A DNA stretch of 64,000 nucleotides from a virus: positions 1-64,000 of IMG/VR virus record IMGVR_UViG_3300024319_000003, one strand, 5' to 3'. The translations under genes were made by a program, and so were the position numbers. The notes under the pieces were generated by a model that worked only from the letters and a program-made list of their open reading frames with translations, ran no database searches and had not been told where the DNA came from. Positions 1 through 64,000 of this stretch are shown in pieces. Position 1 is the stretch's first letter. Each line of letters starts with the position of its first letter.

Positions 1-2
1 TT

Positions 3-2336
3 CAAGATGAAGAGACCTTAAAATTACTTCATCAACATATCTTAGACTCAGATGTAATAGCAGTCGATACGGAGACTACCGGACTTAACCCTCGTAAGAA
101 TAAAATTATTGGTTGGTCTGTTTCTGGTGGTGAAGGAGTAGGTTTTTACTTACCTACCTTAGTTTTTGATTATGAGAAAGATGAACTAGTACTGCAGGAA
201 ATAAACGGTAAATCTACTGAGGTAATATCTAGAAATTTACTAAAATTACTTATAGGTAAAAAATTAGTATTCCATAATGCTTCTTTTGATGTTCAATTTA
301 TAAAGAACTATTTTGGAGTTGACTTACTACCTAGCGTTTATGTGGATACAGGGCTACTGGTACATACTGTCTACGAAGAAGGTGCATTTGGATTTGGTAA
401 CCCTTTCGGGTTAAAGTCTATTGCTATAATGAATCAAAAGGAACTAGGACTAGATGTACAAGAAGCAGCTAATAAAGAGCAGATAGAGCTGAAAGAATCT
501 ATTAAGAGTAACGGAGGTTCTACTACTAAGGTACTATATGAAATATTTAAAGCAGACTTAGACATACTAAGTAAATACGCATCAGCAGATACGGATTTAA
601 CTTTACGTATATGTAATCTATATTTAAAGAAGTTAAAAGAAGAAGGTTTAGAGAAGTTTTTCTTTGAAGAAGAAGTAATGCCTATCTACCGTGAAGTTAC
701 TGTTCCTATGGAAGCAGCAGGAGTTGACTTAGATATAGAGCTTATTGAAAAAGTCTATAACGAAATAGTTGAAGATCAAAAAGCTAATAAGGAAATAGTA
801 ATGAAATCTCTCCTCGATATTGCGGAAGTAAAAGAGTGGGTAGTTGCAACTGCTATGACTAACTTTCCTGTTTCTCATAAAGGTAACTGGGCTCAGAACT
901 TAATAACTAGATACTCGATACCTTTACCTAAAAGCGAAAAGACTGGAAAGTATTCTCTTACTCAGAAGAATATAGAAGCTTTTGAACCTTCTAATGATAA
1001 TGAAAGACTTGTTAAAGAGTTTTTACTAACCGGTGATGAGTCTATATTAGAAGATGTAGAAAAAGTTAGGATTTCTATGGCGATGTGGAAAGAGTCTAAT
1101 GACGGAGAGTATATTAATATTCAATCAAAAAAGCATTTAGGTGAAATCGTATTTAAGTATATGGGTATAGAACCTAAAGTAAAAGGAGCTAATACTAAAT
1201 CTGGAAGAGCTAAATTTGATATGGATATGGTTAAAGAGTTAGCAAAAGAATATCCATGGGCAGAGAACTTAAGAGTGTATAATAGGTTACTTAAAATTAA
1301 ATCTACTTATGTAGATAGATTTAGAGATCGTCAAGAAGACGGAAGATACTACTTCTACTTTAAGCAGAACGGAACTGTATCTGGTCGTTATGGATCTGAT
1401 GCTCAGCAACTACCTAAACCTCTAGAAGAAGGAGAAGAAGCTCCTATTATTATGAAATATGTAAACGTAGTAAGAAAGTTTCTTATTGCCGGAAATGGTA
1501 GAAAGGTTATTGATGCCGATTATGAATCTCTAGAACCTCACTGCTTTGCTTCAGTAACAGGAGATAAAGCTTTACAGGAGATCTTTAATAAGAATTGGGA
1601 TTTTTATTCTACGGTTGCTATTAAGACTGAAAAGCTAAACGAAGATACTGCCAGGTTCCCTAACGGAGTCTCAGCTGATAAAAGTGCTCCTAACTACTTA
1701 AAGAAACTAGATGCTCCAGCTCGTAACAAAGCTAAAGCCTATTCATTAGGTATTGCATACGGTATGGAAGCTTATGCTTTAAAGATGACCTTAGGAGTAG
1801 ATCAGAAAACTGCTGAACGTTTAGTACAAGGTTACCTAGATGGATTTCCTCAACTTAAGGAATGGAGAGAAAATTCAAGACTGCAAGTAAAAGCTCATGG
1901 GTTCATTAAAAACTATGTTGGTAGAGTAAGACACCTACCTAAAGTTCAGAAGACTTATATTAAGTTTCAAGATAAGATGATGGATTGGAGATTTAGAAAA
2001 GAACTAGAGCGAACATACGGAAAAGACGTAGTGCTTCAAGCATATAGAGATTACCGTAATGGACTTAATAACTGTCTTAACTTTCAATTACAGTCTCTAG
2101 CAGCAGCAGTAGTAAATAGAGCAGCGTTAAAGATTAATCAGAAAGCTAAAGAATTAAATATCGATGCTATATGTCAAGCTCAAGTGCATGATCAATTGAT
2201 AGTAAACGTTGATGAAAAAGACGCAGAAATGTTTGCTCCTTATGTTCAAGAGATTATGGAGAATACTACTAAACTACCTGGAGTAACTTTAAAAGCACCA
2301 CCAGAGATTGCTAATAACTGGGCAGAAGGACATTAA
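3..2336 (+). CDS. polA: Family A DNA polymerase with 3'-5' exonuclease domain (5' end outside window)
   Basis: Replicative phage DNA polymerase of the Pol I family. The frame is open from the first bases, so the true start lies upstream; 777 residues are visible (numbered here from base 3). The DnaQ-like proofreading domain comes first: motif I DTETTGL (D22, E24), motif II HNASFD (D96), motif III Y192...D196. Polymerase motifs follow: motif A around D506 (DADYESLEPH), motif B R574-xxx-K578-xxxxxxx-Y586, motif C VHDQ (H729, D730). Two unusual residues: the position matching E. coli Phe762 is Leu (582), and the usual motif C Glu after the Asp is Gln (731). A 5'-3' exonuclease domain is not seen, but the N-terminus is missing. 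Ends about 100 bp before hsp20. Confidence 0.95.
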   Translation, partial: QDEETLKLLHQHILDSDVIAVDTETTGLNPRKNKIIGWSVSGGEGVGFYLPTLVFDYEKDELVLQEINGKSTEVISRNLLKLLIGKKLVFHNASFDVQFIKNYFGVDLLPSVYVDTGLLVHTVYEEGAFGFGNPFGLKSIAIMNQKELGLDVQEAANKEQIELKESIKSNGGSTTKVLYEIFKADLDILSKYASADTDLTLRICNLYLKKLKEEGLEKFFFEEEVMPIYREVTVPMEAAGVDLDIELIEKVYNEIVEDQKANKEIVMKSLLDIAEVKEWVVATAMTNFPVSHKGNWAQNLITRYSIPLPKSEKTGKYSLTQKNIEAFEPSNDNERLVKEFLLTGDESILEDVEKVRISMAMWKESNDGEYINIQSKKHLGEIVFKYMGIEPKVKGANTKSGRAKFDMDMVKELAKEYPWAENLRVYNRLLKIKSTYVDRFRDRQEDGRYYFYFKQNGTVSGRYGSDAQQLPKPLEEGEEAPIIMKYVNVVRKFLIAGNGRKVIDADYESLEPHCFASVTGDKALQEIFNKNWDFYSTVAIKTEKLNEDTARFPNGVSADKSAPNYLKKLDAPARNKAKAYSLGIAYGMEAYALKMTLGVDQKTAERLVQGYLDGFPQLKEWRENSRLQVKAHGFIKNYVGRVRHLPKVQKTYIKFQDKMMDWRFRKELERTYGKDVVLQAYRDYRNGLNNCLNFQLQSLAAAVVNRAALKINQKAKELNIDAICQAQVHDQLIVNVDEKDAEMFAPYVQEIMENTTKLPGVTLKAPPEIANNWAEGH

Positions 2337-2437
2337 AACGAATTTAACCTATATTTATATAAAATGAAAGATCAACTTGAGAGCGATTTTTTATTACATT
2401 AACCGACGATCTTAGGACGTCATAAACTTAAAATGAT

Positions 2438-2851
2438 ATGAGTACATTAGAATTATTAAACAACAACCCTTTTGACATACTTGTCAGAAATTTTTTACAA
2501 TCCCAAGGGCATTTCCGCCCAATTGATCAATCAAAAGTCCCACATCCTGTTGATATCTTCGAAACACCTATCGGTATTGGTATAGATATTGCTTGTACAG
2601 GAATCGATAAAGAGGATATTGATGTTCAAATACAAGGAAACATTCTTAGAGTAATATACGATAAACCAAAATCAGAGCTTGATAGTAAGTTTTACCATAG
2701 AGGTATAGCTAAACGAGCTTTTAATTTAGGTTGGAAGATCGATAGTAAGTTCCAATTAAGTAAAGCTGATGCTTCATTTGAAAACGGACTACTTCGAATC
2801 AGTATACCTTTTAGCAAAGGTTCAGAGTTAAAGACTTTGAAAATTAAATAG
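2438..2851 (+). CDS. hsp20: Small heat shock protein, Hsp20/alpha-crystallin family
   Basis: 137 residues, a usual length for Hsp20. An alpha-crystallin domain fills roughly residues 38-130: an opening strand PVDIFETP, the region CTGIDKEDIDVQIQGN, then YHRGIAKRAF and the closing ASFENGLLRISIP, which matches the family pattern A-x-x-x-N-G-V-L. ATP-independent holdase that keeps unfolding proteins soluble. Sits directly before groES/groEL, so it forms a chaperone block with them; T4-like cyanophages also carry an hsp20 (family knowledge). A TATTTATA motif lies about 80 bp upstream of the start. Confidence 0.9.
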   Translation: MSTLELLNNNPFDILVRNFLQSQGHFRPIDQSKVPHPVDIFETPIGIGIDIACTGIDKEDIDVQIQGNILRVIYDKPKSELDSKFYHRGIAKRAFNLGWKIDSKFQLSKADASFENGLLRISIPFSKGSELKTLKIK

Positions 2852-2870
2852 GTTTTTTTTCGCTCTCAAG

Positions 2871-2901
2871 TTTGATCCCTCATTTATTTTTCTTATATTA
2901 A
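2871..2901 (+). promoter_or_regulatory. Promoter of the groES-groEL operon
   Basis: TTTG at 2871 and TATATTA at 2894, a 19-base gap, followed by the groES start at 2928. This is the Bacteroidota primary-sigma layout (TTTG, then TAnnTTTG) and a one-base-shorter version of the promoter repeated through this window. Confidence 0.6.
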
Positions 2902-2927
2902 TATAAACAATAAAAAATAAGTTATAC

Positions 2928-3236
2928 ATGGCAAAAGAATTAATACCCTTCAATGATAGAGTTATTATAAAACCTATAGAAGAAGATGAACAAATGTACG
3001 GTAATATAGTTGTACCTGATATGGGTAAGAACAAACCGGAAATGGGAGAAGTAATCTCAGTAGGACCAGGTCGTCAATCTGAATTTGGTCAGTTTATTAG
3101 AGTAAATGCAAAAGTAGGAGATACTGTACTTATTCCAAAAATTGGATCTTTAAGAGTAGATTTTGATGGAGAGGAATACTTCATAACACCAGACAAAGAA
3201 ATTTTAGCAATAATTAAAGAATCAAACAATGAGTAA
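2928..3236 (+). CDS. groES: Co-chaperonin GroES (10 kDa lid)
   Basis: 102 residues against about 97 in bacteria. It opens with the family pattern LIPFNDRVIIKPIE and continues with a mobile-loop region (roughly residues 18-33, containing NIVVPD, matching the I-V-L hydrophobic triplet), then GEVISVGPG and a C-terminal DGEEYFITPDKEILAII. Forms the heptameric lid of GroEL. Its stop overlaps the groEL start by 8 bp, so the pair is translationally coupled. T4 gp31 is a functional analogue, but this protein looks like a standard GroES. Confidence 0.95.
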   Translation: MAKELIPFNDRVIIKPIEEDEQMYGNIVVPDMGKNKPEMGEVISVGPGRQSEFGQFIRVNAKVGDTVLIPKIGSLRVDFDGEEYFITPDKEILAIIKESNNE

Positions 3237-4866
3237 AAAAGTTATATTTTCAGACGAAGCAAGAGGGAAGCTAGCAAAAGGAGTAGATAAATTAGCAAAT
3301 GCTGTAACAGCTACATTAGGACCTTCCGGAAGAAACGTTATTATAGAACAAGATATGGGGAATCCTATATCAACTAAAGACGGAGTAACAGTAGCTAAGT
3401 CAATCGAACTATCAAATAAGGTGCAAAATTTAGGAGCACAAATTGTTAAACAAGCTTCTATTAAGACAGCAGAGCAAGCAGGAGACGGAACAACTACATC
3501 TACACTTCTCGCACAATCTATGCTTTCAGAAGGTATAGACAAACTTAAGAAAGGTCAAAACGCAGTAGACATAAAAAGAGGTATTGATGAAGCAACAAAA
3601 GAAGTTGTACAATATCTAAAAGAGTATTCAAAAGACATAACGGATGAAGAACAGCTAAAGCAAGTAGCTACTATCTCAGCTAACAATGACACCGAAATAG
3701 GTGAGTTAATTTCCACTGCCATGGACAAAGTTGGCCGTGATGGGGTAGTAACAATCGAAGAGTCGCGAACAGGAGAAACATATTTAGAAACTGTTGAAGG
3801 TATTCAATTCAGCAGAGGTTACAAGTCTCCTTACTTCGTCACAGATAATAGCTCAATGCAAGCTGTTCTTCAAGATCCGTTTATACTTCTTACAGATAAG
3901 AAGATTAATAACATAAAAGAACTTCTTCCTATCTTAGAAGCATGTTCATCTCAAAATAAACAGCTGTTAATTATAGCAGATGAAATAGGAGGAGAGGCAC
4001 TTTCTACCTTAGTAGTAAATAAGATGAGAGGTATCTTAGGAGTTGTAGCAGTTCAAGCACCTGATTTTGGAGACAGAAGAAAAGCAATATTAGAAGATAT
4101 TGCAATACTAACTGGAGGAACAGTAGTATCTCATGAAAAAGGAATGAAACTTGATAAGTTTAATACTGACTGGTTAGGGAAAGCTAACAAGGTAACAGTT
4201 AGTAAAGATACTACAACAATTATCGATGCACAAGGAGAAGAAGCTGCAATAACTGATAGAGTAGAGGATATTAAGAGTTTAATTGATAATAGTAATTCTA
4301 ATTTTGAAATTGAAACTTTACAAGAGAGGTTAGCTAAGTTTATCGGCGGTGTATCTATTGTACACGTTGGTGGATTGACAGAAATAGAAATGAAAGAGAA
4401 GAAAGATAGAGTAGATGATGCACTCCACGCTACTAAAGCAGCCTTGGAAGAAGGAATTCTACCAGGTGGAGGTATCGCTCTCTTGAACTCTGCTATGATG
4501 CTTGCTGACCAAATTGGCGCCCAACCAGAAGAGTATCATCTAGGTTACGAAATTGTAATCTCAGCAATCGAAAGACCTTTCTATAAAATACTATTAAATG
4601 CAGGATATACAGACAGCGATATAGGAGGTATAGAAGAACATATTAAAGAAGGAGGAGATGCCTGGTCAGGGTATAATCCTAGAGAAGAACAGTATGTAAA
4701 TATGTTTGCTTCCGGTATTATTGATCCAACTAAAGTTACTAGGTTAGCATTAGAAAATGCAGCATCAGTTGCAGGAACGATGTTAATAACTGAAGCAGTG
4801 ATTAGTAATAAAAAGGATAAAAAACAAGACCCAGCACAGGGTATTGATCCATCAATGATGATGTAA
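3229..4866 (+). CDS. groEL: Chaperonin GroEL (60 kDa)
   Basis: 545 residues, full length. ATPase signatures are intact: GDGTTT at residues 85-90, ISANND in the equatorial/intermediate region, and RVDDALHATKAALEEG followed by PGGG near residues 390-412. Expected to form the 14-mer folding chamber with the GroES encoded just upstream. The C-terminus is DPSMMM instead of the usual GGM-rich tail. A complete phage GroES-GroEL pair is uncommon; T4 itself makes only the lid and borrows host GroEL. No truncation or frameshift is seen. Confidence 0.97.
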   Translation: MSKKVIFSDEARGKLAKGVDKLANAVTATLGPSGRNVIIEQDMGNPISTKDGVTVAKSIELSNKVQNLGAQIVKQASIKTAEQAGDGTTTSTLLAQSMLSEGIDKLKKGQNAVDIKRGIDEATKEVVQYLKEYSKDITDEEQLKQVATISANNDTEIGELISTAMDKVGRDGVVTIEESRTGETYLETVEGIQFSRGYKSPYFVTDNSSMQAVLQDPFILLTDKKINNIKELLPILEACSSQNKQLLIIADEIGGEALSTLVVNKMRGILGVVAVQAPDFGDRRKAILEDIAILTGGTVVSHEKGMKLDKFNTDWLGKANKVTVSKDTTTIIDAQGEEAAITDRVEDIKSLIDNSNSNFEIETLQERLAKFIGGVSIVHVGGLTEIEMKEKKDRVDDALHATKAALEEGILPGGGIALLNSAMMLADQIGAQPEEYHLGYEIVISAIERPFYKILLNAGYTDSDIGGIEEHIKEGGDAWSGYNPREEQYVNMFASGIIDPTKVTRLALENAASVAGTMLITEAVISNKKDKKQDPAQGIDPSMMM

Positions 4867-5165
4867 TGAATGACATTATAGTTAGAGAATATACTAATGA
4901 GTATGGATTAAAAGATAAATGGACGTATAAGGGTAATACGTTGATTAGTACAGAAATGACCTACCCAAAAACTAAAATTAAAAAGAAAACTATTATGAGT
5001 AAAAAACAAGAATTATTCGAAGCAATTGAAGCAAACTTTAATGAGTTAGCAGAAAATAATGCAGGTACTACAAAAGCATCTCAACAGAGAGCTAGAAAAG
5101 CAGCAGGTGAAATTAAGAAATTAATCACCGACTATAGAAAAGCTTCTGTAGCAGAGAACAAGTAA
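4866..5165 (+). CDS. Small basic histone H1/Hc1-like protein
   Basis: 99 residues. The ATG overlaps the last base of the groEL stop. A second ATG at 4995 would give a 56-residue protein (MSKKQELFEAIEANF...), and only this C-terminal part looks like a known family: the stretch ending RARKAAGEIKKLITDYRK resembles the short lysine-rich Hc1/histone H1-like proteins common in Bacteroidota, which bind DNA. The N-terminal 43 residues have no recognised relative, so either start is possible. Last gene before a hairpin terminator. Family assignment is by resemblance only. Confidence 0.55.
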   Translation: MNDIIVREYTNEYGLKDKWTYKGNTLISTEMTYPKTKIKKKTIMSKKQELFEAIEANFNELAENNAGTTKASQQRARKAAGEIKKLITDYRKASVAENK

Positions 5166-5168
5166 GAT

Positions 5169-5230
5169 GAGGAGGCGGGGGAGGGGCGTTTCTCTCTCTC
5201 GTCGACGAAGTCGACACGCGCGAATTTAAA
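5169..5230 (+). repeat. Dispersed GC-rich hairpin element, copy 1
   Basis: Purine-rich G run, then GGGGCGTTTC, a CT tract, the hairpin GTCGAC-GAA-GTCGAC, then ACGCGCGAATTTAAA. Related copies lie at 40961-41010 and 42365-42415. Markedly GC-rich against the AT-rich surroundings. Here it is intergenic, just after the groEL operon. A 20-codon arginine-rich frame (ATG at 5167) runs through it but is not supported by the other copies. Confidence 0.75.
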
Positions 5231-5268
5231 AGAAGGTCCTTCCGGAAACGGCTAGGGCCTTTTCTTTG
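5231..5268 (+). terminator. Hairpin terminator after the groEL operon
   Basis: Stem AAGGTCC (5233-5239) pairs with GGGCCTT (5255-5261), with an inner CCG-GAAA-CGG tetraloop hairpin, followed by TTCTTT. It overlaps the 3' end of the leftward gene ending at 5252, so it may act on both converging transcripts. Confidence 0.7.
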
Positions 5269-5578
5269 TGAATATGTTAAAGGTTACCCCAATGGAGAGG
5301 CCTCCGTAAGTTGTTGCTAATAAATCCCGTTTATCAAAGCGATTGCCTTTCTCTCTGCTATCGGAAAGTTCTTTTAATGTACCAACCAATATAGAAGAAG
5401 CAACGGAGTAAATCAATGCTTTTTTCTTGCTCTTGGTCTTAGCGTAAACTAGAGTATAAGTGCTTGCGGATACTAACGCGCCTGCGGCAAAATGGTACTG
5501 TTTGTCGTATTCTGTTAAGAGCTGCGCGTGAGCCGTGGAAAGAGTTAAGAATAGTAGAAGTGTAGTAAATAGTCTCAA
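5252..5578 (-). CDS. Exported YfiM/COG5544-like protein
   Basis: 108 residues, leftward among rightward neighbours. Begins at TTG with a signal peptide (hydrophobic to about residue 17, ending AHAQ). The remainder matches by eye the pattern of small periplasmic YfiM-like proteins: DKQYHFAAG near residues 25-33, a hydrophobic segment, then KELSDSREKGNRFDKRDL and ATTYGG. The function of that family is not established. The gene converges on the groEL operon and shares its terminator hairpin. Confidence 0.6.
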   Translation of the reverse strand: MRLFTTLLLFLTLSTAHAQLLTEYDKQYHFAAGALVSASTYTLVYAKTKSKKKALIYSVASSILVGTLKELSDSREKGNRFDKRDLLATTYGGLSIGVTFNIFTKKRP

Positions 5579-5670
5579 TGCGTGTGGGTTTTAAAGGTTT
5601 AATAGAACCAAACCCTTCAGCACATCATCTATTCATAACACAGGATTCTTTATAATAAATATAAGTAAGA

Positions 5671-5704
5671 AGTTGTTAATCAGAATTATTTTTCTTATAT
5701 TTAT
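5671..5704 (+). promoter_or_regulatory. Promoter, AGTTG-N20-TATATTTA
   Basis: AGTTG at 5671-5675 and TATATTTA at 5696-5703, exactly 20 bases apart, ahead of the small gene at 5719. Lies in the gap between the leftward gene ending its upstream side at 5578 and the rightward genes. Confidence 0.65.
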
Positions 5705-5718
5705 TTAATAAAGGATAG

Positions 5719-5868
5719 ATGGTGAACGATATGAAATTTTTATACTGGGAAGATGAATGGAATTTAAATAAAGATGAAAAAAAAGAAAATGAATATCCGG
5801 ATGGACAACGGAGAGAGTTATTCGGAAAGAGAGCTGTCGAAATTGGTAAGAAGAAAGATGCTGACTAA
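5719..5868 (+). CDS. Hypothetical small charged protein (49 aa)
   Basis: MVNDMKFLYWEDEWNLNK... ends KKKDAD. Rich in Asp, Glu and Lys, no membrane segment, no recognised family. Supported by the promoter 15 bp upstream and by tight coupling to the next two frames. Start could instead be the Met at codon 5. Confidence 0.5.
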   Translation: MVNDMKFLYWEDEWNLNKDEKKENEYPDGQRRELFGKRAVEIGKKKDAD

Positions 5869-5944
5869 GCATCATGGAGATGATACAGCTTATAGAAGAA
5901 AACCTAAACACAAAAGAGATTATCGAGAAGATTTAGATGAATAA
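5858..5944 (+). CDS. Hypothetical micro-protein (28 aa)
   Basis: MLTKHHGDDTAYRRKPKHKR...; very basic. Overlaps the previous stop by 11 bp and the following start by 8 bp, an arrangement typical of coupled phage genes. No family recognised; the call rests only on the coupling. Confidence 0.35.
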   Translation: MLTKHHGDDTAYRRKPKHKRDYREDLDE

Positions 5945-6173
5945 TAGTAATATTAAAAACAAATTAGTTATGAGTGATTCAATTAAAAAGTATAATGAAT
6001 TAGTACAAGATGGTTTAATACCAAAAGGAACTTCAAATGGTGAGTTTCATGAACTAGGAAAATACAGACCAAACAACCTCACAGAACAGCAGAAACAACA
6101 AGCATACAGACTTTTAACAGAGTATGATGAAGTTGTAATAAAGTATGCTTTTAATAAAATAATGTTTGGATAA
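5937..6173 (+). CDS. Hypothetical protein (78 aa)
   Basis: Soluble, no recognised domain. A second Met at codon 12 (MSDSIKKYNEL) is an equally plausible start. The last codons contain the TTTG box of the promoter for the next gene. Confidence 0.55.
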   Translation: MNNSNIKNKLVMSDSIKKYNELVQDGLIPKGTSNGEFHELGKYRPNNLTEQQKQQAYRLLTEYDEVVIKYAFNKIMFG

Positions 6174-6196
6174 TTGAATAATATTTCGTATATTAC
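6165..6196 (+). promoter_or_regulatory. Promoter abutting the next start codon
   Basis: TTTG ending at 6168 and TATATTA from 6189, 20 bases apart. The next ATG is at 6200, only a few bases past the downstream box, so the mRNA would be leaderless or nearly so. Confidence 0.55.
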
Positions 6197-6199
6197 AAT

Positions 6200-6724
6200 A
6201 TGAATACAGAACTACCTTATAATCCCAGATGGAGCAAGCAATGGCTTGAAACTCAACTCAGAAAGAGATACTTTAAAAAACCTTATGATAGGTTTATGTG
6301 GTGGAGAAGTTATACACCTAAAACTAAACCGCTAGGGTATAAAGCTTCTTTTATTGATAGATTGAGAAACGGAGATTACGAATCAGGGCCCTACTTAATG
6401 GAGGTAGAATTAGTATTACATACTATGAATGAAAAGTTTTCAGCCCTTATAGGACGAGATGGTCAGGTAGATCATGGTAAGTATGTCTCTGAAACCTCTG
6501 TAGATAGAGCGAGAAAAAAAAGACTTATAGAAGATCATGAAAAAGAAGAGTTTCGTAAGTTAACCGACTTAAGAGAACAGTTTGTAAAAGAGTTTAAAAT
6601 ATCAAAAGAAGAGTACGATGTAGAAGTAACTATAGGTTGTGATGATCTGGTTTCTTTTTACTTTAAGATAGAAGATAAGTACGGCAAAAGAATTAGGATT
6701 CCTAGGAAAACTAAAAGCAAATAG
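6200..6724 (+). CDS. Hypothetical protein (174 aa)
   Basis: Aromatic- and arginine-rich N-terminus (RWSKQWLETQLRKRYF, then RFMWWRSY) followed by a charged helical middle (residues about 105-140) and a C-terminal beta-like stretch. No signal peptide or membrane segment. Not recognised. The promoter sits so close to the ATG that if transcription begins later, an internal start would be needed. Confidence 0.6.
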   Translation: MNTELPYNPRWSKQWLETQLRKRYFKKPYDRFMWWRSYTPKTKPLGYKASFIDRLRNGDYESGPYLMEVELVLHTMNEKFSALIGRDGQVDHGKYVSETSVDRARKKRLIEDHEKEEFRKLTDLREQFVKEFKISKEEYDVEVTIGCDDLVSFYFKIEDKYGKRIRIPRKTKSK

Positions 6725-6786
6725 GTTTTAACAGCCTATTTATATATAAATATATAATAAACAAATCAAATTTAAAAAAAAGTTTT

Positions 6787-7224
6787 ATGAAAACAATTTT
6801 AGTTATTTTAGTACTTGCAGCAATTGGCGTAGGTACAATTATTTACTTTATCAAAAAAGGTAAAATCAAAGACAGAGACGGAGACTATATTCCAGACGTA
6901 GTAGAAGATACTGCAGAAGACATAGAAGACTTTGTTGAAGATAAAATTAAAGACGGTAAGGAATTACTAAAAGATGCTAAAGCATTAGCAAAAGAAGTAA
7001 AATCTAGAGCAAAGAACGCAAAAGATGAACTTGAAGATGTATTAGAAGAACTAGCAGATGTTTCTTCTGCACTACAAGGAAAAGTAACTAAAACAAAGTT
7101 ACGTAAATTTACTAAGAAAGATCTTTTAGCATTAGCAAGTAAGGATTTTGATACTGAATATCCTACATCTATTACTAAGACCAACTTAGTAAATAAAGTA
7201 TATTCTCTATATAATAACAAATAA
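6787..7224 (+). CDS. Membrane-anchored coiled-coil protein (145 aa)
   Basis: One N-terminal transmembrane helix (residues about 3-23, ILVILVLAAIGVGTIIYFI) followed by DRDGDYIPD and a long acidic/lysine-rich coiled coil (about 40-100) like YtxH-type proteins. A basic C-terminus (KLRKFTKKDLLALASKDF) follows. Probably in the inner membrane with its coil in the cytoplasm. Stop and next start overlap by one base. Function unknown. A TATTTATA motif lies 50 bp upstream. Confidence 0.6.
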   Translation: MKTILVILVLAAIGVGTIIYFIKKGKIKDRDGDYIPDVVEDTAEDIEDFVEDKIKDGKELLKDAKALAKEVKSRAKNAKDELEDVLEELADVSSALQGKVTKTKLRKFTKKDLLALASKDFDTEYPTSITKTNLVNKVYSLYNNK

Positions 7225-7442
7225 TGCAAGAAAATTTAAATGTCGACATTAACCAAACTTTACCGGTTACTTGTGATGAATGTGGTGGTATTCACTTCGA
7301 GCAAGTTGTTATTATCAGAAAAGCATCCGGATTACTCACAGGAACAGGAAAACCAACTTACATACCAATCCCAGTATTTGCATGCAAATCATGTGGGCAC
7401 GTTAATTCGGAATTCCAACCTAAAGAAATCCAAGAACTTTAA
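7224..7442 (+). CDS. Zinc-ribbon protein (72 aa)
   Basis: Two Cys pairs, CDECG near residues 17-21 and CKSCG near 53-57, form a predicted zinc ribbon. Between them lies a beta-like stretch (EQVVIIRKASGLLTGTGK). Small DNA- or protein-binding role likely but unproven. Coupled to the preceding membrane protein by a TAATG overlap. Confidence 0.6.
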   Translation: MQENLNVDINQTLPVTCDECGGIHFEQVVIIRKASGLLTGTGKPTYIPIPVFACKSCGHVNSEFQPKEIQEL

Positions 7443-7558
7443 TAAGGTAGCAAAAGAAAGCTACTCAGGATTACAAGGAGAAATTTACTCCTAATAAAAT
7501 ACGGCGCATCCTTAGCTATCATGAGATGCTTAAAGTAGTTTAACTATTGCCTATACGG
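7443..7558 (+). other. Hairpin-rich untranslated region
   Basis: No convincing gene. Several short hairpins are visible: GTAGC...GCTAC near 7446-7464, GGAG...CTCC near 7478-7492, and GCATC...GATGC near 7506-7529. It ends in a clear terminator. It could be an mRNA 3' region or a small RNA; I cannot tell which. Confidence 0.35.
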
Positions 7559-7590
7559 AAAGAGATCTTTTATATAAGGATCTCTTTTTT
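7559..7590 (+). terminator. Rho-independent-type terminator
   Basis: Nine-base stem AAAGAGATC (7559-7567) with GATCTCTTT (7579-7587), an 11-base loop, and a run of T to 7590. Confidence 0.8.
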
Positions 7591-7634
7591 GTTAGCTATT
7601 TATATTTAAACGTTTTAATTTAATAAGTTGCACT

Positions 7635-7892
7635 ATGTTTAAACACTTAAAGAATAAATGGATGGCATTTAGAAACATTTTTAAAGACAACAACGATATC
7701 AACGAAAAATCCGTAGTTGGATTTTTAGCATTTGCAATAATGGTAATTTTTGCAGTAGCTGATTTAGTCTCAGGCTACTTCGGTAAAGATCTAGTAATTA
7801 ATGAATTTATATACGATTCATTCGTATGGATAGTATTAGGTGCTTTTGGAATTGCTGAAGTCGGTAAAGTATTCGGTAATAGAGCGAAGTAA
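7635..7892 (+). CDS. Two-helix membrane protein, possible holin
   Basis: 85 residues. A charged N-terminus (KHLKNKWMAFRNIFKDNNDINEK is predicted cytoplasmic) is followed by two hydrophobic helices, about residues 28-47 and 60-78. Size and topology fit a phage holin, and similar small proteins in Bacteroidota phages are often labelled so. However, the probable lysis enzyme lies 8 kb away, so the role is uncertain. Flanked by terminators on both sides, it is a single-gene unit, preceded by TATTTATA at 7597. Confidence 0.5.
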   Translation: MFKHLKNKWMAFRNIFKDNNDINEKSVVGFLAFAIMVIFAVADLVSGYFGKDLVINEFIYDSFVWIVLGAFGIAEVGKVFGNRAK

Positions 7893-7917
7893 CTTAAAAC
7901 TAGTATAACTTCTAGAG

Positions 7918-7939
7918 GAGGGCATTAGCCCTCTTTTTT
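7918..7939 (+). terminator. Rho-independent-type terminator
   Basis: Six-base stem GAGGGC (7918-7923), loop ATTA, GCCCTC (7928-7933), then six T. Isolates the holin-like gene from the exported-protein island. Confidence 0.85.
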
Positions 7940-7955
7940 GTGAACAATTATTTAT

Positions 7956-9026
7956 ATGAAGAAACTAACCTTTATATTAATACTACTCAGTAGTATAGTA
8001 AAAGCACAATCACCACTATGTCCTTCATCTGCACAAGCTTTTGGGTATGAACGTTTAAATTCGATAAATATAAATGGACAAAATTACATTGTAAATACAG
8101 GTTGGACTGGACCAGGATATATAGACCATACAAATACCTTAGTTCCTACAATAAATGCCGGAGATGTAATTACTCTTAATTTTCAAGCTCAAACCCGAGG
8201 TAATTACCGACAGTACTTTAAATTATGGATTGATTATAATGGAAATGGAAATTTAAACGATTCAGGAGAACTAGTTCACTCTAGTAATAGTACGTGGAAT
8301 GGAACTAGAAATTTCAATAAAACATTTACCGTTCCGCAAACAGTTTTCAATGGAGAAGTTTATATGAGGTTTATGATGGTATATTCTTCTTCTCCCAACT
8401 TATGTGGTAATTACTCATATGGAAATACAGTTGACTTCAAAACTACAATTACAGGAGCTGTTGATCCAATAAATCATAGTGGGTACGTTTACGGCGCTGA
8501 AGAAGAACCTTTAGAAGGAATCACAGTTCAACTTAAAACACAAAACAAAAATCAGGTTGGATTTAGTTACAATCTACACTCAGAAGCTGTAACAGATACA
8601 AATGGAGCTTATAGTTTTTCAACTAATTTAAATTATGATGATTACGATTACACTATAGATGTAGTGCCTCCTACATTATCAATTCCAACTCTAAATGATA
8701 TCAGTTACTTTACTAGTAAATTAATTAGTGGGGTTTATAATTCCAAAGATTATTGGAGAATGGATGTTAATAATGACGGGAAATTTAGTGTTGCAGATTT
8801 ATATTCTATGTTAGCTTACATGAATGGTATATTTACTCAGTATAGTAGTACTACACCTTCTACAAAAGTATTTCATTATCAACAAACTCCTTACTTTTGG
8901 GACCCTTTAGATACTGATACTGATGATAAATCTGAAAATTTTGGATATGGAAGTTATAGTTTATTTGATAGAAGTAATGGAGACTCTACTATATTCTATT
9001 TAATAAGAACCGGACACAGGAATTAG
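7956..9026 (+). CDS. Exported GEVED-domain protein with dockerin-like C-terminal part
   Basis: 356 residues. Signal peptide 1-18 (ends VKAQ). Residues about 25-167 form a GEVED-type beta domain with the hallmark WIDYNGNGNLNDSGE (91-105). Residues about 175-237 look like a carboxypeptidase-regulatory/SpaA-like fold (VTDTNGAYSF). Residues about 244-290 resemble the dockerin-like module of Bacteroidota surface proteins, with one canonical calcium loop DVNNDGKFSVAD (D270 to D281). Such modules are typical of T9SS-secreted host proteins and surprising in a phage. No T9SS tail is seen on this protein. Starts the exported island. Confidence 0.65.
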   Translation: MKKLTFILILLSSIVKAQSPLCPSSAQAFGYERLNSININGQNYIVNTGWTGPGYIDHTNTLVPTINAGDVITLNFQAQTRGNYRQYFKLWIDYNGNGNLNDSGELVHSSNSTWNGTRNFNKTFTVPQTVFNGEVYMRFMMVYSSSPNLCGNYSYGNTVDFKTTITGAVDPINHSGYVYGAEEEPLEGITVQLKTQNKNQVGFSYNLHSEAVTDTNGAYSFSTNLNYDDYDYTIDVVPPTLSIPTLNDISYFTSKLISGVYNSKDYWRMDVNNDGKFSVADLYSMLAYMNGIFTQYSSTTPSTKVFHYQQTPYFWDPLDTDTDDKSENFGYGSYSLFDRSNGDSTIFYLIRTGHRN

Positions 9027-9064
9027 TTATATTTATAATAAATTAATGTTAAAATAAAATTACA

Positions 9065-10153
9065 ATGAAAAAAACAATTACCCTCATAACCGCATTACTA
9101 ATCACAGTATTTACATATGGACAAACTACATCACCCGATGCAACTAAGCCGTATATAATTCTTGATTCTACTTATAATTTAGAGTCGGTTAATTCCTCAA
9201 ATAATACTATAGTTGATATTTACTACGATAACACATCAGGTAACACAGTAAAAGGTATTCAATTCTCTTTCAGTTACGATAAAGATGTTTTTGACACACC
9301 AACTGTAACTTACAACAACACTTCAGGACCTGTAGGGTATATGTCTACAGATGTGGATGCAACAAACGGTATTGTAAAAGTCGTATGGGCCTATGATGGT
9401 GCTACTACTACCTTTGACCTTATTGCTGGTAATATGTTTGATGTTGAATTACCATTTAAATCTAGTTATACTAATGGTACAGTTGATGGGATTGACTTCA
9501 CAAACAATTTAACTGCTTATTATGCACAAACTGATGGTACAGATGCTATTCTAGGCACATCAGATAACGGTGGTAACTTTATAGAACCAGCATTTGATTA
9601 TGTAGCAACTATTTTAAATAATGCAACAAACCCAGCAGAATTAATTCCTGTAATTTTACAGAAATCAGCAGATGGTAGTACTTGGGTAGATGTAGCTACA
9701 GATACAACAGAAGCCGATGGAACAGCAACATTCTCAGAGAATATAGATCAAGATTACTGGCAAGTTAGATTAAAAATTGCAAGTGGTTTAGATGCAAGTA
9801 CAGCATTATCAGCAGCAGATGCAAATATGATTGCTCAAATAGCAGCAGGAGTACAAACAACATCAGGTATACAGTACTATACCGGTAATACAAACCAAGC
9901 AAATGGTATTACGGTATCAGATTCTTATCTGTTATTTGCTAGATTAGCTCAAGGTTTAAGTGCTTATACAAATAACCCAGATGTACTATTCTTTACTGAA
10001 GCTCAATACAACACTATTGATGCTGCTACCTCAGATCAATCTGGGACAATCTCAGGACAAGAAGAATTCTTATCACCACAGATAAATGGAACTACAGCAG
10101 GTAATTTCTACTTACTAGTATTAGGTGATGCAAATGGTACAGGATTAAATTAA
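9065..10153 (+). CDS. Exported cohesin-like protein with dockerin-like tail
   Basis: 362 residues, signal peptide 1-20 (ends TYGQ). Residues about 30-170 read like a cohesin: KGIQFSFSYDKDVFD, then GIVKVVWAYDG and MFDVELPFKS. Residues about 180-240 are a small beta domain (LQKSADGSTWVDVA). Residues about 250-315 contain two helix-like repeats (LSAADANMIAQIAAG and ITVSDSYLLFARLAQG) like the two halves of a dockerin, but the calcium loops are weak. Only 3 bp before the next cohesin gene. The assignment is by pattern and needs a profile search. Confidence 0.55.
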   Translation: MKKTITLITALLITVFTYGQTTSPDATKPYIILDSTYNLESVNSSNNTIVDIYYDNTSGNTVKGIQFSFSYDKDVFDTPTVTYNNTSGPVGYMSTDVDATNGIVKVVWAYDGATTTFDLIAGNMFDVELPFKSSYTNGTVDGIDFTNNLTAYYAQTDGTDAILGTSDNGGNFIEPAFDYVATILNNATNPAELIPVILQKSADGSTWVDVATDTTEADGTATFSENIDQDYWQVRLKIASGLDASTALSAADANMIAQIAAGVQTTSGIQYYTGNTNQANGITVSDSYLLFARLAQGLSAYTNNPDVLFFTEAQYNTIDAATSDQSGTISGQEEFLSPQINGTTAGNFYLLVLGDANGTGLN

Positions 10154-10156
10154 TAA

Positions 10157-10894
10157 ATGAAATCGTTATTAATATTTTTACTAACACTATCAACAGTAGC
10201 TCACTCTCAGGTCAAATTTAACGTACCTGAGATTGAGGTACCTGTTAGTACTTATATTAATTTACCGGTTGTAATCGAAACTAATAGCAACGATGTAGGT
10301 AGTTTAGAATTTGCACTAAATTATGACCCCACATACTTAGCCTTTGAAGATATATCGGTAACAGCTAAAGCTCAACAATGGTTAACCTACACTATGGACT
10401 GGCAAGGTGAAACAGTTAGATGGGGAGGATATGATGCTTCATTTGGTACTTATACAATAAACTCACCCACAGAACTATTCACAGTTAGGTTTAAAGTAAT
10501 TGATCAATCATGGGTAGAGATACCTATTACCATTGGAAGAAAAACCGCAGGAACTGAGTTAGGTTGGGATATAGAGGTTATAAGTACAGATGGGTATGTA
10601 AATAAAAGATCAATGCCCTTTGAAGTACCACCTATAGACGGCATATACGGAATAGCATACCCAGTACCTACTACCGGGCGTATAACACTAGAGTTAACAG
10701 TACCCGAAAATGGAGAATATAAGGTTATAGTATCTGATTTTTTAGGTAAAAAACACGGTGTGTATAGTAAGAAGTTTTTCTCGGGGTATGTTTCTTTTAG
10801 AGTAGATGTTAGGGACCTTGCTACTGGTATCTATTTATTACAAGTAACTAACGGTAGGTTTGTTAAGACATTTAAAATTATTAAAAATGGGTAA
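10157..10894 (+). CDS. Exported cohesin-domain protein with T9SS C-terminal sorting domain
   Basis: 245 residues. Signal peptide 1-18 (ends AHSQ). Cohesin domain about 19-150: PVVIETNSNDVGSLEFALNY, then DPTYLAFED, VRWGGYDAS and LFTVRFKVID. C-terminal about 80 residues match a type A T9SS sorting domain: YPVPTTGRITLEL, YKVIVSDFLGKK, GIYLLQVTNG and a final FKIIKNG. In Bacteroidota this tail directs a protein through the outer membrane to the cell surface. The phage would therefore use the host's secretion machine. Overlaps the next start by 8 bp. Confidence 0.7.
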   Translation: MKSLLIFLLTLSTVAHSQVKFNVPEIEVPVSTYINLPVVIETNSNDVGSLEFALNYDPTYLAFEDISVTAKAQQWLTYTMDWQGETVRWGGYDASFGTYTINSPTELFTVRFKVIDQSWVEIPITIGRKTAGTELGWDIEVISTDGYVNKRSMPFEVPPIDGIYGIAYPVPTTGRITLELTVPENGEYKVIVSDFLGKKHGVYSKKFFSGYVSFRVDVRDLATGIYLLQVTNGRFVKTFKIIKNG

Positions 10895-11144
10895 AAAGAA
10901 AACATTTTTTTCGGAAATTAAAAACCAAATAGTAACAGGAATTGGATTAGTAATAACAGCAGGATTTGGATTATTAATAGCTAATATGCAATCTATATTT
11001 GAACCTAAAGAAGAAGTTCAACAACCACCAATGATAGAACAAACAATTAGCATTCCAGAAGGAGTTAAAGATACTTTAGTAATAACTAAGACTATAAAAG
11101 TACAACCAGTCAAGACTAAGAAAGAAGAAGAAATATCATGGTAA
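10887..11144 (+). CDS. Small single-pass membrane protein
   Basis: 85 residues counted from the ATG at 10887, which overlaps the preceding stop; the longer frame from 10860 is less likely. Basic N-terminus (MGKKKTFFSEIKNQ), one helix at about residues 15-36, then a proline/glutamate-rich tail ending KTKKEEEISW. No family recognised. Lies between the cohesin/T9SS gene and the CsgG-like gene. Confidence 0.55.
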   Translation: MGKKKTFFSEIKNQIVTGIGLVITAGFGLLIANMQSIFEPKEEVQQPPMIEQTISIPEGVKDTLVITKTIKVQPVKTKKEEEISW

Positions 11145-11845
11145 GAATATTTTTAATTATATCGATGTTACTAAGTTTTACTGCTAATGCTCAATTAGGT
11201 AAAACGGAGACAGAAAACTATAAGGGTAAATTTGAACAAGATGCAGATATAGATGAAGTATCTGATTATATGTTAGATTATCAATTACCAATTCAAGTAC
11301 TGAACATTGGCTTTACACCAGAACTGTATGAATTTTATCCTGAATTAAGAGAGAATAGAGTGGGATTGGGTGTGAGTAATATTACTCTATCTTATCTAGA
11401 ATGGACTGACAGGTTTATATTTACAGAAGATAAAGAAGATATTAAACAAAGAATGGTAAAACAACATAAAGCTTCAGCTAAAGGTATATCTTCAAATGAG
11501 ATTAAAGTTGTCGGTAATGTAATATTAGCAGAATACTTTACCTATGTTGAGATTTATGACTACTCAGTATCTGAAGAAGAAGAAATAACTAAAGACGGTA
11601 TAAAGATTGTTCTAAAAACTATTATCGGTATGCAAGTGAGATTTGTAAATGCCGAGACTGGTTCCATACTAACAGGTTCCGGAAGTGGAGAAGCAGTTAC
11701 AATAAAAAGATCTAATTTATTAGAAGGTTTGGATGAAGTTAAGTTCAATAAATCTACAATTGGAATAGCAACCAAAAAAGCTCTTGAATCAGCTTCAGCA
11801 AGGATCGTGAAAAAAATGATTAAGCGTGGCATCTTTAAAGAATAA
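11138..11845 (+). CDS. CsgG-like outer-membrane export protein
   Basis: 235 residues; signal peptide 1-19 (ends ANAQ). The body resembles the CsgG/HfaB family, which builds the outer-membrane pore for curli subunits: YLEWTDRFIFTE, then VGNVILAEYFTYVEIYDY, then MQVRFVNAETGSILTGSGSG and STIGIATKKALESASARI. E. coli CsgG is a lipoprotein; here the signal peptide has no lipobox Cys. Overlaps both neighbours (7 and 20 bp), so it belongs to one operon with two predicted beta-barrels. Family call is moderately sure; pore function is inference. Confidence 0.6.
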   Translation: MVRIFLIISMLLSFTANAQLGKTETENYKGKFEQDADIDEVSDYMLDYQLPIQVLNIGFTPELYEFYPELRENRVGLGVSNITLSYLEWTDRFIFTEDKEDIKQRMVKQHKASAKGISSNEIKVVGNVILAEYFTYVEIYDYSVSEEEEITKDGIKIVLKTIIGMQVRFVNAETGSILTGSGSGEAVTIKRSNLLEGLDEVKFNKSTIGIATKKALESASARIVKKMIKRGIFKE

Positions 11846-13184
11846 AATAATACTATTACTATTGAACGTTATACCTATGTTTGGTTTCTCTCAAACATGG
11901 AACTATACGTTTACCGATCCCTGTACCCTTAATCAACAAACAGTAACAAACACTATAGGTCAATCCATTGCTTTAAATTACTTTGGGAATGTACAGAGCT
12001 TTACAGAAAGTGATTTTACTAATGGTGTATTTGATAACTGGATTAATTCTGTAACTCAAATTAATTCATCATCACCATGTGAAAGCATTACACAGGTAAT
12101 AGTTAACAATGCAAATAGTACGGTTGTAGCGACTACATTAACTGTTGTGACTAATATAATGTCCGTAATGGGAGGCAATATGTTACCACCAGCAGAAAGT
12201 ATTAACAACTCATCTAATGGAAATGATTCTGATGAAGAAGCAGATGAGAAAAACACTAAAACAAATGGAAGCAATACAGATAAAAAAGGAAGCACAAACA
12301 TTACTCAAACAGATAAAGGCAATCAAGAAGCCAAAGGAAATCAATCCTCTACTAAACCAAGCGGAGGATCTAATTCAAATACAACTGGAGGGTCTAGCAA
12401 TACAGATAAATCAGCTAAAACAGGAGAACAAAAGACTGAATCGCCTGTAGAAGATAACGAAGGGGCATCAACACAAGCTGTAGCTAACTCCTTAGCTAAT
12501 GCTATAGATGGAGGAGATAACGAACAATCAAATGAATCAGGAAAAAACTCAGGTAGCTTAATAGCTTCAGGAGATATAGTCGTAATATCTAATCAAGATA
12601 ATTCAAATGGAGAGCAATTTAGATTTGTTGGAAGTATTACACATTCCAACACAGATAATAGTAGAATAAAAGGAGCATTATTTACATATACATCAGTTAC
12701 CAATGATGCTAGTATAACCTTATATAAATCGTGGATAAATCCAAAAAAGACTTTTAACTTAGTATTAGCTAACACAACACTAACTAATTTTAAAACAGAC
12801 GTAACCAACACTACAACAGCATTAGAATCTTTCCGATTCGGTAAGCAAAAGAAGTATACAGGTATGGCTGGAATAAACTACACTTACGGTAAGCTCGGTG
12901 AAAGAAGTCTACAGAACTTATCATCAGTTGCTGGAGTACATAGAAACTTTAAGGTTAGTCCCAGAATATCAACAAGTTTTCTTATGCTAGGAGTGTACTC
13001 ACCTTTTACTCAATATTATGAAGGTAAATGGTTTAATGCAGGATTATTAGTTGTACCTTTTAGTTCATGGGATATTAAAATAACAAAAACATTTAAGTAC
13101 AATATAAGCTTTACCGGAGTATGGCAGACATCTGGCAGTGCTTTAAACTATCAAATATTAACAGGAGGAAAAATAAACTTTTAA
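11826..13184 (+). CDS. Predicted outer-membrane protein with low-complexity linker
   Basis: 452 residues. Signal peptide to about residue 22 (ends GFSQ). A Cys-containing N-terminal domain (about 23-110) is followed by an Asn/Ser/Gly/Thr/Lys-rich linker (about 120-245) and a beta-strand-rich C-terminal part (about 250-452). That part has alternating strands and ends in Phe (GGKINF), as expected for an outer-membrane barrel. Its start lies 20 bp inside the CsgG-like gene. Not recognised beyond this; it could be a partner or substrate of the CsgG-like protein. Confidence 0.55.
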   Translation: MASLKNKIILLLLNVIPMFGFSQTWNYTFTDPCTLNQQTVTNTIGQSIALNYFGNVQSFTESDFTNGVFDNWINSVTQINSSSPCESITQVIVNNANSTVVATTLTVVTNIMSVMGGNMLPPAESINNSSNGNDSDEEADEKNTKTNGSNTDKKGSTNITQTDKGNQEAKGNQSSTKPSGGSNSNTTGGSSNTDKSAKTGEQKTESPVEDNEGASTQAVANSLANAIDGGDNEQSNESGKNSGSLIASGDIVVISNQDNSNGEQFRFVGSITHSNTDNSRIKGALFTYTSVTNDASITLYKSWINPKKTFNLVLANTTLTNFKTDVTNTTTALESFRFGKQKKYTGMAGINYTYGKLGERSLQNLSSVAGVHRNFKVSPRISTSFLMLGVYSPFTQYYEGKWFNAGLLVVPFSSWDIKITKTFKYNISFTGVWQTSGSALNYQILTGGKINF

Positions 13185-13187
13185 ACT

Positions 13188-13625
13188 ATGAAACATTTAA
13201 CATTATTACTATTACTTTTACCTACACTACTATTTTCACAAAATTGCTACGAAGTAGGTAGAGTTGTATCAAGAGTAGAAACAGAAGATATAAGTCAAAA
13301 GAGAATTATATTCGGTATAAAGCAGATGGCAGAAGAAATACTATCAGAAAAGTACGACTTATGTCTTAACGGTACCCCTATCTTTATAGAGATTACATCA
13401 ATCAAAGCTCCATCTACAGGGTTTAAGATAGGACCATGGGAAAGAAAGAAGAAAGTAACTCAGGTAAAATTAGTTATTATAATAAGAGGAGAAGTAATAG
13501 AAGGAATCGGAATAGCAAAATCAACTGTTCAAGCAACATTCTTAGATTTAAATAATGAAAATCTTCCTTTTAGTAAAACTGTATTTGCTTCAGCAGTAAA
13601 AAAAGCATTGGAAGATACTTTATAA
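13188..13625 (+). CDS. Exported protein distantly like the CsgG C-terminal region
   Basis: 145 residues, signal peptide 1-17 (ends LFSQ), then NCYEVGRVVSRVE. The C-terminal half (VKLVIIIRGEVIEGIGIAK...FSKTVFASAVKKALEDTL) echoes the ending of the CsgG-like protein two genes upstream (SGSGEA...FNKSTIGIATKKALESA). It may be a shortened relative; this is a weak similarity. No membrane helix after the signal. Three bp after the previous stop. Confidence 0.45.
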   Translation: MKHLTLLLLLLPTLLFSQNCYEVGRVVSRVETEDISQKRIIFGIKQMAEEILSEKYDLCLNGTPIFIEITSIKAPSTGFKIGPWERKKKVTQVKLVIIIRGEVIEGIGIAKSTVQATFLDLNNENLPFSKTVFASAVKKALEDTL

Positions 13626-13653
13626 CTATTTATAATAAATTAAAACTAAAGAG

Positions 13654-14859
13654 ATGAAAAAATTATTAGTATTATTTACAGTATTACTTTCAACACAAGT
13701 ATGGGCACAGGAAGAAAAGCCGGGCTTCTTTAAATCTATATATACAGATTTCTTAAAATACGGTACAGTATACGGAGCAGGAGATATATCCAATTCTGTT
13801 GAAGCAGAAGAACAAACATATTTCCTTAGAACTAATCCTGATGGAAGTTTATATTCTATACCGGATGTAGTTAACAATACAGAAGTATTTCCTTTTGATT
13901 ATAGATATGGATTCGGAATAAGAAAATTAGCTAGATTTGATTACGAAAGAAAACCTAAGAACTTTTATGATGGTACTGAAGAGCAGTTAGTATTTTCAGC
14001 ACCAACATCAGCTGTACAGGGACTCGAATATTTATTTCATTTTGAGAAAGAAAGATGGAGAGGGCAGGATTTCACTAATTATAATTTCTTTTTAAAACAC
14101 ACTGGAAAGTACCATATACTAAAAGTACAATCTAGATCAGTAGAGAAAATTAACTTAAAATTTAACTCAGCTGAACTTAGAGCTAGATTACCAATAGGTA
14201 AGAAGTTTTCTATATCAGCAGGTGCTATAGCTAGAGGACATGAAAGAGCATATGGATATAATCCAATAGAGATTTGGTTAAATGAAACAGATGCAGATGG
14301 CAATCCAGTTAATCAATGGTATCAATTAGGATATGAAAATGGATACCAAGATGTTTTTTACACTCAAACAAGCACTGACCCAACCACAGGTGAAGAAATA
14401 ACTACACAGGATTGGTATTGGATAGATGAAGAAGGAACACAAGTCGCATCATCAGACTTAGACTTCAGAGAAAGAATAATGCCATCACTTATGAATGAAT
14501 TTAATGGATTAGCTTGGGATGAATTAGATTCATGGGTAGAAGTAGCACCTATAGTAGGATTAGATTTCTACCACTACAAAAGAGATTTTTGGTTCCATGG
14601 ATATGCTAACTACATTCTACCTTACCATAGATACATAAAAGGTGATGAAGAAGCATCGTACTTAAATAGAAACAATTGGGGTAAAGGTGGATTGAGACAA
14701 GATGCAGAATTAGAGCAATGGTCTGATTATTCATTTGGAGCATCATTAGGTACTAAAATAGGGAAGAACTTAGGTATATTTATACAAGGTGAATATTCTA
14801 AAATGTGGGACAGTAAATTATATCAAACAACATTTGGTTTAAATTACTCTTTTAAATAA
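13654..14859 (+). CDS. Predicted outer-membrane beta-barrel protein
   Basis: 401 residues, signal peptide 1-18 (ends VWAQ). Many aromatic, alternating strands and a final strand LYQTTFGLNYSFK typical of outer-membrane barrels (aromatic then a charged residue at the end). Parts are rich in Asp/Glu/Trp. TATTTATA at 13627 lies 27 bp before the ATG. Possible receptor-like, channel or exclusion role; none can be shown. Follows the CsgG-like genes in the same direction. Confidence 0.55.
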   Translation: MKKLLVLFTVLLSTQVWAQEEKPGFFKSIYTDFLKYGTVYGAGDISNSVEAEEQTYFLRTNPDGSLYSIPDVVNNTEVFPFDYRYGFGIRKLARFDYERKPKNFYDGTEEQLVFSAPTSAVQGLEYLFHFEKERWRGQDFTNYNFFLKHTGKYHILKVQSRSVEKINLKFNSAELRARLPIGKKFSISAGAIARGHERAYGYNPIEIWLNETDADGNPVNQWYQLGYENGYQDVFYTQTSTDPTTGEEITTQDWYWIDEEGTQVASSDLDFRERIMPSLMNEFNGLAWDELDSWVEVAPIVGLDFYHYKRDFWFHGYANYILPYHRYIKGDEEASYLNRNNWGKGGLRQDAELEQWSDYSFGASLGTKIGKNLGIFIQGEYSKMWDSKLYQTTFGLNYSFK

Positions 14860-14865
14860 TATAAA

Positions 14866-15150
14866 ATGGCAAAACAAATAGGAGAGGAAACTAAAATTAC
14901 TTTAGACCTCAAAACAATAGGTATAGTTTTATTCGGTCTTGCAACTGTTATCGGAATGTGGTTTTCACTTCAAGCAGATATAGAAGAAGCAAAAGAACTT
15001 CCGGAACCTGAAATTCAAAGGATAGAGTTTCAAATGAAAGATGAAGCAATTAGAGATGCTATCATTAATACTCAGGATGATGTAGAAGAAATTAAGAATC
15101 AGCTTAATAAGATTGATGAGAGACTCTTTGATTTACAAAAAAGAAACTAA
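14866..15150 (+). CDS. Membrane-anchored coiled-coil protein (94 aa)
   Basis: One transmembrane helix (about residues 18-37, IGIVLFGLATVIGMWFS) followed by a long coiled coil to the C-terminus (EIKNQLNKIDERLFDLQK). Topology resembles a spanin inner-membrane subunit but no partner frame is nested in it. Follows the barrel gene by 6 bp. Confidence 0.55.
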   Translation: MAKQIGEETKITLDLKTIGIVLFGLATVIGMWFSLQADIEEAKELPEPEIQRIEFQMKDEAIRDAIINTQDDVEEIKNQLNKIDERLFDLQKRN

Positions 15151-15151
15151 T

Positions 15152-15553
15152 ATGAAAAAGTTTATAGTTATAGCACTGGTGCTTATTACAAGCTCAATTT
15201 ACGGTCAACAGATTTTAACTGATGATAATTTTGAACAAGCTGTAGAAGGTAGATCGGCTTTTCAAGATGATAACATTTCGATAGTCGTCGTAGAATTTTG
15301 GGCATCCTTTAATGATGACAATTCTTTTGAACATTGGGATAAAATAGAAGGAGTTAAATACTATAGATGCGATATCGCTAAAGCACCAAAAGCTAAAAAG
15401 AAACATAAAGTCAGAACAATCCCACACATCATAATATTTAAAGACGGTTTTGACGAAATACATTTTAAAGCAGGTTTAGATTTCACAATCTCACAATCAC
15501 TAGAAGATATACAAAAAGAGATTGATGAATTGAAAAAGGAAAGTAAATTTTAG
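15152..15553 (+). CDS. Exported thioredoxin-fold protein lacking the CxxC
   Basis: 133 residues from the ATG at 15152. Signal peptide about 1-18 (ends IYGQ). The strand VVVEFWASF is the thioredoxin FWAxW strand, but the CGPC site is replaced by NDDN (residues 54-57). The cis-Pro region is kept (VRTIPHIIIFKDG), and the C-terminal helix is present. Probably redox-inactive and perhaps a binding or assembly factor in the periplasm. A longer frame from 15113 overlaps the preceding gene and would hide the signal peptide, so it was not chosen. Confidence 0.65.
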   Translation: MKKFIVIALVLITSSIYGQQILTDDNFEQAVEGRSAFQDDNISIVVVEFWASFNDDNSFEHWDKIEGVKYYRCDIAKAPKAKKKHKVRTIPHIIIFKDGFDEIHFKAGLDFTISQSLEDIQKEIDELKKESKF

Positions 15554-15578
15554 ATACTACTATAAAAGTAATAGAACT

Positions 15579-15659
15579 ATGACATACGGTATAAATTTAG
15601 AGAGTGAAGAGCTTATAGAAGAGTTTATCATTCTACATCAAGAAAGCGATAATATTTAA
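15579..15659 (+). CDS. Possible micro-protein (26 aa)
   Basis: MTYGINLESEELIEEF..., acidic. Fits neatly between two genes, ending 6 bp before the next ATG. No family; weak support. Confidence 0.3.
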   Translation: MTYGINLESEELIEEFIILHQESDNI

Positions 15660-15665
15660 AATAAT

Positions 15666-15902
15666 ATGGCAAACGCAGTAGCTTGTATGATTGCAATAAA
15701 TGATGTTAAATCCTCAGTTCAAGGAAATGATCCTAGAACCTGGATGAAAGCATGCGCAATAGAAACTTTATTGAAAGGTAAAAGCGGTAAGCATTTCAAA
15801 AATTGCTTAATAGGTAAAATAGAATCAACTAAAGAACACATTGAAGACCCAGCAGGGTATGCTGAGGAACTATATAATGAAATTAAAAATAAATGCAGAT
15901 AA
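15666..15902 (+). CDS. Hypothetical protein (78 aa)
   Basis: Soluble, four Cys (C7, C31, C47, C77), the sequence reads MANAVACMIAINDVK... with a helical C-terminus. Overlaps the start of the YkuD-like gene by 10 bp, which suggests a joint role or joint translation. Family not recognised. Confidence 0.55.
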   Translation: MANAVACMIAINDVKSSVQGNDPRTWMKACAIETLLKGKSGKHFKNCLIGKIESTKEHIEDPAGYAEELYNEIKNKCR

Positions 15903-16513
15903 ATATGAACTGTTACACGAGAGAAGAAATAGAAGAGACGATGAAGAGTAAAGGTTACAAGTACTTTACTGGAGGAGATTATGACGTAAATATAATAGGA
16001 GTAAGAAACTCTAACACTAATAACGAAGTTACAAATAAATTTGACGACTGTATAACACTATCTTATAAAGATAATGGAGAGTGGAAATTTAAATGTTATA
16101 AAAGCACAACAGACCCAGGTTCACATTGGGAAAGGAATTTATTAAATAAAGACGGAGTAGCAATACTAAAACCAGGTCAATATAGAGGTTCTCATAAAAT
16201 AGGATTACACCAAGGTAAATACGAAGCACTAAGACAGAAGTCACCTGTAAAAGTCTACAGAGATAATAATAAAGACGGTAAATACGATATGATTGAAGAG
16301 AATGTACATGAAGGTATATTTGGAATCAATATTCATAAAGCTGGAAAGTTTGTGAATGGTTCAACTCAGATTGATAAATGGTCAGCAGGTTGTCAAGTAT
16401 TTTCTAAAGAATCTGATTTTAATGAATTTATGGCAATTATGCATAAAGCATCAGATAAGTACGGTAACTCTTTTTCCTACACTCTTTTAGAAAGTAAAGA
16501 TATAGTTGCTTAA
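15893..16513 (+). CDS. YkuD-like peptidoglycan enzyme, probable lysis protein
   Basis: 206 residues. The C-terminal part carries GINIH (H148) and WSAGCQVF (C167), matching the H...S-x-G-C signature of the YkuD/L,D-transpeptidase fold with Ser164 and Cys167 in the expected order. Upstream lies the region PVKVYRDNNKDGKYD. Similar proteins occur widely in Bacteroidota phages, often unannotated or called endolysins. No signal peptide. Directly followed by an overlapping spanin-like pair, which supports a role in host lysis. Whether it cuts or cross-links peptidoglycan cannot be read from sequence. Confidence 0.6.
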   Translation: MQINMNCYTREEIEETMKSKGYKYFTGGDYDVNIIGVRNSNTNNEVTNKFDDCITLSYKDNGEWKFKCYKSTTDPGSHWERNLLNKDGVAILKPGQYRGSHKIGLHQGKYEALRQKSPVKVYRDNNKDGKYDMIEENVHEGIFGINIHKAGKFVNGSTQIDKWSAGCQVFSKESDFNEFMAIMHKASDKYGNSFSYTLLESKDIVA

Positions 16514-16536
16514 TTGAATTATTATTCTTATATTAA
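16504..16536 (+). promoter_or_regulatory. Promoter abutting the spanin-like pair
   Basis: AGTTG (16504-16508) inside the last codons of the YkuD-like gene, 20 bases, then TATATTA (16529-16535). ATG at 16540, so a leaderless transcript is likely. Confidence 0.6.
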
Positions 16537-16539
16537 AGT

Positions 16540-16911
16540 ATGGGCACACAACAAAGCTATACAAGCAGGTATTTATTATGCGCAATCTTAGGAGGATTTG
16601 TAGCATATATGATATGGAATAATCCTTCAATTGATGTAGATATAAAAGCTTACCAAACTCAAATAAATATTTTACAGAGTAGAATAGATTCAATACAAAC
16701 TAAAAATAGCTATCTACAAGTAGAAGCAGATTCGTTAAATACTGAGTTGGATAAGTTTAGCAATAAAATAAACTTATTAAATACAAAGATATATGTTATT
16801 AAAAAAGAAACTGAACAGAAGCTTAACGCTATTGATACTTTTGGTGGCTCTCAGCTTCAAGAGTTTTTCTCAAAACGTTACCAAAGACAGTACAAAGATA
16901 GTATTAAGTAA
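16540..16911 (+). CDS. Spanin-like inner-membrane subunit (Rz-like)
   Basis: 123 residues: one N-terminal transmembrane helix (about 11-26, LLCAILGGFVAYMIW) and a long periplasmic coiled coil (about 35-100). This is the usual i-spanin layout. The next gene starts 119 bp inside it in another frame, as in Rz/Rz1 pairs. Together they would link inner and outer membranes and fuse them at the end of lysis. Assignment is by architecture only. Confidence 0.6.
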   Translation: MGTQQSYTSRYLLCAILGGFVAYMIWNNPSIDVDIKAYQTQINILQSRIDSIQTKNSYLQVEADSLNTELDKFSNKINLLNTKIYVIKKETEQKLNAIDTFGGSQLQEFFSKRYQRQYKDSIK

Positions 16912-17224
16912 ACCAGTAGCAAAGTTAGTAGTAAAGGATCTTGTATCTTTTGATCAAATCACCCTACAACTTAGTACCACTAATAAACTACTTAAGGAGA
17001 CTAATTTAAAACTAAACACGCAATCTATTTTAGTTACTAATCTAGAAAGTCAAGTAAGTAACTACGATAACATATTTACTGAACTTAACACTAAATACAG
17101 TGTGCAACAACGTCTATCTGAGGATTTAGAAAGGTCACTTAAGCGACAAAAAGCGATGACTACTATTTATAAAATAGGAACAACAGTTGGAGCAGTTGCA
17201 ACGTTACTACTACTTGTTAAGTAA
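16793..17224 (+). CDS. Spanin-like partner, nested start
   Basis: 143 residues. N-terminal signal peptide (about 1-27, ends KSFSQ) without a lipobox Cys, then a coiled coil (about 50-120) and a C-terminal hydrophobic helix (IGTTVGAVATLLLLVK). Starts inside the previous gene in the +1 frame. Classical Rz1 is a lipoprotein, so this one is atypical; it could be anchored by its C-terminal helix instead. Confidence 0.5.
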   Translation: MLLKKKLNRSLTLLILLVALSFKSFSQNVTKDSTKIVLSKPVAKLVVKDLVSFDQITLQLSTTNKLLKETNLKLNTQSILVTNLESQVSNYDNIFTELNTKYSVQQRLSEDLERSLKRQKAMTTIYKIGTTVGAVATLLLLVK

Positions 17225-17234
17225 TATTTGAATT

Positions 17235-18407
17235 ATGTATAAAAAACTTAAGAGGAATTTATTCCCCTTCATTATAACGATTTCTGCATTATCAGTATCA
17301 ATTTCTGCAGCATTTTATTCGGTTAGTGGGCTAAGTAAGTTGTTTGCTGGAGCATCTCTTGAAGTCATTATTATGGCTGGATCCTTAGAGGTATCAAAAC
17401 TAGTTATAGCATCATTACTTTACCAGTATTGGGACACATTAAATAAGTATCTTAGAACATATCTGACTGTAGCTACTGTAGTTTTAGTACTTATTACTAG
17501 TATGGGTATATATGGATTTTTAAGTGCAGCTTATCAAGATACTTATAGACAGTTGACTGTAAAAGAAAACCAAACAGCATTTTTAGAACAAAAGAAACAA
17601 TTTTATGAAAACGATGTTTTTAGGTATGATGAAGAACTTAAAAGAATTAGTAATAACATTAGTACTCTTTCTAATGCGAAATCTCAATCAATCCAAGTAC
17701 GAGACACCTCGGTGGCTGGGGGCGTTAGAACAACCGTCTCTACTTCAGAGCTTAGGATGGCAGCAAAACGTATTGAAGTTGAAGAGGAGAATCGTAACAA
17801 CATTCAAAGGAAAAGAGAAATAGTAGCTGATAGTTTACAGAAGTACCAACTGGCAATACTAGAATTAGATAATAATACAGAGGTAGCTGGAGAGTTAGGA
17901 CCATTACAATACCTTTCCGGACTGACAGGTACTCCTATGGATAAAATTATTAATATATTATTATTAGTAATTATATTTGTATTTGATCCTTTAGCTATAT
18001 CTTTAGTAGTAGCAGCAAACTTTGCCTTTGATCAAGCTAGACCTAAAAAGAACTTATATAACGAGGATGAAGAAGAATGGGACGAGTTTATTAGAGAAGA
18101 GACTTACGAGGCAGAGGTAGATAGTAAAAAAGTTGCTATGGAATTTGAAGTTAAAGACCCTGAAGAGGTTAAACAAAAGAGTCCTTATTCTAGCCGAATG
18201 GATATAATTGGTCAAAACGGAAACGATGGTGAACATTACGACTCAAAATCGGGGTACGTATTAGAAAATAACATACTCAATGTTAAACATAAAAGCCCTA
18301 GATACTGGACAGTAAATCTAAAATCAGGTGAAACAGTTACCGTGCCTAAAAAAGCAGCACAAGCGGCATTAACAAAAGATAAAGATAGTACAAAAAGTTA
18401 TATGTAA
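17235..18407 (+). CDS. Four-helix membrane protein with central coiled coil
   Basis: 390 residues. Three helices near the N-terminus (about residues 11-33, 38-62 and 76-98), a periplasmic or cytoplasmic coiled coil (about 105-210), a fourth helix (about 236-260, ILLLVIIFVFDPLAISLVV), then an acidic and finally lysine-rich soluble tail. Similar proteins occur in T4-like marine phages without a known role. Eleven bp after the spanin-like pair. Confidence 0.6.
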   Translation: MYKKLKRNLFPFIITISALSVSISAAFYSVSGLSKLFAGASLEVIIMAGSLEVSKLVIASLLYQYWDTLNKYLRTYLTVATVVLVLITSMGIYGFLSAAYQDTYRQLTVKENQTAFLEQKKQFYENDVFRYDEELKRISNNISTLSNAKSQSIQVRDTSVAGGVRTTVSTSELRMAAKRIEVEEENRNNIQRKREIVADSLQKYQLAILELDNNTEVAGELGPLQYLSGLTGTPMDKIINILLLVIIFVFDPLAISLVVAANFAFDQARPKKNLYNEDEEEWDEFIREETYEAEVDSKKVAMEFEVKDPEEVKQKSPYSSRMDIIGQNGNDGEHYDSKSGYVLENNILNVKHKSPRYWTVNLKSGETVTVPKKAAQAALTKDKDSTKSYM

Positions 18408-18408
18408 T

Positions 18409-18441
18409 AGTTGCTTGTTTGAGTATTATTTCTTATATTAT
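18409..18441 (+). promoter_or_regulatory. Promoter, AGTTG-N20-TATATTA
   Basis: AGTTG 18409-18413, TATATTA 18434-18440, exactly 20 bases between. Drives the genes from 18464. Confidence 0.7.
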
Positions 18442-18463
18442 ATAAATATAAAAATACTAAAAC

Positions 18464-18703
18464 ATGTCACAATTCAAAGTTATTGAAGCACTTAAAGCTC
18501 AAGCAAAAGCAGATAAAGCAAAAGCCCTTATGTCGTTAGAGCTACTAACAACCCACGCAGCTGGTATAGGAGATCATACAGCTAATGATTTCTTAAAAGA
18601 TGCTAATGAGTCTTTAGAACTCTTAGTAGATGCTGATGATAAACTTTCAGCAATAGCAACATACTTCCCAGAAGATAATCCATCTAAGGTTATAAATGGT
18701 TAG
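18464..18703 (+). CDS. Hypothetical protein (79 aa), T4-like phage type
   Basis: Helical: FKVIEALKAQAKADKAKALMSLELL, then GIGDHTANDFLKDANESL. Cyanophage T4-like genomes have small proteins of similar design (EALKAK...NPVGIGEH), role unknown. Two bp before the next gene. Confidence 0.55.
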   Translation: MSQFKVIEALKAQAKADKAKALMSLELLTTHAAGIGDHTANDFLKDANESLELLVDADDKLSAIATYFPEDNPSKVING

Positions 18704-18705
18704 TT

Positions 18706-19131
18706 ATGAGTAAGCAAGTGAAAGAGTACGAAAATAAATTAAAAATAAAAGTTACAGAAATGAGCAGTAGAGAAATCAGCAATGCTAAGAATCCTCCTTC
18801 AGCAAGAGAAATCCTAAGAGAAGAGTACCCAACAATACATGACGCTTACGAACAGATAATGTATGAACAGTTTGACTTATTTGCTAAGAAACATTTAGAT
18901 TACGGTATGCATAATGTTAGTGCAGGAACCAATCTAGAAACAGCAGACGAAATGGAGTTTGCTATGACAGGGTTATGGTATAGACTTTCAGATAAAGTTA
19001 ACAGATGGAAGAATATGATTATATCAGGGCGTAAGGCACAAAATGAAACATTATTAGATACCTTTCAAGATATAACTAACTATGGGATAATTGCTCAGTT
19101 AGTGTCTAAAGGTCTATGGAAAAACGATTAA
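18706..19131 (+). CDS. DUF1599/Nmad1-like protein
   Basis: 141 residues. Family-like pattern: FAKKHLDYG near residue 66, LWYRLSDKVNRWKNMI near 94, and ETLLDTFQDITNYGIIAQL near 117. The Nmad1 (nucleotide modification associated domain 1) family is linked to phage DNA base modification and belongs to the all-alpha NTP hydrolase-like folds. Role here inferred: handling of modified nucleotides. Confidence 0.6.
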   Translation: MSKQVKEYENKLKIKVTEMSSREISNAKNPPSAREILREEYPTIHDAYEQIMYEQFDLFAKKHLDYGMHNVSAGTNLETADEMEFAMTGLWYRLSDKVNRWKNMIISGRKAQNETLLDTFQDITNYGIIAQLVSKGLWKND

Positions 19132-19135
19132 TAGT

Positions 19136-20101
19136 TTGAAAAAAATCTATCCAGATAGAAAGGTTTTAAAAGCTGATCCTTTAGTAAAAGAGGTATGGGA
19201 GAGTAAGATAAAACAATCTCCTAAATCAAATAAGCATATTTCGTACTCTCAACTAAGCAGTTTTTCCTCTTGTCAGAGACAATGGTACCTTCAATACGTT
19301 AGGAAATTAGCTCCTTACCAACCATCCATACATGCAACCTTTGGAACTGCAATGCATGAAACTATGCAAACATGGTTGGAGGTAATGTACCACGATAAAG
19401 TTAAGACTGCTAATGAAATAGATCTAGACGCTTTGTTATATGAGAATATGATAAAAGCATATAAAGGACAGAAAGCTCAAAATAGTCATCAGCATTTTTC
19501 TAATACAGATGAATTAACTATGTTCTGGATAGACGGTAAGCATATACTTAACTACCTTAAAAAGAAGAGAAGCGCTTACTTTGGTACTAAGGGGATATAT
19601 TTAGCAGGAGTAGAGACATTGCTTTATCAAGAATTACGCCCTGGAGTAATGTTTAAAGGGTTTATAGATCTAGTATTTTATGATGCAAGAGTTGATAGAT
19701 GGAAAATAGTAGATATTAAAACATCAACATCAGGGTGGAATAAATTTGCTAAATCAGATGATAAAAAGTTAGCTCAAATACTACTATATAAAAAGTTCTT
19801 TTCAGAACAGTTTGATATTCCAATTGAAAAAATTGATGTAGAGTATTTTATAGTTAAACGTAAAGTACCAGTAGATGCAGATTATGCAGCAATGCAACGA
19901 AGAGTACAGGAATTTAGCCCAACAGCTGGTAAAATAAAAGTAGGTCAAGCAGTTTCTCTTATGAATACATTTGTAGAAACAGCAGTAGATAAAAATGGAG
20001 AGTATGTTGATAAAGAGTATCCAACTAACCCTAGTAAGTGGGGTTGCAATTTTTGTGCTTTCAAAGATATGAGAATATGTCCTGATGCTATTAATGGATA
20101 A
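19136..20101 (+). CDS. PD-(D/E)XK nuclease, RecB/Cas4-like with predicted Fe-S cluster
   Basis: 321 residues, TTG start. Core motifs: H74 in FGTAMHETM, D178 in GFIDLV, then VDIKTS with D193 and K195, followed by a Q-x-x-x-Y helix (QILLYKKFF). Four cysteines, C46 near the N-terminus plus C304, C307 and C315 near the C-terminus (GCNFCAFKDMRIC), match the 4Fe-4S arrangement of Cas4/AddB nucleases. Likely acts in phage recombination or DNA processing. Starts 4 bp after the previous stop. Confidence 0.8.
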   Translation: MKKIYPDRKVLKADPLVKEVWESKIKQSPKSNKHISYSQLSSFSSCQRQWYLQYVRKLAPYQPSIHATFGTAMHETMQTWLEVMYHDKVKTANEIDLDALLYENMIKAYKGQKAQNSHQHFSNTDELTMFWIDGKHILNYLKKKRSAYFGTKGIYLAGVETLLYQELRPGVMFKGFIDLVFYDARVDRWKIVDIKTSTSGWNKFAKSDDKKLAQILLYKKFFSEQFDIPIEKIDVEYFIVKRKVPVDADYAAMQRRVQEFSPTAGKIKVGQAVSLMNTFVETAVDKNGEYVDKEYPTNPSKWGCNFCAFKDMRICPDAING

Positions 20102-20139
20102 AGGGCCTATTTATATATAAATATATAAGTATATATGTT

Positions 20140-20343
20140 ATGAAAAATTCTGAAAAAAGGTTAACGACCGTTCGTATTGAAGATGATTTATTCCAAGAGT
20201 TTAAATACCAATGCATAAAAAATAAATTTTCTTTTCAAAAGCTTGCCTCCCGTAGTATTTTTCTTTATCTTACAGATAAGGAGTTTAGAGAAGGTATACA
20301 TAAAATAAGTAATATTAATATAGAACAATTAGATGACAAATAG
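20140..20343 (+). CDS. Ribbon-helix-helix-type DNA-binding protein
   Basis: 67 residues. RLTTVRIEDDLFQEFKYQC gives the N-terminal strand and first helix of a ribbon-helix-helix fold; NKFSFQKLASRSIFLYL gives the second helix. Probably a small dimeric repressor. Preceded by an AT-rich TATTTATATATAA stretch at 20108. Overlaps the glycosyltransferase start by 11 bp, so it might regulate the glycan cluster. Confidence 0.6.
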   Translation: MKNSEKRLTTVRIEDDLFQEFKYQCIKNKFSFQKLASRSIFLYLTDKEFREGIHKISNINIEQLDDK

Positions 20344-21781
20344 AGAAGGTTATATAAAGAAAGAAGATAGAAAAAAGATTCTTCTACTTTGTGATGATAT
20401 TAGAATGCACTCAGGTATCGCAACTATGGGTAAAGAGTTTGTATTTGGGTTAGCTCATAAGTTTAACTGGGTACATGTAGCAGGAGCATTAAAACATCCA
20501 GATGCTGGAAAAGGGCAAGATGTATCTAATGAAGTAAATAAACTTACCAACATGACTGACTCAGACGTTAAACTGATTCCTTATAATGGATATGGAGACG
20601 TTGGTTTAGTTAGGAGTCTTATAGCTCAAGAGAAACCTGATGCTATAATGATTTTTACTGACCCTAGATATTGGACATGGTTATTTGATATTGAAAGAGA
20701 AATTAGATCGCATATACCTATTATGTACCTAAACATATGGGATGATTACCCTGCACCACTTTACAATAAAGTATACTACAATTCCTGTGATTTATTAATG
20801 GGTATATCAAAACAAACTGTTAACATTAATAAATTGGTATTAGGAGAAGATGCTAAAAGTAAGATCATCAGATACGTACCTCACGGTATAGATGAGAATA
20901 TGTTCTTTAAGATTCATAAAGATGATGAGCAGTTTAAAGGTTTCCAGGAATTTAAAAACTCAGTATTTGAGAACCGTACAGATATAGAATACGTAGTTAT
21001 GTTTAATTCACGTAACATAAGAAGAAAGAGCGTACCAGATCTAATTTTTGCTTATAGACTATTCTGCGATAAGATAGGAAAGGAAGAAGCTAAAAAATGT
21101 GCTTTAATACTCCATACTCAAAGTGTAGATCAAAACGGTACAGACTTAAGAGCAGTTAGAGAGAACCTATGTGATCCAGAATATGTTAATGTATATTTCT
21201 CGGAAGGTAAATTAACAACACCTCAAATGAATTGGTTATATAATTTAGCAGACTTAGTTGTTTTACCTTCTTCTAACGAAGGATGGGGATTAGCATTGAC
21301 AGAAGCAATGATGTCAGAAACTATGATTGCAGCTAACGTAACAGGAGGTATGCAAGACCAAATGAGATTTACTGATGATAAAGGAGAATGGTTTACACCG
21401 AGTAAGGATATACCTTCTAATCATAGAGGTACTTATAAAGAACATGGTGAATGGTCTATACCGATCTTTCCAAGTAACATCTCATTAGTTGGGTCAGTTC
21501 CCACACCTTATATATTTGACGATAGATGTTCAGCAGAAGATATAGCAGAAGCAATATTTAAGTCTTTTAGTATGACACCTGAAGATCGTTTAAAGAAAGG
21601 TAAGAAAGGTAGAGAATGGGTAACATCAGAAGAAGCACAGATGTCTTCTAAAAATATGTCAAAGAATATTGGTAACTGTATTGATGAATGTTTTGAAAAC
21701 TTCATACCAAGACCTAAATTTGACTTTATAAAGGTAGAAGACCTTGCACCTAAATACACAGAACATAAATTAATTTACTAA
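20333..21781 (+). CDS. Glycosyltransferase, GT4 (GT-B fold)
   Basis: 482 residues. C-terminal donor-site motif PSSNEGWGLALTEAM contains the E-x7-E signature; upstream VPHGIDENMFF is the typical linker strand. The N-terminal half has ILLLCDDIRMHSGIATMGKE. No signal or membrane helix, so it acts in the cytoplasm using a nucleotide sugar. First gene of a glycan cluster to 27762. Confidence 0.85.
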   Translation: MTNREGYIKKEDRKKILLLCDDIRMHSGIATMGKEFVFGLAHKFNWVHVAGALKHPDAGKGQDVSNEVNKLTNMTDSDVKLIPYNGYGDVGLVRSLIAQEKPDAIMIFTDPRYWTWLFDIEREIRSHIPIMYLNIWDDYPAPLYNKVYYNSCDLLMGISKQTVNINKLVLGEDAKSKIIRYVPHGIDENMFFKIHKDDEQFKGFQEFKNSVFENRTDIEYVVMFNSRNIRRKSVPDLIFAYRLFCDKIGKEEAKKCALILHTQSVDQNGTDLRAVRENLCDPEYVNVYFSEGKLTTPQMNWLYNLADLVVLPSSNEGWGLALTEAMMSETMIAANVTGGMQDQMRFTDDKGEWFTPSKDIPSNHRGTYKEHGEWSIPIFPSNISLVGSVPTPYIFDDRCSAEDIAEAIFKSFSMTPEDRLKKGKKGREWVTSEEAQMSSKNMSKNIGNCIDECFENFIPRPKFDFIKVEDLAPKYTEHKLIY

Positions 21782-21798
21782 ATATTACAGGTTATACT

Positions 21799-23115
21799 AT
21801 GAACAAACCACTAGCAGTTATATCATGCCCGATAGATACATACTCAGGATATGGAGCGAGAGCAAGAGATTTTGTAAGAGCATTATCAAATGCAAAAGGA
21901 AATGAATGGGATATAAAGATACTACCTCAAGTATGGGGAAATACGAAAGCAGGTTACTTAAAAGAGCATGGAGATAGTTTTTTTACTCCTATGGTTATAG
22001 GTAAGCTAGAAAAGAAACCAAATGTATGGGTACAAATAACAGTACCTAATGAATTTCAAGCAGTAGGGGATTTTAACATAGGTGTTACTGCAGCTATGGA
22101 GACTACACTATGTCATGATACTTGGGTGACTGGAGCAAATAATATGGATATCGTATTTACTTCTTCAGAGCACGGTAAAAATTCTCTTATCAACAGTATG
22201 TTCGATGTAGAAAATAACGAAACTAAAGAAAAGAGTAGACTAAGAATTACCAAACCAGTAGAAGTATTATTTGAAGGAGTTGACTCTAAAACATATGATC
22301 CTAAAAGTGAATATAAAAACACAGAGTTAATTAATTCGTTAGATAGTATTAAAGAAAATTTCTGCTTCTTATTCGTTGGGCATTGGCTACAAGGTGAACA
22401 TACACAGGATAGAAAAAATATAGGAGGAATGATAGAAAGCTTCCTTGAAACATTTAAAACTCAACACACTCAACCTGCTTTGATTATAAAAACTCAATCA
22501 GCAAATAGTTCTATAATGGATCAGCAAGCGATACTTGAAAAGATAGATTTTGTTAGAAAGAAAGTTAAAGGAAGAATACCTAATGTATACTTACTACATG
22601 GAGAACTATCGGATAGAGACATTAATAACCTATATAATCACAGTAAAGTTAAAGCAATGGTTAACCTAACAAGAGGTGAAGGCTTTGGAAGACCGTTACT
22701 AGAATTTACAACCACAGGGAAACCTATTATTGCATCAGGATGGTCAGGACATACGGACTTTCTTAGAAGTGATTTAAATCTACTTGTAGGAGGTAAATTA
22801 GAAACGGTACACCCATCGGCGGTAGTTCAAAAAATGATTATACCTGAATCAAAATGGTTTACTTTTGATGATAAAGAAGCTAGTAAAGCATTTAAATCGG
22901 TATATAAAAACTATAAACAGAATATCATTAAAAGTAGAACTCAGAAAAGAATAACAAGAGAGCACTATTCCCTTGAGAAGATGGAGGAGTTACTAAAAAA
23001 CTATTTAGATAAATATACTCCTAAATTCTCAGTAGAACAAGAGTTTACCCCTCCTAAGTTAGAGTTACCAAAAGAGATAAGATTACCAAAAAGAAAATTA
23101 ACAAAAGTAAAATAG
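21799..23115 (+). CDS. Glycosyltransferase, GT4 (GT-B fold)
   Basis: 438 residues. N-terminal CPIDTYSGYGARARDFVRAL and a C-terminal EGFGRPLLEF motif (E-x7-E) followed by TGKPIIASGWSGHTDFL. Different from its upstream neighbour, so not a recent duplicate. Cytoplasmic sugar transfer, acceptor unknown. Confidence 0.85.
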   Translation: MNKPLAVISCPIDTYSGYGARARDFVRALSNAKGNEWDIKILPQVWGNTKAGYLKEHGDSFFTPMVIGKLEKKPNVWVQITVPNEFQAVGDFNIGVTAAMETTLCHDTWVTGANNMDIVFTSSEHGKNSLINSMFDVENNETKEKSRLRITKPVEVLFEGVDSKTYDPKSEYKNTELINSLDSIKENFCFLFVGHWLQGEHTQDRKNIGGMIESFLETFKTQHTQPALIIKTQSANSSIMDQQAILEKIDFVRKKVKGRIPNVYLLHGELSDRDINNLYNHSKVKAMVNLTRGEGFGRPLLEFTTTGKPIIASGWSGHTDFLRSDLNLLVGGKLETVHPSAVVQKMIIPESKWFTFDDKEASKAFKSVYKNYKQNIIKSRTQKRITREHYSLEKMEELLKNYLDKYTPKFSVEQEFTPPKLELPKEIRLPKRKLTKVK

Positions 23116-23120
23116 TAAAT

Positions 23121-23570
23121 ATGAATTTAGTACAAGGACCGTTTGGAAGTAATGCCTGCTACGAACAAAGTTTCGAACAAGATGGACAAGAGATTAAAAC
23201 GTGGCTATGTTTCGGTAGCGGATTTACAACATCAACATTAATGACTGAAGGATCAAAATCAGTAAAAGATTTATTAGAAACAGCACCTGAGCTATATAAA
23301 GATTTATTGCATATTGATAATGAAAAAAGAGTATGGTTTCCAGCTACAATTACTCTACCAGAAAAAGGAATGGTTTTCTTAGATGGAGTAAGTAAAGAGG
23401 ATTGGAAATGGAAAGCAGTAAATGCAATAGAGATTCCAAAAGAAGATTTAGGTAAGTATCCATCTGGTCAAACTCATAGAATGGATATGAGAAACGGAAA
23501 AGAGTTTAAGCGCAGTGACTTTATGGACGCTTTAGAAATGATAGGATTTTACGAAATACCAAAAGAGTAA
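23121..23570 (+). CDS. Hypothetical protein (149 aa), T4-like phage type
   Basis: NACYEQSFEQDGQEIKTWLC begins a beta-rich domain, then FGSGFTTSTLMTEGS and ATITLPEKGMVFLDG. Proteins of this kind occur in T4-like cyanophage genomes without known function. Embedded in the glycan cluster, so may be structural or a glycan-related accessory. Confidence 0.55.
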   Translation: MNLVQGPFGSNACYEQSFEQDGQEIKTWLCFGSGFTTSTLMTEGSKSVKDLLETAPELYKDLLHIDNEKRVWFPATITLPEKGMVFLDGVSKEDWKWKAVNAIEIPKEDLGKYPSGQTHRMDMRNGKEFKRSDFMDALEMIGFYEIPKE

Positions 23571-23572
23571 GC

Positions 23573-24193
23573 ATGAAAATAAGTTATGCAATAACAGTAT
23601 GTAATGAGTATGAGGAGATTCAAAAACTAATATCCACACTTATGCTCAATATCAGAGAAGAAGATGAGGTAATAGTCTTATTTGATAAACAAAAAGGAAC
23701 TGCAGAAGTATGGGAGTACTTAGTAGGTCTACAGAGCCAAGATTTAATAAAAGCATATCCAAAATCTTTTAAAGGGCATTTTGCAGACTGGAAGAATTTA
23801 CTTAGTTCTTTTTGTACTGGAGATTATATATTCCAGATTGATGCAGATGAAATTCCTTCAGAGTTTTTACTAAAAACATTCCCTCAGGTACTAGAAAGTA
23901 ATGCTGTAGAGACTATACTAGTCCCAAGAGTCAATACAGTTGAAGGTTTAACTGATGAGCATATCCAAAAGTGGAGATGGAATGTAAATGAAAAAGGTTG
24001 GGTTAATTGGCCAGATTATCAAATGAGGATTTGGAAAAATATACCTGAGATTAAATGGGTTAATAAGGTACACGAAGTGTTAGAAGGTTTTAATACTTTT
24101 GTAAAGTTACCGCTTTTAGAACAGTATTCATTAGAACATAAAAAAGATATTAACCGACAGGAAGCTCAAAATAACTATTATGATACCCTTTAA
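23573..24193 (+). CDS. Glycosyltransferase family 2 (GT-A fold)
   Basis: 206 residues. Starts ISYAITVCNEYEEIQKLI as in GT2 enzymes; metal-binding DxD is in QIDADEIP near residues 83-90. C-terminal half shorter than usual and ends with DINRQEAQNNYY. Part of the cluster; 3 bp spacing on both sides. Confidence 0.75.
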   Translation: MKISYAITVCNEYEEIQKLISTLMLNIREEDEVIVLFDKQKGTAEVWEYLVGLQSQDLIKAYPKSFKGHFADWKNLLSSFCTGDYIFQIDADEIPSEFLLKTFPQVLESNAVETILVPRVNTVEGLTDEHIQKWRWNVNEKGWVNWPDYQMRIWKNIPEIKWVNKVHEVLEGFNTFVKLPLLEQYSLEHKKDINRQEAQNNYYDTL

Positions 24194-24196
24194 GAT

Positions 24197-24850
24197 ATGA
24201 TGTACGATACTAAATATAAATTTAATGAAACATGGTTTGATAATTCAATTGAACTATGGAATCAAGTCTTTGACAAATTTAAAGACGATATTAATATAGA
24301 AAATGTCTTAGAGATAGGTTGTTATGAAGGAAGAGCAACAGTGTACCTTTGTGAAAAGGTTCTTAAAGCTAATGCTAATTACGATGTAGTAGATACATTT
24401 GGAGGATCAGAAGCGGAGTCCGGTATGAAAGAAACAATGAATAGGTTAGATAAAAATAATAATATAATCTACGATAACTTTAAACATAACATATCATTTT
24501 TCAAGGATATTAACTTTAATATACACAGAGGTATATCTCAGCAAATTCTACCAACCCTTGTGGATAAAGAGAGACAGTACGATTTTGTATATGTAGATGC
24601 TTCTCATAGAGCAGATGATACATTTGTAGATGCATACTATGCTAATAAAATGTTAAAAGATGGTGGCTTATTAATATTTGATGATTTTGGCTGGAAAGAC
24701 CCTGCACAACCAGAACTAGTATCTTCTCCTGAGTTTGGTATTAGAACATTTGCAACAATGTATCAAAACATATACGATACTATCGCAACAGGTTACCAGA
24801 TAGTATTAAGGAAAAAAAGTAATGAAAATATAATTAAAAGTACATTTTAA
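24197..24850 (+). CDS. Class I SAM-dependent methyltransferase
   Basis: 217 residues. Motif I VLEIGCYEGRATVYL (about 36-50), acidic post-I strand YDVVDTFGG, then YDFVYVDASHRADDTF and LLIFDDFGW, as in Methyltransf_24-type enzymes. Likely methylates a sugar or glycan made by this cluster; the substrate is inference. Confidence 0.75.
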   Translation: MMYDTKYKFNETWFDNSIELWNQVFDKFKDDINIENVLEIGCYEGRATVYLCEKVLKANANYDVVDTFGGSEAESGMKETMNRLDKNNNIIYDNFKHNISFFKDINFNIHRGISQQILPTLVDKERQYDFVYVDASHRADDTFVDAYYANKMLKDGGLLIFDDFGWKDPAQPELVSSPEFGIRTFATMYQNIYDTIATGYQIVLRKKSNENIIKSTF

Positions 24851-24865
24851 AAAACAAACAAAGTT

Positions 24866-25933
24866 ATGAGAAAAACAGCATTAGTACTAGGTGGTGGTGG
24901 TTTTATAGGAGGTCACTTAGCAAAACGATTAAAAGAAGAAGACTACTATGTACGAGTTGTAGATATTAAATCAAAACATGAATTTTGGAACCATGGACTT
25001 ATATGCGATAATTATGTTTCTGGTGACTTAAGAGAAGCTTCAATTGTTGCAGCAGCATTCAGAGTAGAACGTGACCCAAATCATACAGATGTAATTTACG
25101 ATTACAGTTTACAGAAACAACCTTTCACGGTTATAGACTCTTTTGATGAAGTTTACCAATTAGCAGCTGATATGGGAGGTGCTGGTTACATCTTTACAGG
25201 AGAGAATGATGCAAATATTATGCATAATTCAGCATTAGTAAACCTTAATACAGTACTAGAGGCAAGCAAGACAAGAGTAAAAAGAATATTCTACTCCTCT
25301 TCAGCTTGTATGTACCCAGAACATAATCAATTAGATCCTGATAACCCTAACTGTGAGGAAAGCTCTGCTTATCCAGCTGACCCAGATTCAGAATACGGAT
25401 GGGAAAAACTATTTAGTGAAAGATTATTTTTAGCTTTTGCTAGGAATTATAAATTAAGTGTTAGAGTTGCAAGGTTTCATAATATATTTGGACCTCAAGG
25501 AACTTGGACTGGCGGAAAAGAAAAAGCACCTGCTGCTATGTGCCGTAAAGCTGCAGAAGCAGATACTGAAATGGAAGTATGGGGTGATGGGTTACAGACT
25601 AGATCCTTTTTATATGTTGATGAATGTATAGAAGCTATGTTAAGGTTTATGAGACAAGAAGAATTTGCTGGCCCAGTCAATATAGGTTCAGAGGAAATGG
25701 TTACAATAAATGAGCTTGCTAATATAGCTATTAATTGTTCCGGAAAAGATATTATAATCAATAACATACAAGGTCAAGACTTTATTGATAAGTACGGTTT
25801 CCCTTGCCCTGTCGGAGTAAGAGGAAGAAACTCTGATAATAAATTGTTTAAAGAGAAGATGGGATGGGAACCTTCTCAATCATTAGTTGAAGGAATGAAA
25901 GAAACTTTTAAATGGATTAACACACAAAAATAA
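24866..25933 (+). CDS. GDP-mannose 3,5-epimerase-like NAD-dependent sugar epimerase
   Basis: 355 residues, full length. Rossmann motif GGGGFIGGH (9-17), active-site SSSACMYPE (144-152) and Y177-xxx-K181. Long stretches follow plant GDP-mannose 3,5-epimerase closely by eye: ADMGGAGYIFTGENDANIMH, ARFHNIFGPQGTW, GGKEKAPAAMCRKAAEA and MEVWGDGLQTRSF. That enzyme converts GDP-D-mannose to GDP-L-galactose or GDP-L-gulose. It would supply an unusual L-sugar donor to the neighbouring transferases. Start chosen at 24866; 15 bp after the methyltransferase. Confidence 0.85.
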   Translation: MRKTALVLGGGGFIGGHLAKRLKEEDYYVRVVDIKSKHEFWNHGLICDNYVSGDLREASIVAAAFRVERDPNHTDVIYDYSLQKQPFTVIDSFDEVYQLAADMGGAGYIFTGENDANIMHNSALVNLNTVLEASKTRVKRIFYSSSACMYPEHNQLDPDNPNCEESSAYPADPDSEYGWEKLFSERLFLAFARNYKLSVRVARFHNIFGPQGTWTGGKEKAPAAMCRKAAEADTEMEVWGDGLQTRSFLYVDECIEAMLRFMRQEEFAGPVNIGSEEMVTINELANIAINCSGKDIIINNIQGQDFIDKYGFPCPVGVRGRNSDNKLFKEKMGWEPSQSLVEGMKETFKWINTQK

Positions 25934-26884
25934 ATGAATAGATATATAGTAACAACAACAATTAATCCTCCAACAATAGCTACAAGGAAGTTTTGTAAGT
26001 TAGCAGATAAGAAAGGTTGGAAATTTATAATCATAGGAGATACAAAAACACCTCACAGTCAGTATTTTAAGTTACAAGAGAACTATGATAACTTCGAATA
26101 TATTACTCCAGAGGAACAGGAGCAATTATACCCTGCTTTAAGTCAAGCTATTGGATGGAAGAGTATTCAAAGGAGAAATATAGGTTTACTTCTTGCATAT
26201 GATAGAGGAGCAGAAATTATAGCTACTGTTGATGATGATAATATACCATATGACACTTGGGGAGATGATGTTATGGTAGGTCAATATAGAGAAATAGATT
26301 TATATGACCATAAGATTTATAATGTGTTTGATCCTATTTCTCCTACTAACCATAATGACTTATGGCATAGAGGGTATCCAATAGAGTGTGTACCTAGTAA
26401 AAATGAAATAGAGTATAAAGGTAAGACAGAAAGAAAAGTGCTTATACAAGCTGATTTTTGGGATGGTGATCCTGATATAGATGCTCTCTGCAGGTTAAGT
26501 AAAATGCCAGTCTGTAAGTTTACTAAATTTAAACCATTTGGATCTAATCAAATAGCACCTTTTAATTCTCAAAATACTTTTTTACATAGAGATGTTATAC
26601 CGTACTACTCAGTACTTCCACATGCAGGTAGAATGGACGACATATGGGGTGCTTATATAGTTCAACTCTATTTTCCACGTTCAGTAGTATATAACAAAGC
26701 TTCTGTGTATCAAGATAGAAACGAACAAGACCTAGTAACTAATTTAGAAAATGAAGTTATTGGGTATAGAAATACTTTGAAACTAATAAACGATCTAAGT
26801 AACTACTATAACTACCTTCCTCAAAAGAGTCAAAAGTTTTGGGATGTTTGGAGAAATCAATTTGTAAAAGATATAGAAATATGA
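25934..26884 (+). CDS. Glycosyltransferase, STELLO/DUF288-like
   Basis: 316 residues. YIVTTTINPPTIA at the start, then GWKSIQRRNIGLLLAYDRGA followed by TVDDDNIPY, the acidic donor-binding motif. The pattern resembles DUF288/STELLO-type GT-A proteins. Its stop overlaps the next ATG (ATGA). Family call is tentative, enzyme class likely. Confidence 0.6.
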   Translation: MNRYIVTTTINPPTIATRKFCKLADKKGWKFIIIGDTKTPHSQYFKLQENYDNFEYITPEEQEQLYPALSQAIGWKSIQRRNIGLLLAYDRGAEIIATVDDDNIPYDTWGDDVMVGQYREIDLYDHKIYNVFDPISPTNHNDLWHRGYPIECVPSKNEIEYKGKTERKVLIQADFWDGDPDIDALCRLSKMPVCKFTKFKPFGSNQIAPFNSQNTFLHRDVIPYYSVLPHAGRMDDIWGAYIVQLYFPRSVVYNKASVYQDRNEQDLVTNLENEVIGYRNTLKLINDLSNYYNYLPQKSQKFWDVWRNQFVKDIEI

Positions 26885-27762
26885 AACTATCAGCAATAAT
26901 AGTATCCCGTAATGATAACTACGGAGGACATTTAAATGAAAGAGCTACATACGCAATAAACTCAGCTATACATACTTACGACGAAGTAATTTACGTAGAT
27001 TGGAACTCTGATAAAGGTAGTTTACTTTACGATATAGAAGATAACCTAGATGTTAAAGGTAATCTAAAACATATAGTCATACCTCCCGACGTAGCAGCAC
27101 AGCTTACTAATAGTGATCCACATGCACAAAAATGCTGTGAAGTGTTAGCTCGTAATATAGGTATTAGAAGAGCAACCGGAGATTATATTGTATCAACAAA
27201 CATAGATATTATACAACCTAAAAGAGAAGATATTATTAAGTTGATACAGGATAAAGGTACAGAAGGATTTTTTACAACTGTTAGTAGGAGACCATTAGAA
27301 TGGGAAGAAATTAAAAACTTCCAAGGAGGAGATTATAACTTCTCTAATTGGAGTGCATTTAGAGACTATGCATATGTTAATTCAACTCCCCGTAACATGC
27401 AAGAAAAAACAACACCAGGAGATGAATACAGCATTATAAACTGCTGTGGAGACTTTCAATTAGCTCCTGCTCAAGTATGGGATGATATCAAAGGTTTTGA
27501 AGAAGAGTTAATATACCCACTTTTTGCTGATACTAACGTGCAGAAGAAAGCAGCACTCAAAGGACATAGATTAACTGGAGCATATTCTCCACCGTTGTTT
27601 CATATCAATCACGGTTCAAAAGGTTGGGGAGGCGGAGGAATTGCTGACGGAGTTAATAAGAAGTCAAACGACATAAACAGAGCAGTAACTCTCCAGCAAG
27701 AATCTACAAACCCTGACACATGGGGCTTCTCACAAATTGACATCGAACACGAAACATTTTAA
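26881..27762 (+). CDS. Glycosyltransferase, GT-A (GT2-like)
   Basis: 293 residues from the ATG at 26881, which overlaps the previous stop; a frame from 26839 is just upstream read-through. LSAIIVSRNDNYGG at the N-terminus, DEVIYVDWNSDKGSL, then TGDYIVSTNIDIIQP where NID replaces the usual DxD. C-terminal part with GSKGWGGGGIADG. Last gene of the glycan cluster. Confidence 0.7.
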   Translation: MKLSAIIVSRNDNYGGHLNERATYAINSAIHTYDEVIYVDWNSDKGSLLYDIEDNLDVKGNLKHIVIPPDVAAQLTNSDPHAQKCCEVLARNIGIRRATGDYIVSTNIDIIQPKREDIIKLIQDKGTEGFFTTVSRRPLEWEEIKNFQGGDYNFSNWSAFRDYAYVNSTPRNMQEKTTPGDEYSIINCCGDFQLAPAQVWDDIKGFEEELIYPLFADTNVQKKAALKGHRLTGAYSPPLFHINHGSKGWGGGGIADGVNKKSNDINRAVTLQQESTNPDTWGFSQIDIEHETF

Positions 27763-27804
27763 ATAAACACTACTATTTATAATAGTACAAAAAATACAAA
27801 ACCT

Positions 27805-28167
27805 ATGAATAAAATAGAAACATTAATAAAAGATGTATTAAGTGAAGCTGCTAAAATCAATTTTGCTGGGCATAAGTTTCTCCTTAAAGTAGATGTAAAC
27901 GAAGATCCTCAGAAAAAAGGATTAAAGATACAATTCTTACCTACTAGTTTTGGCGGCATAACACCTACGGAACAGAACGATATAGCAATTGAACTAGAAA
28001 AAAGACTAGAAGATGGCTTAACGGATTATGAATTAAGAGTTGAGAGAGACAGAAACTTAAAGGATAAAACAATCATAGGATTCTTCGTCTATATAGAATA
28101 CTTCGATAAAATAGTTAGGAAGGCTCTTTCAGGTCAAAACCCAACTAGTTTATCAGATGAAGGATAA
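27805..28167 (+). CDS. Hypothetical protein (120 aa)
   Basis: Soluble alpha/beta-looking protein: an N-terminal helix, KFLLKVDVNE strand, and ELEKRLEDGLTDYELRV. No family recognised. Preceded by TATTTATA at 27774, overlaps the next start by 11 bp. Confidence 0.55.
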   Translation: MNKIETLIKDVLSEAAKINFAGHKFLLKVDVNEDPQKKGLKIQFLPTSFGGITPTEQNDIAIELEKRLEDGLTDYELRVERDRNLKDKTIIGFFVYIEYFDKIVRKALSGQNPTSLSDEG

Positions 28168-28555
28168 AAAGCAAATAAGAAAAATTCTAAAGAAGTCACT
28201 GAATCTACGGTTTAATATAAAATCGCTGACACCTACCCCTGAGCAAATAAATAAAAGTTTGTTTATTGATACCATGAAAGGTATGACAGAGATACAGGAT
28301 AGAAGTCAGTTCCTTGCAACAGAGATAGGAATAGATACAGTAGCATTCGAAGATGCATACTTCAGAGTTATAGAAAACCTATTCAGATTACACTTCAATC
28401 AAGAGCAACTTTCCCTAATTCAACTATACCTCTATGAGCTATTCCCAGATAAACAGTGGGACGGAACAATTGAGTTACAGATAAAAGACGATACAAAAAT
28501 AGTCGAATTTAAAGAACCTAAAGATGTATGGGAAGTTATAAACTTATTTAAATAA
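28157..28555 (+). CDS. Hypothetical protein (132 aa)
   Basis: Basic N-terminus (MKDKKQIRKILKKSLNLRF) followed by a helical middle and VWEVINLFK at the end. No family recognised. Its last codons run into the AGTTG box of the next promoter. Confidence 0.55.
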   Translation: MKDKKQIRKILKKSLNLRFNIKSLTPTPEQINKSLFIDTMKGMTEIQDRSQFLATEIGIDTVAFEDAYFRVIENLFRLHFNQEQLSLIQLYLYELFPDKQWDGTIELQIKDDTKIVEFKEPKDVWEVINLFK

Positions 28556-28588
28556 AGTTGCTTATTCAATTTTAAATTCGTATATTTA
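28556..28588 (+). promoter_or_regulatory. Promoter, AGTTG-N20-TATATTTA
   Basis: AGTTG 28556-28560, TATATTTA 28581-28588, 20 bases between; gene start at 28617. Confidence 0.7.
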
Positions 28589-28616
28589 TATATTAATAAT
28601 TTAAAAACGGTTATAT

Positions 28617-29030
28617 ATGCAAAACTTAAAAATGATACCATGCCCGGTATGTGGCGAAGACTTTCCTGAACTAAGAAAAACTAAATTTGGTTACCATACC
28701 TGTGTTAATTGCTCTACTGAAGAAGCTGTAGTAGGTATTACAACTATTGAAGGAACAGGAGACCATACATACAACGATATTATAATAATGCCTCGTAAAA
28801 GAGCAGTAGCAATTGCTAAAAAAGAAGCAGAGTTATCCGGTAGGTCGTCTCATTCTGCATTAGAACTTTTAGATTTAGATAGAGATGATGATAAACAGGA
28901 ACAAGTAATAAGAGATAAAGTTACTGAGATAATGGATGAGGATTTGAATGGTGATAATATTGTAACTGATGATCAACATAAAGATCCTGATACAGACATT
29001 ACAGGTATGATAAAAGGAATTGACTACTAA
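28617..29030 (+). CDS. Zinc-ribbon protein (137 aa)
   Basis: N-terminal zinc ribbon CPVCGE (C9, C12) and CVNC (about C30, C33), then a basic helix (PRKRAVAIAKKEAE) and an acidic C-terminus (DLDRDDDKQEQ). Possible nucleic-acid or polymerase binder. Its stop directly touches the next ATG. Confidence 0.6.
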   Translation: MQNLKMIPCPVCGEDFPELRKTKFGYHTCVNCSTEEAVVGITTIEGTGDHTYNDIIIMPRKRAVAIAKKEAELSGRSSHSALELLDLDRDDDKQEQVIRDKVTEIMDEDLNGDNIVTDDQHKDPDTDITGMIKGIDY

Positions 29031-29660
29031 ATGGCAAGACCGTCTAAAATAATTAGCAAAGAAGCAATGCTAAGAGCTCAGAAGATGACTCGTTCGAATA
29101 TGGCAGCAGCTAGGTACCTGCATGTGTCATATAACCACTATAAGAAGTACGCAAAGATGTACAAGAACGATGAAGGTCAGACTTTATTAGAGGCTCATAT
29201 GAATCAAGAGGGGAAGGGCATACCAAAGTTCTTAACAAACGGAGGGAAAGAACCTCCCCTCATTGATCTCATAGAAGGTAGAATCCCAGTAGAACACTTT
29301 GATGCTAAAAAAATTAAACAGAGATTAATCTTCGAAGGAATGATTGAAGAGATCTGTGCCAATTGTGGATTTACAGAGAGAAGAGTAACAGACACAAAAG
29401 TTCCAGTAATACTAAGTTTTAAGGACGGTAACAAGAAAAACTATCATTTAGACAATTTAGAGTTCCTCTGCTATAATTGTTCTTTTCTTTATGCGGTAGA
29501 TCCAATTGAAGAGAAACAAGCAGAGGCAATGGAAGATTACGTTAAAACCAAAGTAGACGAACCTGATTGGGAGTTAGACGAGCATCATATAGAGCATTTA
29601 AAAGAACTAGGACTATATGAAGAAGAAAAACCCGGAGAAGAGTTTATATCTAGACAATAA
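29031..29660 (+). CDS. HTH plus degenerate HNH-like zinc protein
   Basis: 209 residues. N-terminal helix-turn-helix-like region (MTRSNMAAARYLHVSYNHYK). Residues about 107-148 have the HNH scaffold with both Cys pairs (CANCG and CYNCS) and the YHLDNLEFLC stretch. The first catalytic His position reads SFKDG instead of the usual HxDG, and the last His is Ser. So it keeps the zinc-binding frame but probably not the nuclease. HNH-like proteins of this shape occur in T4-like phages; a regulatory role is inferred. Confidence 0.55.
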   Translation: MARPSKIISKEAMLRAQKMTRSNMAAARYLHVSYNHYKKYAKMYKNDEGQTLLEAHMNQEGKGIPKFLTNGGKEPPLIDLIEGRIPVEHFDAKKIKQRLIFEGMIEEICANCGFTERRVTDTKVPVILSFKDGNKKNYHLDNLEFLCYNCSFLYAVDPIEEKQAEAMEDYVKTKVDEPDWELDEHHIEHLKELGLYEEEKPGEEFISRQ

Positions 29661-29676
29661 TAATATTTATTAGTAA

Positions 29677-29751
29677 ATGTATAATTACAAAATGAAAAAA
29701 GTAAAACAAATAATTTGGGAGTATTGGATTAAACCTTGGCATAAATTATAA
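29677..29751 (+). CDS. Possible micro-protein (24 aa)
   Basis: MYNYKMKKVKQIIWEYWIKP...; Trp-rich and basic; Met at codon 6 is an alternative start. Lies 5 bp before another small frame. Weak support. Confidence 0.3.
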   Translation: MYNYKMKKVKQIIWEYWIKPWHKL

Positions 29752-29755
29752 AAAT

Positions 29756-29905
29756 ATGGCTAAGAAGAAAAAAAACAAACTTTCTACTTTTAAAAAAAAG
29801 AAACCTCTCGAAAGAAAAGTTGCTGATGATCTAGTAAGGCAACATGAACGTAATGAAAAGTTACGTGAGAAAAATATCAATACCTCTTTCTTAGATTTAT
29901 TTTAA
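29756..29905 (+). CDS. Small basic protein (49 aa)
   Basis: MAKKKKNKLSTFKKKKPLER..., ends NTSFLDLF. Lysine/arginine-rich; might bind nucleic acid. Ends 14 bp before the next gene. Confidence 0.45.
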   Translation: MAKKKKNKLSTFKKKKPLERKVADDLVRQHERNEKLREKNINTSFLDLF

Positions 29906-29919
29906 CTAAAAACACTATT

Positions 29920-30501
29920 ATGAAAAGAATGTTAATGTTATTACTATGTTCAATTCTATTCTGTACACTCACAGCTTTAACCTATAAAGCAACTAAAGTA
30001 CAAAGAGTTACAGTATTAAAATCTAAACCTATACAACCTTTAGAGATTAAAAGTATAGAAATTAAAGAACTGCCTAAAGCTAAAGATCATTACGCTTTCC
30101 TAAATGACTTAGGTTTTAAAGAGTCCGGAAATAAATACACAATTGTTAACAGTTACGGGTACATGGGTAGATATCAATTTGGAATGGCAACACTTAAAGG
30201 GTTGGGATTTAAAGTTACAAAAGAAGAATTTTTAAATAATCCAAAGATACAAGAACAAGCTATGGATGCTCTACTCAGACACAACAAAAAGAAACTTAAG
30301 AGGTATATTCGTAAATATGAAGGACAAGTTATACACGGAGTACTTATAACAGAATCTGGAATTCTAGCAGCAGCACATTTAGGAGGACAGGGAAACGTTC
30401 GTAAGTTTTTTAAATCTGGATTTGAATTTCAAGATGGATTTGGGACTTCTATAACTTTATATATGGAAAAGTTTAGTGGGTATAAGTTGCTTCTTAACTA
30501 A
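29920..30501 (+). CDS. Lysozyme/transglycosylase-fold protein with N-terminal anchor
   Basis: 193 residues. A hydrophobic N-terminus (about 4-20) acts as signal or anchor. The domain from about 58 on shows FKESGNKYTIVNSYGYMGRY followed by QFG, where E68 fits the catalytic Glu of goose-type/SLT lysozymes. Later, AAAHLGGQGNVRKFF and a closing YMEKFSGY. It would cut glycan strands in the periplasm. A second peptidoglycan enzyme, 13 kb from the YkuD-like one. Confidence 0.65.
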   Translation: MKRMLMLLLCSILFCTLTALTYKATKVQRVTVLKSKPIQPLEIKSIEIKELPKAKDHYAFLNDLGFKESGNKYTIVNSYGYMGRYQFGMATLKGLGFKVTKEEFLNNPKIQEQAMDALLRHNKKKLKRYIRKYEGQVIHGVLITESGILAAAHLGGQGNVRKFFKSGFEFQDGFGTSITLYMEKFSGYKLLLN

Positions 30502-30518
30502 ATATTTCGTATATTTAG
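30485..30518 (+). promoter_or_regulatory. Promoter, AGTTG-N20-TATATTTAG
   Basis: AGTTG 30485-30489 lies inside the lysozyme-like gene; TATATTTAG 30510-30518; 20 bases between. Followed by the conserved leader ending AAAGGTTATG. Confidence 0.75.
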
Positions 30519-30558
30519 ATATAAATGATTAGGTAATTAAAATAAAGGTTATGACAAA
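30499..30558 (+). repeat. Promoter-leader cassette, copy A
   Basis: 60 bp identical to 36865-36924 and nearly identical to about 33767-33821. It spans the TATATTTAG box, the untranslated leader and the first codons of the gene at 30551. Confidence 0.8.
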
Positions 30559-30832
30559 AACAGAGTTAAAAAGATTACAGACAAAAGAAGTTATTAACTT
30601 ACTAGAAAGTAAATTTAAAGCTGAAAACTTTGACAATGATCAAGGAAGCTATTTCACATTTAATATTGGAGATTTTGAAGGATCATTAATGCGTAGAGAT
30701 TTTGACGTTATGTTTAATGATGCTATGAGAATGGGTCCTGGATTTAGTGATGAAGAGTATGCTGTTAGAGATGCTGCTTTAGTGTTAGAAGAGGCTGTTA
30801 ATAAAGAAATCCAAGTTTATTTAAATAAGTAA
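30551..30832 (+). CDS. Hypothetical protein (93 aa)
   Basis: Soluble; helical N-terminus (TKTELKRLQTKEVINLLESK), then a beta stretch (YFTFNIGDFEGSLMRRDF). Start fixed by AAAGGTTATG. No family recognised. Confidence 0.6.
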   Translation: MTKTELKRLQTKEVINLLESKFKAENFDNDQGSYFTFNIGDFEGSLMRRDFDVMFNDAMRMGPGFSDEEYAVRDAALVLEEAVNKEIQVYLNK

Positions 30833-30838
30833 AAGGTT

Positions 30839-31066
30839 ATGGTATTAAATAAAATGAAAACAGTGCAAAAGGTTATAGACCTTATCGCTGAAAAGCAGCT
30901 TATGGGAGAAGAACTTCCGGAATTATCAAATGATAGAATTGAAGCAATAGCAGACTCTATTTTGTTTGAATGGAACGATGCTTATGAAGGCTTCGGATAC
31001 CCAGAAGAGTTTAACAATTTAGTTAAATGGAATTTAGAACAAAACATACTACATTGGAATGGGTGA
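30839..31066 (+). CDS. Hypothetical protein (75 aa)
   Basis: Acidic, helical, ends VKWNLEQNILHWNG. Start supported by AAAGGTTATG, although Met at codon 5 is possible. Overlaps the next start by 8 bp. No family recognised. Confidence 0.55.
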   Translation: MVLNKMKTVQKVIDLIAEKQLMGEELPELSNDRIEAIADSILFEWNDAYEGFGYPEEFNNLVKWNLEQNILHWNG

Positions 31067-31373
31067 GAAAAGAGGAAGAACAGAAAAGATTAGGTATGAT
31101 TTTGATACCGCAGGTGTGTTAGAAATATTCTTAAATGAGAAATGGTATAGAGTTACTTCAAGCGATTTTAGATCTTTCAATGGTCCGAGAAGGATAACAC
31201 TTCCAGATTATGTAGAACATGGGAACGTTAAAGTACCTCTTACAACGTATGAGTATGAAGGCCCTATTTACGCTTGGGGAACTAACTACATGGTGCCGTT
31301 TACAAATGATGGTAAAATAGTACCAAGTGAGGAATTAAATAAGAGGAATAAACAATCAATGTTAAGACAATAG
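31059..31373 (+). CDS. Hypothetical protein (104 aa)
   Basis: Beta-rich small protein (GVLEIFLNEKWYRVTSSDFR, then GPIYAWGTNYMVPF). No family recognised. In a run of coupled small genes 30551-31871. Confidence 0.55.
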   Translation: MGEKRGRTEKIRYDFDTAGVLEIFLNEKWYRVTSSDFRSFNGPRRITLPDYVEHGNVKVPLTTYEYEGPIYAWGTNYMVPFTNDGKIVPSEELNKRNKQSMLRQ

Positions 31374-31377
31374 GTAA

Positions 31378-31692
31378 ATGAAAAGGAAATTACTATATAA
31401 AAACCAAGAAGAATTCTCACAGGCTTTTAAGAAAAATAATAACGATATTACTAACCTGATGGTTGAAGGTATTACTGAAGCATTTAATAACAAAAAGAAA
31501 TCAGCACAACTATTTACGATAGGTTTTGAAGATGAAGATGAATATACTTTTGAAGTTACTTTACCTTCTACTCAATGGGTGATTGCATTAGAGCAATGTT
31601 TAAAGAATTACGAGTCTTGGGATATGAGCGATGAAATTATAGACACATACCTACTAATTAAAAAAGTTAAGGAATGGCTAACTATAAAGTAG
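31378..31692 (+). CDS. Hypothetical protein (104 aa)
   Basis: Basic start (MKRKLLYKNQEEFSQAF), acidic middle (GFEDEDEYTFEV). Soluble. Overlaps the next start by 19 bp. No family recognised. Confidence 0.5.
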   Translation: MKRKLLYKNQEEFSQAFKKNNNDITNLMVEGITEAFNNKKKSAQLFTIGFEDEDEYTFEVTLPSTQWVIALEQCLKNYESWDMSDEIIDTYLLIKKVKEWLTIK

Positions 31693-31871
31693 TAGAATTT
31701 AATGGAGAAATGTTTCAATTAATTAGAAGGATTAAAGTATCTCAAGTTAATGGAAATATGGAGGGACTTAAAGCATGGAGAGATATGTTACATTGTGACC
31801 ATGTCTTAAGAGCAGGAGAAGAATTCCTAATGGTTAGGTTTGTAGAGGATATAGAGTATGAAACTCTATAA
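31674..31871 (+). CDS. Hypothetical protein (65 aa)
   Basis: MANYKVVEFNGEMFQLIRRI..., beta-strand start with a Cys/His pair (HCDH). The 19 bp overlap with the previous gene suggests coupled translation. No family recognised. Confidence 0.45.
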   Translation: MANYKVVEFNGEMFQLIRRIKVSQVNGNMEGLKAWRDMLHCDHVLRAGEEFLMVRFVEDIEYETL

Positions 31872-31887
31872 AAATAGTTAGTGAGTT

Positions 31888-31922
31888 AGTTGCCTCACAA
31901 AGATAAATTTCGTATATTTAAG
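31888..31922 (+). promoter_or_regulatory. Promoter, AGTTG-N20-TATATTTAAG
   Basis: AGTTG 31888-31892, TATATTTA from 31913, 20 bases between, ahead of the DUF932 gene at 31952. Confidence 0.75.
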
Positions 31923-31951
31923 TATAATTATTAATCTAAAAAAAGAATATT

Positions 31952-32797
31952 ATGTCAGATGTAATGTTAAGTTTTAAAGGAGATCAGTCATACATGACTA
32001 AAGATCAATTAAAAGAAGTTTGCCCATTGGCATTCGCAAAAGAAGCTACTAACCCTAAAGTTAGTGGTAAGTATCTATTCGTCAATACAGAAACAATTGT
32101 TGATGACCTAGATAAATTAGGTTGGAAACCAGTCCAAGCTGCTCAAAGAAAAGGTAGAGGAGGTTCTACTATTTTCAGTAAGCATATGGTTGCATTTCAG
32201 AACCCAGATATTATGATAAAAGGAGAAAACGGAGACGATTCTTTTCCTAGAATTATTATGACAAACTCTCACGACGGTATGCAAGCTTTTAAGTTTAGTG
32301 TAGGTATTTATAGATTAGTTTGTTCAAACGGTTTAGTTGTCGCTGATGAAGAGTTTAGTGATTTCAAAATTAAACATAAAGGATATACCTTTGAAGAGCT
32401 TAGAGGAGTAGTAAATCAAGCTGTAGAAGATTTACCTAATAAAGTTGAAGTTTTAAATCAAATGAAAAACAGAGTACTTTCAAAAGAAGAGAAAGATACT
32501 TTAGCTTTACATGCTATGTTAATTAGAGCAGGAATTAAAATTGATTCCCCTCAAGCAAAGAAGTTTAACTACGATGATGAAACTATTGAAGATATCCTTG
32601 ATCCTAAAAGAGATGAAGATAAGGGTGATGATTTATGGAGAGTCTTTAATGTTATTCAAGAGAAAATTACTCAAGGAGAGTTTAGTGCAGCTTTAAAAGG
32701 TGCTAAAGTCCGTAAGGTAAGAAAGATTAAATCTTTTGAAAAAGAGTTAAAAGTAAATAAGCAGTTATTTCAACTAGCTACTGCACTAATAAATTAA
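31952..32797 (+). CDS. DUF932-family protein
   Basis: 281 residues. Matches the DUF932 plasmid/phage family by eye: FPRIIMTNSHDGMQAFKFSV, GIYRLVCSNGLVVADE, then FEELRGVVNQAVEDLP. The family is common on plasmids and phages; function not established. Single gene behind its own promoter, 18 bp before the next small gene. Confidence 0.7.
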   Translation: MSDVMLSFKGDQSYMTKDQLKEVCPLAFAKEATNPKVSGKYLFVNTETIVDDLDKLGWKPVQAAQRKGRGGSTIFSKHMVAFQNPDIMIKGENGDDSFPRIIMTNSHDGMQAFKFSVGIYRLVCSNGLVVADEEFSDFKIKHKGYTFEELRGVVNQAVEDLPNKVEVLNQMKNRVLSKEEKDTLALHAMLIRAGIKIDSPQAKKFNYDDETIEDILDPKRDEDKGDDLWRVFNVIQEKITQGEFSAALKGAKVRKVRKIKSFEKELKVNKQLFQLATALIN

Positions 32798-32815
32798 TAA
32801 CCAAAACTAATTAAA

Positions 32816-33004
32816 ATGACAGAATCATATTATTTTCCAGCGATTAAAGTAAATGCTAAGATAGCAGAAATAATCGACTCAGGACATCACATAGAAATTG
32901 CAGGATATATCTATGAGAGGTTAACTAAAAAACCAAGAGGTAGATCAATAGCAAGAAAGCTTTTCAATACCAATACTAACGAGCGTTTTGTAATTTACGG
33001 GTAA
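32816..33004 (+). CDS. Hypothetical protein (62 aa)
   Basis: Begins MTESYYFPAIKVNAKIAEII, basic C-terminus (KKPRGRSIARKLFN). Stop overlaps the next ATG by one base. No family recognised. Confidence 0.5.
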   Translation: MTESYYFPAIKVNAKIAEIIDSGHHIEIAGYIYERLTKKPRGRSIARKLFNTNTNERFVIYG

Positions 33005-33360
33005 TGGTAGTAGTTAAGGATTTACTAATAGGAGCAGGATTATTCAGCATAGCTCACATACTTACATTTTACCAGCTTAATGGTCAGTTTTTAAAGTCTA
33101 CTGATTGGTTTAAAAACAATGTAACACTCGTAGCTGCAGCAGGAATAATCCTCTCCTTCTTCTACATTTGGGGAACGAAGTATACTGTTTCCGGAATGGA
33201 TGGATTATTATGGCCAGCACGGTTTATGGGGTTTGGAGTTGGTATGATCATATACGCTATATTAGTTAACTATCACTTTAATGAAGGCATAACTCCAAAG
33301 ACAGCAGTTAGTTTAGCGTTAGCGTTACTATTAATTTGTATACAGGTATTGTGGAAGTAG
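33004..33360 (+). CDS. Four-helix membrane protein
   Basis: 118 residues with four hydrophobic helices (about 4-24, 39-58, 70-90, 100-117). Size and spacing resemble small DMT/EamA-like or DUF486-type transporters, but no diagnostic motif is seen. Inner membrane. Coupled to the upstream small gene. Confidence 0.55.
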   Translation: MVVVKDLLIGAGLFSIAHILTFYQLNGQFLKSTDWFKNNVTLVAAAGIILSFFYIWGTKYTVSGMDGLLWPARFMGFGVGMIIYAILVNYHFNEGITPKTAVSLALALLLICIQVLWK

Positions 33361-33382
33361 AATATTTATATAAAAGATAAGA

Positions 33383-33511
33383 ATGAAAAAATCAGAAATT
33401 ATAGCAAAGATTTTAGAACTTAAAGTCAAAAAAGGAGTTAGATCTATAGCAGAAAAGTTAAAGATACAAAAGCTTCAACAAAAATTAGAACAGTTTTATA
33501 ATAAAAAATGA
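33383..33511 (+). CDS. Small basic helical protein (42 aa)
   Basis: MKKSEIIAKILELKVKKGVR... ends KLEQFYNKK; amphipathic helix. TATTTATA at 33363. Its stop overlaps the next ATG (ATGA), a typical coupling. Confidence 0.5.
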   Translation: MKKSEIIAKILELKVKKGVRSIAEKLKIQKLQQKLEQFYNKK

Positions 33512-33699
33512 ATTATATATTAGCATATATAGGATTAGGACTGCTATGGGCAGGCTGGTTAGAGTGGTACTGTACAAGTTACTTAGAAGAACCATATAAT
33601 GTGGATTTCACTCTAAAAGAAAGAATATTTCACAGCTGCTTATGGCCAGTTTCACTTGGAGTCTTCATTTTTAATATAGGTAGAGACTGTTTAAAGTAG
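33508..33699 (+). CDS. Small membrane protein (63 aa)
   Basis: Two hydrophobic stretches (about 3-19 and 41-58) around an acidic centre; two or one membrane helices. No family recognised. Confidence 0.5.
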   Translation: MNYILAYIGLGLLWAGWLEWYCTSYLEEPYNVDFTLKERIFHSCLWPVSLGVFIFNIGRDCLK

Positions 33700-33750
33700 T
33701 TACTAACTTAAAGATTATTTAGTACTATACGTAAAAATAACTTAGTAAGT

Positions 33751-33784
33751 AGTTGGAGGCTATTGTTATATTTCATATATTTAG
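33751..33784 (+). promoter_or_regulatory. Promoter, AGTTG-N20-TATATTTAG
   Basis: AGTTG 33751-33755, TATATTTAG 33776-33784, 20 bases between; followed by the conserved leader ending AAAGGTTATG. Part of cassette copy C (about 33767-33821). Confidence 0.75.
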
Positions 33785-33817
33785 ATATAAATGATTAGGT
33801 AATTAAAAATAAAGGTT

Positions 33818-34108
33818 ATGAAAACATTCAAAGACATTAAGTTTAAACAACATAAATTAGGTAAAGGTCACATTCAAGGACTACTTAAACTATCCAACGG
33901 TATTGAATTTTCAGTTGTAGCAGGTAAAGGTATGTACAGCACAGGAAAAGGTGGTGTTAGAGAAGCAATTGATAAAGTTGAAGATGCTTCTTCATTTGAG
34001 GTAGCTGTATTTGATCAAGATGGAAATTTTATTGGTGCCGATAATGACTTAGTTTTAGGATGGCAATCAAGAGAAGATATTGATAAATTAATTCAAATTC
34101 ACTCATAA
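33818..34108 (+). CDS. Hypothetical protein (96 aa)
   Basis: Beta-rich: GKGHIQGLLKLSNGIEFSVV, then VAGKGMYSTGKGG and FEVAVFDQDGNFI. Resembles small phage beta proteins but not recognised. One base before the next gene's start region. Confidence 0.55.
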   Translation: MKTFKDIKFKQHKLGKGHIQGLLKLSNGIEFSVVAGKGMYSTGKGGVREAIDKVEDASSFEVAVFDQDGNFIGADNDLVLGWQSREDIDKLIQIHS

Positions 34109-34109
34109 G

Positions 34110-34349
34110 ATGGATAAGGAAAACAAAAGGTACGTAGTGCAAATGGAAATGTACGTTTATGCTGATAATGATTATATGGCTAAGAAACGAGCTAATGATT
34201 TAAGATTATCATTAGAGAACAGACGACATTCTCAAGATGTAACTGTTAAAGAGATAGGTGAGCAACCATTTGCTAGTTTTGATTATCGTAAGTTAGATGA
34301 TCCTACCTTTACACCTAAGGATAAGTCTGAAGCACCTCTACCCTTTTAA
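34110..34349 (+). CDS. Hypothetical protein (79 aa)
   Basis: Begins with a strand RYVVQMEMYVYADND, then a basic helix (YMAKKRANDLRLSL). Ferredoxin-like small fold possible. No family recognised. Confidence 0.5.
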   Translation: MDKENKRYVVQMEMYVYADNDYMAKKRANDLRLSLENRRHSQDVTVKEIGEQPFASFDYRKLDDPTFTPKDKSEAPLPF

Positions 34350-34350
34350 A

Positions 34351-34384
34351 AGTTGGTTCTTACAATTATTTTTCGTATATTAAG
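34351..34384 (+). promoter_or_regulatory. Promoter, AGTTG-N20-TATATTAAG
   Basis: AGTTG 34351-34355, TATATTAAG 34376-34384, 20 bases between. Shows that the next gene begins at 34410, not at the longer frame's 34353. Confidence 0.75.
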
Positions 34385-34409
34385 GTATATTAATAAAGCA
34401 ATAAAAGTT

Positions 34410-34640
34410 ATGTTTAGAATAGATTTAGATAGAGAAATGGCCTGGGTTACTTTCCTAGGAGATGGATTTGAAAAGATATGGCACCCAGTAACAGATGCTT
34501 CCGGAAAGCAGTTAATGTGGTCAGAAGATATTATGGATTTTTGTAGAGCTCAATTTAATGTAAAGGAATGTTGGGTTTCTTTCGGAATTGCTCCTACTAG
34601 TCAGATGATAGTACAAAATTCAGTAAGAGATAACATGTAA
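34410..34640 (+). CDS. Hypothetical protein (76 aa)
   Basis: MFRIDLDREMAWVTFLGDGF...; beta-rich with several Trp. The in-frame extension to 34353 would overlap the promoter, so 34410 is preferred. No family recognised. Confidence 0.55.
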   Translation: MFRIDLDREMAWVTFLGDGFEKIWHPVTDASGKQLMWSEDIMDFCRAQFNVKECWVSFGIAPTSQMIVQNSVRDNM

Positions 34641-34643
34641 TAT

Positions 34644-34677
34644 AGTTGCTAGTTACAATTATTTTTCTTATATTTAG
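34644..34677 (+). promoter_or_regulatory. Promoter, AGTTG-N20-TATATTTAG
   Basis: AGTTG 34644-34648, TATATTTAG 34669-34677, 20 bases between. Its leader (AAGTTAGGAAGTTAAT...) is shared with the promoter at 38585. Confidence 0.75.
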
Positions 34678-34718
34678 ATATAAAGTTAGGAAGTTAATTA
34701 TTAATTAAAATAAAGGTT

Positions 34719-35498
34719 ATGACAAAAATTGAAATCATTGAAGAGATTATCGTTAAAAAGCAAGAGGAATTAAAAAAAGCTAATGCTATTGGTAAGAAGC
34801 TAGAACAAGCTAAAGTAGATGTTATGTTCGACGTAATGGAGAAATACTTTGGAGGAGAGTTTACTCTAGACGATGTCTATATTAAGAAGCCAACAGGTGG
34901 GTACTCTGGTACTACTTATGAAGTTAAGAGACCTAACAAAGAGTATAAATACGATAAGGAGTTAATGACTATTAGGTTTAATGAGGATTGGAGAACTAAC
35001 GAGATAGATAGTATAAATACTAGTCTTTACTCTACTACAGATAACTCTCAATGGGAATTAGAACGAATCTTTACTAATGGTGAAATAGCTAAAGTATTAT
35101 TAGATCACGGAGATGATATATTAGCTGAAATGAATGTTGTTAGATTGACTAACAAAAAGGAGATTGATGCTGCTAGAACTGAGATTTATAAAATAGAGGT
35201 TTCTATTACTAACTTAAAGTCTGAGATTAATACTATATATCTTGATGAGGCTACTGAGAAGCTTGAAGGTGAAGGACTAGTATTTGGAGAAGGTAAGAAA
35301 GGTGCTATAGATATTAAATGGGACTGGACTATAAGAAGTATTAACTCTGCTAAGATACTAAGTAAAACTGCTTCAGGTAAGTCTTGTAATATAGAGATTC
35401 AAGCTTATGATTATGAACCAGTAGTATACGAAAAGGTTCGTATGAGTAATGTAGAAGCATTACTATGGCAATATAGAAACTATGCAATTAACGCATAA
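34719..35498 (+). CDS. Hypothetical protein (259 aa)
   Basis: N-terminal coiled coil (residues about 3-35), central region with KKPTGGYSGTTYEV, a second helical segment (about 150-180) and a C-terminal beta region. Soluble. No family recognised. Last gene before the tRNA/RNA cluster. Start set by AAAGGTTATG. Confidence 0.6.
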   Translation: MTKIEIIEEIIVKKQEELKKANAIGKKLEQAKVDVMFDVMEKYFGGEFTLDDVYIKKPTGGYSGTTYEVKRPNKEYKYDKELMTIRFNEDWRTNEIDSINTSLYSTTDNSQWELERIFTNGEIAKVLLDHGDDILAEMNVVRLTNKKEIDAARTEIYKIEVSITNLKSEINTIYLDEATEKLEGEGLVFGEGKKGAIDIKWDWTIRSINSAKILSKTASGKSCNIEIQAYDYEPVVYEKVRMSNVEALLWQYRNYAINA

Positions 35499-35508
35499 TG
35501 AAGAAGGA

Positions 35509-35582
35509 GGATCAGTAGCTCAGCTGGATAGAGCATCGCCCTTCTAAGGCGACGGTCGTAGGTTCGAATCCTACCTGGTTCA
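35509..35582 (+). tRNA. tRNA-Arg (anticodon TCT)
   Basis: 74-base cloverleaf: acceptor GGATCAG pairs with CTGGTTC (two G-T pairs), D-loop AGCTCAGCTGGATAGAGC, anticodon loop CTTCTAA, T-arm GGTTCGAATCC. Discriminator A, CCA not encoded. Reads AGA codons, frequent in this AT-rich genome. Confidence 0.95.
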
Positions 35583-35588
35583 CAATGT

Positions 35589-35688
35589 AGGGGAGAAAAA
35601 CGTAAAATCCTAAAGTGTAATCGACGGATTGCACGAAGCTTTAGGTTGGGACTCTGAGTGTGAAAGCCGGCTAAAGAGTGAAGCCCCT
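35589..35688 (+). ncRNA. Structured RNA between two tRNAs, unknown class
   Basis: No frame. Outer stem AGGGG (35589-35593) with CCCCT (35684-35688). Inside, a long hairpin: CCTAAAG (35609-35615) with CTTTAGG (35639-35645), continued by TGTAATC (35616-35622) with GATTGCA (35627-35633), loop GACG, and a 5-base CGAAG bulge. A third stem ACTCT (35651-35655) pairs with AGAGT (35675-35679) and encloses the palindrome AGCCGGCT. This makes a three-way junction. T4 also encodes small stable RNAs of unknown role (C and D) in its tRNA cluster. Confidence 0.6.
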
Positions 35689-35698
35689 CAAATATTTT

Positions 35699-35772
35699 GG
35701 ACTTTTAGCTCAGTTGGTTAGAGCACCGCACTCATAATGCGTAGGTCGATGGTTCGAGTCCATCAAGGTCCA
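35699..35772 (+). tRNA. tRNA-Met or tRNA-Ile2 (anticodon CAT)
   Basis: 74-base cloverleaf: acceptor GGACTTT with AAGGTCC, anticodon loop CTCATAA, T-arm GGTTCGAGTCC. A paired first position (G-C) argues against initiator tRNA. Could be elongator Met, or Ile if C34 is lysidinylated. Confidence 0.95.
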
Positions 35773-35781
35773 CCGGGAAAA

Positions 35782-35815
35782 AGTTGCTAGTCTGCAGTTT
35801 TTTTCTTATATTTAG
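35782..35815 (+). promoter_or_regulatory. Promoter abutting the esterase gene
   Basis: AGTTG 35782-35786, TATATTTAG 35807-35815, 20 bases between. ATG at 35824 leaves almost no leader. Confidence 0.7.
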
Positions 35816-35823
35816 ATATAAAG

Positions 35824-36306
35824 ATGAGAGAAATGAATGTTTGGTATTTACACGGTTTAGAGAGTGAGCAAGGAGGCCCTAAAGTAGACTTTTTATATAA
35901 TAAAGCTACTAGAGTTTATGCTCCTAAAATGGATTATAATCATCCTGAGATGTTCAGTAGTCTACTTAAAATGGCTAAGCACAACAAACCAGACTTGATT
36001 ATAGGTTCTTCTATGGGAGGATACTTTGCTGATGCATTAGGTAGTCATCTTGATGTAGAAGTTTTGCTTTTTAATCCTGCTCTTCATAGTAGAATATTTG
36101 AACCAGAAGGCGTTAGTTACGGTGAAAGTAATTGGAAAAGAAATATCGTTGTTGGATCTGAAGATAAAGTTATTCCTCCTGCAATGACTAAAGTGCTTAA
36201 AGGAATAGTTCATACATGGACTGAGATAAAAGGAATGGGGCATAGAACCTCGTTAAATGTTTTTAAAGATATTTATAATAAATTGATATTAAATGAAACT
36301 ATTTAA
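35824..36306 (+). CDS. Alpha/beta-hydrolase, YqiA/UPF0227-like esterase
   Basis: 160 residues. VWYLHGLES opens the fold; nucleophile elbow GSSMGG (S63), acid in GSEDKVIPP (D114) and H140 in GMGHRT complete a catalytic triad. Family members are small esterases. Substrate unknown; could act on lipids or surface glycans. A Met at codon 4 is an alternative start. Overlaps the next start by 14 bp. Confidence 0.75.
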   Translation: MREMNVWYLHGLESEQGGPKVDFLYNKATRVYAPKMDYNHPEMFSSLLKMAKHNKPDLIIGSSMGGYFADALGSHLDVEVLLFNPALHSRIFEPEGVSYGESNWKRNIVVGSEDKVIPPAMTKVLKGIVHTWTEIKGMGHRTSLNVFKDIYNKLILNETI

Positions 36307-36829
36307 AATAATAAGCGAGCTATCTGCTTTCAAAAAAAATACCTGGAGGCCATTAACTGCTCCAGAACTAGCACAATCGAAAGAAGAGCTATACGATTTA
36401 ATTAATAATGCTTATGCACCAATAGGTGGACATCCAAACTTAAAAGGACCAGATGATATTCCCAATATAGGGGATACGTTATCTGTTATCGATGTGGATG
36501 CTGATCCAGAAGCAGATGCAGTAGCTGTTACTAAAAATAGAACAGGCGGAACAAAGCACGTAGCAATGGGACATGATGGAGGTAAATCAGCTAAGTCTTC
36601 TGTAGTTAATAAGACAGCTGATGATTTAAAAAAACAAGGTCACTATATAGAGGTTTCCGGAAAAATACTAGATATACTAAAAGCAAAAGGAGTAGAGATA
36701 GTTGATGATGAAGAAATGGTAACTAGCGTACTCAAAGGTAAAAGCATAGTTTGGCACTATGATGGGACATACACCAGAATAATAGGTGGACAGAAACATC
36801 GAAAAGTGCTAATGGGGAAGCCTAAATAA
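36293..36829 (+). CDS. Phage hypothetical protein (178 aa), acetyltransferase-like resemblance
   Basis: SKEELYDLINNAYAPIGGHP near residues 28-47 resembles the start of phage GNAT-like proteins; later SVIDVDADPEADAVAVTKN and KHVAMGHDGG could be the acetyl-CoA region. Similar proteins occur in marine T4-like phages. Assignment to acetyltransferases is tentative. Confidence 0.45.
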   Translation: MKLFKIISELSAFKKNTWRPLTAPELAQSKEELYDLINNAYAPIGGHPNLKGPDDIPNIGDTLSVIDVDADPEADAVAVTKNRTGGTKHVAMGHDGGKSAKSSVVNKTADDLKKQGHYIEVSGKILDILKAKGVEIVDDEEMVTSVLKGKSIVWHYDGTYTRIIGGQKHRKVLMGKPK

Positions 36830-36850
36830 ACCTAAAATAACCAACATAAT

Positions 36851-36884
36851 GGTTGGTTCGTATGTAAATATTTCGTATATTTAG
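36851..36884 (+). promoter_or_regulatory. Promoter, GGTTG-N20-TATATTTAG
   Basis: GGTTG 36851-36855, TATATTTAG 36876-36884, 20 bases between; conserved leader follows. Confidence 0.75.
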
Positions 36885-36924
36885 ATATAAATGATTAGGT
36901 AATTAAAATAAAGGTTATGACAAA
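36865..36924 (+). repeat. Promoter-leader cassette, copy B
   Basis: 60 bp identical to 30499-30558, covering the TATATTTAG box, leader and first three codons. The upstream AGTTG-side spacer differs, so the copied unit begins just before the box. Confidence 0.8.
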
Positions 36925-37657
36925 TGTAAAGACAGTAAAAATGGAGGATCTAAAGTTTGATTCTCAACTATTCCGTCCTATGAAATCTGGACGAGTTATT
37001 GATGCTCACTTCTCTTCTGAAGGAGGGCTTATGAAAGGTACTAATTACGCTATTGTAGGAGATCCAGGAATTGGTAAGACTACGGTAATGTTAGATATGT
37101 TAGCAGACTTAAAAACGAAAGGTCAAAAAGTATTATTTATATCTGGTGAGATGAATCAGATAGATATGTACGGATACGTTAAGCGTTACCCTAAGTTTGG
37201 TAGTTTAGATATTCTATTCATGGGAGACTACTGCGAAGAAAATTGCTTAGATGTAATCAAGAATGTTTTATCAGAAGGATACGATACTGTACTAATTGAT
37301 TCTATGGCAGAGATAGTTAATGGAGTTGTGGATACTGCTAAAGGTTACTACTCTTCAAAGAAAGCTGAGACTGATATCTTAAACTTATTTGAAACTCATA
37401 ATATGGGAGACAATGATTCTAAGATTAATACTTCATTCTTAGTTATTCAACAAGTTACTAAGCAAGGAGAGTTTGCTGGTAGTAATCGATTCAAGCATAT
37501 GATGACTGGAATGGCTCATATGAAATGGACTAAGGAAGGTGATCGAATGTTTTACTTAAGTAAGAATCGTCGAGGAGGAGATATGTCAAAACGTATGTTT
37601 AACCTTAGCACTCATAACCGTATTGGATGGATGGGTACTTATGTTGACCAGGATTAA
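36917..37657 (+). CDS. RecA-fold ATPase, RadA/DnaB-like
   Basis: 246 residues. Walker A GDPGIGKTT (48-56), then FISGEM, Walker B VLIDS (D128) and a later SFLVIQQVTKQGEFAG segment with KNRRGGDMSKR, as in RadA/Sms and KaiC-like proteins. Full zinc finger or Lon-like domains of RadA are absent, so it is a minimal core. Likely a DNA recombination or helicase-type motor. Followed 3 bp later by a SWIM zinc protein. Confidence 0.75.
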   Translation: MTNVKTVKMEDLKFDSQLFRPMKSGRVIDAHFSSEGGLMKGTNYAIVGDPGIGKTTVMLDMLADLKTKGQKVLFISGEMNQIDMYGYVKRYPKFGSLDILFMGDYCEENCLDVIKNVLSEGYDTVLIDSMAEIVNGVVDTAKGYYSSKKAETDILNLFETHNMGDNDSKINTSFLVIQQVTKQGEFAGSNRFKHMMTGMAHMKWTKEGDRMFYLSKNRRGGDMSKRMFNLSTHNRIGWMGTYVDQD

Positions 37658-37660
37658 TAA

Positions 37661-37981
37661 ATGAGCAAAACGTATACTATCCCTAGAACTAATGTAGGCA
37701 AAGGAGGATTTTTTCATATAGGAGGTAAAAGGTATCATGGGCCTACTTGGATTGAAGTAGAAGAGGATACAACTTTTGACGATATAAAGTTTGAAGAAAA
37801 ACCTTTTGCCGAGCTATTTAAAGAGGAAGATAAGCAATGGAAGTTTACCTCCGCAAGATCCGGCGAAGAATATATAGTAAGGTATAATATAAGAAAAGAG
37901 CTTAGCTGCAGTTGCTGGGGGTATATAGCTCATAAGAAGTGCAAACATATTAAACAAGTAAAAGAAGAAATAAATGATTGA
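37661..37981 (+). CDS. SWIM zinc-finger protein (106 aa)
   Basis: C-terminal C83-x-C85...C94-x-H96 (CSCWGYIAHKKCKH) matches the SWIM pattern C-x-C-xn-C-x-H, which binds DNA or proteins and often partners recombination ATPases. N-terminus beta-like (GGFFHIGGKRYHGPTW). Overlaps the next start by 8 bp. Confidence 0.7.
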   Translation: MSKTYTIPRTNVGKGGFFHIGGKRYHGPTWIEVEEDTTFDDIKFEEKPFAELFKEEDKQWKFTSARSGEEYIVRYNIRKELSCSCWGYIAHKKCKHIKQVKEEIND

Positions 37982-38135
37982 AGTAATAAAGCATACATTA
38001 GGAATCTGTGGAGAGCACTGGCACCCAAACGTCATAACCTTGTTAGCCGGCTCTCCATTGATCCTAACTACTTACCACTACATAAAGAGTTGCTGCGGAG
38101 GATGGTTCAAGCATAAGAAAAACTGCAAGAAATAG
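37974..38135 (+). CDS. Small Cys-rich membrane-type protein (53 aa)
   Basis: MIEVIKHTLGICGEHWHPNV..., a hydrophobic centre (ITLLAGSPLILTTYHYI), then SCCGGWFKHKKNCKK. Its ATG overlaps the SWIM gene's end, supporting coupling. Function unknown. Confidence 0.5.
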   Translation: MIEVIKHTLGICGEHWHPNVITLLAGSPLILTTYHYIKSCCGGWFKHKKNCKK

Positions 38136-38167
38136 TTGTCTAGGAACTTAATTATTCGTATATTAAG
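38134..38167 (+). promoter_or_regulatory. Promoter, AGTTG-N20-TATATTAAG
   Basis: AGTTG 38134-38138, TATATTAAG 38159-38167, 20 bases between. Spacer CTAGGAACTTAATT is shared with the promoter at 38585. Confidence 0.75.
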
Positions 38168-38192
38168 GTATAATAAGAAAGCAATAAAGGTT

Positions 38193-38582
38193 ATGACATT
38201 ACAGCAAGTTCAAAAAATTATTAAAGAGATTTATCCCAAGATTGAAAAGCATTATGGTTTTTCTAAATTCCTTCCGGAAGAGACTCCTTACGTTGAAACT
38301 CATTACAATATCTATGCTAGACATAGTGGAGAGCCGGAAGCGGAAGGTGAAGAGGATGGATGTCAAGCTGAGTATGATAGAACTGATAACAGTATTGTAA
38401 TATACTGGCCTAACATGAAAAGCAGAAAACATATCATCGAGACTTTAGTTCATGAATATCAGCATTACTTGCAATCTCCATCATGGTTTAAACGTTACTA
38501 TAACATGGGGTATAACTATAATGATCATCCGTATGAAGTTGCAGCATATGCAGAAGAAATTAACTGGAAACTTTTTAACTAA
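38193..38582 (+). CDS. Zinc metallopeptidase, HExxH type
   Basis: 129 residues from ATG 38193 (the frame extends to 38136 but over the promoter). HEYQH at 87-91 is the zinc motif and YEVAAYAEE with E115 gives a possible third ligand, as in gluzincin/SprT-like peptidases. No signal peptide. Could process phage or host proteins. Confidence 0.65.
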   Translation: MTLQQVQKIIKEIYPKIEKHYGFSKFLPEETPYVETHYNIYARHSGEPEAEGEEDGCQAEYDRTDNSIVIYWPNMKSRKHIIETLVHEYQHYLQSPSWFKRYYNMGYNYNDHPYEVAAYAEEINWKLFN

Positions 38583-38584
38583 AT

Positions 38585-38618
38585 AGTTGCCTAGGAACTT
38601 AATTCTTCTTATATTTAG
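38585..38618 (+). promoter_or_regulatory. Promoter, AGTTG-N20-TATATTTAG
   Basis: AGTTG 38585-38589, TATATTTAG 38610-38618, 20 bases between; leader resembles that of the promoter at 34644. Confidence 0.75.
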
Positions 38619-38661
38619 ATATAGAGTTAGGAAGTTAATATTAATTAAATAAATAAAGGTT

Positions 38662-39180
38662 ATGACAAACAAAATTTTAGATTACAGCTACGCATCAAAT
38701 GAAATAAGAGGATACAAAAATTCTCAAATTGCTAAAAACGAAACAAACGATTGTTTTGTAAGAGCGGTAGCTTCTGCTACTGGTTCGAATTATGACAATG
38801 CTCATGAATTTGTTAAGACTAATTTTCATAGAGAAAATAAAAAAGGTACTCAATTTACTTCTGTCATTATGATGAAATTAGAAGACGAAGGATTTAATTT
38901 AGAAGGTAAAAACTTTAACGTAGAAGTTCTTTCTACTAAAAAGATTACTAATCAGTATAAACTTAAAGGAGAGGTTATTAATAGAAAGAAGACAGTTAAG
39001 TCTTTTATGCAAACTTACCCTAAAGGTACTTATATAGTTGGAGTAAGCAATCATGCTTTTACAGTTCAAGATGGCTTACTAATTGATAACGCAGGAGAAG
39101 AATTTAGACCTACTAGAAAGGTAGATTCAGCTTTTAAAATTACTCCTGAGTTTACTACTAACCAATTAAGTTTATTTTAA
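38662..39180 (+). CDS. Papain-like cysteine protease-fold protein
   Basis: 172 residues. NDCFVRAVASAT (C31 in the position of the nucleophile), VGVSNHAFTVQ (H131) and LLIDNAG (D142 or N143) give the Cys-His-Asp/Asn order of C39/papain-like peptidases. Such small proteins are frequent in phages. Start fixed by AAAGGTTATG. Confidence 0.6.
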   Translation: MTNKILDYSYASNEIRGYKNSQIAKNETNDCFVRAVASATGSNYDNAHEFVKTNFHRENKKGTQFTSVIMMKLEDEGFNLEGKNFNVEVLSTKKITNQYKLKGEVINRKKTVKSFMQTYPKGTYIVGVSNHAFTVQDGLLIDNAGEEFRPTRKVDSAFKITPEFTTNQLSLF

Positions 39181-39181
39181 G

Positions 39182-39385
39182 ATGACAAGAAATTTAAGAA
39201 CAGAAGGGTTTATGAAAGGCATCCGAATAATTAATAGCTGTGTTAAGATAGAGCATTTTAATGCAGCTGCTAATTACATTAAGAACTACGCTACTATGTT
39301 TGGAGATGAAACCTTCGGAAGCGAGTACGCTCGATTATTAACATCTCAACTGAGAGATAGAAAAGAATATTTAGGGAATGCATAG
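39182..39385 (+). CDS. Hypothetical protein (67 aa)
   Basis: MTRNLRTEGFMKGIRIINSC..., helical and basic. One base after the protease stop. Overlaps the next start by 8 bp. No family recognised. Confidence 0.45.
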   Translation: MTRNLRTEGFMKGIRIINSCVKIEHFNAAANYIKNYATMFGDETFGSEYARLLTSQLRDRKEYLGNA

Positions 39386-39572
39386 AAAAAATATGATAAA
39401 GTACATTGTTACTCTTACCGACGTAGGTACTGGAGCAACTAGTGAATTAGATATTACTACTGATAACTTAGAATGGAGCATGGAGCAATATCAACGTAAT
39501 AGAGATCCATTTACATGGGATGTTATTGCGCAAGATACGGAATTAGAGGAACGTAATGAAATGTCTGAATAA
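39378..39572 (+). CDS. Hypothetical protein (64 aa)
   Basis: Strand-rich start (IKYIVTLTDVGTGATSEL), acidic C-terminus. Met at codon 6 is an alternative start. Stop overlaps the next ATG by one base. No family recognised. Confidence 0.45.
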   Translation: MHRKNMIKYIVTLTDVGTGATSELDITTDNLEWSMEQYQRNRDPFTWDVIAQDTELEERNEMSE

Positions 39573-39781
39573 TGGCAGCAAGACCAAAACCAACAATAGC
39601 TGTAGCCTATAAGAAGACTAAAGGGCGAAAAGTATATGTAAAGGTATTCACAGACTTAGCTTGTGTAGATCCTATTATAGAGATTAAAAGTAAGCTACTT
39701 CCTCCTAACACAGATATATTAGAGATAGGTGTTGGTAAAGATTATGCTGAAATTTATAAGAAAAAATATAAAGTAAAATGA
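39572..39781 (+). CDS. Hypothetical protein (69 aa)
   Basis: Basic, beta-rich (TIAVAYKKTKGRKVYVKVF), ends YAEIYKKKYKVK. Overlaps the thioesterase start by 4 bp (ATGA). No family recognised. Confidence 0.5.
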   Translation: MAARPKPTIAVAYKKTKGRKVYVKVFTDLACVDPIIEIKSKLLPPNTDILEIGVGKDYAEIYKKKYKVK

Positions 39782-40179
39782 AATACATTACACAACACCC
39801 TATAAAGAAATCTGATTTAGGATTTCACGGAAACTTATTCGGCGGTAAGCTATTAGCATGGTTAGACGCAGCAGCAGCATCATTCGCTTGTGAGTTTTGT
39901 GATACTCCAAGAATGGTAACTAAAGCAATTGATAAATGTATATTCAATAAACCAGCTAAAGAAGGTCAACTACTAAAGATATATGGTGAAGTTGTATCCG
40001 TAGGAGGTTCATCAATAACATTAAAATTGGAAGCTCGCTCTCATAATGTCTATAATGGTAAACAGAATCTAATTTTAAAAACGAATATAACATTCGTAAG
40101 GATAGATGAGATGGGAGATGCAATACCTATTTCAAGTAGAGTTAAAGGGAAGCTACCAAATAATAAAATACTAGACTAA
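39778..40179 (+). CDS. Hotdog-fold acyl-CoA thioesterase
   Basis: 133 residues. GFHGNLFGGKLLAWLDAAAA near residues 15-34 is the hallmark of YciA/4HBT-type acyl-CoA thioesterases, followed by the long hotdog helix. Would release free fatty acids from CoA. An unusual auxiliary metabolic gene; coupled to a small gene upstream and one downstream. Confidence 0.8.
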   Translation: MKYITQHPIKKSDLGFHGNLFGGKLLAWLDAAAASFACEFCDTPRMVTKAIDKCIFNKPAKEGQLLKIYGEVVSVGGSSITLKLEARSHNVYNGKQNLILKTNITFVRIDEMGDAIPISSRVKGKLPNNKILD

Positions 40180-40180
40180 C

Positions 40181-40330
40181 ATGGAAAATAAAAAGAAACA
40201 GAAGTTTGAGTACCAAGGAAGAACTCTTCGTCAAGTAGAGAATTCATATAAGATTATGGAATGGACCTTCCTATCAGCTATAGCATTAGGAGTCCTTTAT
40301 TCAATAGGTAAAGCATTATCAATATGGTAG
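40181..40330 (+). CDS. Small membrane protein (49 aa)
   Basis: Basic N-terminus (MENKKKQKFEYQGRTLR), one membrane helix (WTFLSAIALGVLYSIG). Overlaps the next start by 7 bp. Function unknown. Confidence 0.5.
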   Translation: MENKKKQKFEYQGRTLRQVENSYKIMEWTFLSAIALGVLYSIGKALSIW

Positions 40331-40869
40331 AATATAAGAATAGATACGGAGACGTTTATACGTTTACTAAGCAAGAAGACGAAAGTATATTATGGGAAGG
40401 ACCTTTTGAGCATGTTAGAGTAGGCTTTCCAAACGTATATAAAGTAGCTTATCAACAGTTTCGTAAAGATGGAGGACAATTAAACCAGTATGAATTCGAA
40501 GAGAAGGTACATGAGCAGATATATGATCAAGATGGTAACTGGCTTAGAAAAGGACCTATAACAGAAGATTACGGACCGATGGTATTCTCAGATACTGATA
40601 GTATTAATATGGTTGACCCTTCAGGAGGACCTTTTATTAAAGAGCATAGTGAATTAGGAGCTATGTTTGGTGAAGAGTTAAAAGGGTTATGTGTTAGAAG
40701 CTTTCATTGGAATAAAGATAAGAAAGCATATGAGATACAAACATATGGAGAGTTTGATCATCTAGCAGAGACTGAAATTATAGGTGGTATAATTAATAGG
40801 GCAGCATCACCCTGTACTGCTCATGCAAGTGAATCGGATCGTAATATAGAAGAAGAAGAAAATGCCTAG
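40324..40869 (+). CDS. Hypothetical protein (181 aa)
   Basis: Beta-rich, acidic, many aromatic residues (YGDVYTFTKQEDESILWEG). No signal or membrane helix. Overlaps the next start by 8 bp. No family recognised. Confidence 0.55.
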   Translation: MVEYKNRYGDVYTFTKQEDESILWEGPFEHVRVGFPNVYKVAYQQFRKDGGQLNQYEFEEKVHEQIYDQDGNWLRKGPITEDYGPMVFSDTDSINMVDPSGGPFIKEHSELGAMFGEELKGLCVRSFHWNKDKKAYEIQTYGEFDHLAETEIIGGIINRAASPCTAHASESDRNIEEEENA

Positions 40870-41017
40870 ATCATATTGTGAAGAGACATCAAGCCTTTAT
40901 TGGGAGGTTTACAATGAGATGAATAATAATAAGAAGAAGTTTGTAAGTGAGGCATTTAAGAAGAGGGGGCGTTTTTCTTCCTCGACGAAGTCGCCACGCG
41001 CGAATTTAAATAAGTAA
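40862..41017 (+). CDS. Small protein whose C-terminus lies in the dispersed hairpin element (51 aa)
   Basis: MPRSYCEETSSLYWEVYNEM... then KKRGRFSSSTKSPRANLNK. The last third is encoded by repeat copy 2 (40961-41010). This suggests that the element was inserted into, or extended, a host frame. Confidence 0.5.
   Translation: MPRSYCEETSSLYWEVYNEMNNNKKKFVSEAFKKRGRFSSSTKSPRANLNK
40961..41010 (+). repeat. Dispersed GC-rich hairpin element, copy 2
   Basis: AAGAGGGGGCGTTT, pyrimidine tract, hairpin CGAC-GAA-GTCG, CCACGCGCGAATTTAAA. Same order as copy 1. Part of the 40862 frame. Confidence 0.75.
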
Positions 41018-41018
41018 T

Positions 41019-41528
41019 ATGATAGAAGAATTTAAACCCATACTAACTCCTAAAGGAATTCTTAATTGTGGTGCCTTTGGAGGATCATACTTCGGTACAA
41101 AAGACTTAGAAGGTGATTATGATTACCAATCTCTATTTCAAGAGACATTAGCAGAAGTATCTCCGGAAAAGTACTTAGGAGATAAGTATCAAGTGAAGAA
41201 GAATATGTTTAAGATTAAGAGCGGCATGCCTTATGACTATTGGAAAGAGAAGGGTTGGATACATAATGATGATCCATATGGTTGGTTTGAATGGTACTTA
41301 AAATATCACAACGGTAGAAGGCATTCAGATGATGCAAGACAGATTCAACGATGGAGAGAGTTTTGTGGAGTGAATGGTAGATGGCGTAAAAGAATCTATA
41401 ACAGGATAGAAGAGACAGGTGATTGGAAAGTAAGTCCAAGGATACAACAATCATTACTACATTGGGGGTATATGGTCAACGAAGTAGACTATCAAAAACA
41501 TATTAAAGAGATGAATCATGGCATATAA
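41019..41528 (+). CDS. Hypothetical protein (169 aa)
   Basis: Trp/Tyr-rich: YDYWKEKGWIHNDDPYGWFE, then RRHSDDARQIQRWREFCGVN. Proteins with the GWFEWYLKYHNGRR-type core are seen in several phages, role unknown. Overlaps the MazG-like gene by 11 bp. Confidence 0.55.
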   Translation: MIEEFKPILTPKGILNCGAFGGSYFGTKDLEGDYDYQSLFQETLAEVSPEKYLGDKYQVKKNMFKIKSGMPYDYWKEKGWIHNDDPYGWFEWYLKYHNGRRHSDDARQIQRWREFCGVNGRWRKRIYNRIEETGDWKVSPRIQQSLLHWGYMVNEVDYQKHIKEMNHGI

Positions 41529-41748
41529 AATGACCAAAGATAAAACAACGTTGAAGTTAATAGAGGAGTTAAATGAATTAGCTACAGTATTACTTCAGAA
41601 CTATAATAAGCCTAAGAAGGAACATACAATAGAGATACAAGATGAAATAGCAGATGTTAAGCTTTGGTTGAACATTGTAGAGAAACGCTATGACAAAGAG
41701 TATATCGATAAAAGAATAAAGGGTAAGATTAAAAAGTATAAGCTATGA
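41518..41748 (+). CDS. MazG-like nucleotide pyrophosphohydrolase (76 aa)
   Basis: Two acidic pairs E17-xx-E20 (EELNEL) and E43-xx-D46 (DEIADV) fit the ExxE...ExxD magnesium site of all-alpha NTP pyrophosphatases. Minimal single-domain length. May cleave nucleoside triphosphates or ppGpp-type alarmones; substrate unknown. Confidence 0.65.
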   Translation: MAYKMTKDKTTLKLIEELNELATVLLQNYNKPKKEHTIEIQDEIADVKLWLNIVEKRYDKEYIDKRIKGKIKKYKL

Positions 41749-41846
41749 TAAAGGCAATAAAAAGAATATTAAGAGATATGTGGATGGGTATAAAGATAGC
41801 AAATGAGAACTATCTTAATGGTAAGACTAATCAAGGTAAATTCTAA
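41745..41846 (+). CDS. Micro-protein (33 aa)
   Basis: MIKAIKRILRDMWMGIKIAN..., basic amphipathic helix. ATG overlaps the MazG-like stop by 4 bp. Function unknown. Confidence 0.4.
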   Translation: MIKAIKRILRDMWMGIKIANENYLNGKTNQGKF

Positions 41847-41848
41847 AG

Positions 41849-41959
41849 ATGAGTAACGAAGAACAATATGAAGTTAGCGCAAAAGTAGTATTCATATGCT
41901 GTTCCTTTGTTGGATTAGTTACACTTTTAACACTATTAGCATTAGCAATCAAACCATAA
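41849..41959 (+). CDS. Micro membrane protein (36 aa)
   Basis: Short acidic N-terminus then one helix (VVFICCSFVGLVTLLTLLAL). 2 bp after the previous stop. Function unknown. Confidence 0.45.
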   Translation: MSNEEQYEVSAKVVFICCSFVGLVTLLTLLALAIKP

Positions 41960-41964
41960 CAAAG

Positions 41965-42057
41965 ATGAGTAAAGAATCAATACCGGATTTGATATTAGCT
42001 ATAGTAGTGTTAATGTTATGGAATGGGTACTTAATATATAAAATGCGAAAGAGATGA
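41965..42057 (+). CDS. Micro membrane protein (30 aa)
   Basis: MSKESIPDLILAIVVLMLWN..., one helix, basic tail YKMRKR (positive-inside end). ATGA coupling to the next frame. Confidence 0.45.
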   Translation: MSKESIPDLILAIVVLMLWNGYLIYKMRKR

Positions 42058-42167
42058 TCAATAGCGGAAGAGAATGGGATTGGTTAGATGATATAATAGA
42101 AGATGGTATAGATGATTATGTCTCAGTACCTACAGGAAGTAAACCGCCTACATGTATAGAAGATTAA
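42054..42167 (+). CDS. Acidic micro-protein (37 aa)
   Basis: MINSGREWDWLDDIIEDGID... ends PPTCIED. ATG overlaps the previous stop. Highly acidic; function unknown. Confidence 0.4.
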   Translation: MINSGREWDWLDDIIEDGIDDYVSVPTGSKPPTCIED

Positions 42168-42168
42168 T

Positions 42169-42300
42169 ATGGAGTTTAAAGTATATGAGTATAAACCTTT
42201 AACAATAGGACTATGGAGACCATTTGTAATAGAGGAAGGCTTTATAAAGGACTATATAAGAAGGACTTCAATAGAGACAGATAATATAATACTATTTTAA
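42169..42300 (+). CDS. Micro-protein (43 aa)
   Basis: MEFKVYEYKPLTIGLWRPFV..., mixed beta character. One base after the previous stop. Function unknown. Confidence 0.4.
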   Translation: MEFKVYEYKPLTIGLWRPFVIEEGFIKDYIRRTSIETDNIILF

Positions 42301-42315
42301 AGTAAAATAAGAGTT

Positions 42316-42513
42316 ATGACAATACAAGAACAATTAAGAGGATGGGGTATGGACGTAGAAGCTTTGAAGGGGGAGGGGGCGTTTCTCTCTCCACCGAAGG
42401 TGCCACGCGCATTTTCGACGAATGTCTCAAATGATCCAACCCAACCCAACAATCTAAAGGAAGAGGAATGGTGTCATTACGGAGGTCTGCCATCACCTAA
42501 AGCATATATGTAA
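42316..42513 (+). CDS. Small protein containing a copy of the hairpin element (65 aa)
   Basis: MTIQEQLRGWGMDVEALKGE..., with residues about 16-36 encoded by repeat copy 3 and a C-terminus CHYGGLPSPKAYM. The element is in a different phase here than in copy 2, so the amino acids differ. May be a gene interrupted or lengthened by the element. Confidence 0.45.
   Translation: MTIQEQLRGWGMDVEALKGEGAFLSPPKVPRAFSTNVSNDPTQPNNLKEEEWCHYGGLPSPKAYM
42365..42415 (+). repeat. Dispersed GC-rich hairpin element, copy 3
   Basis: GAAGGGGGAGGGGGCGTTTC, CT tract, hairpin CACC-GAA-GGTG, CCACGCGC. The stem differs from copies 1 and 2 (CGAC/GTCG) in a way that keeps pairing. Confidence 0.75.
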
Positions 42514-42525
42514 GCATGCTAAAGC

Positions 42526-42621
42526 ATGTGTCTGAGAGTGTACGACTTTGATCAATACTACATATCATTAGATATAAGATCAATGGAGAGATACCGTGGT
42601 AGTAAGGTAGATAGAGGGTAA
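42526..42621 (+). CDS. Possible micro-protein (31 aa)
   Basis: MCLRVYDFDQYYISLDIRSM...; starts within a CATGC-TAAA-GCATG hairpin (42515-42528). Weak support; the region may be untranslated. Confidence 0.25.
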   Translation: MCLRVYDFDQYYISLDIRSMERYRGSKVDRG

Positions 42622-42822
42622 ACAACCAAGTGTTAGCCTAAAGCATATCAATTAAGTGTAACGTATATATTAATATATTGATATACATATAGTTTTATAT
42701 TGAGATATATTGTTTGTATAGAATAATACCTATAGGATGTATGGAATGAAAGGAAATTATATCAGGCATGCACCCCTCTCCAATATTTTTTTTTCTATAT
42801 AGAGGAAAATAACCCACCAAAC
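42622..42822 (+). other. AT-rich untranslated stretch without gene
   Basis: No frame of note. Contains alternating TA-rich sequence (42663-42730), a poly-T run near 42787 and a short CCTCT...AGAGG inverted pair (42775-42805). I see no clear function other than spacing before the next promoter. Confidence 0.4.
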
Positions 42823-42856
42823 AGTTGTCTATATGCGTAAATTTTCTTATATTAAG
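42823..42856 (+). promoter_or_regulatory. Promoter, AGTTG-N20-TATATTAAG
   Basis: AGTTG 42823-42827, TATATTAAG 42848-42856, 20 bases between; AAAGGTTATG leads into 42884. Confidence 0.75.
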
Positions 42857-42883
42857 GTATATTAATAAAGATAAATAAAGGTT

Positions 42884-43189
42884 ATGACGTATTCAGACAA
42901 AGTTAAGAGTTCAAAAGTAATGTTAGACATCATCAAGTCCATGGAGGATGAAGAGAGTATTAAGTTTACCTACGGCAAAGGTTATAAAGGAGAGCCTGAG
43001 GTATATAAGATCAATTGTTATAAGGATGGTATAGATGGTAAAACGTCTTATAGTATCTGGAATAACTTTAATGGTATGAATGTATCTTCTTTGGGTCCTA
43101 CTACGGTTAAGTGTTATACATTTGATATGATGTCTCAGAGAACTACATATAACTTCCCGTTAAATGAAATGATAATGGTTGAAGGATAG
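42884..43189 (+). CDS. Hypothetical protein (101 aa)
   Basis: Beta-rich (SIKFTYGKGYKGEPEVYKIN), two Cys, no signal peptide. No family recognised. Start fixed by leader. Confidence 0.55.
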   Translation: MTYSDKVKSSKVMLDIIKSMEDEESIKFTYGKGYKGEPEVYKINCYKDGIDGKTSYSIWNNFNGMNVSSLGPTTVKCYTFDMMSQRTTYNFPLNEMIMVEG

Positions 43190-43208
43190 ATAAATCCTAT
43201 GGGGTATT

Positions 43209-43243
43209 AGTTGCCTCCTAAGGATATTTTTCTTATATTTAAG
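43209..43243 (+). promoter_or_regulatory. Promoter, AGTTG-N20-TATATTTAAG
   Basis: AGTTG 43209-43213, TATATTTA from 43234, 20 bases between. Places the next start at 43262. Confidence 0.75.
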
Positions 43244-43261
43244 TATAAAGCAATAAAGGTT

Positions 43262-43522
43262 ATGAGTAATATAGAGTATTTAAAGAGTTATGTAGGTAAG
43301 ATGTTTAGTGACAATTTTAGTTCTACCGGGACCAGTCTATTGATTAGAGTGGAAGAGGATATGAATAAGGCCTACTACATGGAGTGTTATAGTCAATATG
43401 CCAATGTGTCTGGTAGAAGAGCTGATGGTAGTAAGAGAACAGATAAGTTGTATCATCCTACACCGGGTTTAAATACAATGTCTATCGCTCAGTTAGAGAG
43501 ATGTATAATAGGTGTAGTATAA
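43262..43522 (+). CDS. Hypothetical protein (86 aa)
   Basis: MSNIEYLKSYVGKMFSDNFS..., with SGRRADGSKRTDK and a hydrophobic end. Longer frame from 43211 would cover the promoter and is rejected. No family recognised. Confidence 0.55.
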   Translation: MSNIEYLKSYVGKMFSDNFSSTGTSLLIRVEEDMNKAYYMECYSQYANVSGRRADGSKRTDKLYHPTPGLNTMSIAQLERCIIGVV

Positions 43523-43548
43523 ATTATTAATTAAATTAAATAAAGGTT

Positions 43549-43737
43549 ATGAAGAAGAAGTTAGATTTAAATCCTGCTACTGATTATGTGAAGTACCTCA
43601 ACGGCTATATGCCTAAGATTGAGCATTGGCAAGCAAAGTTTGATGAGGCTAAGAGTAACAATGATTTCGATGGTATGAATGAGGCACTAGATAGTCTTAT
43701 ATACTTTGTTAGTAAACAAAAATTGATCTATGGTTAA
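43549..43737 (+). CDS. Hypothetical protein (62 aa)
   Basis: MKKKLDLNPATDYVKYLNGY..., helical. AAAGGTTATG at its start without an adjacent promoter. Overlaps the next start by 8 bp. Confidence 0.5.
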   Translation: MKKKLDLNPATDYVKYLNGYMPKIEHWQAKFDEAKSNNDFDGMNEALDSLIYFVSKQKLIYG

Positions 43738-43936
43738 TATATTAAGAGCCGTAATGGTAGTAGCTGGTATTATAATAGTATATGGTATAGGTTATGCCTT
43801 TATACAGCTGGTTAATGGTATACTATATCAGATCTTTATACATCCAGAGCGTACATGTGTTATAGTCTTATCTATATTAGGCATATGGGCGGGTATAGAG
43901 TATGTAATCAAACGTATAAACAATTCCAAGGTATAA
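43730..43936 (+). CDS. Small membrane protein (68 aa)
   Basis: Two hydrophobic helices (about 6-27 and 40-57: VMVVAGIIIVYGIGYAFIQL; VIVLSILGIWAGIEYVI). Function unknown. Last rightward gene before the convergent leftward operon. Confidence 0.5.
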   Translation: MVNILRAVMVVAGIIIVYGIGYAFIQLVNGILYQIFIHPERTCVIVLSILGIWAGIEYVIKRINNSKV

Positions 43937-44125
43937 CCTTACCTTCCTAAGTCCTTCGTTAACTCGTCCGGTATCCTGCCGGTCGGGTGAAGGCATGTAG
44001 ATATCATGGTGATAGAACAGTGACAGTAAAGTTCCCTAAAGGGTTGGTCCTCTGCAAGATTCTACCATACCTAATCGCATACTTCCTATAGAATTTTGGT
44101 ATATAGTAATATATATGTATATATG
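43937..44125 (+). other. Convergent intergenic region with long hairpin
   Basis: No gene. Hairpin 43953-43993: CCTTC pairs with GAAGG, with inner CG-CCGG/CCGG-CG pairs around TATCCTG. A smaller CCCT-AA-AGGG hairpin lies near 44033. Lies between the rightward small genes and the leftward bS21 operon; may stop both transcripts, but it has no T tract. Confidence 0.4.
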
Positions 44126-44269
44126 TTAAGCTATTAAACTCCACATAGCACTCACAACACCACCTAATACAAACAAACATAGCATTCCTACTATTAAAGC
44201 AAATACGGTATCTCCTAACATACCTAATACTTGTTTACCTAGTTGTTTATTTTCTTCTCTATTGCTCAT
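44126..44269 (-). CDS. Small membrane protein of the bS21 operon (47 aa)
   Basis: MSNREENKQLGKQVLGMLGD... then a membrane helix (TVFALIVGMLCLFVLGG). ATG shares one base with the bS21 stop. Function unknown. Confidence 0.5.
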   Translation of the reverse strand: MSNREENKQLGKQVLGMLGDTVFALIVGMLCLFVLGGVVSAMWSLIA

Positions 44270-44469
44270 TACTTTAAATCTTCGTGTTTGTCTCTATACT
44301 CACGGGTCTTAATTGTCTTTTGTTTAGACTTACGCTTGGCATCCGAAGGTTTTGTATAGTGTTTACGTTCTCTCTGTTCTTTCAACAGCTTTGTATCCCG
44401 TACCTTACGTTTATACCTCTTTAATGCTCTTGCAATGTCCTCACCTTTCTTTAATAGTATTCTTAACAT
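44269..44469 (-). CDS. rpsU: Ribosomal protein bS21
   Basis: 66 residues. MLRILLKKGEDIARALKRYK, then REHYTKP-like RERKHYTKPSDAKRKSKQK, follows the Bacteroidota bS21 pattern (start strand, GENIDRALKRYKRK, KPS). bS21 sits next to the anti-Shine-Dalgarno end of 16S rRNA; in Bacteroidota it helps hide that sequence. Phage-encoded bS21 may retune translation initiation on phage-loaded ribosomes. Middle gene of a leftward three-gene operon. Confidence 0.85.
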   Translation of the reverse strand: MLRILLKKGEDIARALKRYKRKVRDTKLLKEQRERKHYTKPSDAKRKSKQKTIKTREYRDKHEDLK

Positions 44470-44496
44470 TTATATGTTTTATAGTACATAGGCTAT

Positions 44497-44679
44497 CTAT
44501 GAGTTGTCTAACTGGATTGTTCCTTCTTTGACTAGCTCTTGATATGCCATATCTATGAGTTCATTCATATCTTTACGTTGTCCTTGCTTGGTCGACCGTA
44601 TTTCTCCGACCCTTTTAAGTAGCTCTACGTTTTTACCTTGAGCGTATGCAATATACAGTAAATCTTCTCCAGTACTCAT
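44497..44679 (-). CDS. Hypothetical protein (60 aa), first gene of bS21 operon
   Basis: MSTGEDLLYIAYAQGKNVEL..., helical, acidic C-terminus. The leftward promoter at 44709-44740 lies just upstream, which supports it as real. Function unknown. Confidence 0.55.
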   Translation of the reverse strand: MSTGEDLLYIAYAQGKNVELLKRVGEIRSTKQGQRKDMNELIDMAYQELVKEGTIQLDNS

Positions 44680-44708
44680 CTATATTTTCTATACCTTATT
44701 ATATTAAA

Positions 44709-44740
44709 TAATATAAGAAATTTTTGGGGAAAAAACAACT
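44709..44740 (-). promoter_or_regulatory. Leftward promoter of the bS21 operon, AGTTG-N20-TATATTA
   Basis: On the minus strand, AGTTG (44740-44736) and TATATTA (44715-44709) are 20 bases apart, the same spacing as on the plus strand. Confidence 0.75.
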
Positions 44741-44797
44741 AATATTGAAATTTTTTTTTTGCAAATTTTTTGATCTATACAAACATGCTATTTATTA

Positions 44798-45238
44798 ATG
44801 ATGGAAAAACTAGACCCACATACGTTATTTAGCATCTTCGAACAAGGAGATGAAGAGGTATATAGAGAGCATGGACACGATGATGTCTTAGATAACCCTT
44901 TTGTCCTTATGGGGATGGTGTTAAGAGGTTTAGAGAACTATAAGCTTATGGTATTAATGTATACTCGTAAGTATCCAGAGCAGTTTAAAGCAGCAGAACC
45001 AGGTATTAAAGGTAAGTACTACGATAAGATGTATGGATATCTTAATAGATTGGATTTAAGAAAGATAGAGACTGCTTTCCGTATAGGCAAAAGCTATTCA
45101 AAGGATGAGATACAATTAGCTTTAGATGATCTAATAGAGCATTATATAAGTGTTGAGCAGTATGAGAAATGCGCTAAAATCGTTCAATACAAAGATCTCT
45201 TTATTTTAGAAGAAGTTTACCAAATAATTAATAAATAA
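44798..45238 (+). CDS. Hypothetical protein (146 aa)
   Basis: Helical throughout (DNPFVLMGMVLRGLENYKLM, then KYYDKMYGYLNRLDLRKI). Possible TPR-like or helical repeat protein; not recognised. Preceded by TATTTATT at 44789 rather than by the AGTTG promoter; two adjacent ATGs are possible starts. Confidence 0.55.
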   Translation: MMEKLDPHTLFSIFEQGDEEVYREHGHDDVLDNPFVLMGMVLRGLENYKLMVLMYTRKYPEQFKAAEPGIKGKYYDKMYGYLNRLDLRKIETAFRIGKSYSKDEIQLALDDLIEHYISVEQYEKCAKIVQYKDLFILEEVYQIINK

Positions 45239-45248
45239 CTGTCACTTT

Positions 45249-45282
45249 AGTTGCCTAGTAACTTAATTTTTCGTATATTTAG
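45249..45282 (+). promoter_or_regulatory. Promoter, AGTTG-N20-TATATTTAG
   Basis: AGTTG 45249-45253, TATATTTAG 45274-45282, 20 bases between; AAAGGTTATG at 45299-45309. Confidence 0.75.
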
Positions 45283-45306
45283 ATATAAGATAAAAAGATA
45301 AAGGTT

Positions 45307-45678
45307 ATGGCAAATTCAAACACACACACAATTTCAAATCAAAGTCAATTCGATGAAACTCTTATGTGGGTCTCAGATCTCTACAAAGACGTTAATGGTT
45401 TCAGACCTAGAGGGTATAACTTCCATAATTGGTCTTTCCAGGAGCTTGCTGATTTCGTTACCGACCTTATGTTAGTAAACTCAAAGCAAGTCGAAGATGA
45501 GAGGGCTTGGGAGAATAAAGCTATTAAGGATGTAATGTCTGTAGGGGCTGATGATAAGGAGACTGCTCTTAGATGGTTAGATCAAGCCGATGCTTACTTT
45601 ATGTACGGTGATGATGAATTCTATGAAGATCATATTGAGAAGTACGGTTGGGTAGCTAAACACTTTGAGGTATGTTAG
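45307..45678 (+). CDS. Hypothetical protein (123 aa)
   Basis: Soluble and acidic: SQFDETLMWVSDLYKDVNGF, later GADDKETALRWLDQADAYFM. No family recognised. Overlaps the lipoprotein start by 7 bp. Confidence 0.55.
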   Translation: MANSNTHTISNQSQFDETLMWVSDLYKDVNGFRPRGYNFHNWSFQELADFVTDLMLVNSKQVEDERAWENKAIKDVMSVGADDKETALRWLDQADAYFMYGDDEFYEDHIEKYGWVAKHFEVC

Positions 45679-46310
45679 ATATAAATCTTCGCGGCAACTT
45701 GCGCGCGTTTCGCGCGGCGGCCCTTTTGTTTTTACTCGCCCTCGCCCTTTCTTGTGAGCAAGATGTTTTGATACCTAACACTTGTGTAGGAGGTGATTGT
45801 AATGCATATATGTCTACTCAATTTTACAAAGACAGTAACGGTTATACACACGCTGTCCTTGATTGGACTAGAGAGTATTTACCTTATTTTGCTATAGATG
45901 TAGAGGCATCTCGTACTAATCCTGTTTATTACTATAACGATGTACCTGTTGTTAGTGCTGAATTTGATACAGATACTTACTATGTGTTAGGAGATAGTAT
46001 TGCTTTCACTATTCCACTGTACAACCCTTATACTGGATTAGAGACTTACGATGGTTTTCCAATACCTGTACAGGATACTGTGGTTTATTTAAGTCAGTTT
46101 CAAGGAATGGTACTCCCTATAGTCCAGAATGATACTAGAATTTACTTTGCAGACAATGAAGAAGGTAGATTTACTACAAAAAGGTTAGTTGGTCCAGTCC
46201 CAGAAGTGATGATAGGTGATACTATATCGGTTTATATGAGGGTATTTTGGGATGCCGGTGAGTATTCCGTGTTAAAAGATGAATATTTAGAAAAATATAT
46301 TATAGAATAG
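45672..46310 (+). CDS. Predicted lipoprotein (212 aa)
   Basis: N-terminal lipoprotein signal: basic start, hydrophobic run and a lipobox ending LALSC (C28). The mature part is beta-rich and acidic (YMSTQFYKDSNGYTHAVLDW). Would be anchored to the outer or inner membrane; role unknown, for example superinfection exclusion is possible but unproven. The signal region is encoded by an abnormal GC-rich palindrome. Confidence 0.65.
   Translation: MLDINLRGNLRAFRAAALLFLLALALSCEQDVLIPNTCVGGDCNAYMSTQFYKDSNGYTHAVLDWTREYLPYFAIDVEASRTNPVYYYNDVPVVSAEFDTDTYYVLGDSIAFTIPLYNPYTGLETYDGFPIPVQDTVVYLSQFQGMVLPIVQNDTRIYFADNEEGRFTTKRLVGPVPEVMIGDTISVYMRVFWDAGEYSVLKDEYLEKYIIE
45702..45716 (+). repeat. Perfect GC hairpin inside the lipoprotein signal peptide
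   Basis: CGCGCG-TTT-CGCGCG, flanked by further GC-rich bases (45690-45722), in frame as L-R-A-F-R-A. Base composition unlike the flanks. Confidence 0.7.
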
Positions 46311-46340
46311 TTGCTTTTCTGCAAAATTTTTAATACCTTG
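46309..46340 (+). promoter_or_regulatory. Promoter, AGTTG-N20-TACCTTG
   Basis: AGTTG 46309-46313, TACCTTG 46334-46340, 20 bases between. TACCTTG is close to the Bacteroidota TAnnTTTG, linking the whole set to the host sigma factor. Confidence 0.6.
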
Positions 46341-46454
46341 TATATATTATATAAGAAAATTAATAAGGTATAATAAAAAGTATATTTAAATAAATAAAAT
46401 ATTTAATAATAATTTAATTAACTATTAATAAGAATAAATTTAAAAAGGTTACCT

Positions 46455-47186
46455 ATGTTAAATGCTGAACAGATTGCTAAAAACTACGAAAAACACTTAA
46501 AAATCATTGAAACCTATTTAGGTGGACGTGCTATCGCTTGTAAAGAGATGTTAAAACACATGGAGGATAACTATGTAATGGCTCCTGCTAGTGGAAAGAC
46601 TTGGTATCATAATGCTTTTGCTGGAGGATATGTAGATCATGTTAATAGAGTAGTACAATATGCTGTAGAGCAGTCTAGATTATATGAAAAAATGGGTGGT
46701 ACTTTAGATTATACTGAAGAGCAATTAGTATTTGCCGCTCTCTTTCATGATTTAGGTAAGATAGGAGATGGAGATCAACCAAACTATATACCTCAGACTG
46801 ATAAATGGAGACAAGATAAGCTTTCAGAAATGTATACTTATAATCCAGACCTTCAATTTATGTTAATTCCAGATAGATCTTTATTTATTTTACAGAAGTT
46901 CGGTATTAAAGTAGATCAAAAAGAGTTTTTAGGTATAAGATGCCACGATGGAGTGTTTGATAAGGCTAATGAAGCTTACTTTTTCAGTAATGTTGAATCA
47001 TCTAGACAAAAAACAGCTTTAGTATCCGTTTTACATACTGCTGACTTCTTAGCCTCTAAGGTAGAGTACGATATGTGGAAAAGAAACGGAGGATCTTCAC
47101 AACCTAAATCCCAGAAGACTAAATCAACCACAGGTAAAAGAGTTAATTCTTCTCAGGGCTTAACAAATTTACTTAAAAATATATAG
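46455..47186 (+). CDS. HD-domain phosphohydrolase
   Basis: 243 residues. Metal-site residues in HD order: H62 in YHNAFAGGYVDH, H98-D99 in LFHDLGKIG, H164 in RCHDG and H194/D197 in HTADFLASK. May hydrolyse nucleotides or cyclic signals. C-terminus is basic and Ser/Thr-rich. First gene of the late block, 2 bp before the next. Confidence 0.75.
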   Translation: MLNAEQIAKNYEKHLKIIETYLGGRAIACKEMLKHMEDNYVMAPASGKTWYHNAFAGGYVDHVNRVVQYAVEQSRLYEKMGGTLDYTEEQLVFAALFHDLGKIGDGDQPNYIPQTDKWRQDKLSEMYTYNPDLQFMLIPDRSLFILQKFGIKVDQKEFLGIRCHDGVFDKANEAYFFSNVESSRQKTALVSVLHTADFLASKVEYDMWKRNGGSSQPKSQKTKSTTGKRVNSSQGLTNLLKNI

Positions 47187-47187
47187 T

Positions 47188-47508
47188 ATGAACATTAATC
47201 CTACCACTCTATACATAATAGTAACAATTTTAGTTGCTTTTGCCGGAATTTTATCGTATATTACATATAACCTACTAAGAAAGGTAGAGAATTACCAAGA
47301 TATTACTAATAATCAATCAGAATACCTGGTAAAAGTCTCTTCTTTGATAGTAGATACACAAAAGCACCTAAACAATCTTGACGAACGTGGGGTTTTCAAG
47401 TCTGATGATGAGGTCGGTTATTTTTTTGAAAATATAAAACTGATACAAAAAGAGTTGGACAAATACCAACTACCCGAAAACTATGCCAAGAAAGAGATCA
47501 AAAGCTAA
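47188..47508 (+). CDS. Membrane-anchored coiled-coil protein (106 aa)
   Basis: N-terminal helix (about 8-28) then a coiled coil (about 32-100) ending EIKS. Overlaps the sigma factor start by 26 bp. Function unknown. Confidence 0.5.
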   Translation: MNINPTTLYIIVTILVAFAGILSYITYNLLRKVENYQDITNNQSEYLVKVSSLIVDTQKHLNNLDERGVFKSDDEVGYFFENIKLIQKELDKYQLPENYAKKEIKS

Positions 47509-48187
47509 TTACTTTACAAAAGAGACAGAAGAATATATAAACAAGTACAACTCTTCAATAGACACCGAATACCGTAATAAGATATTTACAGAACACATCT
47601 ACTACCCGTTCTATAAGCTAGCAGAGAATATAATACATACATTTAAGTTTTACTACACAGATGTTGATAAGATTGAAGACCTTAAACACGAAATAGTCTC
47701 TATGCTCTTAGAAGAAAAGATTATGAAGTTTGATAAGGATAATGGAGCAAAAGCTTATTCATATTTCGGAACTATAGTAAAAAGGTGGTTAATAAATTAT
47801 AATAATAAAAATTATAAGAAGTTAAAGAAAATCGGAAGTTTTGATGATATGGAAGATTCATACGATACTCCATTTTGGAAAAACGAAGAAGACTCTATAT
47901 CACTCAGCCAATTTCTAGATATATACGTAGAAGAAGCATATGTAGATTTAGAAAGTAATTTTACTAAAGAAAGTGAAAGAAAGATAGCGGATGCTATTTT
48001 AACTATATTTAAAACAAGACAGGATTTAGATATATTTAAAAAGAAAGCTCTGTATATATACATAAGGGAAATGACGGATTGTGAAACTCCACACTTAACT
48101 AAAGTGGTAAATAAGTTAAAAACACACTTCTATGTTTTATTCGATAAATATAATGATGTAGGTTTAATTCGCACAAAAGAACTTTAA
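47483..48187 (+). CDS. 55: Late sigma factor, T4 gp55-like
   Basis: 234 residues. NYFTKETEEYINKYNSSIDT and YRNKIFTEHIYYPFYKLAEN, then IIHTFKFYYTDVD and GAKAYSYFGTIVKRWLINYN, match cyanophage gp55 closely. gp55 directs host RNA polymerase to late promoters. Its own target here may be the TATTTATA motif (see findings). Confidence 0.85.
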   Translation: MPRKRSKANYFTKETEEYINKYNSSIDTEYRNKIFTEHIYYPFYKLAENIIHTFKFYYTDVDKIEDLKHEIVSMLLEEKIMKFDKDNGAKAYSYFGTIVKRWLINYNNKNYKKLKKIGSFDDMEDSYDTPFWKNEEDSISLSQFLDIYVEEAYVDLESNFTKESERKIADAILTIFKTRQDLDIFKKKALYIYIREMTDCETPHLTKVVNKLKTHFYVLFDKYNDVGLIRTKEL

Positions 48188-48189
48188 AT

Positions 48190-48198
48190 CTATTTATA
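48190..48198 (+). promoter_or_regulatory. Candidate late promoter motif CTATTTATA
   Basis: TATTTATA from 48191, 19 bases before the ATG at 48210. Similar motifs lie at 50601 and 62975 before other late genes. Direct evidence of function is lacking. Confidence 0.35.
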
Positions 48199-48209
48199 TA
48201 TAAAAACGT

Positions 48210-48581
48210 ATGAGTACTGATAAAGAAATTTTTAAAGGTAAATCATTATCTGATCTTTTTGGTGAAATCTACGATAACTCAAAAGAGACAAAATCTCAAG
48301 TGAAATCCCTTATTGGAGAATTAAAACCTCTAATAGAAAACATTGGCGATGCAACATTAATAGTTCCTATGATTAAAGAGTATATGGAAATAGGTGTTAA
48401 AAATGATGATGCACTAGTAAAACTAGCTACCATTATACAGAGAATGGAAATAGCTCAAACTAAAGGCGGCGGTGAGGATATGTTTAACTTCGAAGACCTT
48501 CAATCACTACTTGAAGAATCAGAAGATATACAAGAAGAGTTAGTAGATAAACAAGAGGATAACGGTAAAGAAGAAGAGTAA
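48210..48581 (+). CDS. Hypothetical structural/assembly protein (123 aa)
   Basis: Helical, acidic C-terminus (EESEDIQEELVDKQEDNGKE). First gene after gp55; leads the baseplate genes. No family recognised. Confidence 0.55.
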   Translation: MSTDKEIFKGKSLSDLFGEIYDNSKETKSQVKSLIGELKPLIENIGDATLIVPMIKEYMEIGVKNDDALVKLATIIQRMEIAQTKGGGEDMFNFEDLQSLLEESEDIQEELVDKQEDNGKEEE

Positions 48582-48585
48582 AGTC

Positions 48586-49746
48586 ATGAGTATAAAAGGA
48601 CCGGACTTAAGAGACGATGAATTTAATACATTAAATAAACCTGTTAGGGTTATAGATGTAATAATAGATAAAGATCATCCTAGATATGAACTCGCTGGTA
48701 AAGCAGCAAGTGTAGGTGGTATATTCTATAGAGAGTTAGGACTGTCCTATGATGATTCTGAATCCGGAGAAGAAGCCTTTACAGGTTTCGCACATCCATT
48801 GAACCCTAATATAAACACACTTCCTCTAAAGAATGAAATAGTATACTTAGTTAAAGGTCCAAATAAGATAATAAGTAACTCCGGAGACATCGATGTAGAT
48901 TATTATCAGACAGTTTATAAGATATTTAACCACCCCCATGTTAACGCCTACCCAGTAAAAGATGACGCAGACGCAGAGGTAGATATTCAAGACGGATTAA
49001 ACTTAAATCCAGAAATTGCCCCTTTACAACCGTACCCAGGTGATACTATAATAGAAGGTAGGTTGGCACAATCGATACGAATGTCAGGAGGTTTTTCAGA
49101 AATTAATCCATTAACAGATGAAGATAACATTAACGATCCGTTTATTCTAATAAGCAACGGTCAGACTAATGTAAACTTAAACAAGAACGGTATATACCAT
49201 ATAGTAGAAAATATAGATAAGGACCCTTCATCTATATACTTAACATCCAACCACATAGTACCAATTACATTAGCTAATCAAAAAAGAGATAGTTACGACG
49301 ATGTACCGGACTTACCAACTAAGTACCAAGGAGAACAGGTAGTACTAAACGCAGGAAGATTAACATTTAATGCTAAGACAGACGATATATTAATATCAAG
49401 CGCTAAATCAGCAGGAATAAACGCAAACACAGTTAACGTAGACGCTAGCGATTACCTCTGTATAGATGCACCTAAAATCTTTTTAGGATCTAAAGCACGT
49501 GAGTATAATAATGAAAAGAAACAACCAGTAATGAAAGGTCACGAGGTTGAGCAATTTCTTAGCGATACTATAGATATACTTAAATCAATGTGTAACGCTA
49601 TGCAAGCAGCTTCAAACGGAGGAGGACCAGTAGTAAGTTTAGTAAAAGAGGGAGCATCTGCTTTAGCAAGATTACAGCAACAACAGGCTCTTATAAATCC
49701 AAGCGGAAAGTCAAATCTTAAATCAACTAAAACCTTCGTAGAATAA
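48586..49746 (+). CDS. Baseplate central spike, gp5-like (no lysozyme domain)
   Basis: 386 residues. N-terminal OB-fold-like region (VRVIDVIIDKDHPRYELAGK, then HPLNPNINTLPLKNEIVYLV) and a C-terminal part with repeated short strands (FNAKTDDILISSAKSAGINA), like the beta-helix that ends the spike. The lysozyme domain of T4 gp5 is missing. Stop and next start share one base. Confidence 0.6.
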   Translation: MSIKGPDLRDDEFNTLNKPVRVIDVIIDKDHPRYELAGKAASVGGIFYRELGLSYDDSESGEEAFTGFAHPLNPNINTLPLKNEIVYLVKGPNKIISNSGDIDVDYYQTVYKIFNHPHVNAYPVKDDADAEVDIQDGLNLNPEIAPLQPYPGDTIIEGRLAQSIRMSGGFSEINPLTDEDNINDPFILISNGQTNVNLNKNGIYHIVENIDKDPSSIYLTSNHIVPITLANQKRDSYDDVPDLPTKYQGEQVVLNAGRLTFNAKTDDILISSAKSAGINANTVNVDASDYLCIDAPKIFLGSKAREYNNEKKQPVMKGHEVEQFLSDTIDILKSMCNAMQAASNGGGPVVSLVKEGASALARLQQQQALINPSGKSNLKSTKTFVE

Positions 49747-50594
49747 TGCCGTGTACTATCCCTCCATCGCAACTAGGCCTTTTTATAGGTAAATTAATAG
49801 GTAAACTAGAAGGGCTTATTATGGCACAAGTAACTAAGTTAATAGCTAAGGTACTTCAGGAACTACTAGGTAATTTCTGCCCAGATTTATCTATACTGGA
49901 AAATATACTTAAGACAAGAGATTCTCTAATTAATAAGATTACATTAGTCGAAAAGAAGATTGAACCTATAGCAGCATTTGCTGATAAATTAGATCCTCCG
50001 ATAAAAGCAGCAAAAATAATTATAACGTTATTAGAGATGCTACCAGTGCCAGGTACTATCGGTTTACCTCCTGGACCAGGTGGGGGTGTAATATACTCTA
50101 TTTCAGTAGGGAAACAAAACAGACTAGCTCAACTGTTAAACATAGCATGTAAGATAGTAGAGATGCTAGAGCAAGATCAGAAAGCTATCAAATATGTAAC
50201 AAACTCAGCACTAGCAACAATGACACCAGTCAAAGCAAAGCTAATGAGCTTAGATTTTAAATTATTTACATGTGTAGATAAATTACCCCAGGATCAAAAA
50301 GACCATATTATGTCTGTAATAGAAAACCTACCGTCAAATGTAGGTTTACTTGACGAGAAATCCATAGATGATGCAGGCGGAACAGTCTACGGTTACACTA
50401 AACCATCGTCAGGTAAAGAATATACAATAAAAATTGAAGAGGATAAAGATTCACCTAGTTACGCAAAACGTCGTTACGCTGTAGTCTACGATTCTTTTAA
50501 TATAGCAGTACTAAAAGGTCCTAAATCCTTTAGTTCTTCAACAAGAGTGTTGATAGACGAAATAAAATTTAGAATTAATAACCAACTTCCATAA
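49746..50594 (+). CDS. Hypothetical baseplate/tail protein (282 aa)
   Basis: Hydrophobic helical N-terminal half (LGLFIGKLIGKLEGLIMAQV), glycine/proline-rich LPPGPGGGVIYSI, and a beta-rich C-terminal part. No family recognised; position suggests a hub-associated structural role. Confidence 0.5.
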   Translation: MPCTIPPSQLGLFIGKLIGKLEGLIMAQVTKLIAKVLQELLGNFCPDLSILENILKTRDSLINKITLVEKKIEPIAAFADKLDPPIKAAKIIITLLEMLPVPGTIGLPPGPGGGVIYSISVGKQNRLAQLLNIACKIVEMLEQDQKAIKYVTNSALATMTPVKAKLMSLDFKLFTCVDKLPQDQKDHIMSVIENLPSNVGLLDEKSIDDAGGTVYGYTKPSSGKEYTIKIEEDKDSPSYAKRRYAVVYDSFNIAVLKGPKSFSSSTRVLIDEIKFRINNQLP

Positions 50595-50611
50595 CATAAC
50601 TATTTATATAT

Positions 50612-51043
50612 ATGAAACTAGATCAACTAAGAAAAATAATCAGGGAAGAAGTACGATCTGCAGTTAAATCAGAATTACAAGAAGTAATGAATGAGGCAAT
50701 TAAGATCGCAAGCAACCCTAGTGCACCACAGGCAACAGTAAATACTCAGAGAGTACCTGTTAAGAAACCAATAGTAGCACCAAAAACAGGTAAAACATCT
50801 CTAGATGAGATGTTAAGAATGACTAAGTCTACGATGACTAATCAAGAATACAAAAACGTATTCTCTGGAACATCTAACATGGTACAAGGAGGCACTAATA
50901 TGGCTACTAGCATGGCATCTCAAATGGGACTGCAAGGAGGACCAGCACCCGGAATAGATATAAGTTCTCTAGACTTTGTTAAAAAAGCAGGAGAAGTATT
51001 TAAAGCATCTAACAATGTAGATGCAGCAAAACAATTAATATAG
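50612..51043 (+). CDS. Hypothetical tail protein (143 aa)
   Basis: N-terminal coiled coil (IIREEVRSAVKSELQEVMNE), a basic Pro-rich linker, then a Met/Gly-rich part (SMASQMGLQGGPAPG). TATTTATA at 50601 sits 11 bp before the ATG. No family recognised. Confidence 0.5.
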   Translation: MKLDQLRKIIREEVRSAVKSELQEVMNEAIKIASNPSAPQATVNTQRVPVKKPIVAPKTGKTSLDEMLRMTKSTMTNQEYKNVFSGTSNMVQGGTNMATSMASQMGLQGGPAPGIDISSLDFVKKAGEVFKASNNVDAAKQLI

Positions 51044-51048
51044 AGTAA

Positions 51049-51456
51049 ATGGCATTTGAAGCAAAAAAGATTAATCCGTTAGATTTACAACCTAGAAAAG
51101 CAATAGGTGTAGCGATACCTTTCTCAGGTAATGCTGTATTTAATTCTACATATCAATCTATTGATGCGATCAAAGCAAATTTAATAAATTACCTACTAAC
51201 AGGAAAAGGTGAAAGATATCTTAGACCTACGTTTGGTTCAGGACTTAGAAGTATGCTTTTTGAAAACGCTACTGTTGAAAACTTAGAAGATATTGAAGTA
51301 CTAATAAGAGAAGCATTAGTAAACTATTTCCCTGAACTTAATATTATAGACTTATTTCTAGAAAATAAAACAGAATATAACACAATAGAGTTTGGCTTAA
51401 AGTTTGCCATAGTAGGAACAGACTTAGAGGATGAAATCTTAATTAACATAGTATAA
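51049..51456 (+). CDS. 25: Baseplate wedge protein, gp25-like
   Basis: 135 residues. IKANLINYLLTGKGERYLRP, followed by FGSGLRSMLFEN, is the gp25/phage baseplate W signature. Part of the T4 baseplate wedge with gp6. Two bp before the gp6-like gene. Confidence 0.9.
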   Translation: MAFEAKKINPLDLQPRKAIGVAIPFSGNAVFNSTYQSIDAIKANLINYLLTGKGERYLRPTFGSGLRSMLFENATVENLEDIEVLIREALVNYFPELNIIDLFLENKTEYNTIEFGLKFAIVGTDLEDEILINIV

Positions 51457-51458
51457 AA

Positions 51459-53252
51459 ATGGCTCAAAATATTAGTATAAAATATACAGACAAAGACTTT
51501 AACAGCTTAAGACAGCAGTTAATAGAGATGTCTAAGAACTACTTCCCAGATAGCTATAACGACTTCTCTGCAACATCACCAGGTATGATGTTTATGGAAA
51601 TGTCTGCTTATGTAGGAGACATATTATCTTTCTACCAAGACTCACAACTTCAAGAAACATACCTACAGTACGCTCAAAACCCAAGTAACCTATATACATT
51701 AGCTTACATGATGGGATATCGACCAAGAGCAACAAGAGCATCATCAGTAGAAATCGAAGTATCACAACGTGTAGCCGCATCAGGAGCATCCTATACACCA
51801 GATTGGGATCAAGCCTTATCTGTAAACGGCAATGTTCAATTAGAATACGGTAAACAAAAATTTGTAATTAATCAACCAGTTGATTTTAAATTTTCCAGTT
51901 CTTATGACCCTACAGATGTTACAATTTTTTCATTAATGGGAGATAATCCTTCGGAATTCATACTTACAAAAAAGGCAACAGCATCAGCAGGAGAGATAGC
52001 TACTAAAACAGTAGAAGTAATAGGACACCAGCAAAACTTTACTTTTGAAATAGATGACATTAATATAATAGGAGTACTTGATATAGTAGACAGCAATGGA
52101 GATAAATGGTACGAAGTACCGTACTTAGGTCAAGAAACAGTATATGAAACTACAAACATCACAGGGTCAGAAGACCTATTAACATTAATCAATGTTCCGA
52201 GAAGATTTGTAACAAGATTAAGGTCTAACAACCAAATGCAAGTTCAATTCGGATCAGGAGCACCAACAACAGAGAATACAGCTGTTGTACCTAACCCGAC
52301 AAATATTGGTTCTCCATTCACTGGAGGTATAAGTAGACTAGATTATGCATATGATCCTTCTAACTTCTTATATACAGACAGTTACGGTATAGCACCATCT
52401 AGCACCGTACTGACAGTTAGGTATCTACGAGGTGGAGGAGTTGCATCAAATGTAGAAGCAAACACACTTACAACTTCAACAAATGCTACATATACAGCAA
52501 TAGATAATACCTATTCAGGTACGTTAACTTATAATAATCCAAAACCTGCAACGGGAGGTAAAGACGGAGATTCAGCAGAAGAAGTAAGACAAAACTCTCT
52601 TAAAGCTTTTGCAGAGCAAGGTAGACTAGTAACTAAGCAAGATTATGCATTTAGAGCCTTGACTATGACACCTAATCTAGGAGCAATAGCTAAATCATTT
52701 GTGACAACACCAGACATAGTTACAACAAGTAATGCCAAAAGCTATGATAGAATTGACAGTACTAATGTATGTTTGTATGTTTTAGCGTATGATAAGGATT
52801 ATAAACTAACAGAAGGTTCAACACAACTTAAAAATAATCTAAAAGAATACCTTGCACCGTATATGATGTTAACCGATTCTCTTGATATTAAAGATGCTTA
52901 CATTATAAACATAGGTATTAATTATGATATAATATCACTACCTAATTACAATTCTAGAGAAGTTCTATTCAACTGCTCTTTAGCATTAAAGAATTACTTT
53001 AGAACATCGAATCGATTAATTAATCAACCGATAAACTTATCAACAGTATATACATTATTAGATAGAATAAAAGGAGTTCAAACAATACAGAATATTAAGA
53101 TAACAACTAAAACCGGAGGTAGCTATTCTGAGTACGATTACGATATACCGGGAGCAATGAAAGACAATATTATTTTCCCTTCATTAGATCCTATGATATT
53201 TGAATTAAAATACCCAGACAACGATATTCAAGGTAGAATAACAACATTATAA
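51459..53252 (+). CDS. 6: Baseplate wedge protein, gp6-like (baseplate J family)
   Basis: 597 residues. NISIKYTDKDFNSLRQQLIE, SATSPGMMFMEMSAYVGDIL and NPSNLYTLAYMMGYRPRATR are the gp6 N-terminal core. The C-terminal J-like part includes QDYAFRALTM and LKNYLRT-type stretches (FNCSLALKNYFRTSN). Forms the wedge backbone with gp25 and, in T4, gp7. Confidence 0.9.
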   Translation: MAQNISIKYTDKDFNSLRQQLIEMSKNYFPDSYNDFSATSPGMMFMEMSAYVGDILSFYQDSQLQETYLQYAQNPSNLYTLAYMMGYRPRATRASSVEIEVSQRVAASGASYTPDWDQALSVNGNVQLEYGKQKFVINQPVDFKFSSSYDPTDVTIFSLMGDNPSEFILTKKATASAGEIATKTVEVIGHQQNFTFEIDDINIIGVLDIVDSNGDKWYEVPYLGQETVYETTNITGSEDLLTLINVPRRFVTRLRSNNQMQVQFGSGAPTTENTAVVPNPTNIGSPFTGGISRLDYAYDPSNFLYTDSYGIAPSSTVLTVRYLRGGGVASNVEANTLTTSTNATYTAIDNTYSGTLTYNNPKPATGGKDGDSAEEVRQNSLKAFAEQGRLVTKQDYAFRALTMTPNLGAIAKSFVTTPDIVTTSNAKSYDRIDSTNVCLYVLAYDKDYKLTEGSTQLKNNLKEYLAPYMMLTDSLDIKDAYIINIGINYDIISLPNYNSREVLFNCSLALKNYFRTSNRLINQPINLSTVYTLLDRIKGVQTIQNIKITTKTGGSYSEYDYDIPGAMKDNIIFPSLDPMIFELKYPDNDIQGRITTL

Positions 53253-53254
53253 AA

Positions 53255-54313
53255 ATGGCACTATACAGAATTTTTCCTACTCAAGACTCAACAATATACT
53301 CTCAATACCCGTATAAGAATACCGGTAGAGATGAGTTACTAGAAATAGGTGGATTTCCATCTTCTGGAACAGGGTTTACTGCTAGAGCATTAATTGAGTT
53401 TAAAACAGAAGATATACAAGAAGTATTAACAGATAAAGCAGGAGGCTCAGACTTTTCTGCTAGCTTAAAATGTTTCTTAAACTTTGCATCTGAAATACCT
53501 AGTAGCTTTAAAGTAGAAAGTCATGTAATTACAAGAGCATGGGGAGAAGGATTAGGTAAGCTTGGAGATAACCCAGAAAGCAAAGGTGGATGCTCTTGGA
53601 CAGCAAGTGACTCAGGTACTAACTGGTCATCTGCAGGAGGAGATTATGTAGGTACAAATAGTGGTGTTATTGTTAGTGCATCTAAGTCATTAGATAAAAC
53701 TACACCTTATGACTTGGATTTAAATATAACTAACGCAGTTAATGAATGGACTAAAGATGTCAGTCCACTAGCTAACAATGGGTTACTACTCAAAGTAGAA
53801 GATGCTTACGAAAACTTTACATCAGCATCTATAAGATTAAAATACTATTCCAGCGACACCAACACAATCTACCCACCATATTTAGAAATAAAATGGGATG
53901 ATTTTAGTCATAATTCTGGTTCACTACCAACATTAACAGATGCAGATGCAGTTATTACTTTAAAAAATAATAAAGGTAAATACGCAGATGAAGGAAAGGT
54001 AAGGTTTAGAGTAAATTCAAGACCAAACTATCCAACTAGAACCTTTACTACATCGTCTGCATATACTGTTAATTATGCTCTACCAACTGCATCGTACTGG
54101 GGACTTAGAGATGAGTTTACAGAGGAAATGATAGTTGACTTTGATACTACGTTTACTAAACTAAGCTGTGATAGTAAATCTAACTATTTTGATATATACT
54201 TAGACGGTCTTCAACCAGAGAGATTTTATAAGGTATTAATAAAATCAGAAATAGACGGAACAGATGTAGTAATAGATAATGACCAAATCTTTAAGATTGT
54301 AAGAAATGGATAG
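53255..54313 (+). CDS. Tail/baseplate protein with DNRLRE-like beta domain
   Basis: 352 residues. RIFPTQDSTIYSQYPYKNTG matches the start of the DNRLRE beta-jelly domain; residues about 1-200 carry it, followed by a second beta region. DNRLRE modules typically appear on surface and fibre proteins. Overlaps the next start by 8 bp. Confidence 0.6.
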   Translation: MALYRIFPTQDSTIYSQYPYKNTGRDELLEIGGFPSSGTGFTARALIEFKTEDIQEVLTDKAGGSDFSASLKCFLNFASEIPSSFKVESHVITRAWGEGLGKLGDNPESKGGCSWTASDSGTNWSSAGGDYVGTNSGVIVSASKSLDKTTPYDLDLNITNAVNEWTKDVSPLANNGLLLKVEDAYENFTSASIRLKYYSSDTNTIYPPYLEIKWDDFSHNSGSLPTLTDADAVITLKNNKGKYADEGKVRFRVNSRPNYPTRTFTTSSAYTVNYALPTASYWGLRDEFTEEMIVDFDTTFTKLSCDSKSNYFDIYLDGLQPERFYKVLIKSEIDGTDVVIDNDQIFKIVRNG

Positions 54314-55295
54314 TAAAAAAGTAAAAATATCAAAAACAGTATTTGATAAGAGTTCATTTAGGAACACTATCGATAGTAAGTTTACTTTTTTTAAAGAACC
54401 CGAACCTATTGTAGACCCTGACACAATAGAAGAGCTCTTTAGACTGTACTCGAAACTATATTTGCTAATACCCGTAGAAGGAGAAAGAGATAGTCATCAG
54501 TACCTAGTAGAAAAAAGTTCAGAACTGTACCAAATTGATAGGCAGTTAGAATCAATTCAACCACTACTTGATGAAGTAGCACAATTGCGACAGCAGATAT
54601 TAGATGGAAATAGACGAATTGCTGAATTAGAAATACAATTAGCAACAGGTAACGAAATATCTTACGAGGATGTAGAAAAAGTTGCTTTATTACAAGCAGA
54701 TCTAGCAGCAGCAAATGCAAATATAGTTGCACTAGAAACTGCAAACACAATAGCTAACAGTGCAGCAGAAGCAGCACAAGAAGCAAACGCCGCCCAAGCA
54801 GAAGCACAAGCTACAGCAGATGCACAAGCAGCAGAAGCAGAAGCACAAGCAGCATCTTCCCAAGCAGATGTAGATGAACTTATTAGTATATTCAAAGACG
54901 GTAACCAGGTATTAGGTCGAGCATATAATTATATGAAACATAACAATACCATTAATATTTTTCACTGGCATAGAGGACCTACATGGGTTAGAGCGATAGC
55001 AAATAACTATAAAAATAAATTCTACTGGATGTTCGGAAAAGATTCATCAGATAAAGGAGACTGGAATTCAAGAAGAGGCGGAGATAGTTCCTACTTTATA
55101 CCTGCAACACCGAGGGAATCAAAGGAAATGACATTAGACTTTTTTGTAGAAGAGTTAAAACAAGCAGGGTATAAAGCTGATGCAATTGTTGAAGCAGCAA
55201 ACAAAACAGGAAGTATGAATAACAAAGTATCTTTTAGGCTTATAACATTTAACGATCCTGATGCTGAAAACGAAGTTGGATATAGGTTATTATAA
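54306..55295 (+). CDS. Ala-rich coiled-coil tail protein (329 aa)
   Basis: Central coiled coil (about 85-195) very rich in Ala and Gln/Glu, flanked by globular ends. The C-terminal end has HWHRGPTWVRAIANNYKNKF. Likely elongated, trimeric-looking structural part. No family recognised. Confidence 0.5.
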   Translation: MDSKKVKISKTVFDKSSFRNTIDSKFTFFKEPEPIVDPDTIEELFRLYSKLYLLIPVEGERDSHQYLVEKSSELYQIDRQLESIQPLLDEVAQLRQQILDGNRRIAELEIQLATGNEISYEDVEKVALLQADLAAANANIVALETANTIANSAAEAAQEANAAQAEAQATADAQAAEAEAQAASSQADVDELISIFKDGNQVLGRAYNYMKHNNTINIFHWHRGPTWVRAIANNYKNKFYWMFGKDSSDKGDWNSRRGGDSSYFIPATPRESKEMTLDFFVEELKQAGYKADAIVEAANKTGSMNNKVSFRLITFNDPDAENEVGYRLL

Positions 55296-55326
55296 AGTAG
55301 TAAATAGATTAAAATAAAAAAAGTAA

Positions 55327-58300
55327 ATGGCTAAAGTAACATACACTTCACAAGATATTATTGCTAATAGCTTACCTGATGTAGAGAAATACTCAAGTAA
55401 GGATCTTAATTTAATAGACAATTTTAAAGTTAACAAGGAGTTTGACTTTAATAAGCATTATATTGAGACTCACTTCTATACGGTAAATAATTATAGACTG
55501 TACTCTTCGTATAACTACTCACTTCCGGTTCCAAACCTAAGTATACCCACAGAAGATCAAAAATCAACAGAAATAGAATTAAAACCTGCTGAACTAGCCA
55601 TACAGCAAGGATTTGCACGTACTAAAGTAAAGGTACTATTTCACTTTTTAAACGATGTATTCACAATAGGTAACGGTAAGCAAGATTTATACATACACAG
55701 TATATCAACAGACCGTAAAGAAGTTTTACTTTATTCCGATAAGATAAAAGTTAACGAGTTAATTAATAGAACAGACGAACTAAAAGAAAAGATAAAGAGT
55801 AAGAGTTACTTTGAAGAACTTTCCCTTAACATGGGAGATAATGATCTTCTGATAGTAACAAATATAGATACATTCCAACTAGATAACAAATACACAGTTG
55901 CACTTAGACTGTATGAACCATTACCTGATAAATATGATATTAAGAGTGATGTTCAACTAGTAGAAAAAGTATCAGATTCAATAGCTACTTTAGTTATACC
56001 TGATATAGAGGAAGAAGAAAGACAGGCTCCAAAGCTAAGACAAGCAAACTTTTCTGTAGAATTAGAGACTCAAGACAGTACACCTACAGAGTACTTTAAA
56101 TTAAATGATTTATTTAGTTATGAATCTAATAACTCTAATAAAGAATTATTTTCACTCATAAATGAAAAGAGTGCCAACATCGGCATAGACCATAGAGAGT
56201 ATGAAAACTTTATTCACTTTTCTTCTGCTGAAGAAAGACTTAGAAACTTTAAATATAAAGTAAGTCTACTAGAAGCATATGAGAGTGACCTACTTACAGA
56301 ACAAGGAATTAACAATCCTAACACAGTAGCAGCAAGCGGAAGTATAGTAGCAACAAGGAACCTAATAGATGGTATAGTAAATAATTTTGATCACTATGAA
56401 AGGTTCCTATACTATGAAAGTGGATCTAAGTCGTGGCCTAAGTCTAATGATGATAAACCTTATGTAAATTTAGAGATAAGTAATACAGCATCGGTAGCGT
56501 GGTTTGACGAACAGATAACATCTGCATCTTCTTATGATGCAAGAAATCTAGATGTATTGACCGGATTTCTACCAGAATATATAGCAGACGATGATAATAA
56601 TAAAGCAGCTATTACATTTACTCATATGCTCGGTCAGCATTACGATAACTTATGGATATACACTAAAGCTCTAACAGATAAGTACGATACAGATAACAGG
56701 TTAGATTACGGTATATCTAAAGACTTAGTACAGGAGGCAGTAAAGAGTATGGGAATAAAACTGTATAATTCTGTTGAAGGCACAAACGACTTATTCAGTT
56801 ACATTATACAGGATACATACGATAGCGGTAGTCAAAGCGAAGTAATAAATCACTACGCAGGTCCTTTTACTGAAGCAGAATTTGCAAGTGGCTTTATAAG
56901 ATTTAGAAGTGATTCAAATACTGCAGATAGTAATATGACAATTACTTTAACTTCTGTACAAGGAACAACAATTACATACCAAGCTACTAACGATGTATCA
57001 AAAACATCTACTATAGATGCAGCAACAGGTAATACATTATTTTATATAGGAAATGCAGGTGTTTACACTGGAGCAGTTGCAAGAGAGTATCGATTTAATA
57101 ATGCTATAAAAAGTAGTAATGGACACGGTGGAGAATTTACTTATGAATCAACATCTATAGCTGGAGAGATAGTAATAAAACAAACAATAGCAGGACCGCA
57201 AGGAAATATAGCATGGATAACAGGTTCTAGCTTTTATGGAGCAGGTCAACTATCCGGAGGAATGTCAACTGCATTTACAGGTGGCACCACTTCTACCGGC
57301 AAATCTATATCTACAAAAGATTATGAAGCAAGTGTATATAAAAGACTCTACCACAACATACCACTTTTACTTAAATCAAAAGGTACAGAACGGGGACTAA
57401 GAGCACTTATAAACTGCTTTGGTATACCTAAAGACTTTTTAACAATTAAAACATTCGGGCAGCATGAAGACTCGATATATTTTGGACCGGAAAATGCCTA
57501 TACATCTTCTTTAAACAGCGTAACAGTAATACCATCCATCCCAGAAGATGGAAAAGTACTAACTGGTAATAGATCAATAACATTAGAAAATCCACAAGGA
57601 AATAGACAATCTACTAACATATATAAGTCAAGAAAAGTAGAAGTAGGGTTTTCACCTTCAACAGTGTTAAATAAGTACATTAATGAACAAGCAGACTTAA
57701 TAAGAGCAAACTACACACAAGCACAGTTTAGTCTAGATCATTGGATTGGAGATCCTAGAGATCTTAATAAAGATGTTTATGAATCACCTGATTATAAGTT
57801 TAAGTATACGCTAGAGAGACTGAAGTACAATATTTTTCCGGATTTAGGAAAAGAGTATTTAAATTACAATCTAAAAGATTTTGTACGTATTTTTAAATTC
57901 TACGATAACGTACTCTTTAAAATGATTAAAGATTTTGTACCCTCTAATGCAAATTTAGATGTAGGTATTATCATACAGCCACATAGTTTAGAACGATCCA
58001 AAATTAAATCACCCTCAGTCGAAGGAACTGATAATACTTACTCAGCAAGTATAGATACAGCTTTTGTAACAGGTTCTTCAGCAGGAGCGTACAATGATAA
58101 GGTATTACCGGAAAATAAACACCTAAAAGGGCTACCTGTTAATTTCAGCCCAGGTAAGGTAGGGGGACATTCAGATATTAATTTTCATATAAATTTTGCT
58201 ACTGGATCAGCAGACTTTGGTGAAATAGTCCCACAGGGTACAGTATTTTACCATCCAGATGGAACTGAGTACAATATAGAAGAAGTATATAAACCAGGTA

Positions 58301-61104
58301 ATGTAATAGGAGTAGATCCAGTTATAAAAGATAAGTTTGTAGGCACACCCTACGAAATACACCCTACAGGTTCTATTGCAAGTCTACATCAAGACTTCTA
58401 CATAATGTTTAGTTCTGAATCAATAGACAATAGGTTCCCAGGGAATACTTCATTTGATGCCGATATACACCACCCGAATTTAGTATGTATAGCTTACAAC
58501 CTACAGAACTCAAGTAGCAGATGGTCTGCTAGATTTAATGACAGTAGCGATTACCACTCTTTTGATCCACTACCGAACGATGTAATTCTATCAGCATTTG
58601 AACAATCAGGTTCTATAGGTGTTAAGAAAGAAATACATAAATTTTACACCCCGTTAAACGGTTTTATTATTGAAGAACCTACAGCAGCATTTGTAGACAT
58701 TACATTTAAATACTCTGACTACTCTCCTACACAGGCTACAACTAGTTTAATTCTTACATCTAATGTACTACCTCTTTTAACAAAACACTACGTAGTACGA
58801 CGCTCAGGAACACCTGGGGATATTTACAGTAGTCAAGTTGGAGTAATAATACCATACAGTAGTTCAGCAGCAACAAAAGCATTAGCATTTAAAGAAGCTA
58901 TAGATAGCCCTAATGGACAGAAGTTTAGATTTAACTTAGATATAGTAACTAAATTTGAAGAAGGAGATACGTTAAGAATATCACAAAAACAGCTAGGAAC
59001 ATCAGGAAACATAGCCTCTAACCCTTCTACACTTAACTCGGTTATGCCGACCTACATGTTAAATAGTAATTCATATCCAATACCTAACTGGAGTGGAGGA
59101 AAGAATAAGTCAAGAACTAATATAAGACATAATGCTACTACGTTCTATAACGAGGAAGTGAAGACTATAAGTGGTTCTGTTACAAAAAACATAGCAGATG
59201 AATCTCCGAAGTATAATGGAGAGCTATCAGGCTCTACTATTACTATAACAGACGGAGAATTAAATGTTAATAACCCATTTAAATACTTATCTCACCCAGT
59301 AACAAAATTTAATATAACCCCAGTAGAGCAAAGTAGTGCTGATGTATTAGAATCACTATTCATAATGGACAGCAGTAATCCTACGGAGTATAACACTAAT
59401 ATTGCTGCGTGTGGTGCTTTTACATTAATATCAGATGCATATCAATTCTACCATGATGGGACTACATCTCCACCTTTAGCAAACGGAAGTGATAAAGTTT
59501 ATTTAGATATCAACGGTGCTACAGTTTTTGCAGGAAATGGAACAGGAGATTTCTATAGTACAGCAATACAAACAGGTAATACAGTTGAAAAATTTGCAAT
59601 GGAGATAGAGACAGATGGAACTATCCTTAGTATAACGAACTGTGGTACACTAGACAGTACCGCTCCTCTTGCTCCTTCATCAGCATGGTATAATTCTTCG
59701 ATAACATCTAATAACGTTTCTGCCGTTCCCTTCAGAGCATATAACTGTGAAGTAGGTACTACAATGATAGTAACTGCATCAGATGAAAGTAGTAATGAAG
59801 CTTATTCTAGCCTTGGCGTTGTTAATACATCCGTTTTTGGAAGTATAAACTGTTCTACCTTATCAGATGGAGACGATATCACACTAAGTGTTAAACTAAG
59901 AGACGCAGTAGGTAATGTATCACCAGAATCAACAGTACACACAGCAGCACACCACCATGGGAAAGTGATTCCTAAACAAGTAGCAGTTCCTTCAGGGTAC
60001 TCAGGATACTTTGCAGTTAAAGAAAGCGCTATGTTACTTCTAACACAGTCTATAAACTACACTGCTGCATACAAAGTACAAGTGCATCACTCTGTAGACT
60101 TTAACGGTACAGTCTCAGTAATTTTTGACGGAAACCACACTGGAGCAACTCAACGAACAGCAACCTCAACATATATAAGTGCTTCATCAGCAACTCCAGG
60201 AACATCAAGTGTCTTTATAAACGACTTTGCAAGTCAAGATTTCTCAAGCCCTACTTACGGTAATACTGTCTATGGATATGTATACCTTACTGACACCTTC
60301 GGTAACGTAGGAGCATACCACACAGCATCTGTAACACATAAACCAGAATATGATTATGATTGGGAAAACGCAACTGGCGCAGGAACCCCACCAACTTATA
60401 TTAATCTAACCGGTTACGCACAAACAGGTTCAACCTATGTAAGAGCAAAACAGAACGGAGGATACGTAGGAAATACTGACTACGAAATGCAATCGCTGTC
60501 ACCTGGTAACTTTCTTCAAGCATATAACCCATACTATTCGTATTTGGGAAATAGAACTTACGGTAAAGGAAATAGTAATGTTTTCACAGCTATCGTTACA
60601 GAAAATTCTGGAACTAACACACGATATGGAGCCTACAGGAAAAAAATTGTTAAAGACGGATACACTTACATAATGGGTCCTAGCCAAGGCTGGTCACAGG
60701 ATGAACTCTGTGTTAGTATGGACACCAATATTCTAATGAAAACCGGTAAACAAAAACTAGCTGAAGAATTACAGGTCGGAGATATTATTAGAACTCAACA
60801 TGAAGATACATTAGAATGGTTTGAAGATATAATTATACGTAAGGAAATCTCATCAGCAGAAAAAGAAACATTAGAAATTGAATTTGAAGATGGGACAGTA
60901 CTTATAGCCACTCCAGGACATAGGGTATATATAGAAGAAGAAAATAAATTTATTGCCTTAAGGGATATAAAAGTAGAACAAAAAGCATCAGGAAAGATAA
61001 TAAGAAGTATAAAAGAAGGGGCGAAACAAAAGGTAGTAAGCCTAACAGTAGAAAAATGTCGTACATATATAAGTAACGGTATACTATCTCATAATACAAA
61101 GTAA
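55327..61104 (+). CDS. Giant tail/baseplate protein ending in an intein-like Hint domain
   Basis: 1925 residues. N-terminal about 750 residues are baseplate-like, followed by many beta-rich repeats with Thr/Ser/Gly, suggesting a long fibre or wedge protein (position similar to T4 gp7 or gp10). The last 131 residues form a Hint module starting C1795-V-S-M-D-T-N-I-L-M and ending S-H1922-N1923-T-K. See separate entry. No frameshift in the frame. It is the largest gene in the window. Confidence 0.65.
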   Translation: MAKVTYTSQDIIANSLPDVEKYSSKDLNLIDNFKVNKEFDFNKHYIETHFYTVNNYRLYSSYNYSLPVPNLSIPTEDQKSTEIELKPAELAIQQGFARTKVKVLFHFLNDVFTIGNGKQDLYIHSISTDRKEVLLYSDKIKVNELINRTDELKEKIKSKSYFEELSLNMGDNDLLIVTNIDTFQLDNKYTVALRLYEPLPDKYDIKSDVQLVEKVSDSIATLVIPDIEEEERQAPKLRQANFSVELETQDSTPTEYFKLNDLFSYESNNSNKELFSLINEKSANIGIDHREYENFIHFSSAEERLRNFKYKVSLLEAYESDLLTEQGINNPNTVAASGSIVATRNLIDGIVNNFDHYERFLYYESGSKSWPKSNDDKPYVNLEISNTASVAWFDEQITSASSYDARNLDVLTGFLPEYIADDDNNKAAITFTHMLGQHYDNLWIYTKALTDKYDTDNRLDYGISKDLVQEAVKSMGIKLYNSVEGTNDLFSYIIQDTYDSGSQSEVINHYAGPFTEAEFASGFIRFRSDSNTADSNMTITLTSVQGTTITYQATNDVSKTSTIDAATGNTLFYIGNAGVYTGAVAREYRFNNAIKSSNGHGGEFTYESTSIAGEIVIKQTIAGPQGNIAWITGSSFYGAGQLSGGMSTAFTGGTTSTGKSISTKDYEASVYKRLYHNIPLLLKSKGTERGLRALINCFGIPKDFLTIKTFGQHEDSIYFGPENAYTSSLNSVTVIPSIPEDGKVLTGNRSITLENPQGNRQSTNIYKSRKVEVGFSPSTVLNKYINEQADLIRANYTQAQFSLDHWIGDPRDLNKDVYESPDYKFKYTLERLKYNIFPDLGKEYLNYNLKDFVRIFKFYDNVLFKMIKDFVPSNANLDVGIIIQPHSLERSKIKSPSVEGTDNTYSASIDTAFVTGSSAGAYNDKVLPENKHLKGLPVNFSPGKVGGHSDINFHINFATGSADFGEIVPQGTVFYHPDGTEYNIEEVYKPGNVIGVDPVIKDKFVGTPYEIHPTGSIASLHQDFYIMFSSESIDNRFPGNTSFDADIHHPNLVCIAYNLQNSSSRWSARFNDSSDYHSFDPLPNDVILSAFEQSGSIGVKKEIHKFYTPLNGFIIEEPTAAFVDITFKYSDYSPTQATTSLILTSNVLPLLTKHYVVRRSGTPGDIYSSQVGVIIPYSSSAATKALAFKEAIDSPNGQKFRFNLDIVTKFEEGDTLRISQKQLGTSGNIASNPSTLNSVMPTYMLNSNSYPIPNWSGGKNKSRTNIRHNATTFYNEEVKTISGSVTKNIADESPKYNGELSGSTITITDGELNVNNPFKYLSHPVTKFNITPVEQSSADVLESLFIMDSSNPTEYNTNIAACGAFTLISDAYQFYHDGTTSPPLANGSDKVYLDINGATVFAGNGTGDFYSTAIQTGNTVEKFAMEIETDGTILSITNCGTLDSTAPLAPSSAWYNSSITSNNVSAVPFRAYNCEVGTTMIVTASDESSNEAYSSLGVVNTSVFGSINCSTLSDGDDITLSVKLRDAVGNVSPESTVHTAAHHHGKVIPKQVAVPSGYSGYFAVKESAMLLLTQSINYTAAYKVQVHHSVDFNGTVSVIFDGNHTGATQRTATSTYISASSATPGTSSVFINDFASQDFSSPTYGNTVYGYVYLTDTFGNVGAYHTASVTHKPEYDYDWENATGAGTPPTYINLTGYAQTGSTYVRAKQNGGYVGNTDYEMQSLSPGNFLQAYNPYYSYLGNRTYGKGNSNVFTAIVTENSGTNTRYGAYRKKIVKDGYTYIMGPSQGWSQDELCVSMDTNILMKTGKQKLAEELQVGDIIRTQHEDTLEWFEDIIIRKEISSAEKETLEIEFEDGTVLIATPGHRVYIEEENKFIALRDIKVEQKASGKIIRSIKEGAKQKVVSLTVEKCRTYISNGILSHNTK
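60709..61095 (+). other. Hint/intein-like domain coding part (129 aa)
   Basis: Block A CVSMDTNILM with C1795 as N-terminal nucleophile; block B ATPGHRVYI with T1862 and H1865; block F/G TYISNGILSHN with H1922-N1923, then Thr-Lys as the entire C-terminal flank. There is no homing endonuclease insert. Could splice, cleave or form a thioester. Confidence 0.75.
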
Positions 61105-61128
61105 AGATAAATAATATAGAATAGTAAT

Positions 61129-62940
61129 ATGGCTAACATAACACAATTTGCAAACACAAACCCAAATAATGGAGAAATTAGAGCATTCTATAATGTAGAT
61201 TCATTGTCTGGAGACCATATAGTACGAGCTCTTACGGTACATGAAAATGCTATTGGAGGGATTGACGTAGTGCCTACACTACAAAACCTACAGAGTTTAA
61301 AAATGAGAATAACAAGCTCAGGAGATTTCAGCTCATTTAAAAAGATATCAGCAACAAAAAAAGGCAATTACTTCTTCATTGATAACGTAGATCTTACGTT
61401 TGCTGATATATCTTCAAGCTTATCATCATCTGTTACATTTGACCCATTTATGTCAGAAAACTTCTATAACAATGATTACAACGTATTAATAAGTAATTCA
61501 GAAGAGATTCGAACAGGTACTAAAAGGTATAAGTTAAATAGATCTGCAGGCACTGTACACCCTTCTAACTTTAACGCTGCAGTCGGAATAGAAGTTAACA
61601 GGATCGGATTTAATGACGAGGATCATAACACATTTCTTAATAACACAGTATTTAGCACAAGTGGAGGCGCAGGTACTGTCGTTACAGCACCAGCTCCATT
61701 TAGAAACGATATAGACATAGAAGTCTCTGTAACTAGGGACTCAATTGTAAACGCACTAGGAAACGTAAACGGTGCAGTAATATTAGAAGACCCCACGGAT
61801 AAGTACAACCACCTTTTTGCAGTTAAACTTGAAATTAACCCAGAAAGTGACTTTACTGGTGTTGGTGTAGCACATACATTAGCACAAGTAGAGTATATTG
61901 ACGGTAGATATTTAAAGACTGTTTTTCCTTATAGACAAGTAATCCCATCTGGTAGCTACGGTGATTTTGTACATACCAGAATAAAAGTAATAAACAATCC
62001 AGGACTTAGTTACCCTGGTCTAACACCACCTAAAAAAATTATAGGAACGTTAACATCGTTAGACAGAACAACAAACTACACCGAAGTAAGATATGCAACA
62101 CCAGAGTTTACACCTTACGCAGAACACGCTGAAGTTCAAGATTCTAACTATACATCAACAGGTATATCTAATGCAAGGTACAGAGGATCTAAAACTTCCA
62201 AAGAAGAATTCAGTGGAATAGATTCTGCTATAAACGCCCAAACTATTAAAGTATTAAGGTTAACTGAAGGTTCCATATCTAGTTCCTTTGATAACACACC
62301 ATCTTACGGTAGATCATGGTTTAATATAAACATGTTATTAAACGGGATATCAGGTTCAGACGGATTAAGAAAAGAGTATGAAAATGCAATTGAAGAGATA
62401 TCATTTACAGGCCTTAGAGATAAACCAGCAACAAGAGTTGGAAACGTAGGTGAGTTTTATACTGGTGGAAACGCTTATGAAATAGAATCGTCTACAACAA
62501 ACCATTTTGATATATGGAAAGAAGGGTACGGTCAAAAAATACTACCAGGAGATCTACTTTCGTTTGTTTCCGAAAGTTCAGCCGGAGCAGATATAAAAGA
62601 GTATATGCAAATTGTATCCGTAGCTACAAAGTACGATGCCGGCGGAACAGTAATAAGGGAAGTATTAACAGTACAGGTGCTAAGAGGTAGAGGACCAGAT
62701 GGAAACGCAAATAACACCGCAGGAAAAGTAGCAAACGGTAACCACATAATTTCACTAGCATCAGGAGATAGGTTAATAGACATAGAAGGGAATAGAGTTA
62801 TACCTTTTTCTAATGCAATATTTGTACTAAACCCAGATAAAGTAAAAGATGCTCCTGATGATATGGTTATAGTAGAAACTAACAACCAAGGGTTTATATT
62901 TAACACATACATATCAGGATCACAAGACGGTACACTTTAA
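61129..62940 (+). CDS. Structural tail protein (603 aa)
   Basis: Beta-rich, no signal peptide, several Ser/Thr-rich strands. GEIRAFYNVDSLSGDHIVRA near the start. Not recognised; its position among baseplate and fibre genes supports a virion role. Confidence 0.55.
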   Translation: MANITQFANTNPNNGEIRAFYNVDSLSGDHIVRALTVHENAIGGIDVVPTLQNLQSLKMRITSSGDFSSFKKISATKKGNYFFIDNVDLTFADISSSLSSSVTFDPFMSENFYNNDYNVLISNSEEIRTGTKRYKLNRSAGTVHPSNFNAAVGIEVNRIGFNDEDHNTFLNNTVFSTSGGAGTVVTAPAPFRNDIDIEVSVTRDSIVNALGNVNGAVILEDPTDKYNHLFAVKLEINPESDFTGVGVAHTLAQVEYIDGRYLKTVFPYRQVIPSGSYGDFVHTRIKVINNPGLSYPGLTPPKKIIGTLTSLDRTTNYTEVRYATPEFTPYAEHAEVQDSNYTSTGISNARYRGSKTSKEEFSGIDSAINAQTIKVLRLTEGSISSSFDNTPSYGRSWFNINMLLNGISGSDGLRKEYENAIEEISFTGLRDKPATRVGNVGEFYTGGNAYEIESSTTNHFDIWKEGYGQKILPGDLLSFVSESSAGADIKEYMQIVSVATKYDAGGTVIREVLTVQVLRGRGPDGNANNTAGKVANGNHIISLASGDRLIDIEGNRVIPFSNAIFVLNPDKVKDAPDDMVIVETNNQGFIFNTYISGSQDGTL

Positions 62941-62974
62941 ACATTAAGACTAGGTAGAAAAGATTAAATTAATA

Positions 62975-62982
62975 TATTTATA
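62975..62982 (+). promoter_or_regulatory. Candidate late promoter motif TATTTATA
   Basis: 25 bases before the ATG at 63000, in the only gap of this tail block. Confidence 0.35.
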
Positions 62983-62999
62983 ATAAACAACATTAACAA

Positions 63000-63659
63000 A
63001 TGGGATATTTAAACAACGGTGTCGTAACAGTCGATGCAATACTTACAAAAAAAGGAAGAGAGTTACTAGCTAGAGGAGATGGCTCTTTTAAAATTACACA
63101 ATTTGCTTTAGCTGATGATGAAATAGATTACACACTTTATAATCCCTCTCATCCATCCGGCTCAGCATTCTACGGTGAAGCAGTAGAAAATATGCCTCTA
63201 CTAGAAGCATTTGCAGATGAAACTCAAGTAATGAAATATAAACTTGCCACTCTACCTAGAGGAACTGCTAAACTGCCGATATTAGAAGCAGGTTTTGCCT
63301 CTATAACATTAAAACAAGGAGCAGCATTAACCATTACTCCACAAACACTTAACTATCTTGGAGCATCACAAGCATTCGAATCTAGCGGTTATACTGTTAC
63401 TATTGCAGATGTTAGACTTCTATCAAACTTTACAGGAGTAGGTATTAATAGTGCAGAAGCAGATAGATTAAATGCGAGTACTACTTTAGGTACTAACGTA
63501 TCTAAAACAGTAGTAGGTACATCGATTAACTTAACTGGTACAACTATAAACACATTATTCGGTACATCCAATTCATCTCTTTCAAGTACTATTTCAATTA
63601 TAGGAAGAGACAGTGGAGCTAGAATTACTATTCCAATAACAATTACTAAAACAAACTAA
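63000..63659 (+). CDS. Structural tail protein (219 aa)
   Basis: Starts MGYLNNGVVTVDAILTKKGR, then LLARGDGSFKITQFALADDE, a pattern seen in T4-like marine phage virion proteins. Beta- and Thr-rich C-terminal half. Function in the tail not known. Confidence 0.6.
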   Translation: MGYLNNGVVTVDAILTKKGRELLARGDGSFKITQFALADDEIDYTLYNPSHPSGSAFYGEAVENMPLLEAFADETQVMKYKLATLPRGTAKLPILEAGFASITLKQGAALTITPQTLNYLGASQAFESSGYTVTIADVRLLSNFTGVGINSAEADRLNASTTLGTNVSKTVVGTSINLTGTTINTLFGTSNSSLSSTISIIGRDSGARITIPITITKTN

Positions 63660-63665
63660 TAAGAT

Positions 63666-64000
63666 ATGTCATTTAAAAAATTTGATAACGAGGATATAGT
63701 AGTAAGTGCAGATTCTATCTCATCAGTGTTATGGTCAACAGGAACCTACAACCTAACAGCAGCATTTACTTCATCCACCCAAGACTCCTCTACAAGTGGG
63801 GACTACTACTTAAACGTATACCAAACTGGCTCCGACCTTAATAATGCAGAAGTACAGTACTCAATAGCTTATGGACATAAAGATGGAGCAGGAGCATCAC
63901 TATTTAATTCAAACGTATCAGGAAAATCTCCTTCAGCAACAGTCTACGGACAATATCGCTCATTAGTACTAGGAGATGAAGAATTAGACTTTAAATTTGA
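63666..64000 (+). CDS. Tail protein, N-terminal part (3' end outside window)
   Basis: MSFKKFDNEDIVVSADSISS, then WSTGTYNLTAAFTS and GDYYLNVYQTGSDLN. Frame open to the window end. Virion-type beta-rich protein; not recognised further. The start is 6 bp after the previous stop. Confidence 0.65.
   Translation, partial: MSFKKFDNEDIVVSADSISSVLWSTGTYNLTAAFTSSTQDSSTSGDYYLNVYQTGSDLNNAEVQYSIAYGHKDGAGASLFNSNVSGKSPSATVYGQYRSLVLGDEELDFKF

Follow-up and report, generated by a model that had tools for sequence, protein, structure and literature searches.

Related systems and the locus

Among the described systems, the cellulosome scaffolds of Clostridium and Acetivibrio share with the viral genes considered here cohesin folds, a dockerin-like EF-hand tail and the layout of an anchoring scaffold with a functional unit that would be docked on it. 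In X-dockerin dyads an X module lies ahead of the dockerin, and the extra beta-module found before the dockerin-like tail of the phage proteins resembles it. Unlike a cellulosome, the present set is phage-encoded and without enzymes, its cargo is a lectin-type head, its tail has a single calcium loop and stays below the Pfam cut-off, and its anchor belongs to the type IX secretion system (T9SS) and not to the S-layer or sortase kind. No dockerin-bearing polysaccharide-degrading enzyme was found: in the whole record the core occurs only on the two proteins called A and B below, neither of which matches an enzyme family.

CsgG-CsgF clusters are known from pelagimyophages, for which "sibling capture" was suggested, and from the methylophage Melnitz, in which no clumping was seen and a pore for lysis timing was proposed (PMC7029224, PMC9004378). 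These "curli" clusters are similar to the present locus in being a block of an aquatic phage in which a CsgG relative, here a putative one, adjoins small proteins; however, the protein concerned here (E) resembles CsgG only distantly, neither CsgF nor CsgE is recognised in the block, and the block has lectin-type heads and a T9SS anchor, with Flavobacterium as the one known host. T9SS type A surface proteins of Bacteroidota combine a Sec signal with a C-terminal sorting domain, as does protein C of the locus; unlike them, C is phage-encoded, and the sorting domain is found on a single protein of the set. The same block is present as gp013-gp019 in Flavobacterium phage immuto (NC_055915), cultured on Flavobacterium sp. 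LMO8, where its annotations are just "lectin C-type domain", "cohesin domain" and hypothetical proteins. Immuto differs from the DNA studied here by a C-type lectin head in place of GEVED and by a B protein that is 55% identical. The open-access literature yielded no report of a cohesin-dockerin scaffold in phages, and within that literature the statement of the preliminary description that none had been reported is upheld. The phages form a family infecting water-living Bacteroidota, whose conserved block appears to provide the infected cell surface with an anchor, cohesin/dockerin-like connectors and an interchangeable sugar-binding tip.

The gene block and its export signals

The window is the stretch of 64,000 bases analysed here, that is, bases 1-64000 of a 167,696-base (167.7-kb) IMG/VR virus record. 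Three ORFs in succession are named A (7956-9026), B (9065-10153) and C (10157-10894), and D-G are the downstream genes of the block. Their features are as follows (profile A10 is described with the tails below).

7956-9026, plus strand: A, exported head protein of 356 aa, with signal peptide, GEVED head, prealbumin-like module, dockerin-like core and C-terminal extension
8214-8441, plus strand: GEVED domain, the variable head, A residues 87-162 (Pfam PF20009, 52.7 bits, cut-off 24.4)
8478-8657, plus strand: prealbumin/SdrD_B-like module, A residues 175-234 (sub-threshold Pfam matches in many members; AF2 pLDDT about 82-96)
8667-8846, plus strand: dockerin-like core of A (profile A10, 81.4 bits, A itself being in the profile)
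8763-8798, plus strand: EF-hand loop D270-D281 of A (D270, N272 and D281 invariant across the 44-row A alignment)
9065-10153, plus strand: B, exported putative adaptor of 362 aa, with cohesin, prealbumin-like and dockerin-like modules
9212-9547, plus strand: cohesin domain of B (PF00963, 15.7 bits, E 0.0015, below the cut-off in the genome search; relatives above; fold match)
9800-9967, plus strand: dockerin-like core of B (profile A10, 37 bits; calcium loop degenerate here)
10157-10894, plus strand: C, exported putative anchor of 245 aa, with cohesin and T9SS tail
10211-10513, plus strand: cohesin domain of C (PF00963, 34.9-35.9 bits, cut-off 24.1)
10658-10879, plus strand: T9SS C-terminal sorting domain of C (PF18962, 36.0-37.9 bits, cut-off 27)
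10887-11144, plus strand: D, conserved protein of about 85 aa with an N-terminal hydrophobic segment, present in the window's own clade
11138-11845, plus strand: E, putative CsgG-like exported protein (lipobox in some relatives)
11826-13184, plus strand: F, exported protein with low-complexity middle, conserved in the block (predicted outer-membrane nature)
13188-13625, plus strand: G, small exported protein of no known family, conserved in the block

A, B and C each begin with a signal peptide of the Sec type, in its Bacteroidota form with Gln at +1, and the three adjacent exported proteins of the preliminary description are confirmed; E and G have signal peptides too. A crude scan found signal peptides in 8 of the 74 plus-strand ORFs of the window, and since every one of them falls within 7956-17221, A-B-C is part of an island of exported proteins. 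The set is also beyond chance, because the gene block is kept across the recovered relatives. The initial interpretation as a whole is supported in part: it was right about the modules, the phage encoding and the export signals, and had overlooked the CsgG-like and further exported genes of the block.

Immediately 5' of A, an inverted repeat (GAGGGC-ATTA-GCCCTC) followed by a T run was seen by eye at 7915-7940 and is absent from the scan listing; it is likely a terminator, and the A-B-C block would then start a new transcript. The same island encodes an exported thioredoxin-like protein (15113-15553; Pfam Thioredoxin 26.0 bits, cut-off 23.5), which may aid the disulphides of A, F and G. After G there is a 401-aa exported protein (13654-14859), possibly an outer-membrane protein, confined to a few closer relatives of the window (e.g. 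L021 and L023).

Regarding the downstream genes, 3 of 23 E members match Pfam CsgG (relative L066 at 21.2 bits, cut-off 20.8) and the lipobox pattern occurs in 26 of 60 unique E proteins, and these two features hint that E could be a distant CsgG relative; the E profile did not pick out E. coli CsgG beyond the level of shuffled sequences. F and G did not match E. coli CsgF and CsgE, and their assignment as such was dropped. PDB profile searches with E, F and G returned nothing convincing, and no curlin family (CsgA/CsgB) was present among the Pfam matches of the ten proteins scanned.

Cohesins and the sorting domain

Searched by itself, B of the window gives no convincing Pfam match, and the N-terminal domains of 8 of 10 B homologs match Cohesin PF00963, one of them (L030 B, 25.7 bits) above the curated cut-off. 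By family, then, the N-terminus of B is assigned as a cohesin. B and C were modelled together with AF2 from an alignment of 65 related sequences, the two TAA codons in between being read as Gly as a purely computational linker; the model has a mean pLDDT of 86 and a pTM of 0.72, and a Foldseek search against the PDB placed mostly cohesins at the top, including an Acetivibrio type II cohesin dyad over 546 columns. Both proteins therefore look like true cohesin folds, and the cohesins first proposed for them are borne out, by Pfam for C and by homologs and fold match for B. The preliminary description had called for a comparison of all three proteins with cohesin and dockerin folds, and the outcome is divided: the B+C model matches cohesins, whereas the top 50 Foldseek matches of the A model hold no dockerin and consist of sandwiches of the Ig/pilin type along with further folds that are unrelated. 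In the A model, the pLDDT drops below 50 over residues 300-333.

The sorting tail of C, which also matches TIGR04183 above its cut-off (5e-11), is the sole T9SS tail found in the 167.7-kb record. Among the relatives, T9SS tail matches occur in 33 of 35 fused BC ORFs (see below) compared to none of 71 unfused B and one of 84 A-like ORFs. The T9SS tail originally reported for C thus stands, with C as its only bearer in the set, and C alone combines, at the sequence level, the signal peptide and sorting domain of a T9SS type A substrate. Since the tail is restricted to C (or fused BC), A and B must reach the surface otherwise.

The dockerin-like tail of A and B

The C-termini of A and B are homologous. 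A proteins of the relatives match B by blastp at E about 1e-6 to 1e-11, and an HMM of the B tail matches A tails with E down to 6e-24, the window's own A at just 8e-4. Profile A10, made from A cores and fused-B cores with no unfused B, matches B of the window at 37 bits (E 5.4e-10). The core has the layout of helix, short helix and helix seen in dockerins, at residues 246-258, 265-269 and 279-289 of A and at 250-261, 269-273 and 284-296 of B (AF2). Dockerin_1 is the family most often matched by the cores (12 of 27, best E 2.6e-4, matches partial), and several of 15 weak PDB profile matches of the cores are dockerins. For A of the window, the match to Dockerin type I (PF00404) is below the cut-off (E about 0.02, 15.3 bits against 22.9), as are those to EF-hand and to prealbumin-type families.

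The calcium loop divides the proteins. Every A protein surveyed (55 of 55) has the EF-hand pattern D-x-N-...-[STN]-x-x-D. The first of the two EF-hand-like repeats is degenerate throughout, the second is canonical in A and in fused B, and both are degenerate in unfused B; accordingly, 36 of 36 fused ORFs and 0 of 71 unfused ones have a canonical B calcium loop, the acidic ligands being lost where B and C are separate proteins. On these sequence features the core can well be called "dockerin-like", and it is not a "dockerin" strictly understood, with two calcium sites. The dockerin tails claimed at the outset therefore hold as dockerin-like cores on both A and B, but the calcium loop of B is degenerate in the window.

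The exchangeable head of A

In relatives, the GEVED head is swapped for Lectin_C, PA14 or LamG on a homologous tail. Among 44 A proteins, the heads recognised are Lectin_C in 15, GEVED in 13, PA14 in four and LamG in one, the rest being without an assigned family. Variation is strong even between close relatives: L051 and L102 are 95% identical in the B cohesin and 98% in E, but 29% in the A head and 29% in the A tail. A behaves as a cassette that is exchanged while the base stays constant, as one would expect if it were a tip that binds ligands. A diversity-generating retroelement was rejected as the driver of the lectin heads, given that no reverse transcriptase (RVT_1) match was found in 9 records. 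Two further arrangements were seen in relatives. L066 (5642-7915) has two A genes in tandem, with differing N-terminal parts, adjoining a single B and a single C, and in L030 (2365-4032) a LamG domain is seemingly inserted within the C-type lectin head of an A protein.

Conservation, fusion and distribution

Relatives of B were found in at least 149 viral contigs. A scan of 84,980 species genomes for B, based on two peptide patterns, matched two short MAG contigs and nothing more, a strong but not absolute sign that points to a near-restriction of B to phages. The two contigs (L115 and L116) are binned under "bacterium" and Sphingomonadaceae, L116 also has E and F, and they are probably phage contigs mis-binned with MAGs; a bacterial origin of B was rejected on this basis. 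A plasmid search for B gave no match. The proposal that the set is phage-encoded is supported by these figures (149 viral contigs versus two contigs in species genomes). B is also present in four cultured phage records, all of them immuto isolates from the host Flavobacterium sp. LMO8.

The gene order A-B-C-E-F-G is found in 44 loci and BC-E-F-A-G in 30, some loci overlapping on one contig. In this second lineage (23 non-redundant proteins), B and C form a single polypeptide of ~630 aa that ends in the T9SS tail. Nothing argues more strongly for B and C acting as a unit than this naturally occurring fusion. The 167.7-kb record contains two cohesins (in B and C), two dockerin-like cores (in A and B) and the single T9SS tail of C. 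Eight relatives are alike: the T9SS tail occurs once per record and the dockerin-like core twice, or three times if A is duplicated, and the cohesins, of which one or two were detected, are confined to B/C. In these nine records, cohesins, dockerin-like cores and T9SS tail form a closed set.

Proposed assembly and alternative explanations

The modules, the export signals, the conservation, the B-C fusion, the head swapping and the near-restriction to phages are established computationally. Building on them, we infer docking pairs, a surface location, a route for A and B and a function. During infection, the host would be made to export a three-part surface assembly encoded by the phage. C would pass the outer membrane via the type IX secretion system of the host, with the sorting tail as its anchor, and B would join C as a cohesin-bearing base, as it does in one polypeptide in the related lineage. 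A would be the interchangeable, probably glycan-binding head, whose conserved dockerin-like tail could sit on the cohesin of either B or C. A and B, which have no T9SS tail, might be carried out and retained by docking to C, or might pass through E, the CsgG-like protein, together with F and G. Once displayed, the heads would bind surface glycans, most likely those of neighbouring cells of the same host, and so keep new hosts near the burst; alternatively, they would bind glycans of the infected cell itself and cover its receptors. The purpose is thus probably the capture of neighbouring cells or the masking of surface receptors. In the chain first proposed, with A docked on B and B on C, the weakest step is B on C, since the calcium loop of B is degenerate exactly where B and C are separate, which makes docking doubtful in the unfused lineage; a calcium-dockerin contact between B and C would predict the opposite pattern. 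As a whole, a T9SS-anchored phage lectin display on the infected cell, with swappable heads serving neighbour capture or glycan occlusion, is the most likely of the readings, and its chances we consider evenly balanced. Its most specific form, a phage-specific multi-protein display machine that commandeers the T9SS of aquatic Bacteroidota, is held together as a cohesin-dockerin scaffold and captures new hosts with exchangeable lectin tips, which would make the infected cell sticky in a way set by the phage, is put forward only tentatively.

The same display could instead serve superinfection exclusion, the heads binding the cell's own capsule or LPS and blocking competing phages or the rebinding of progeny. 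This possible though rather doubtful purpose agrees with head swaps among near-identical phages, which look like the tracking of strain-specific host glycans, and with exported products that have a single T9SS anchor, and for another surface-layer protein encoded by a phage a protective role against superinfection has been proposed (PMC9004378); an extended multi-part scaffold, however, exceeds the needs of a masking protein. Docking itself is at issue if the cohesin- and dockerin-like modules are mere spacer folds and A, B and C are secreted independently. Other surface proteins contain cohesin-like folds as modules that do not pair, the loop of unfused B is degenerate and the core of A lies under the Pfam dockerin cut-off, all of which such spacers would explain. 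Nevertheless, the B-C fusion, the conserved block, the closed module count, the invariant calcium residues of A and the tail common to A and B point to joint assembly, and make independent secretion an unlikely explanation.

Two further readings place the function elsewhere than in display. E, F and G could act on the outer membrane for timed release, with A-B-C as accessory proteins. An endolysin-like gene lies nearby (at 15893), and the CsgG of phage Melnitz was proposed as a pinholin- or secretin-like pore (PMC9004378). It is not evident, though, what a pore would need swappable lectin-type heads and a T9SS anchor for, and with F and G lacking a CsgF or CsgE match a lysis module is quite improbable. 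Virions commonly bear Ig-like and lectin folds, which would suit A, B and C as virion components such as head fibres; yet A, B, C, E and G have signal peptides, C ends in a T9SS tail, and the block genes of immuto adjoin replication and nucleotide genes. A virion role is therefore very improbable and, because of the Sec and T9SS signals, was rejected as the main reading.

If the surface display is correct, a phage would remodel the outer surface of its host before lysis by a self-assembling lectin scaffold, for which no earlier description was found. The "sibling capture" idea from pelagiphages with CsgG would also gain a concrete and testable form, cohesin-dockerin assembly would be known from viruses as well, and type IX secretion would be shown to serve phages. 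As cultured phages (immuto, on Flavobacterium sp. LMO8) have the whole block, direct experiment is possible.

Other genes of the window

Small heat-shock-like, GroES-like and GroEL-like proteins, recognised by reading the sequence, are encoded together at 2438-4866. Additionally, two phage tRNA genes, Arg(tct) and Met(cat), are located at 35509-35774.
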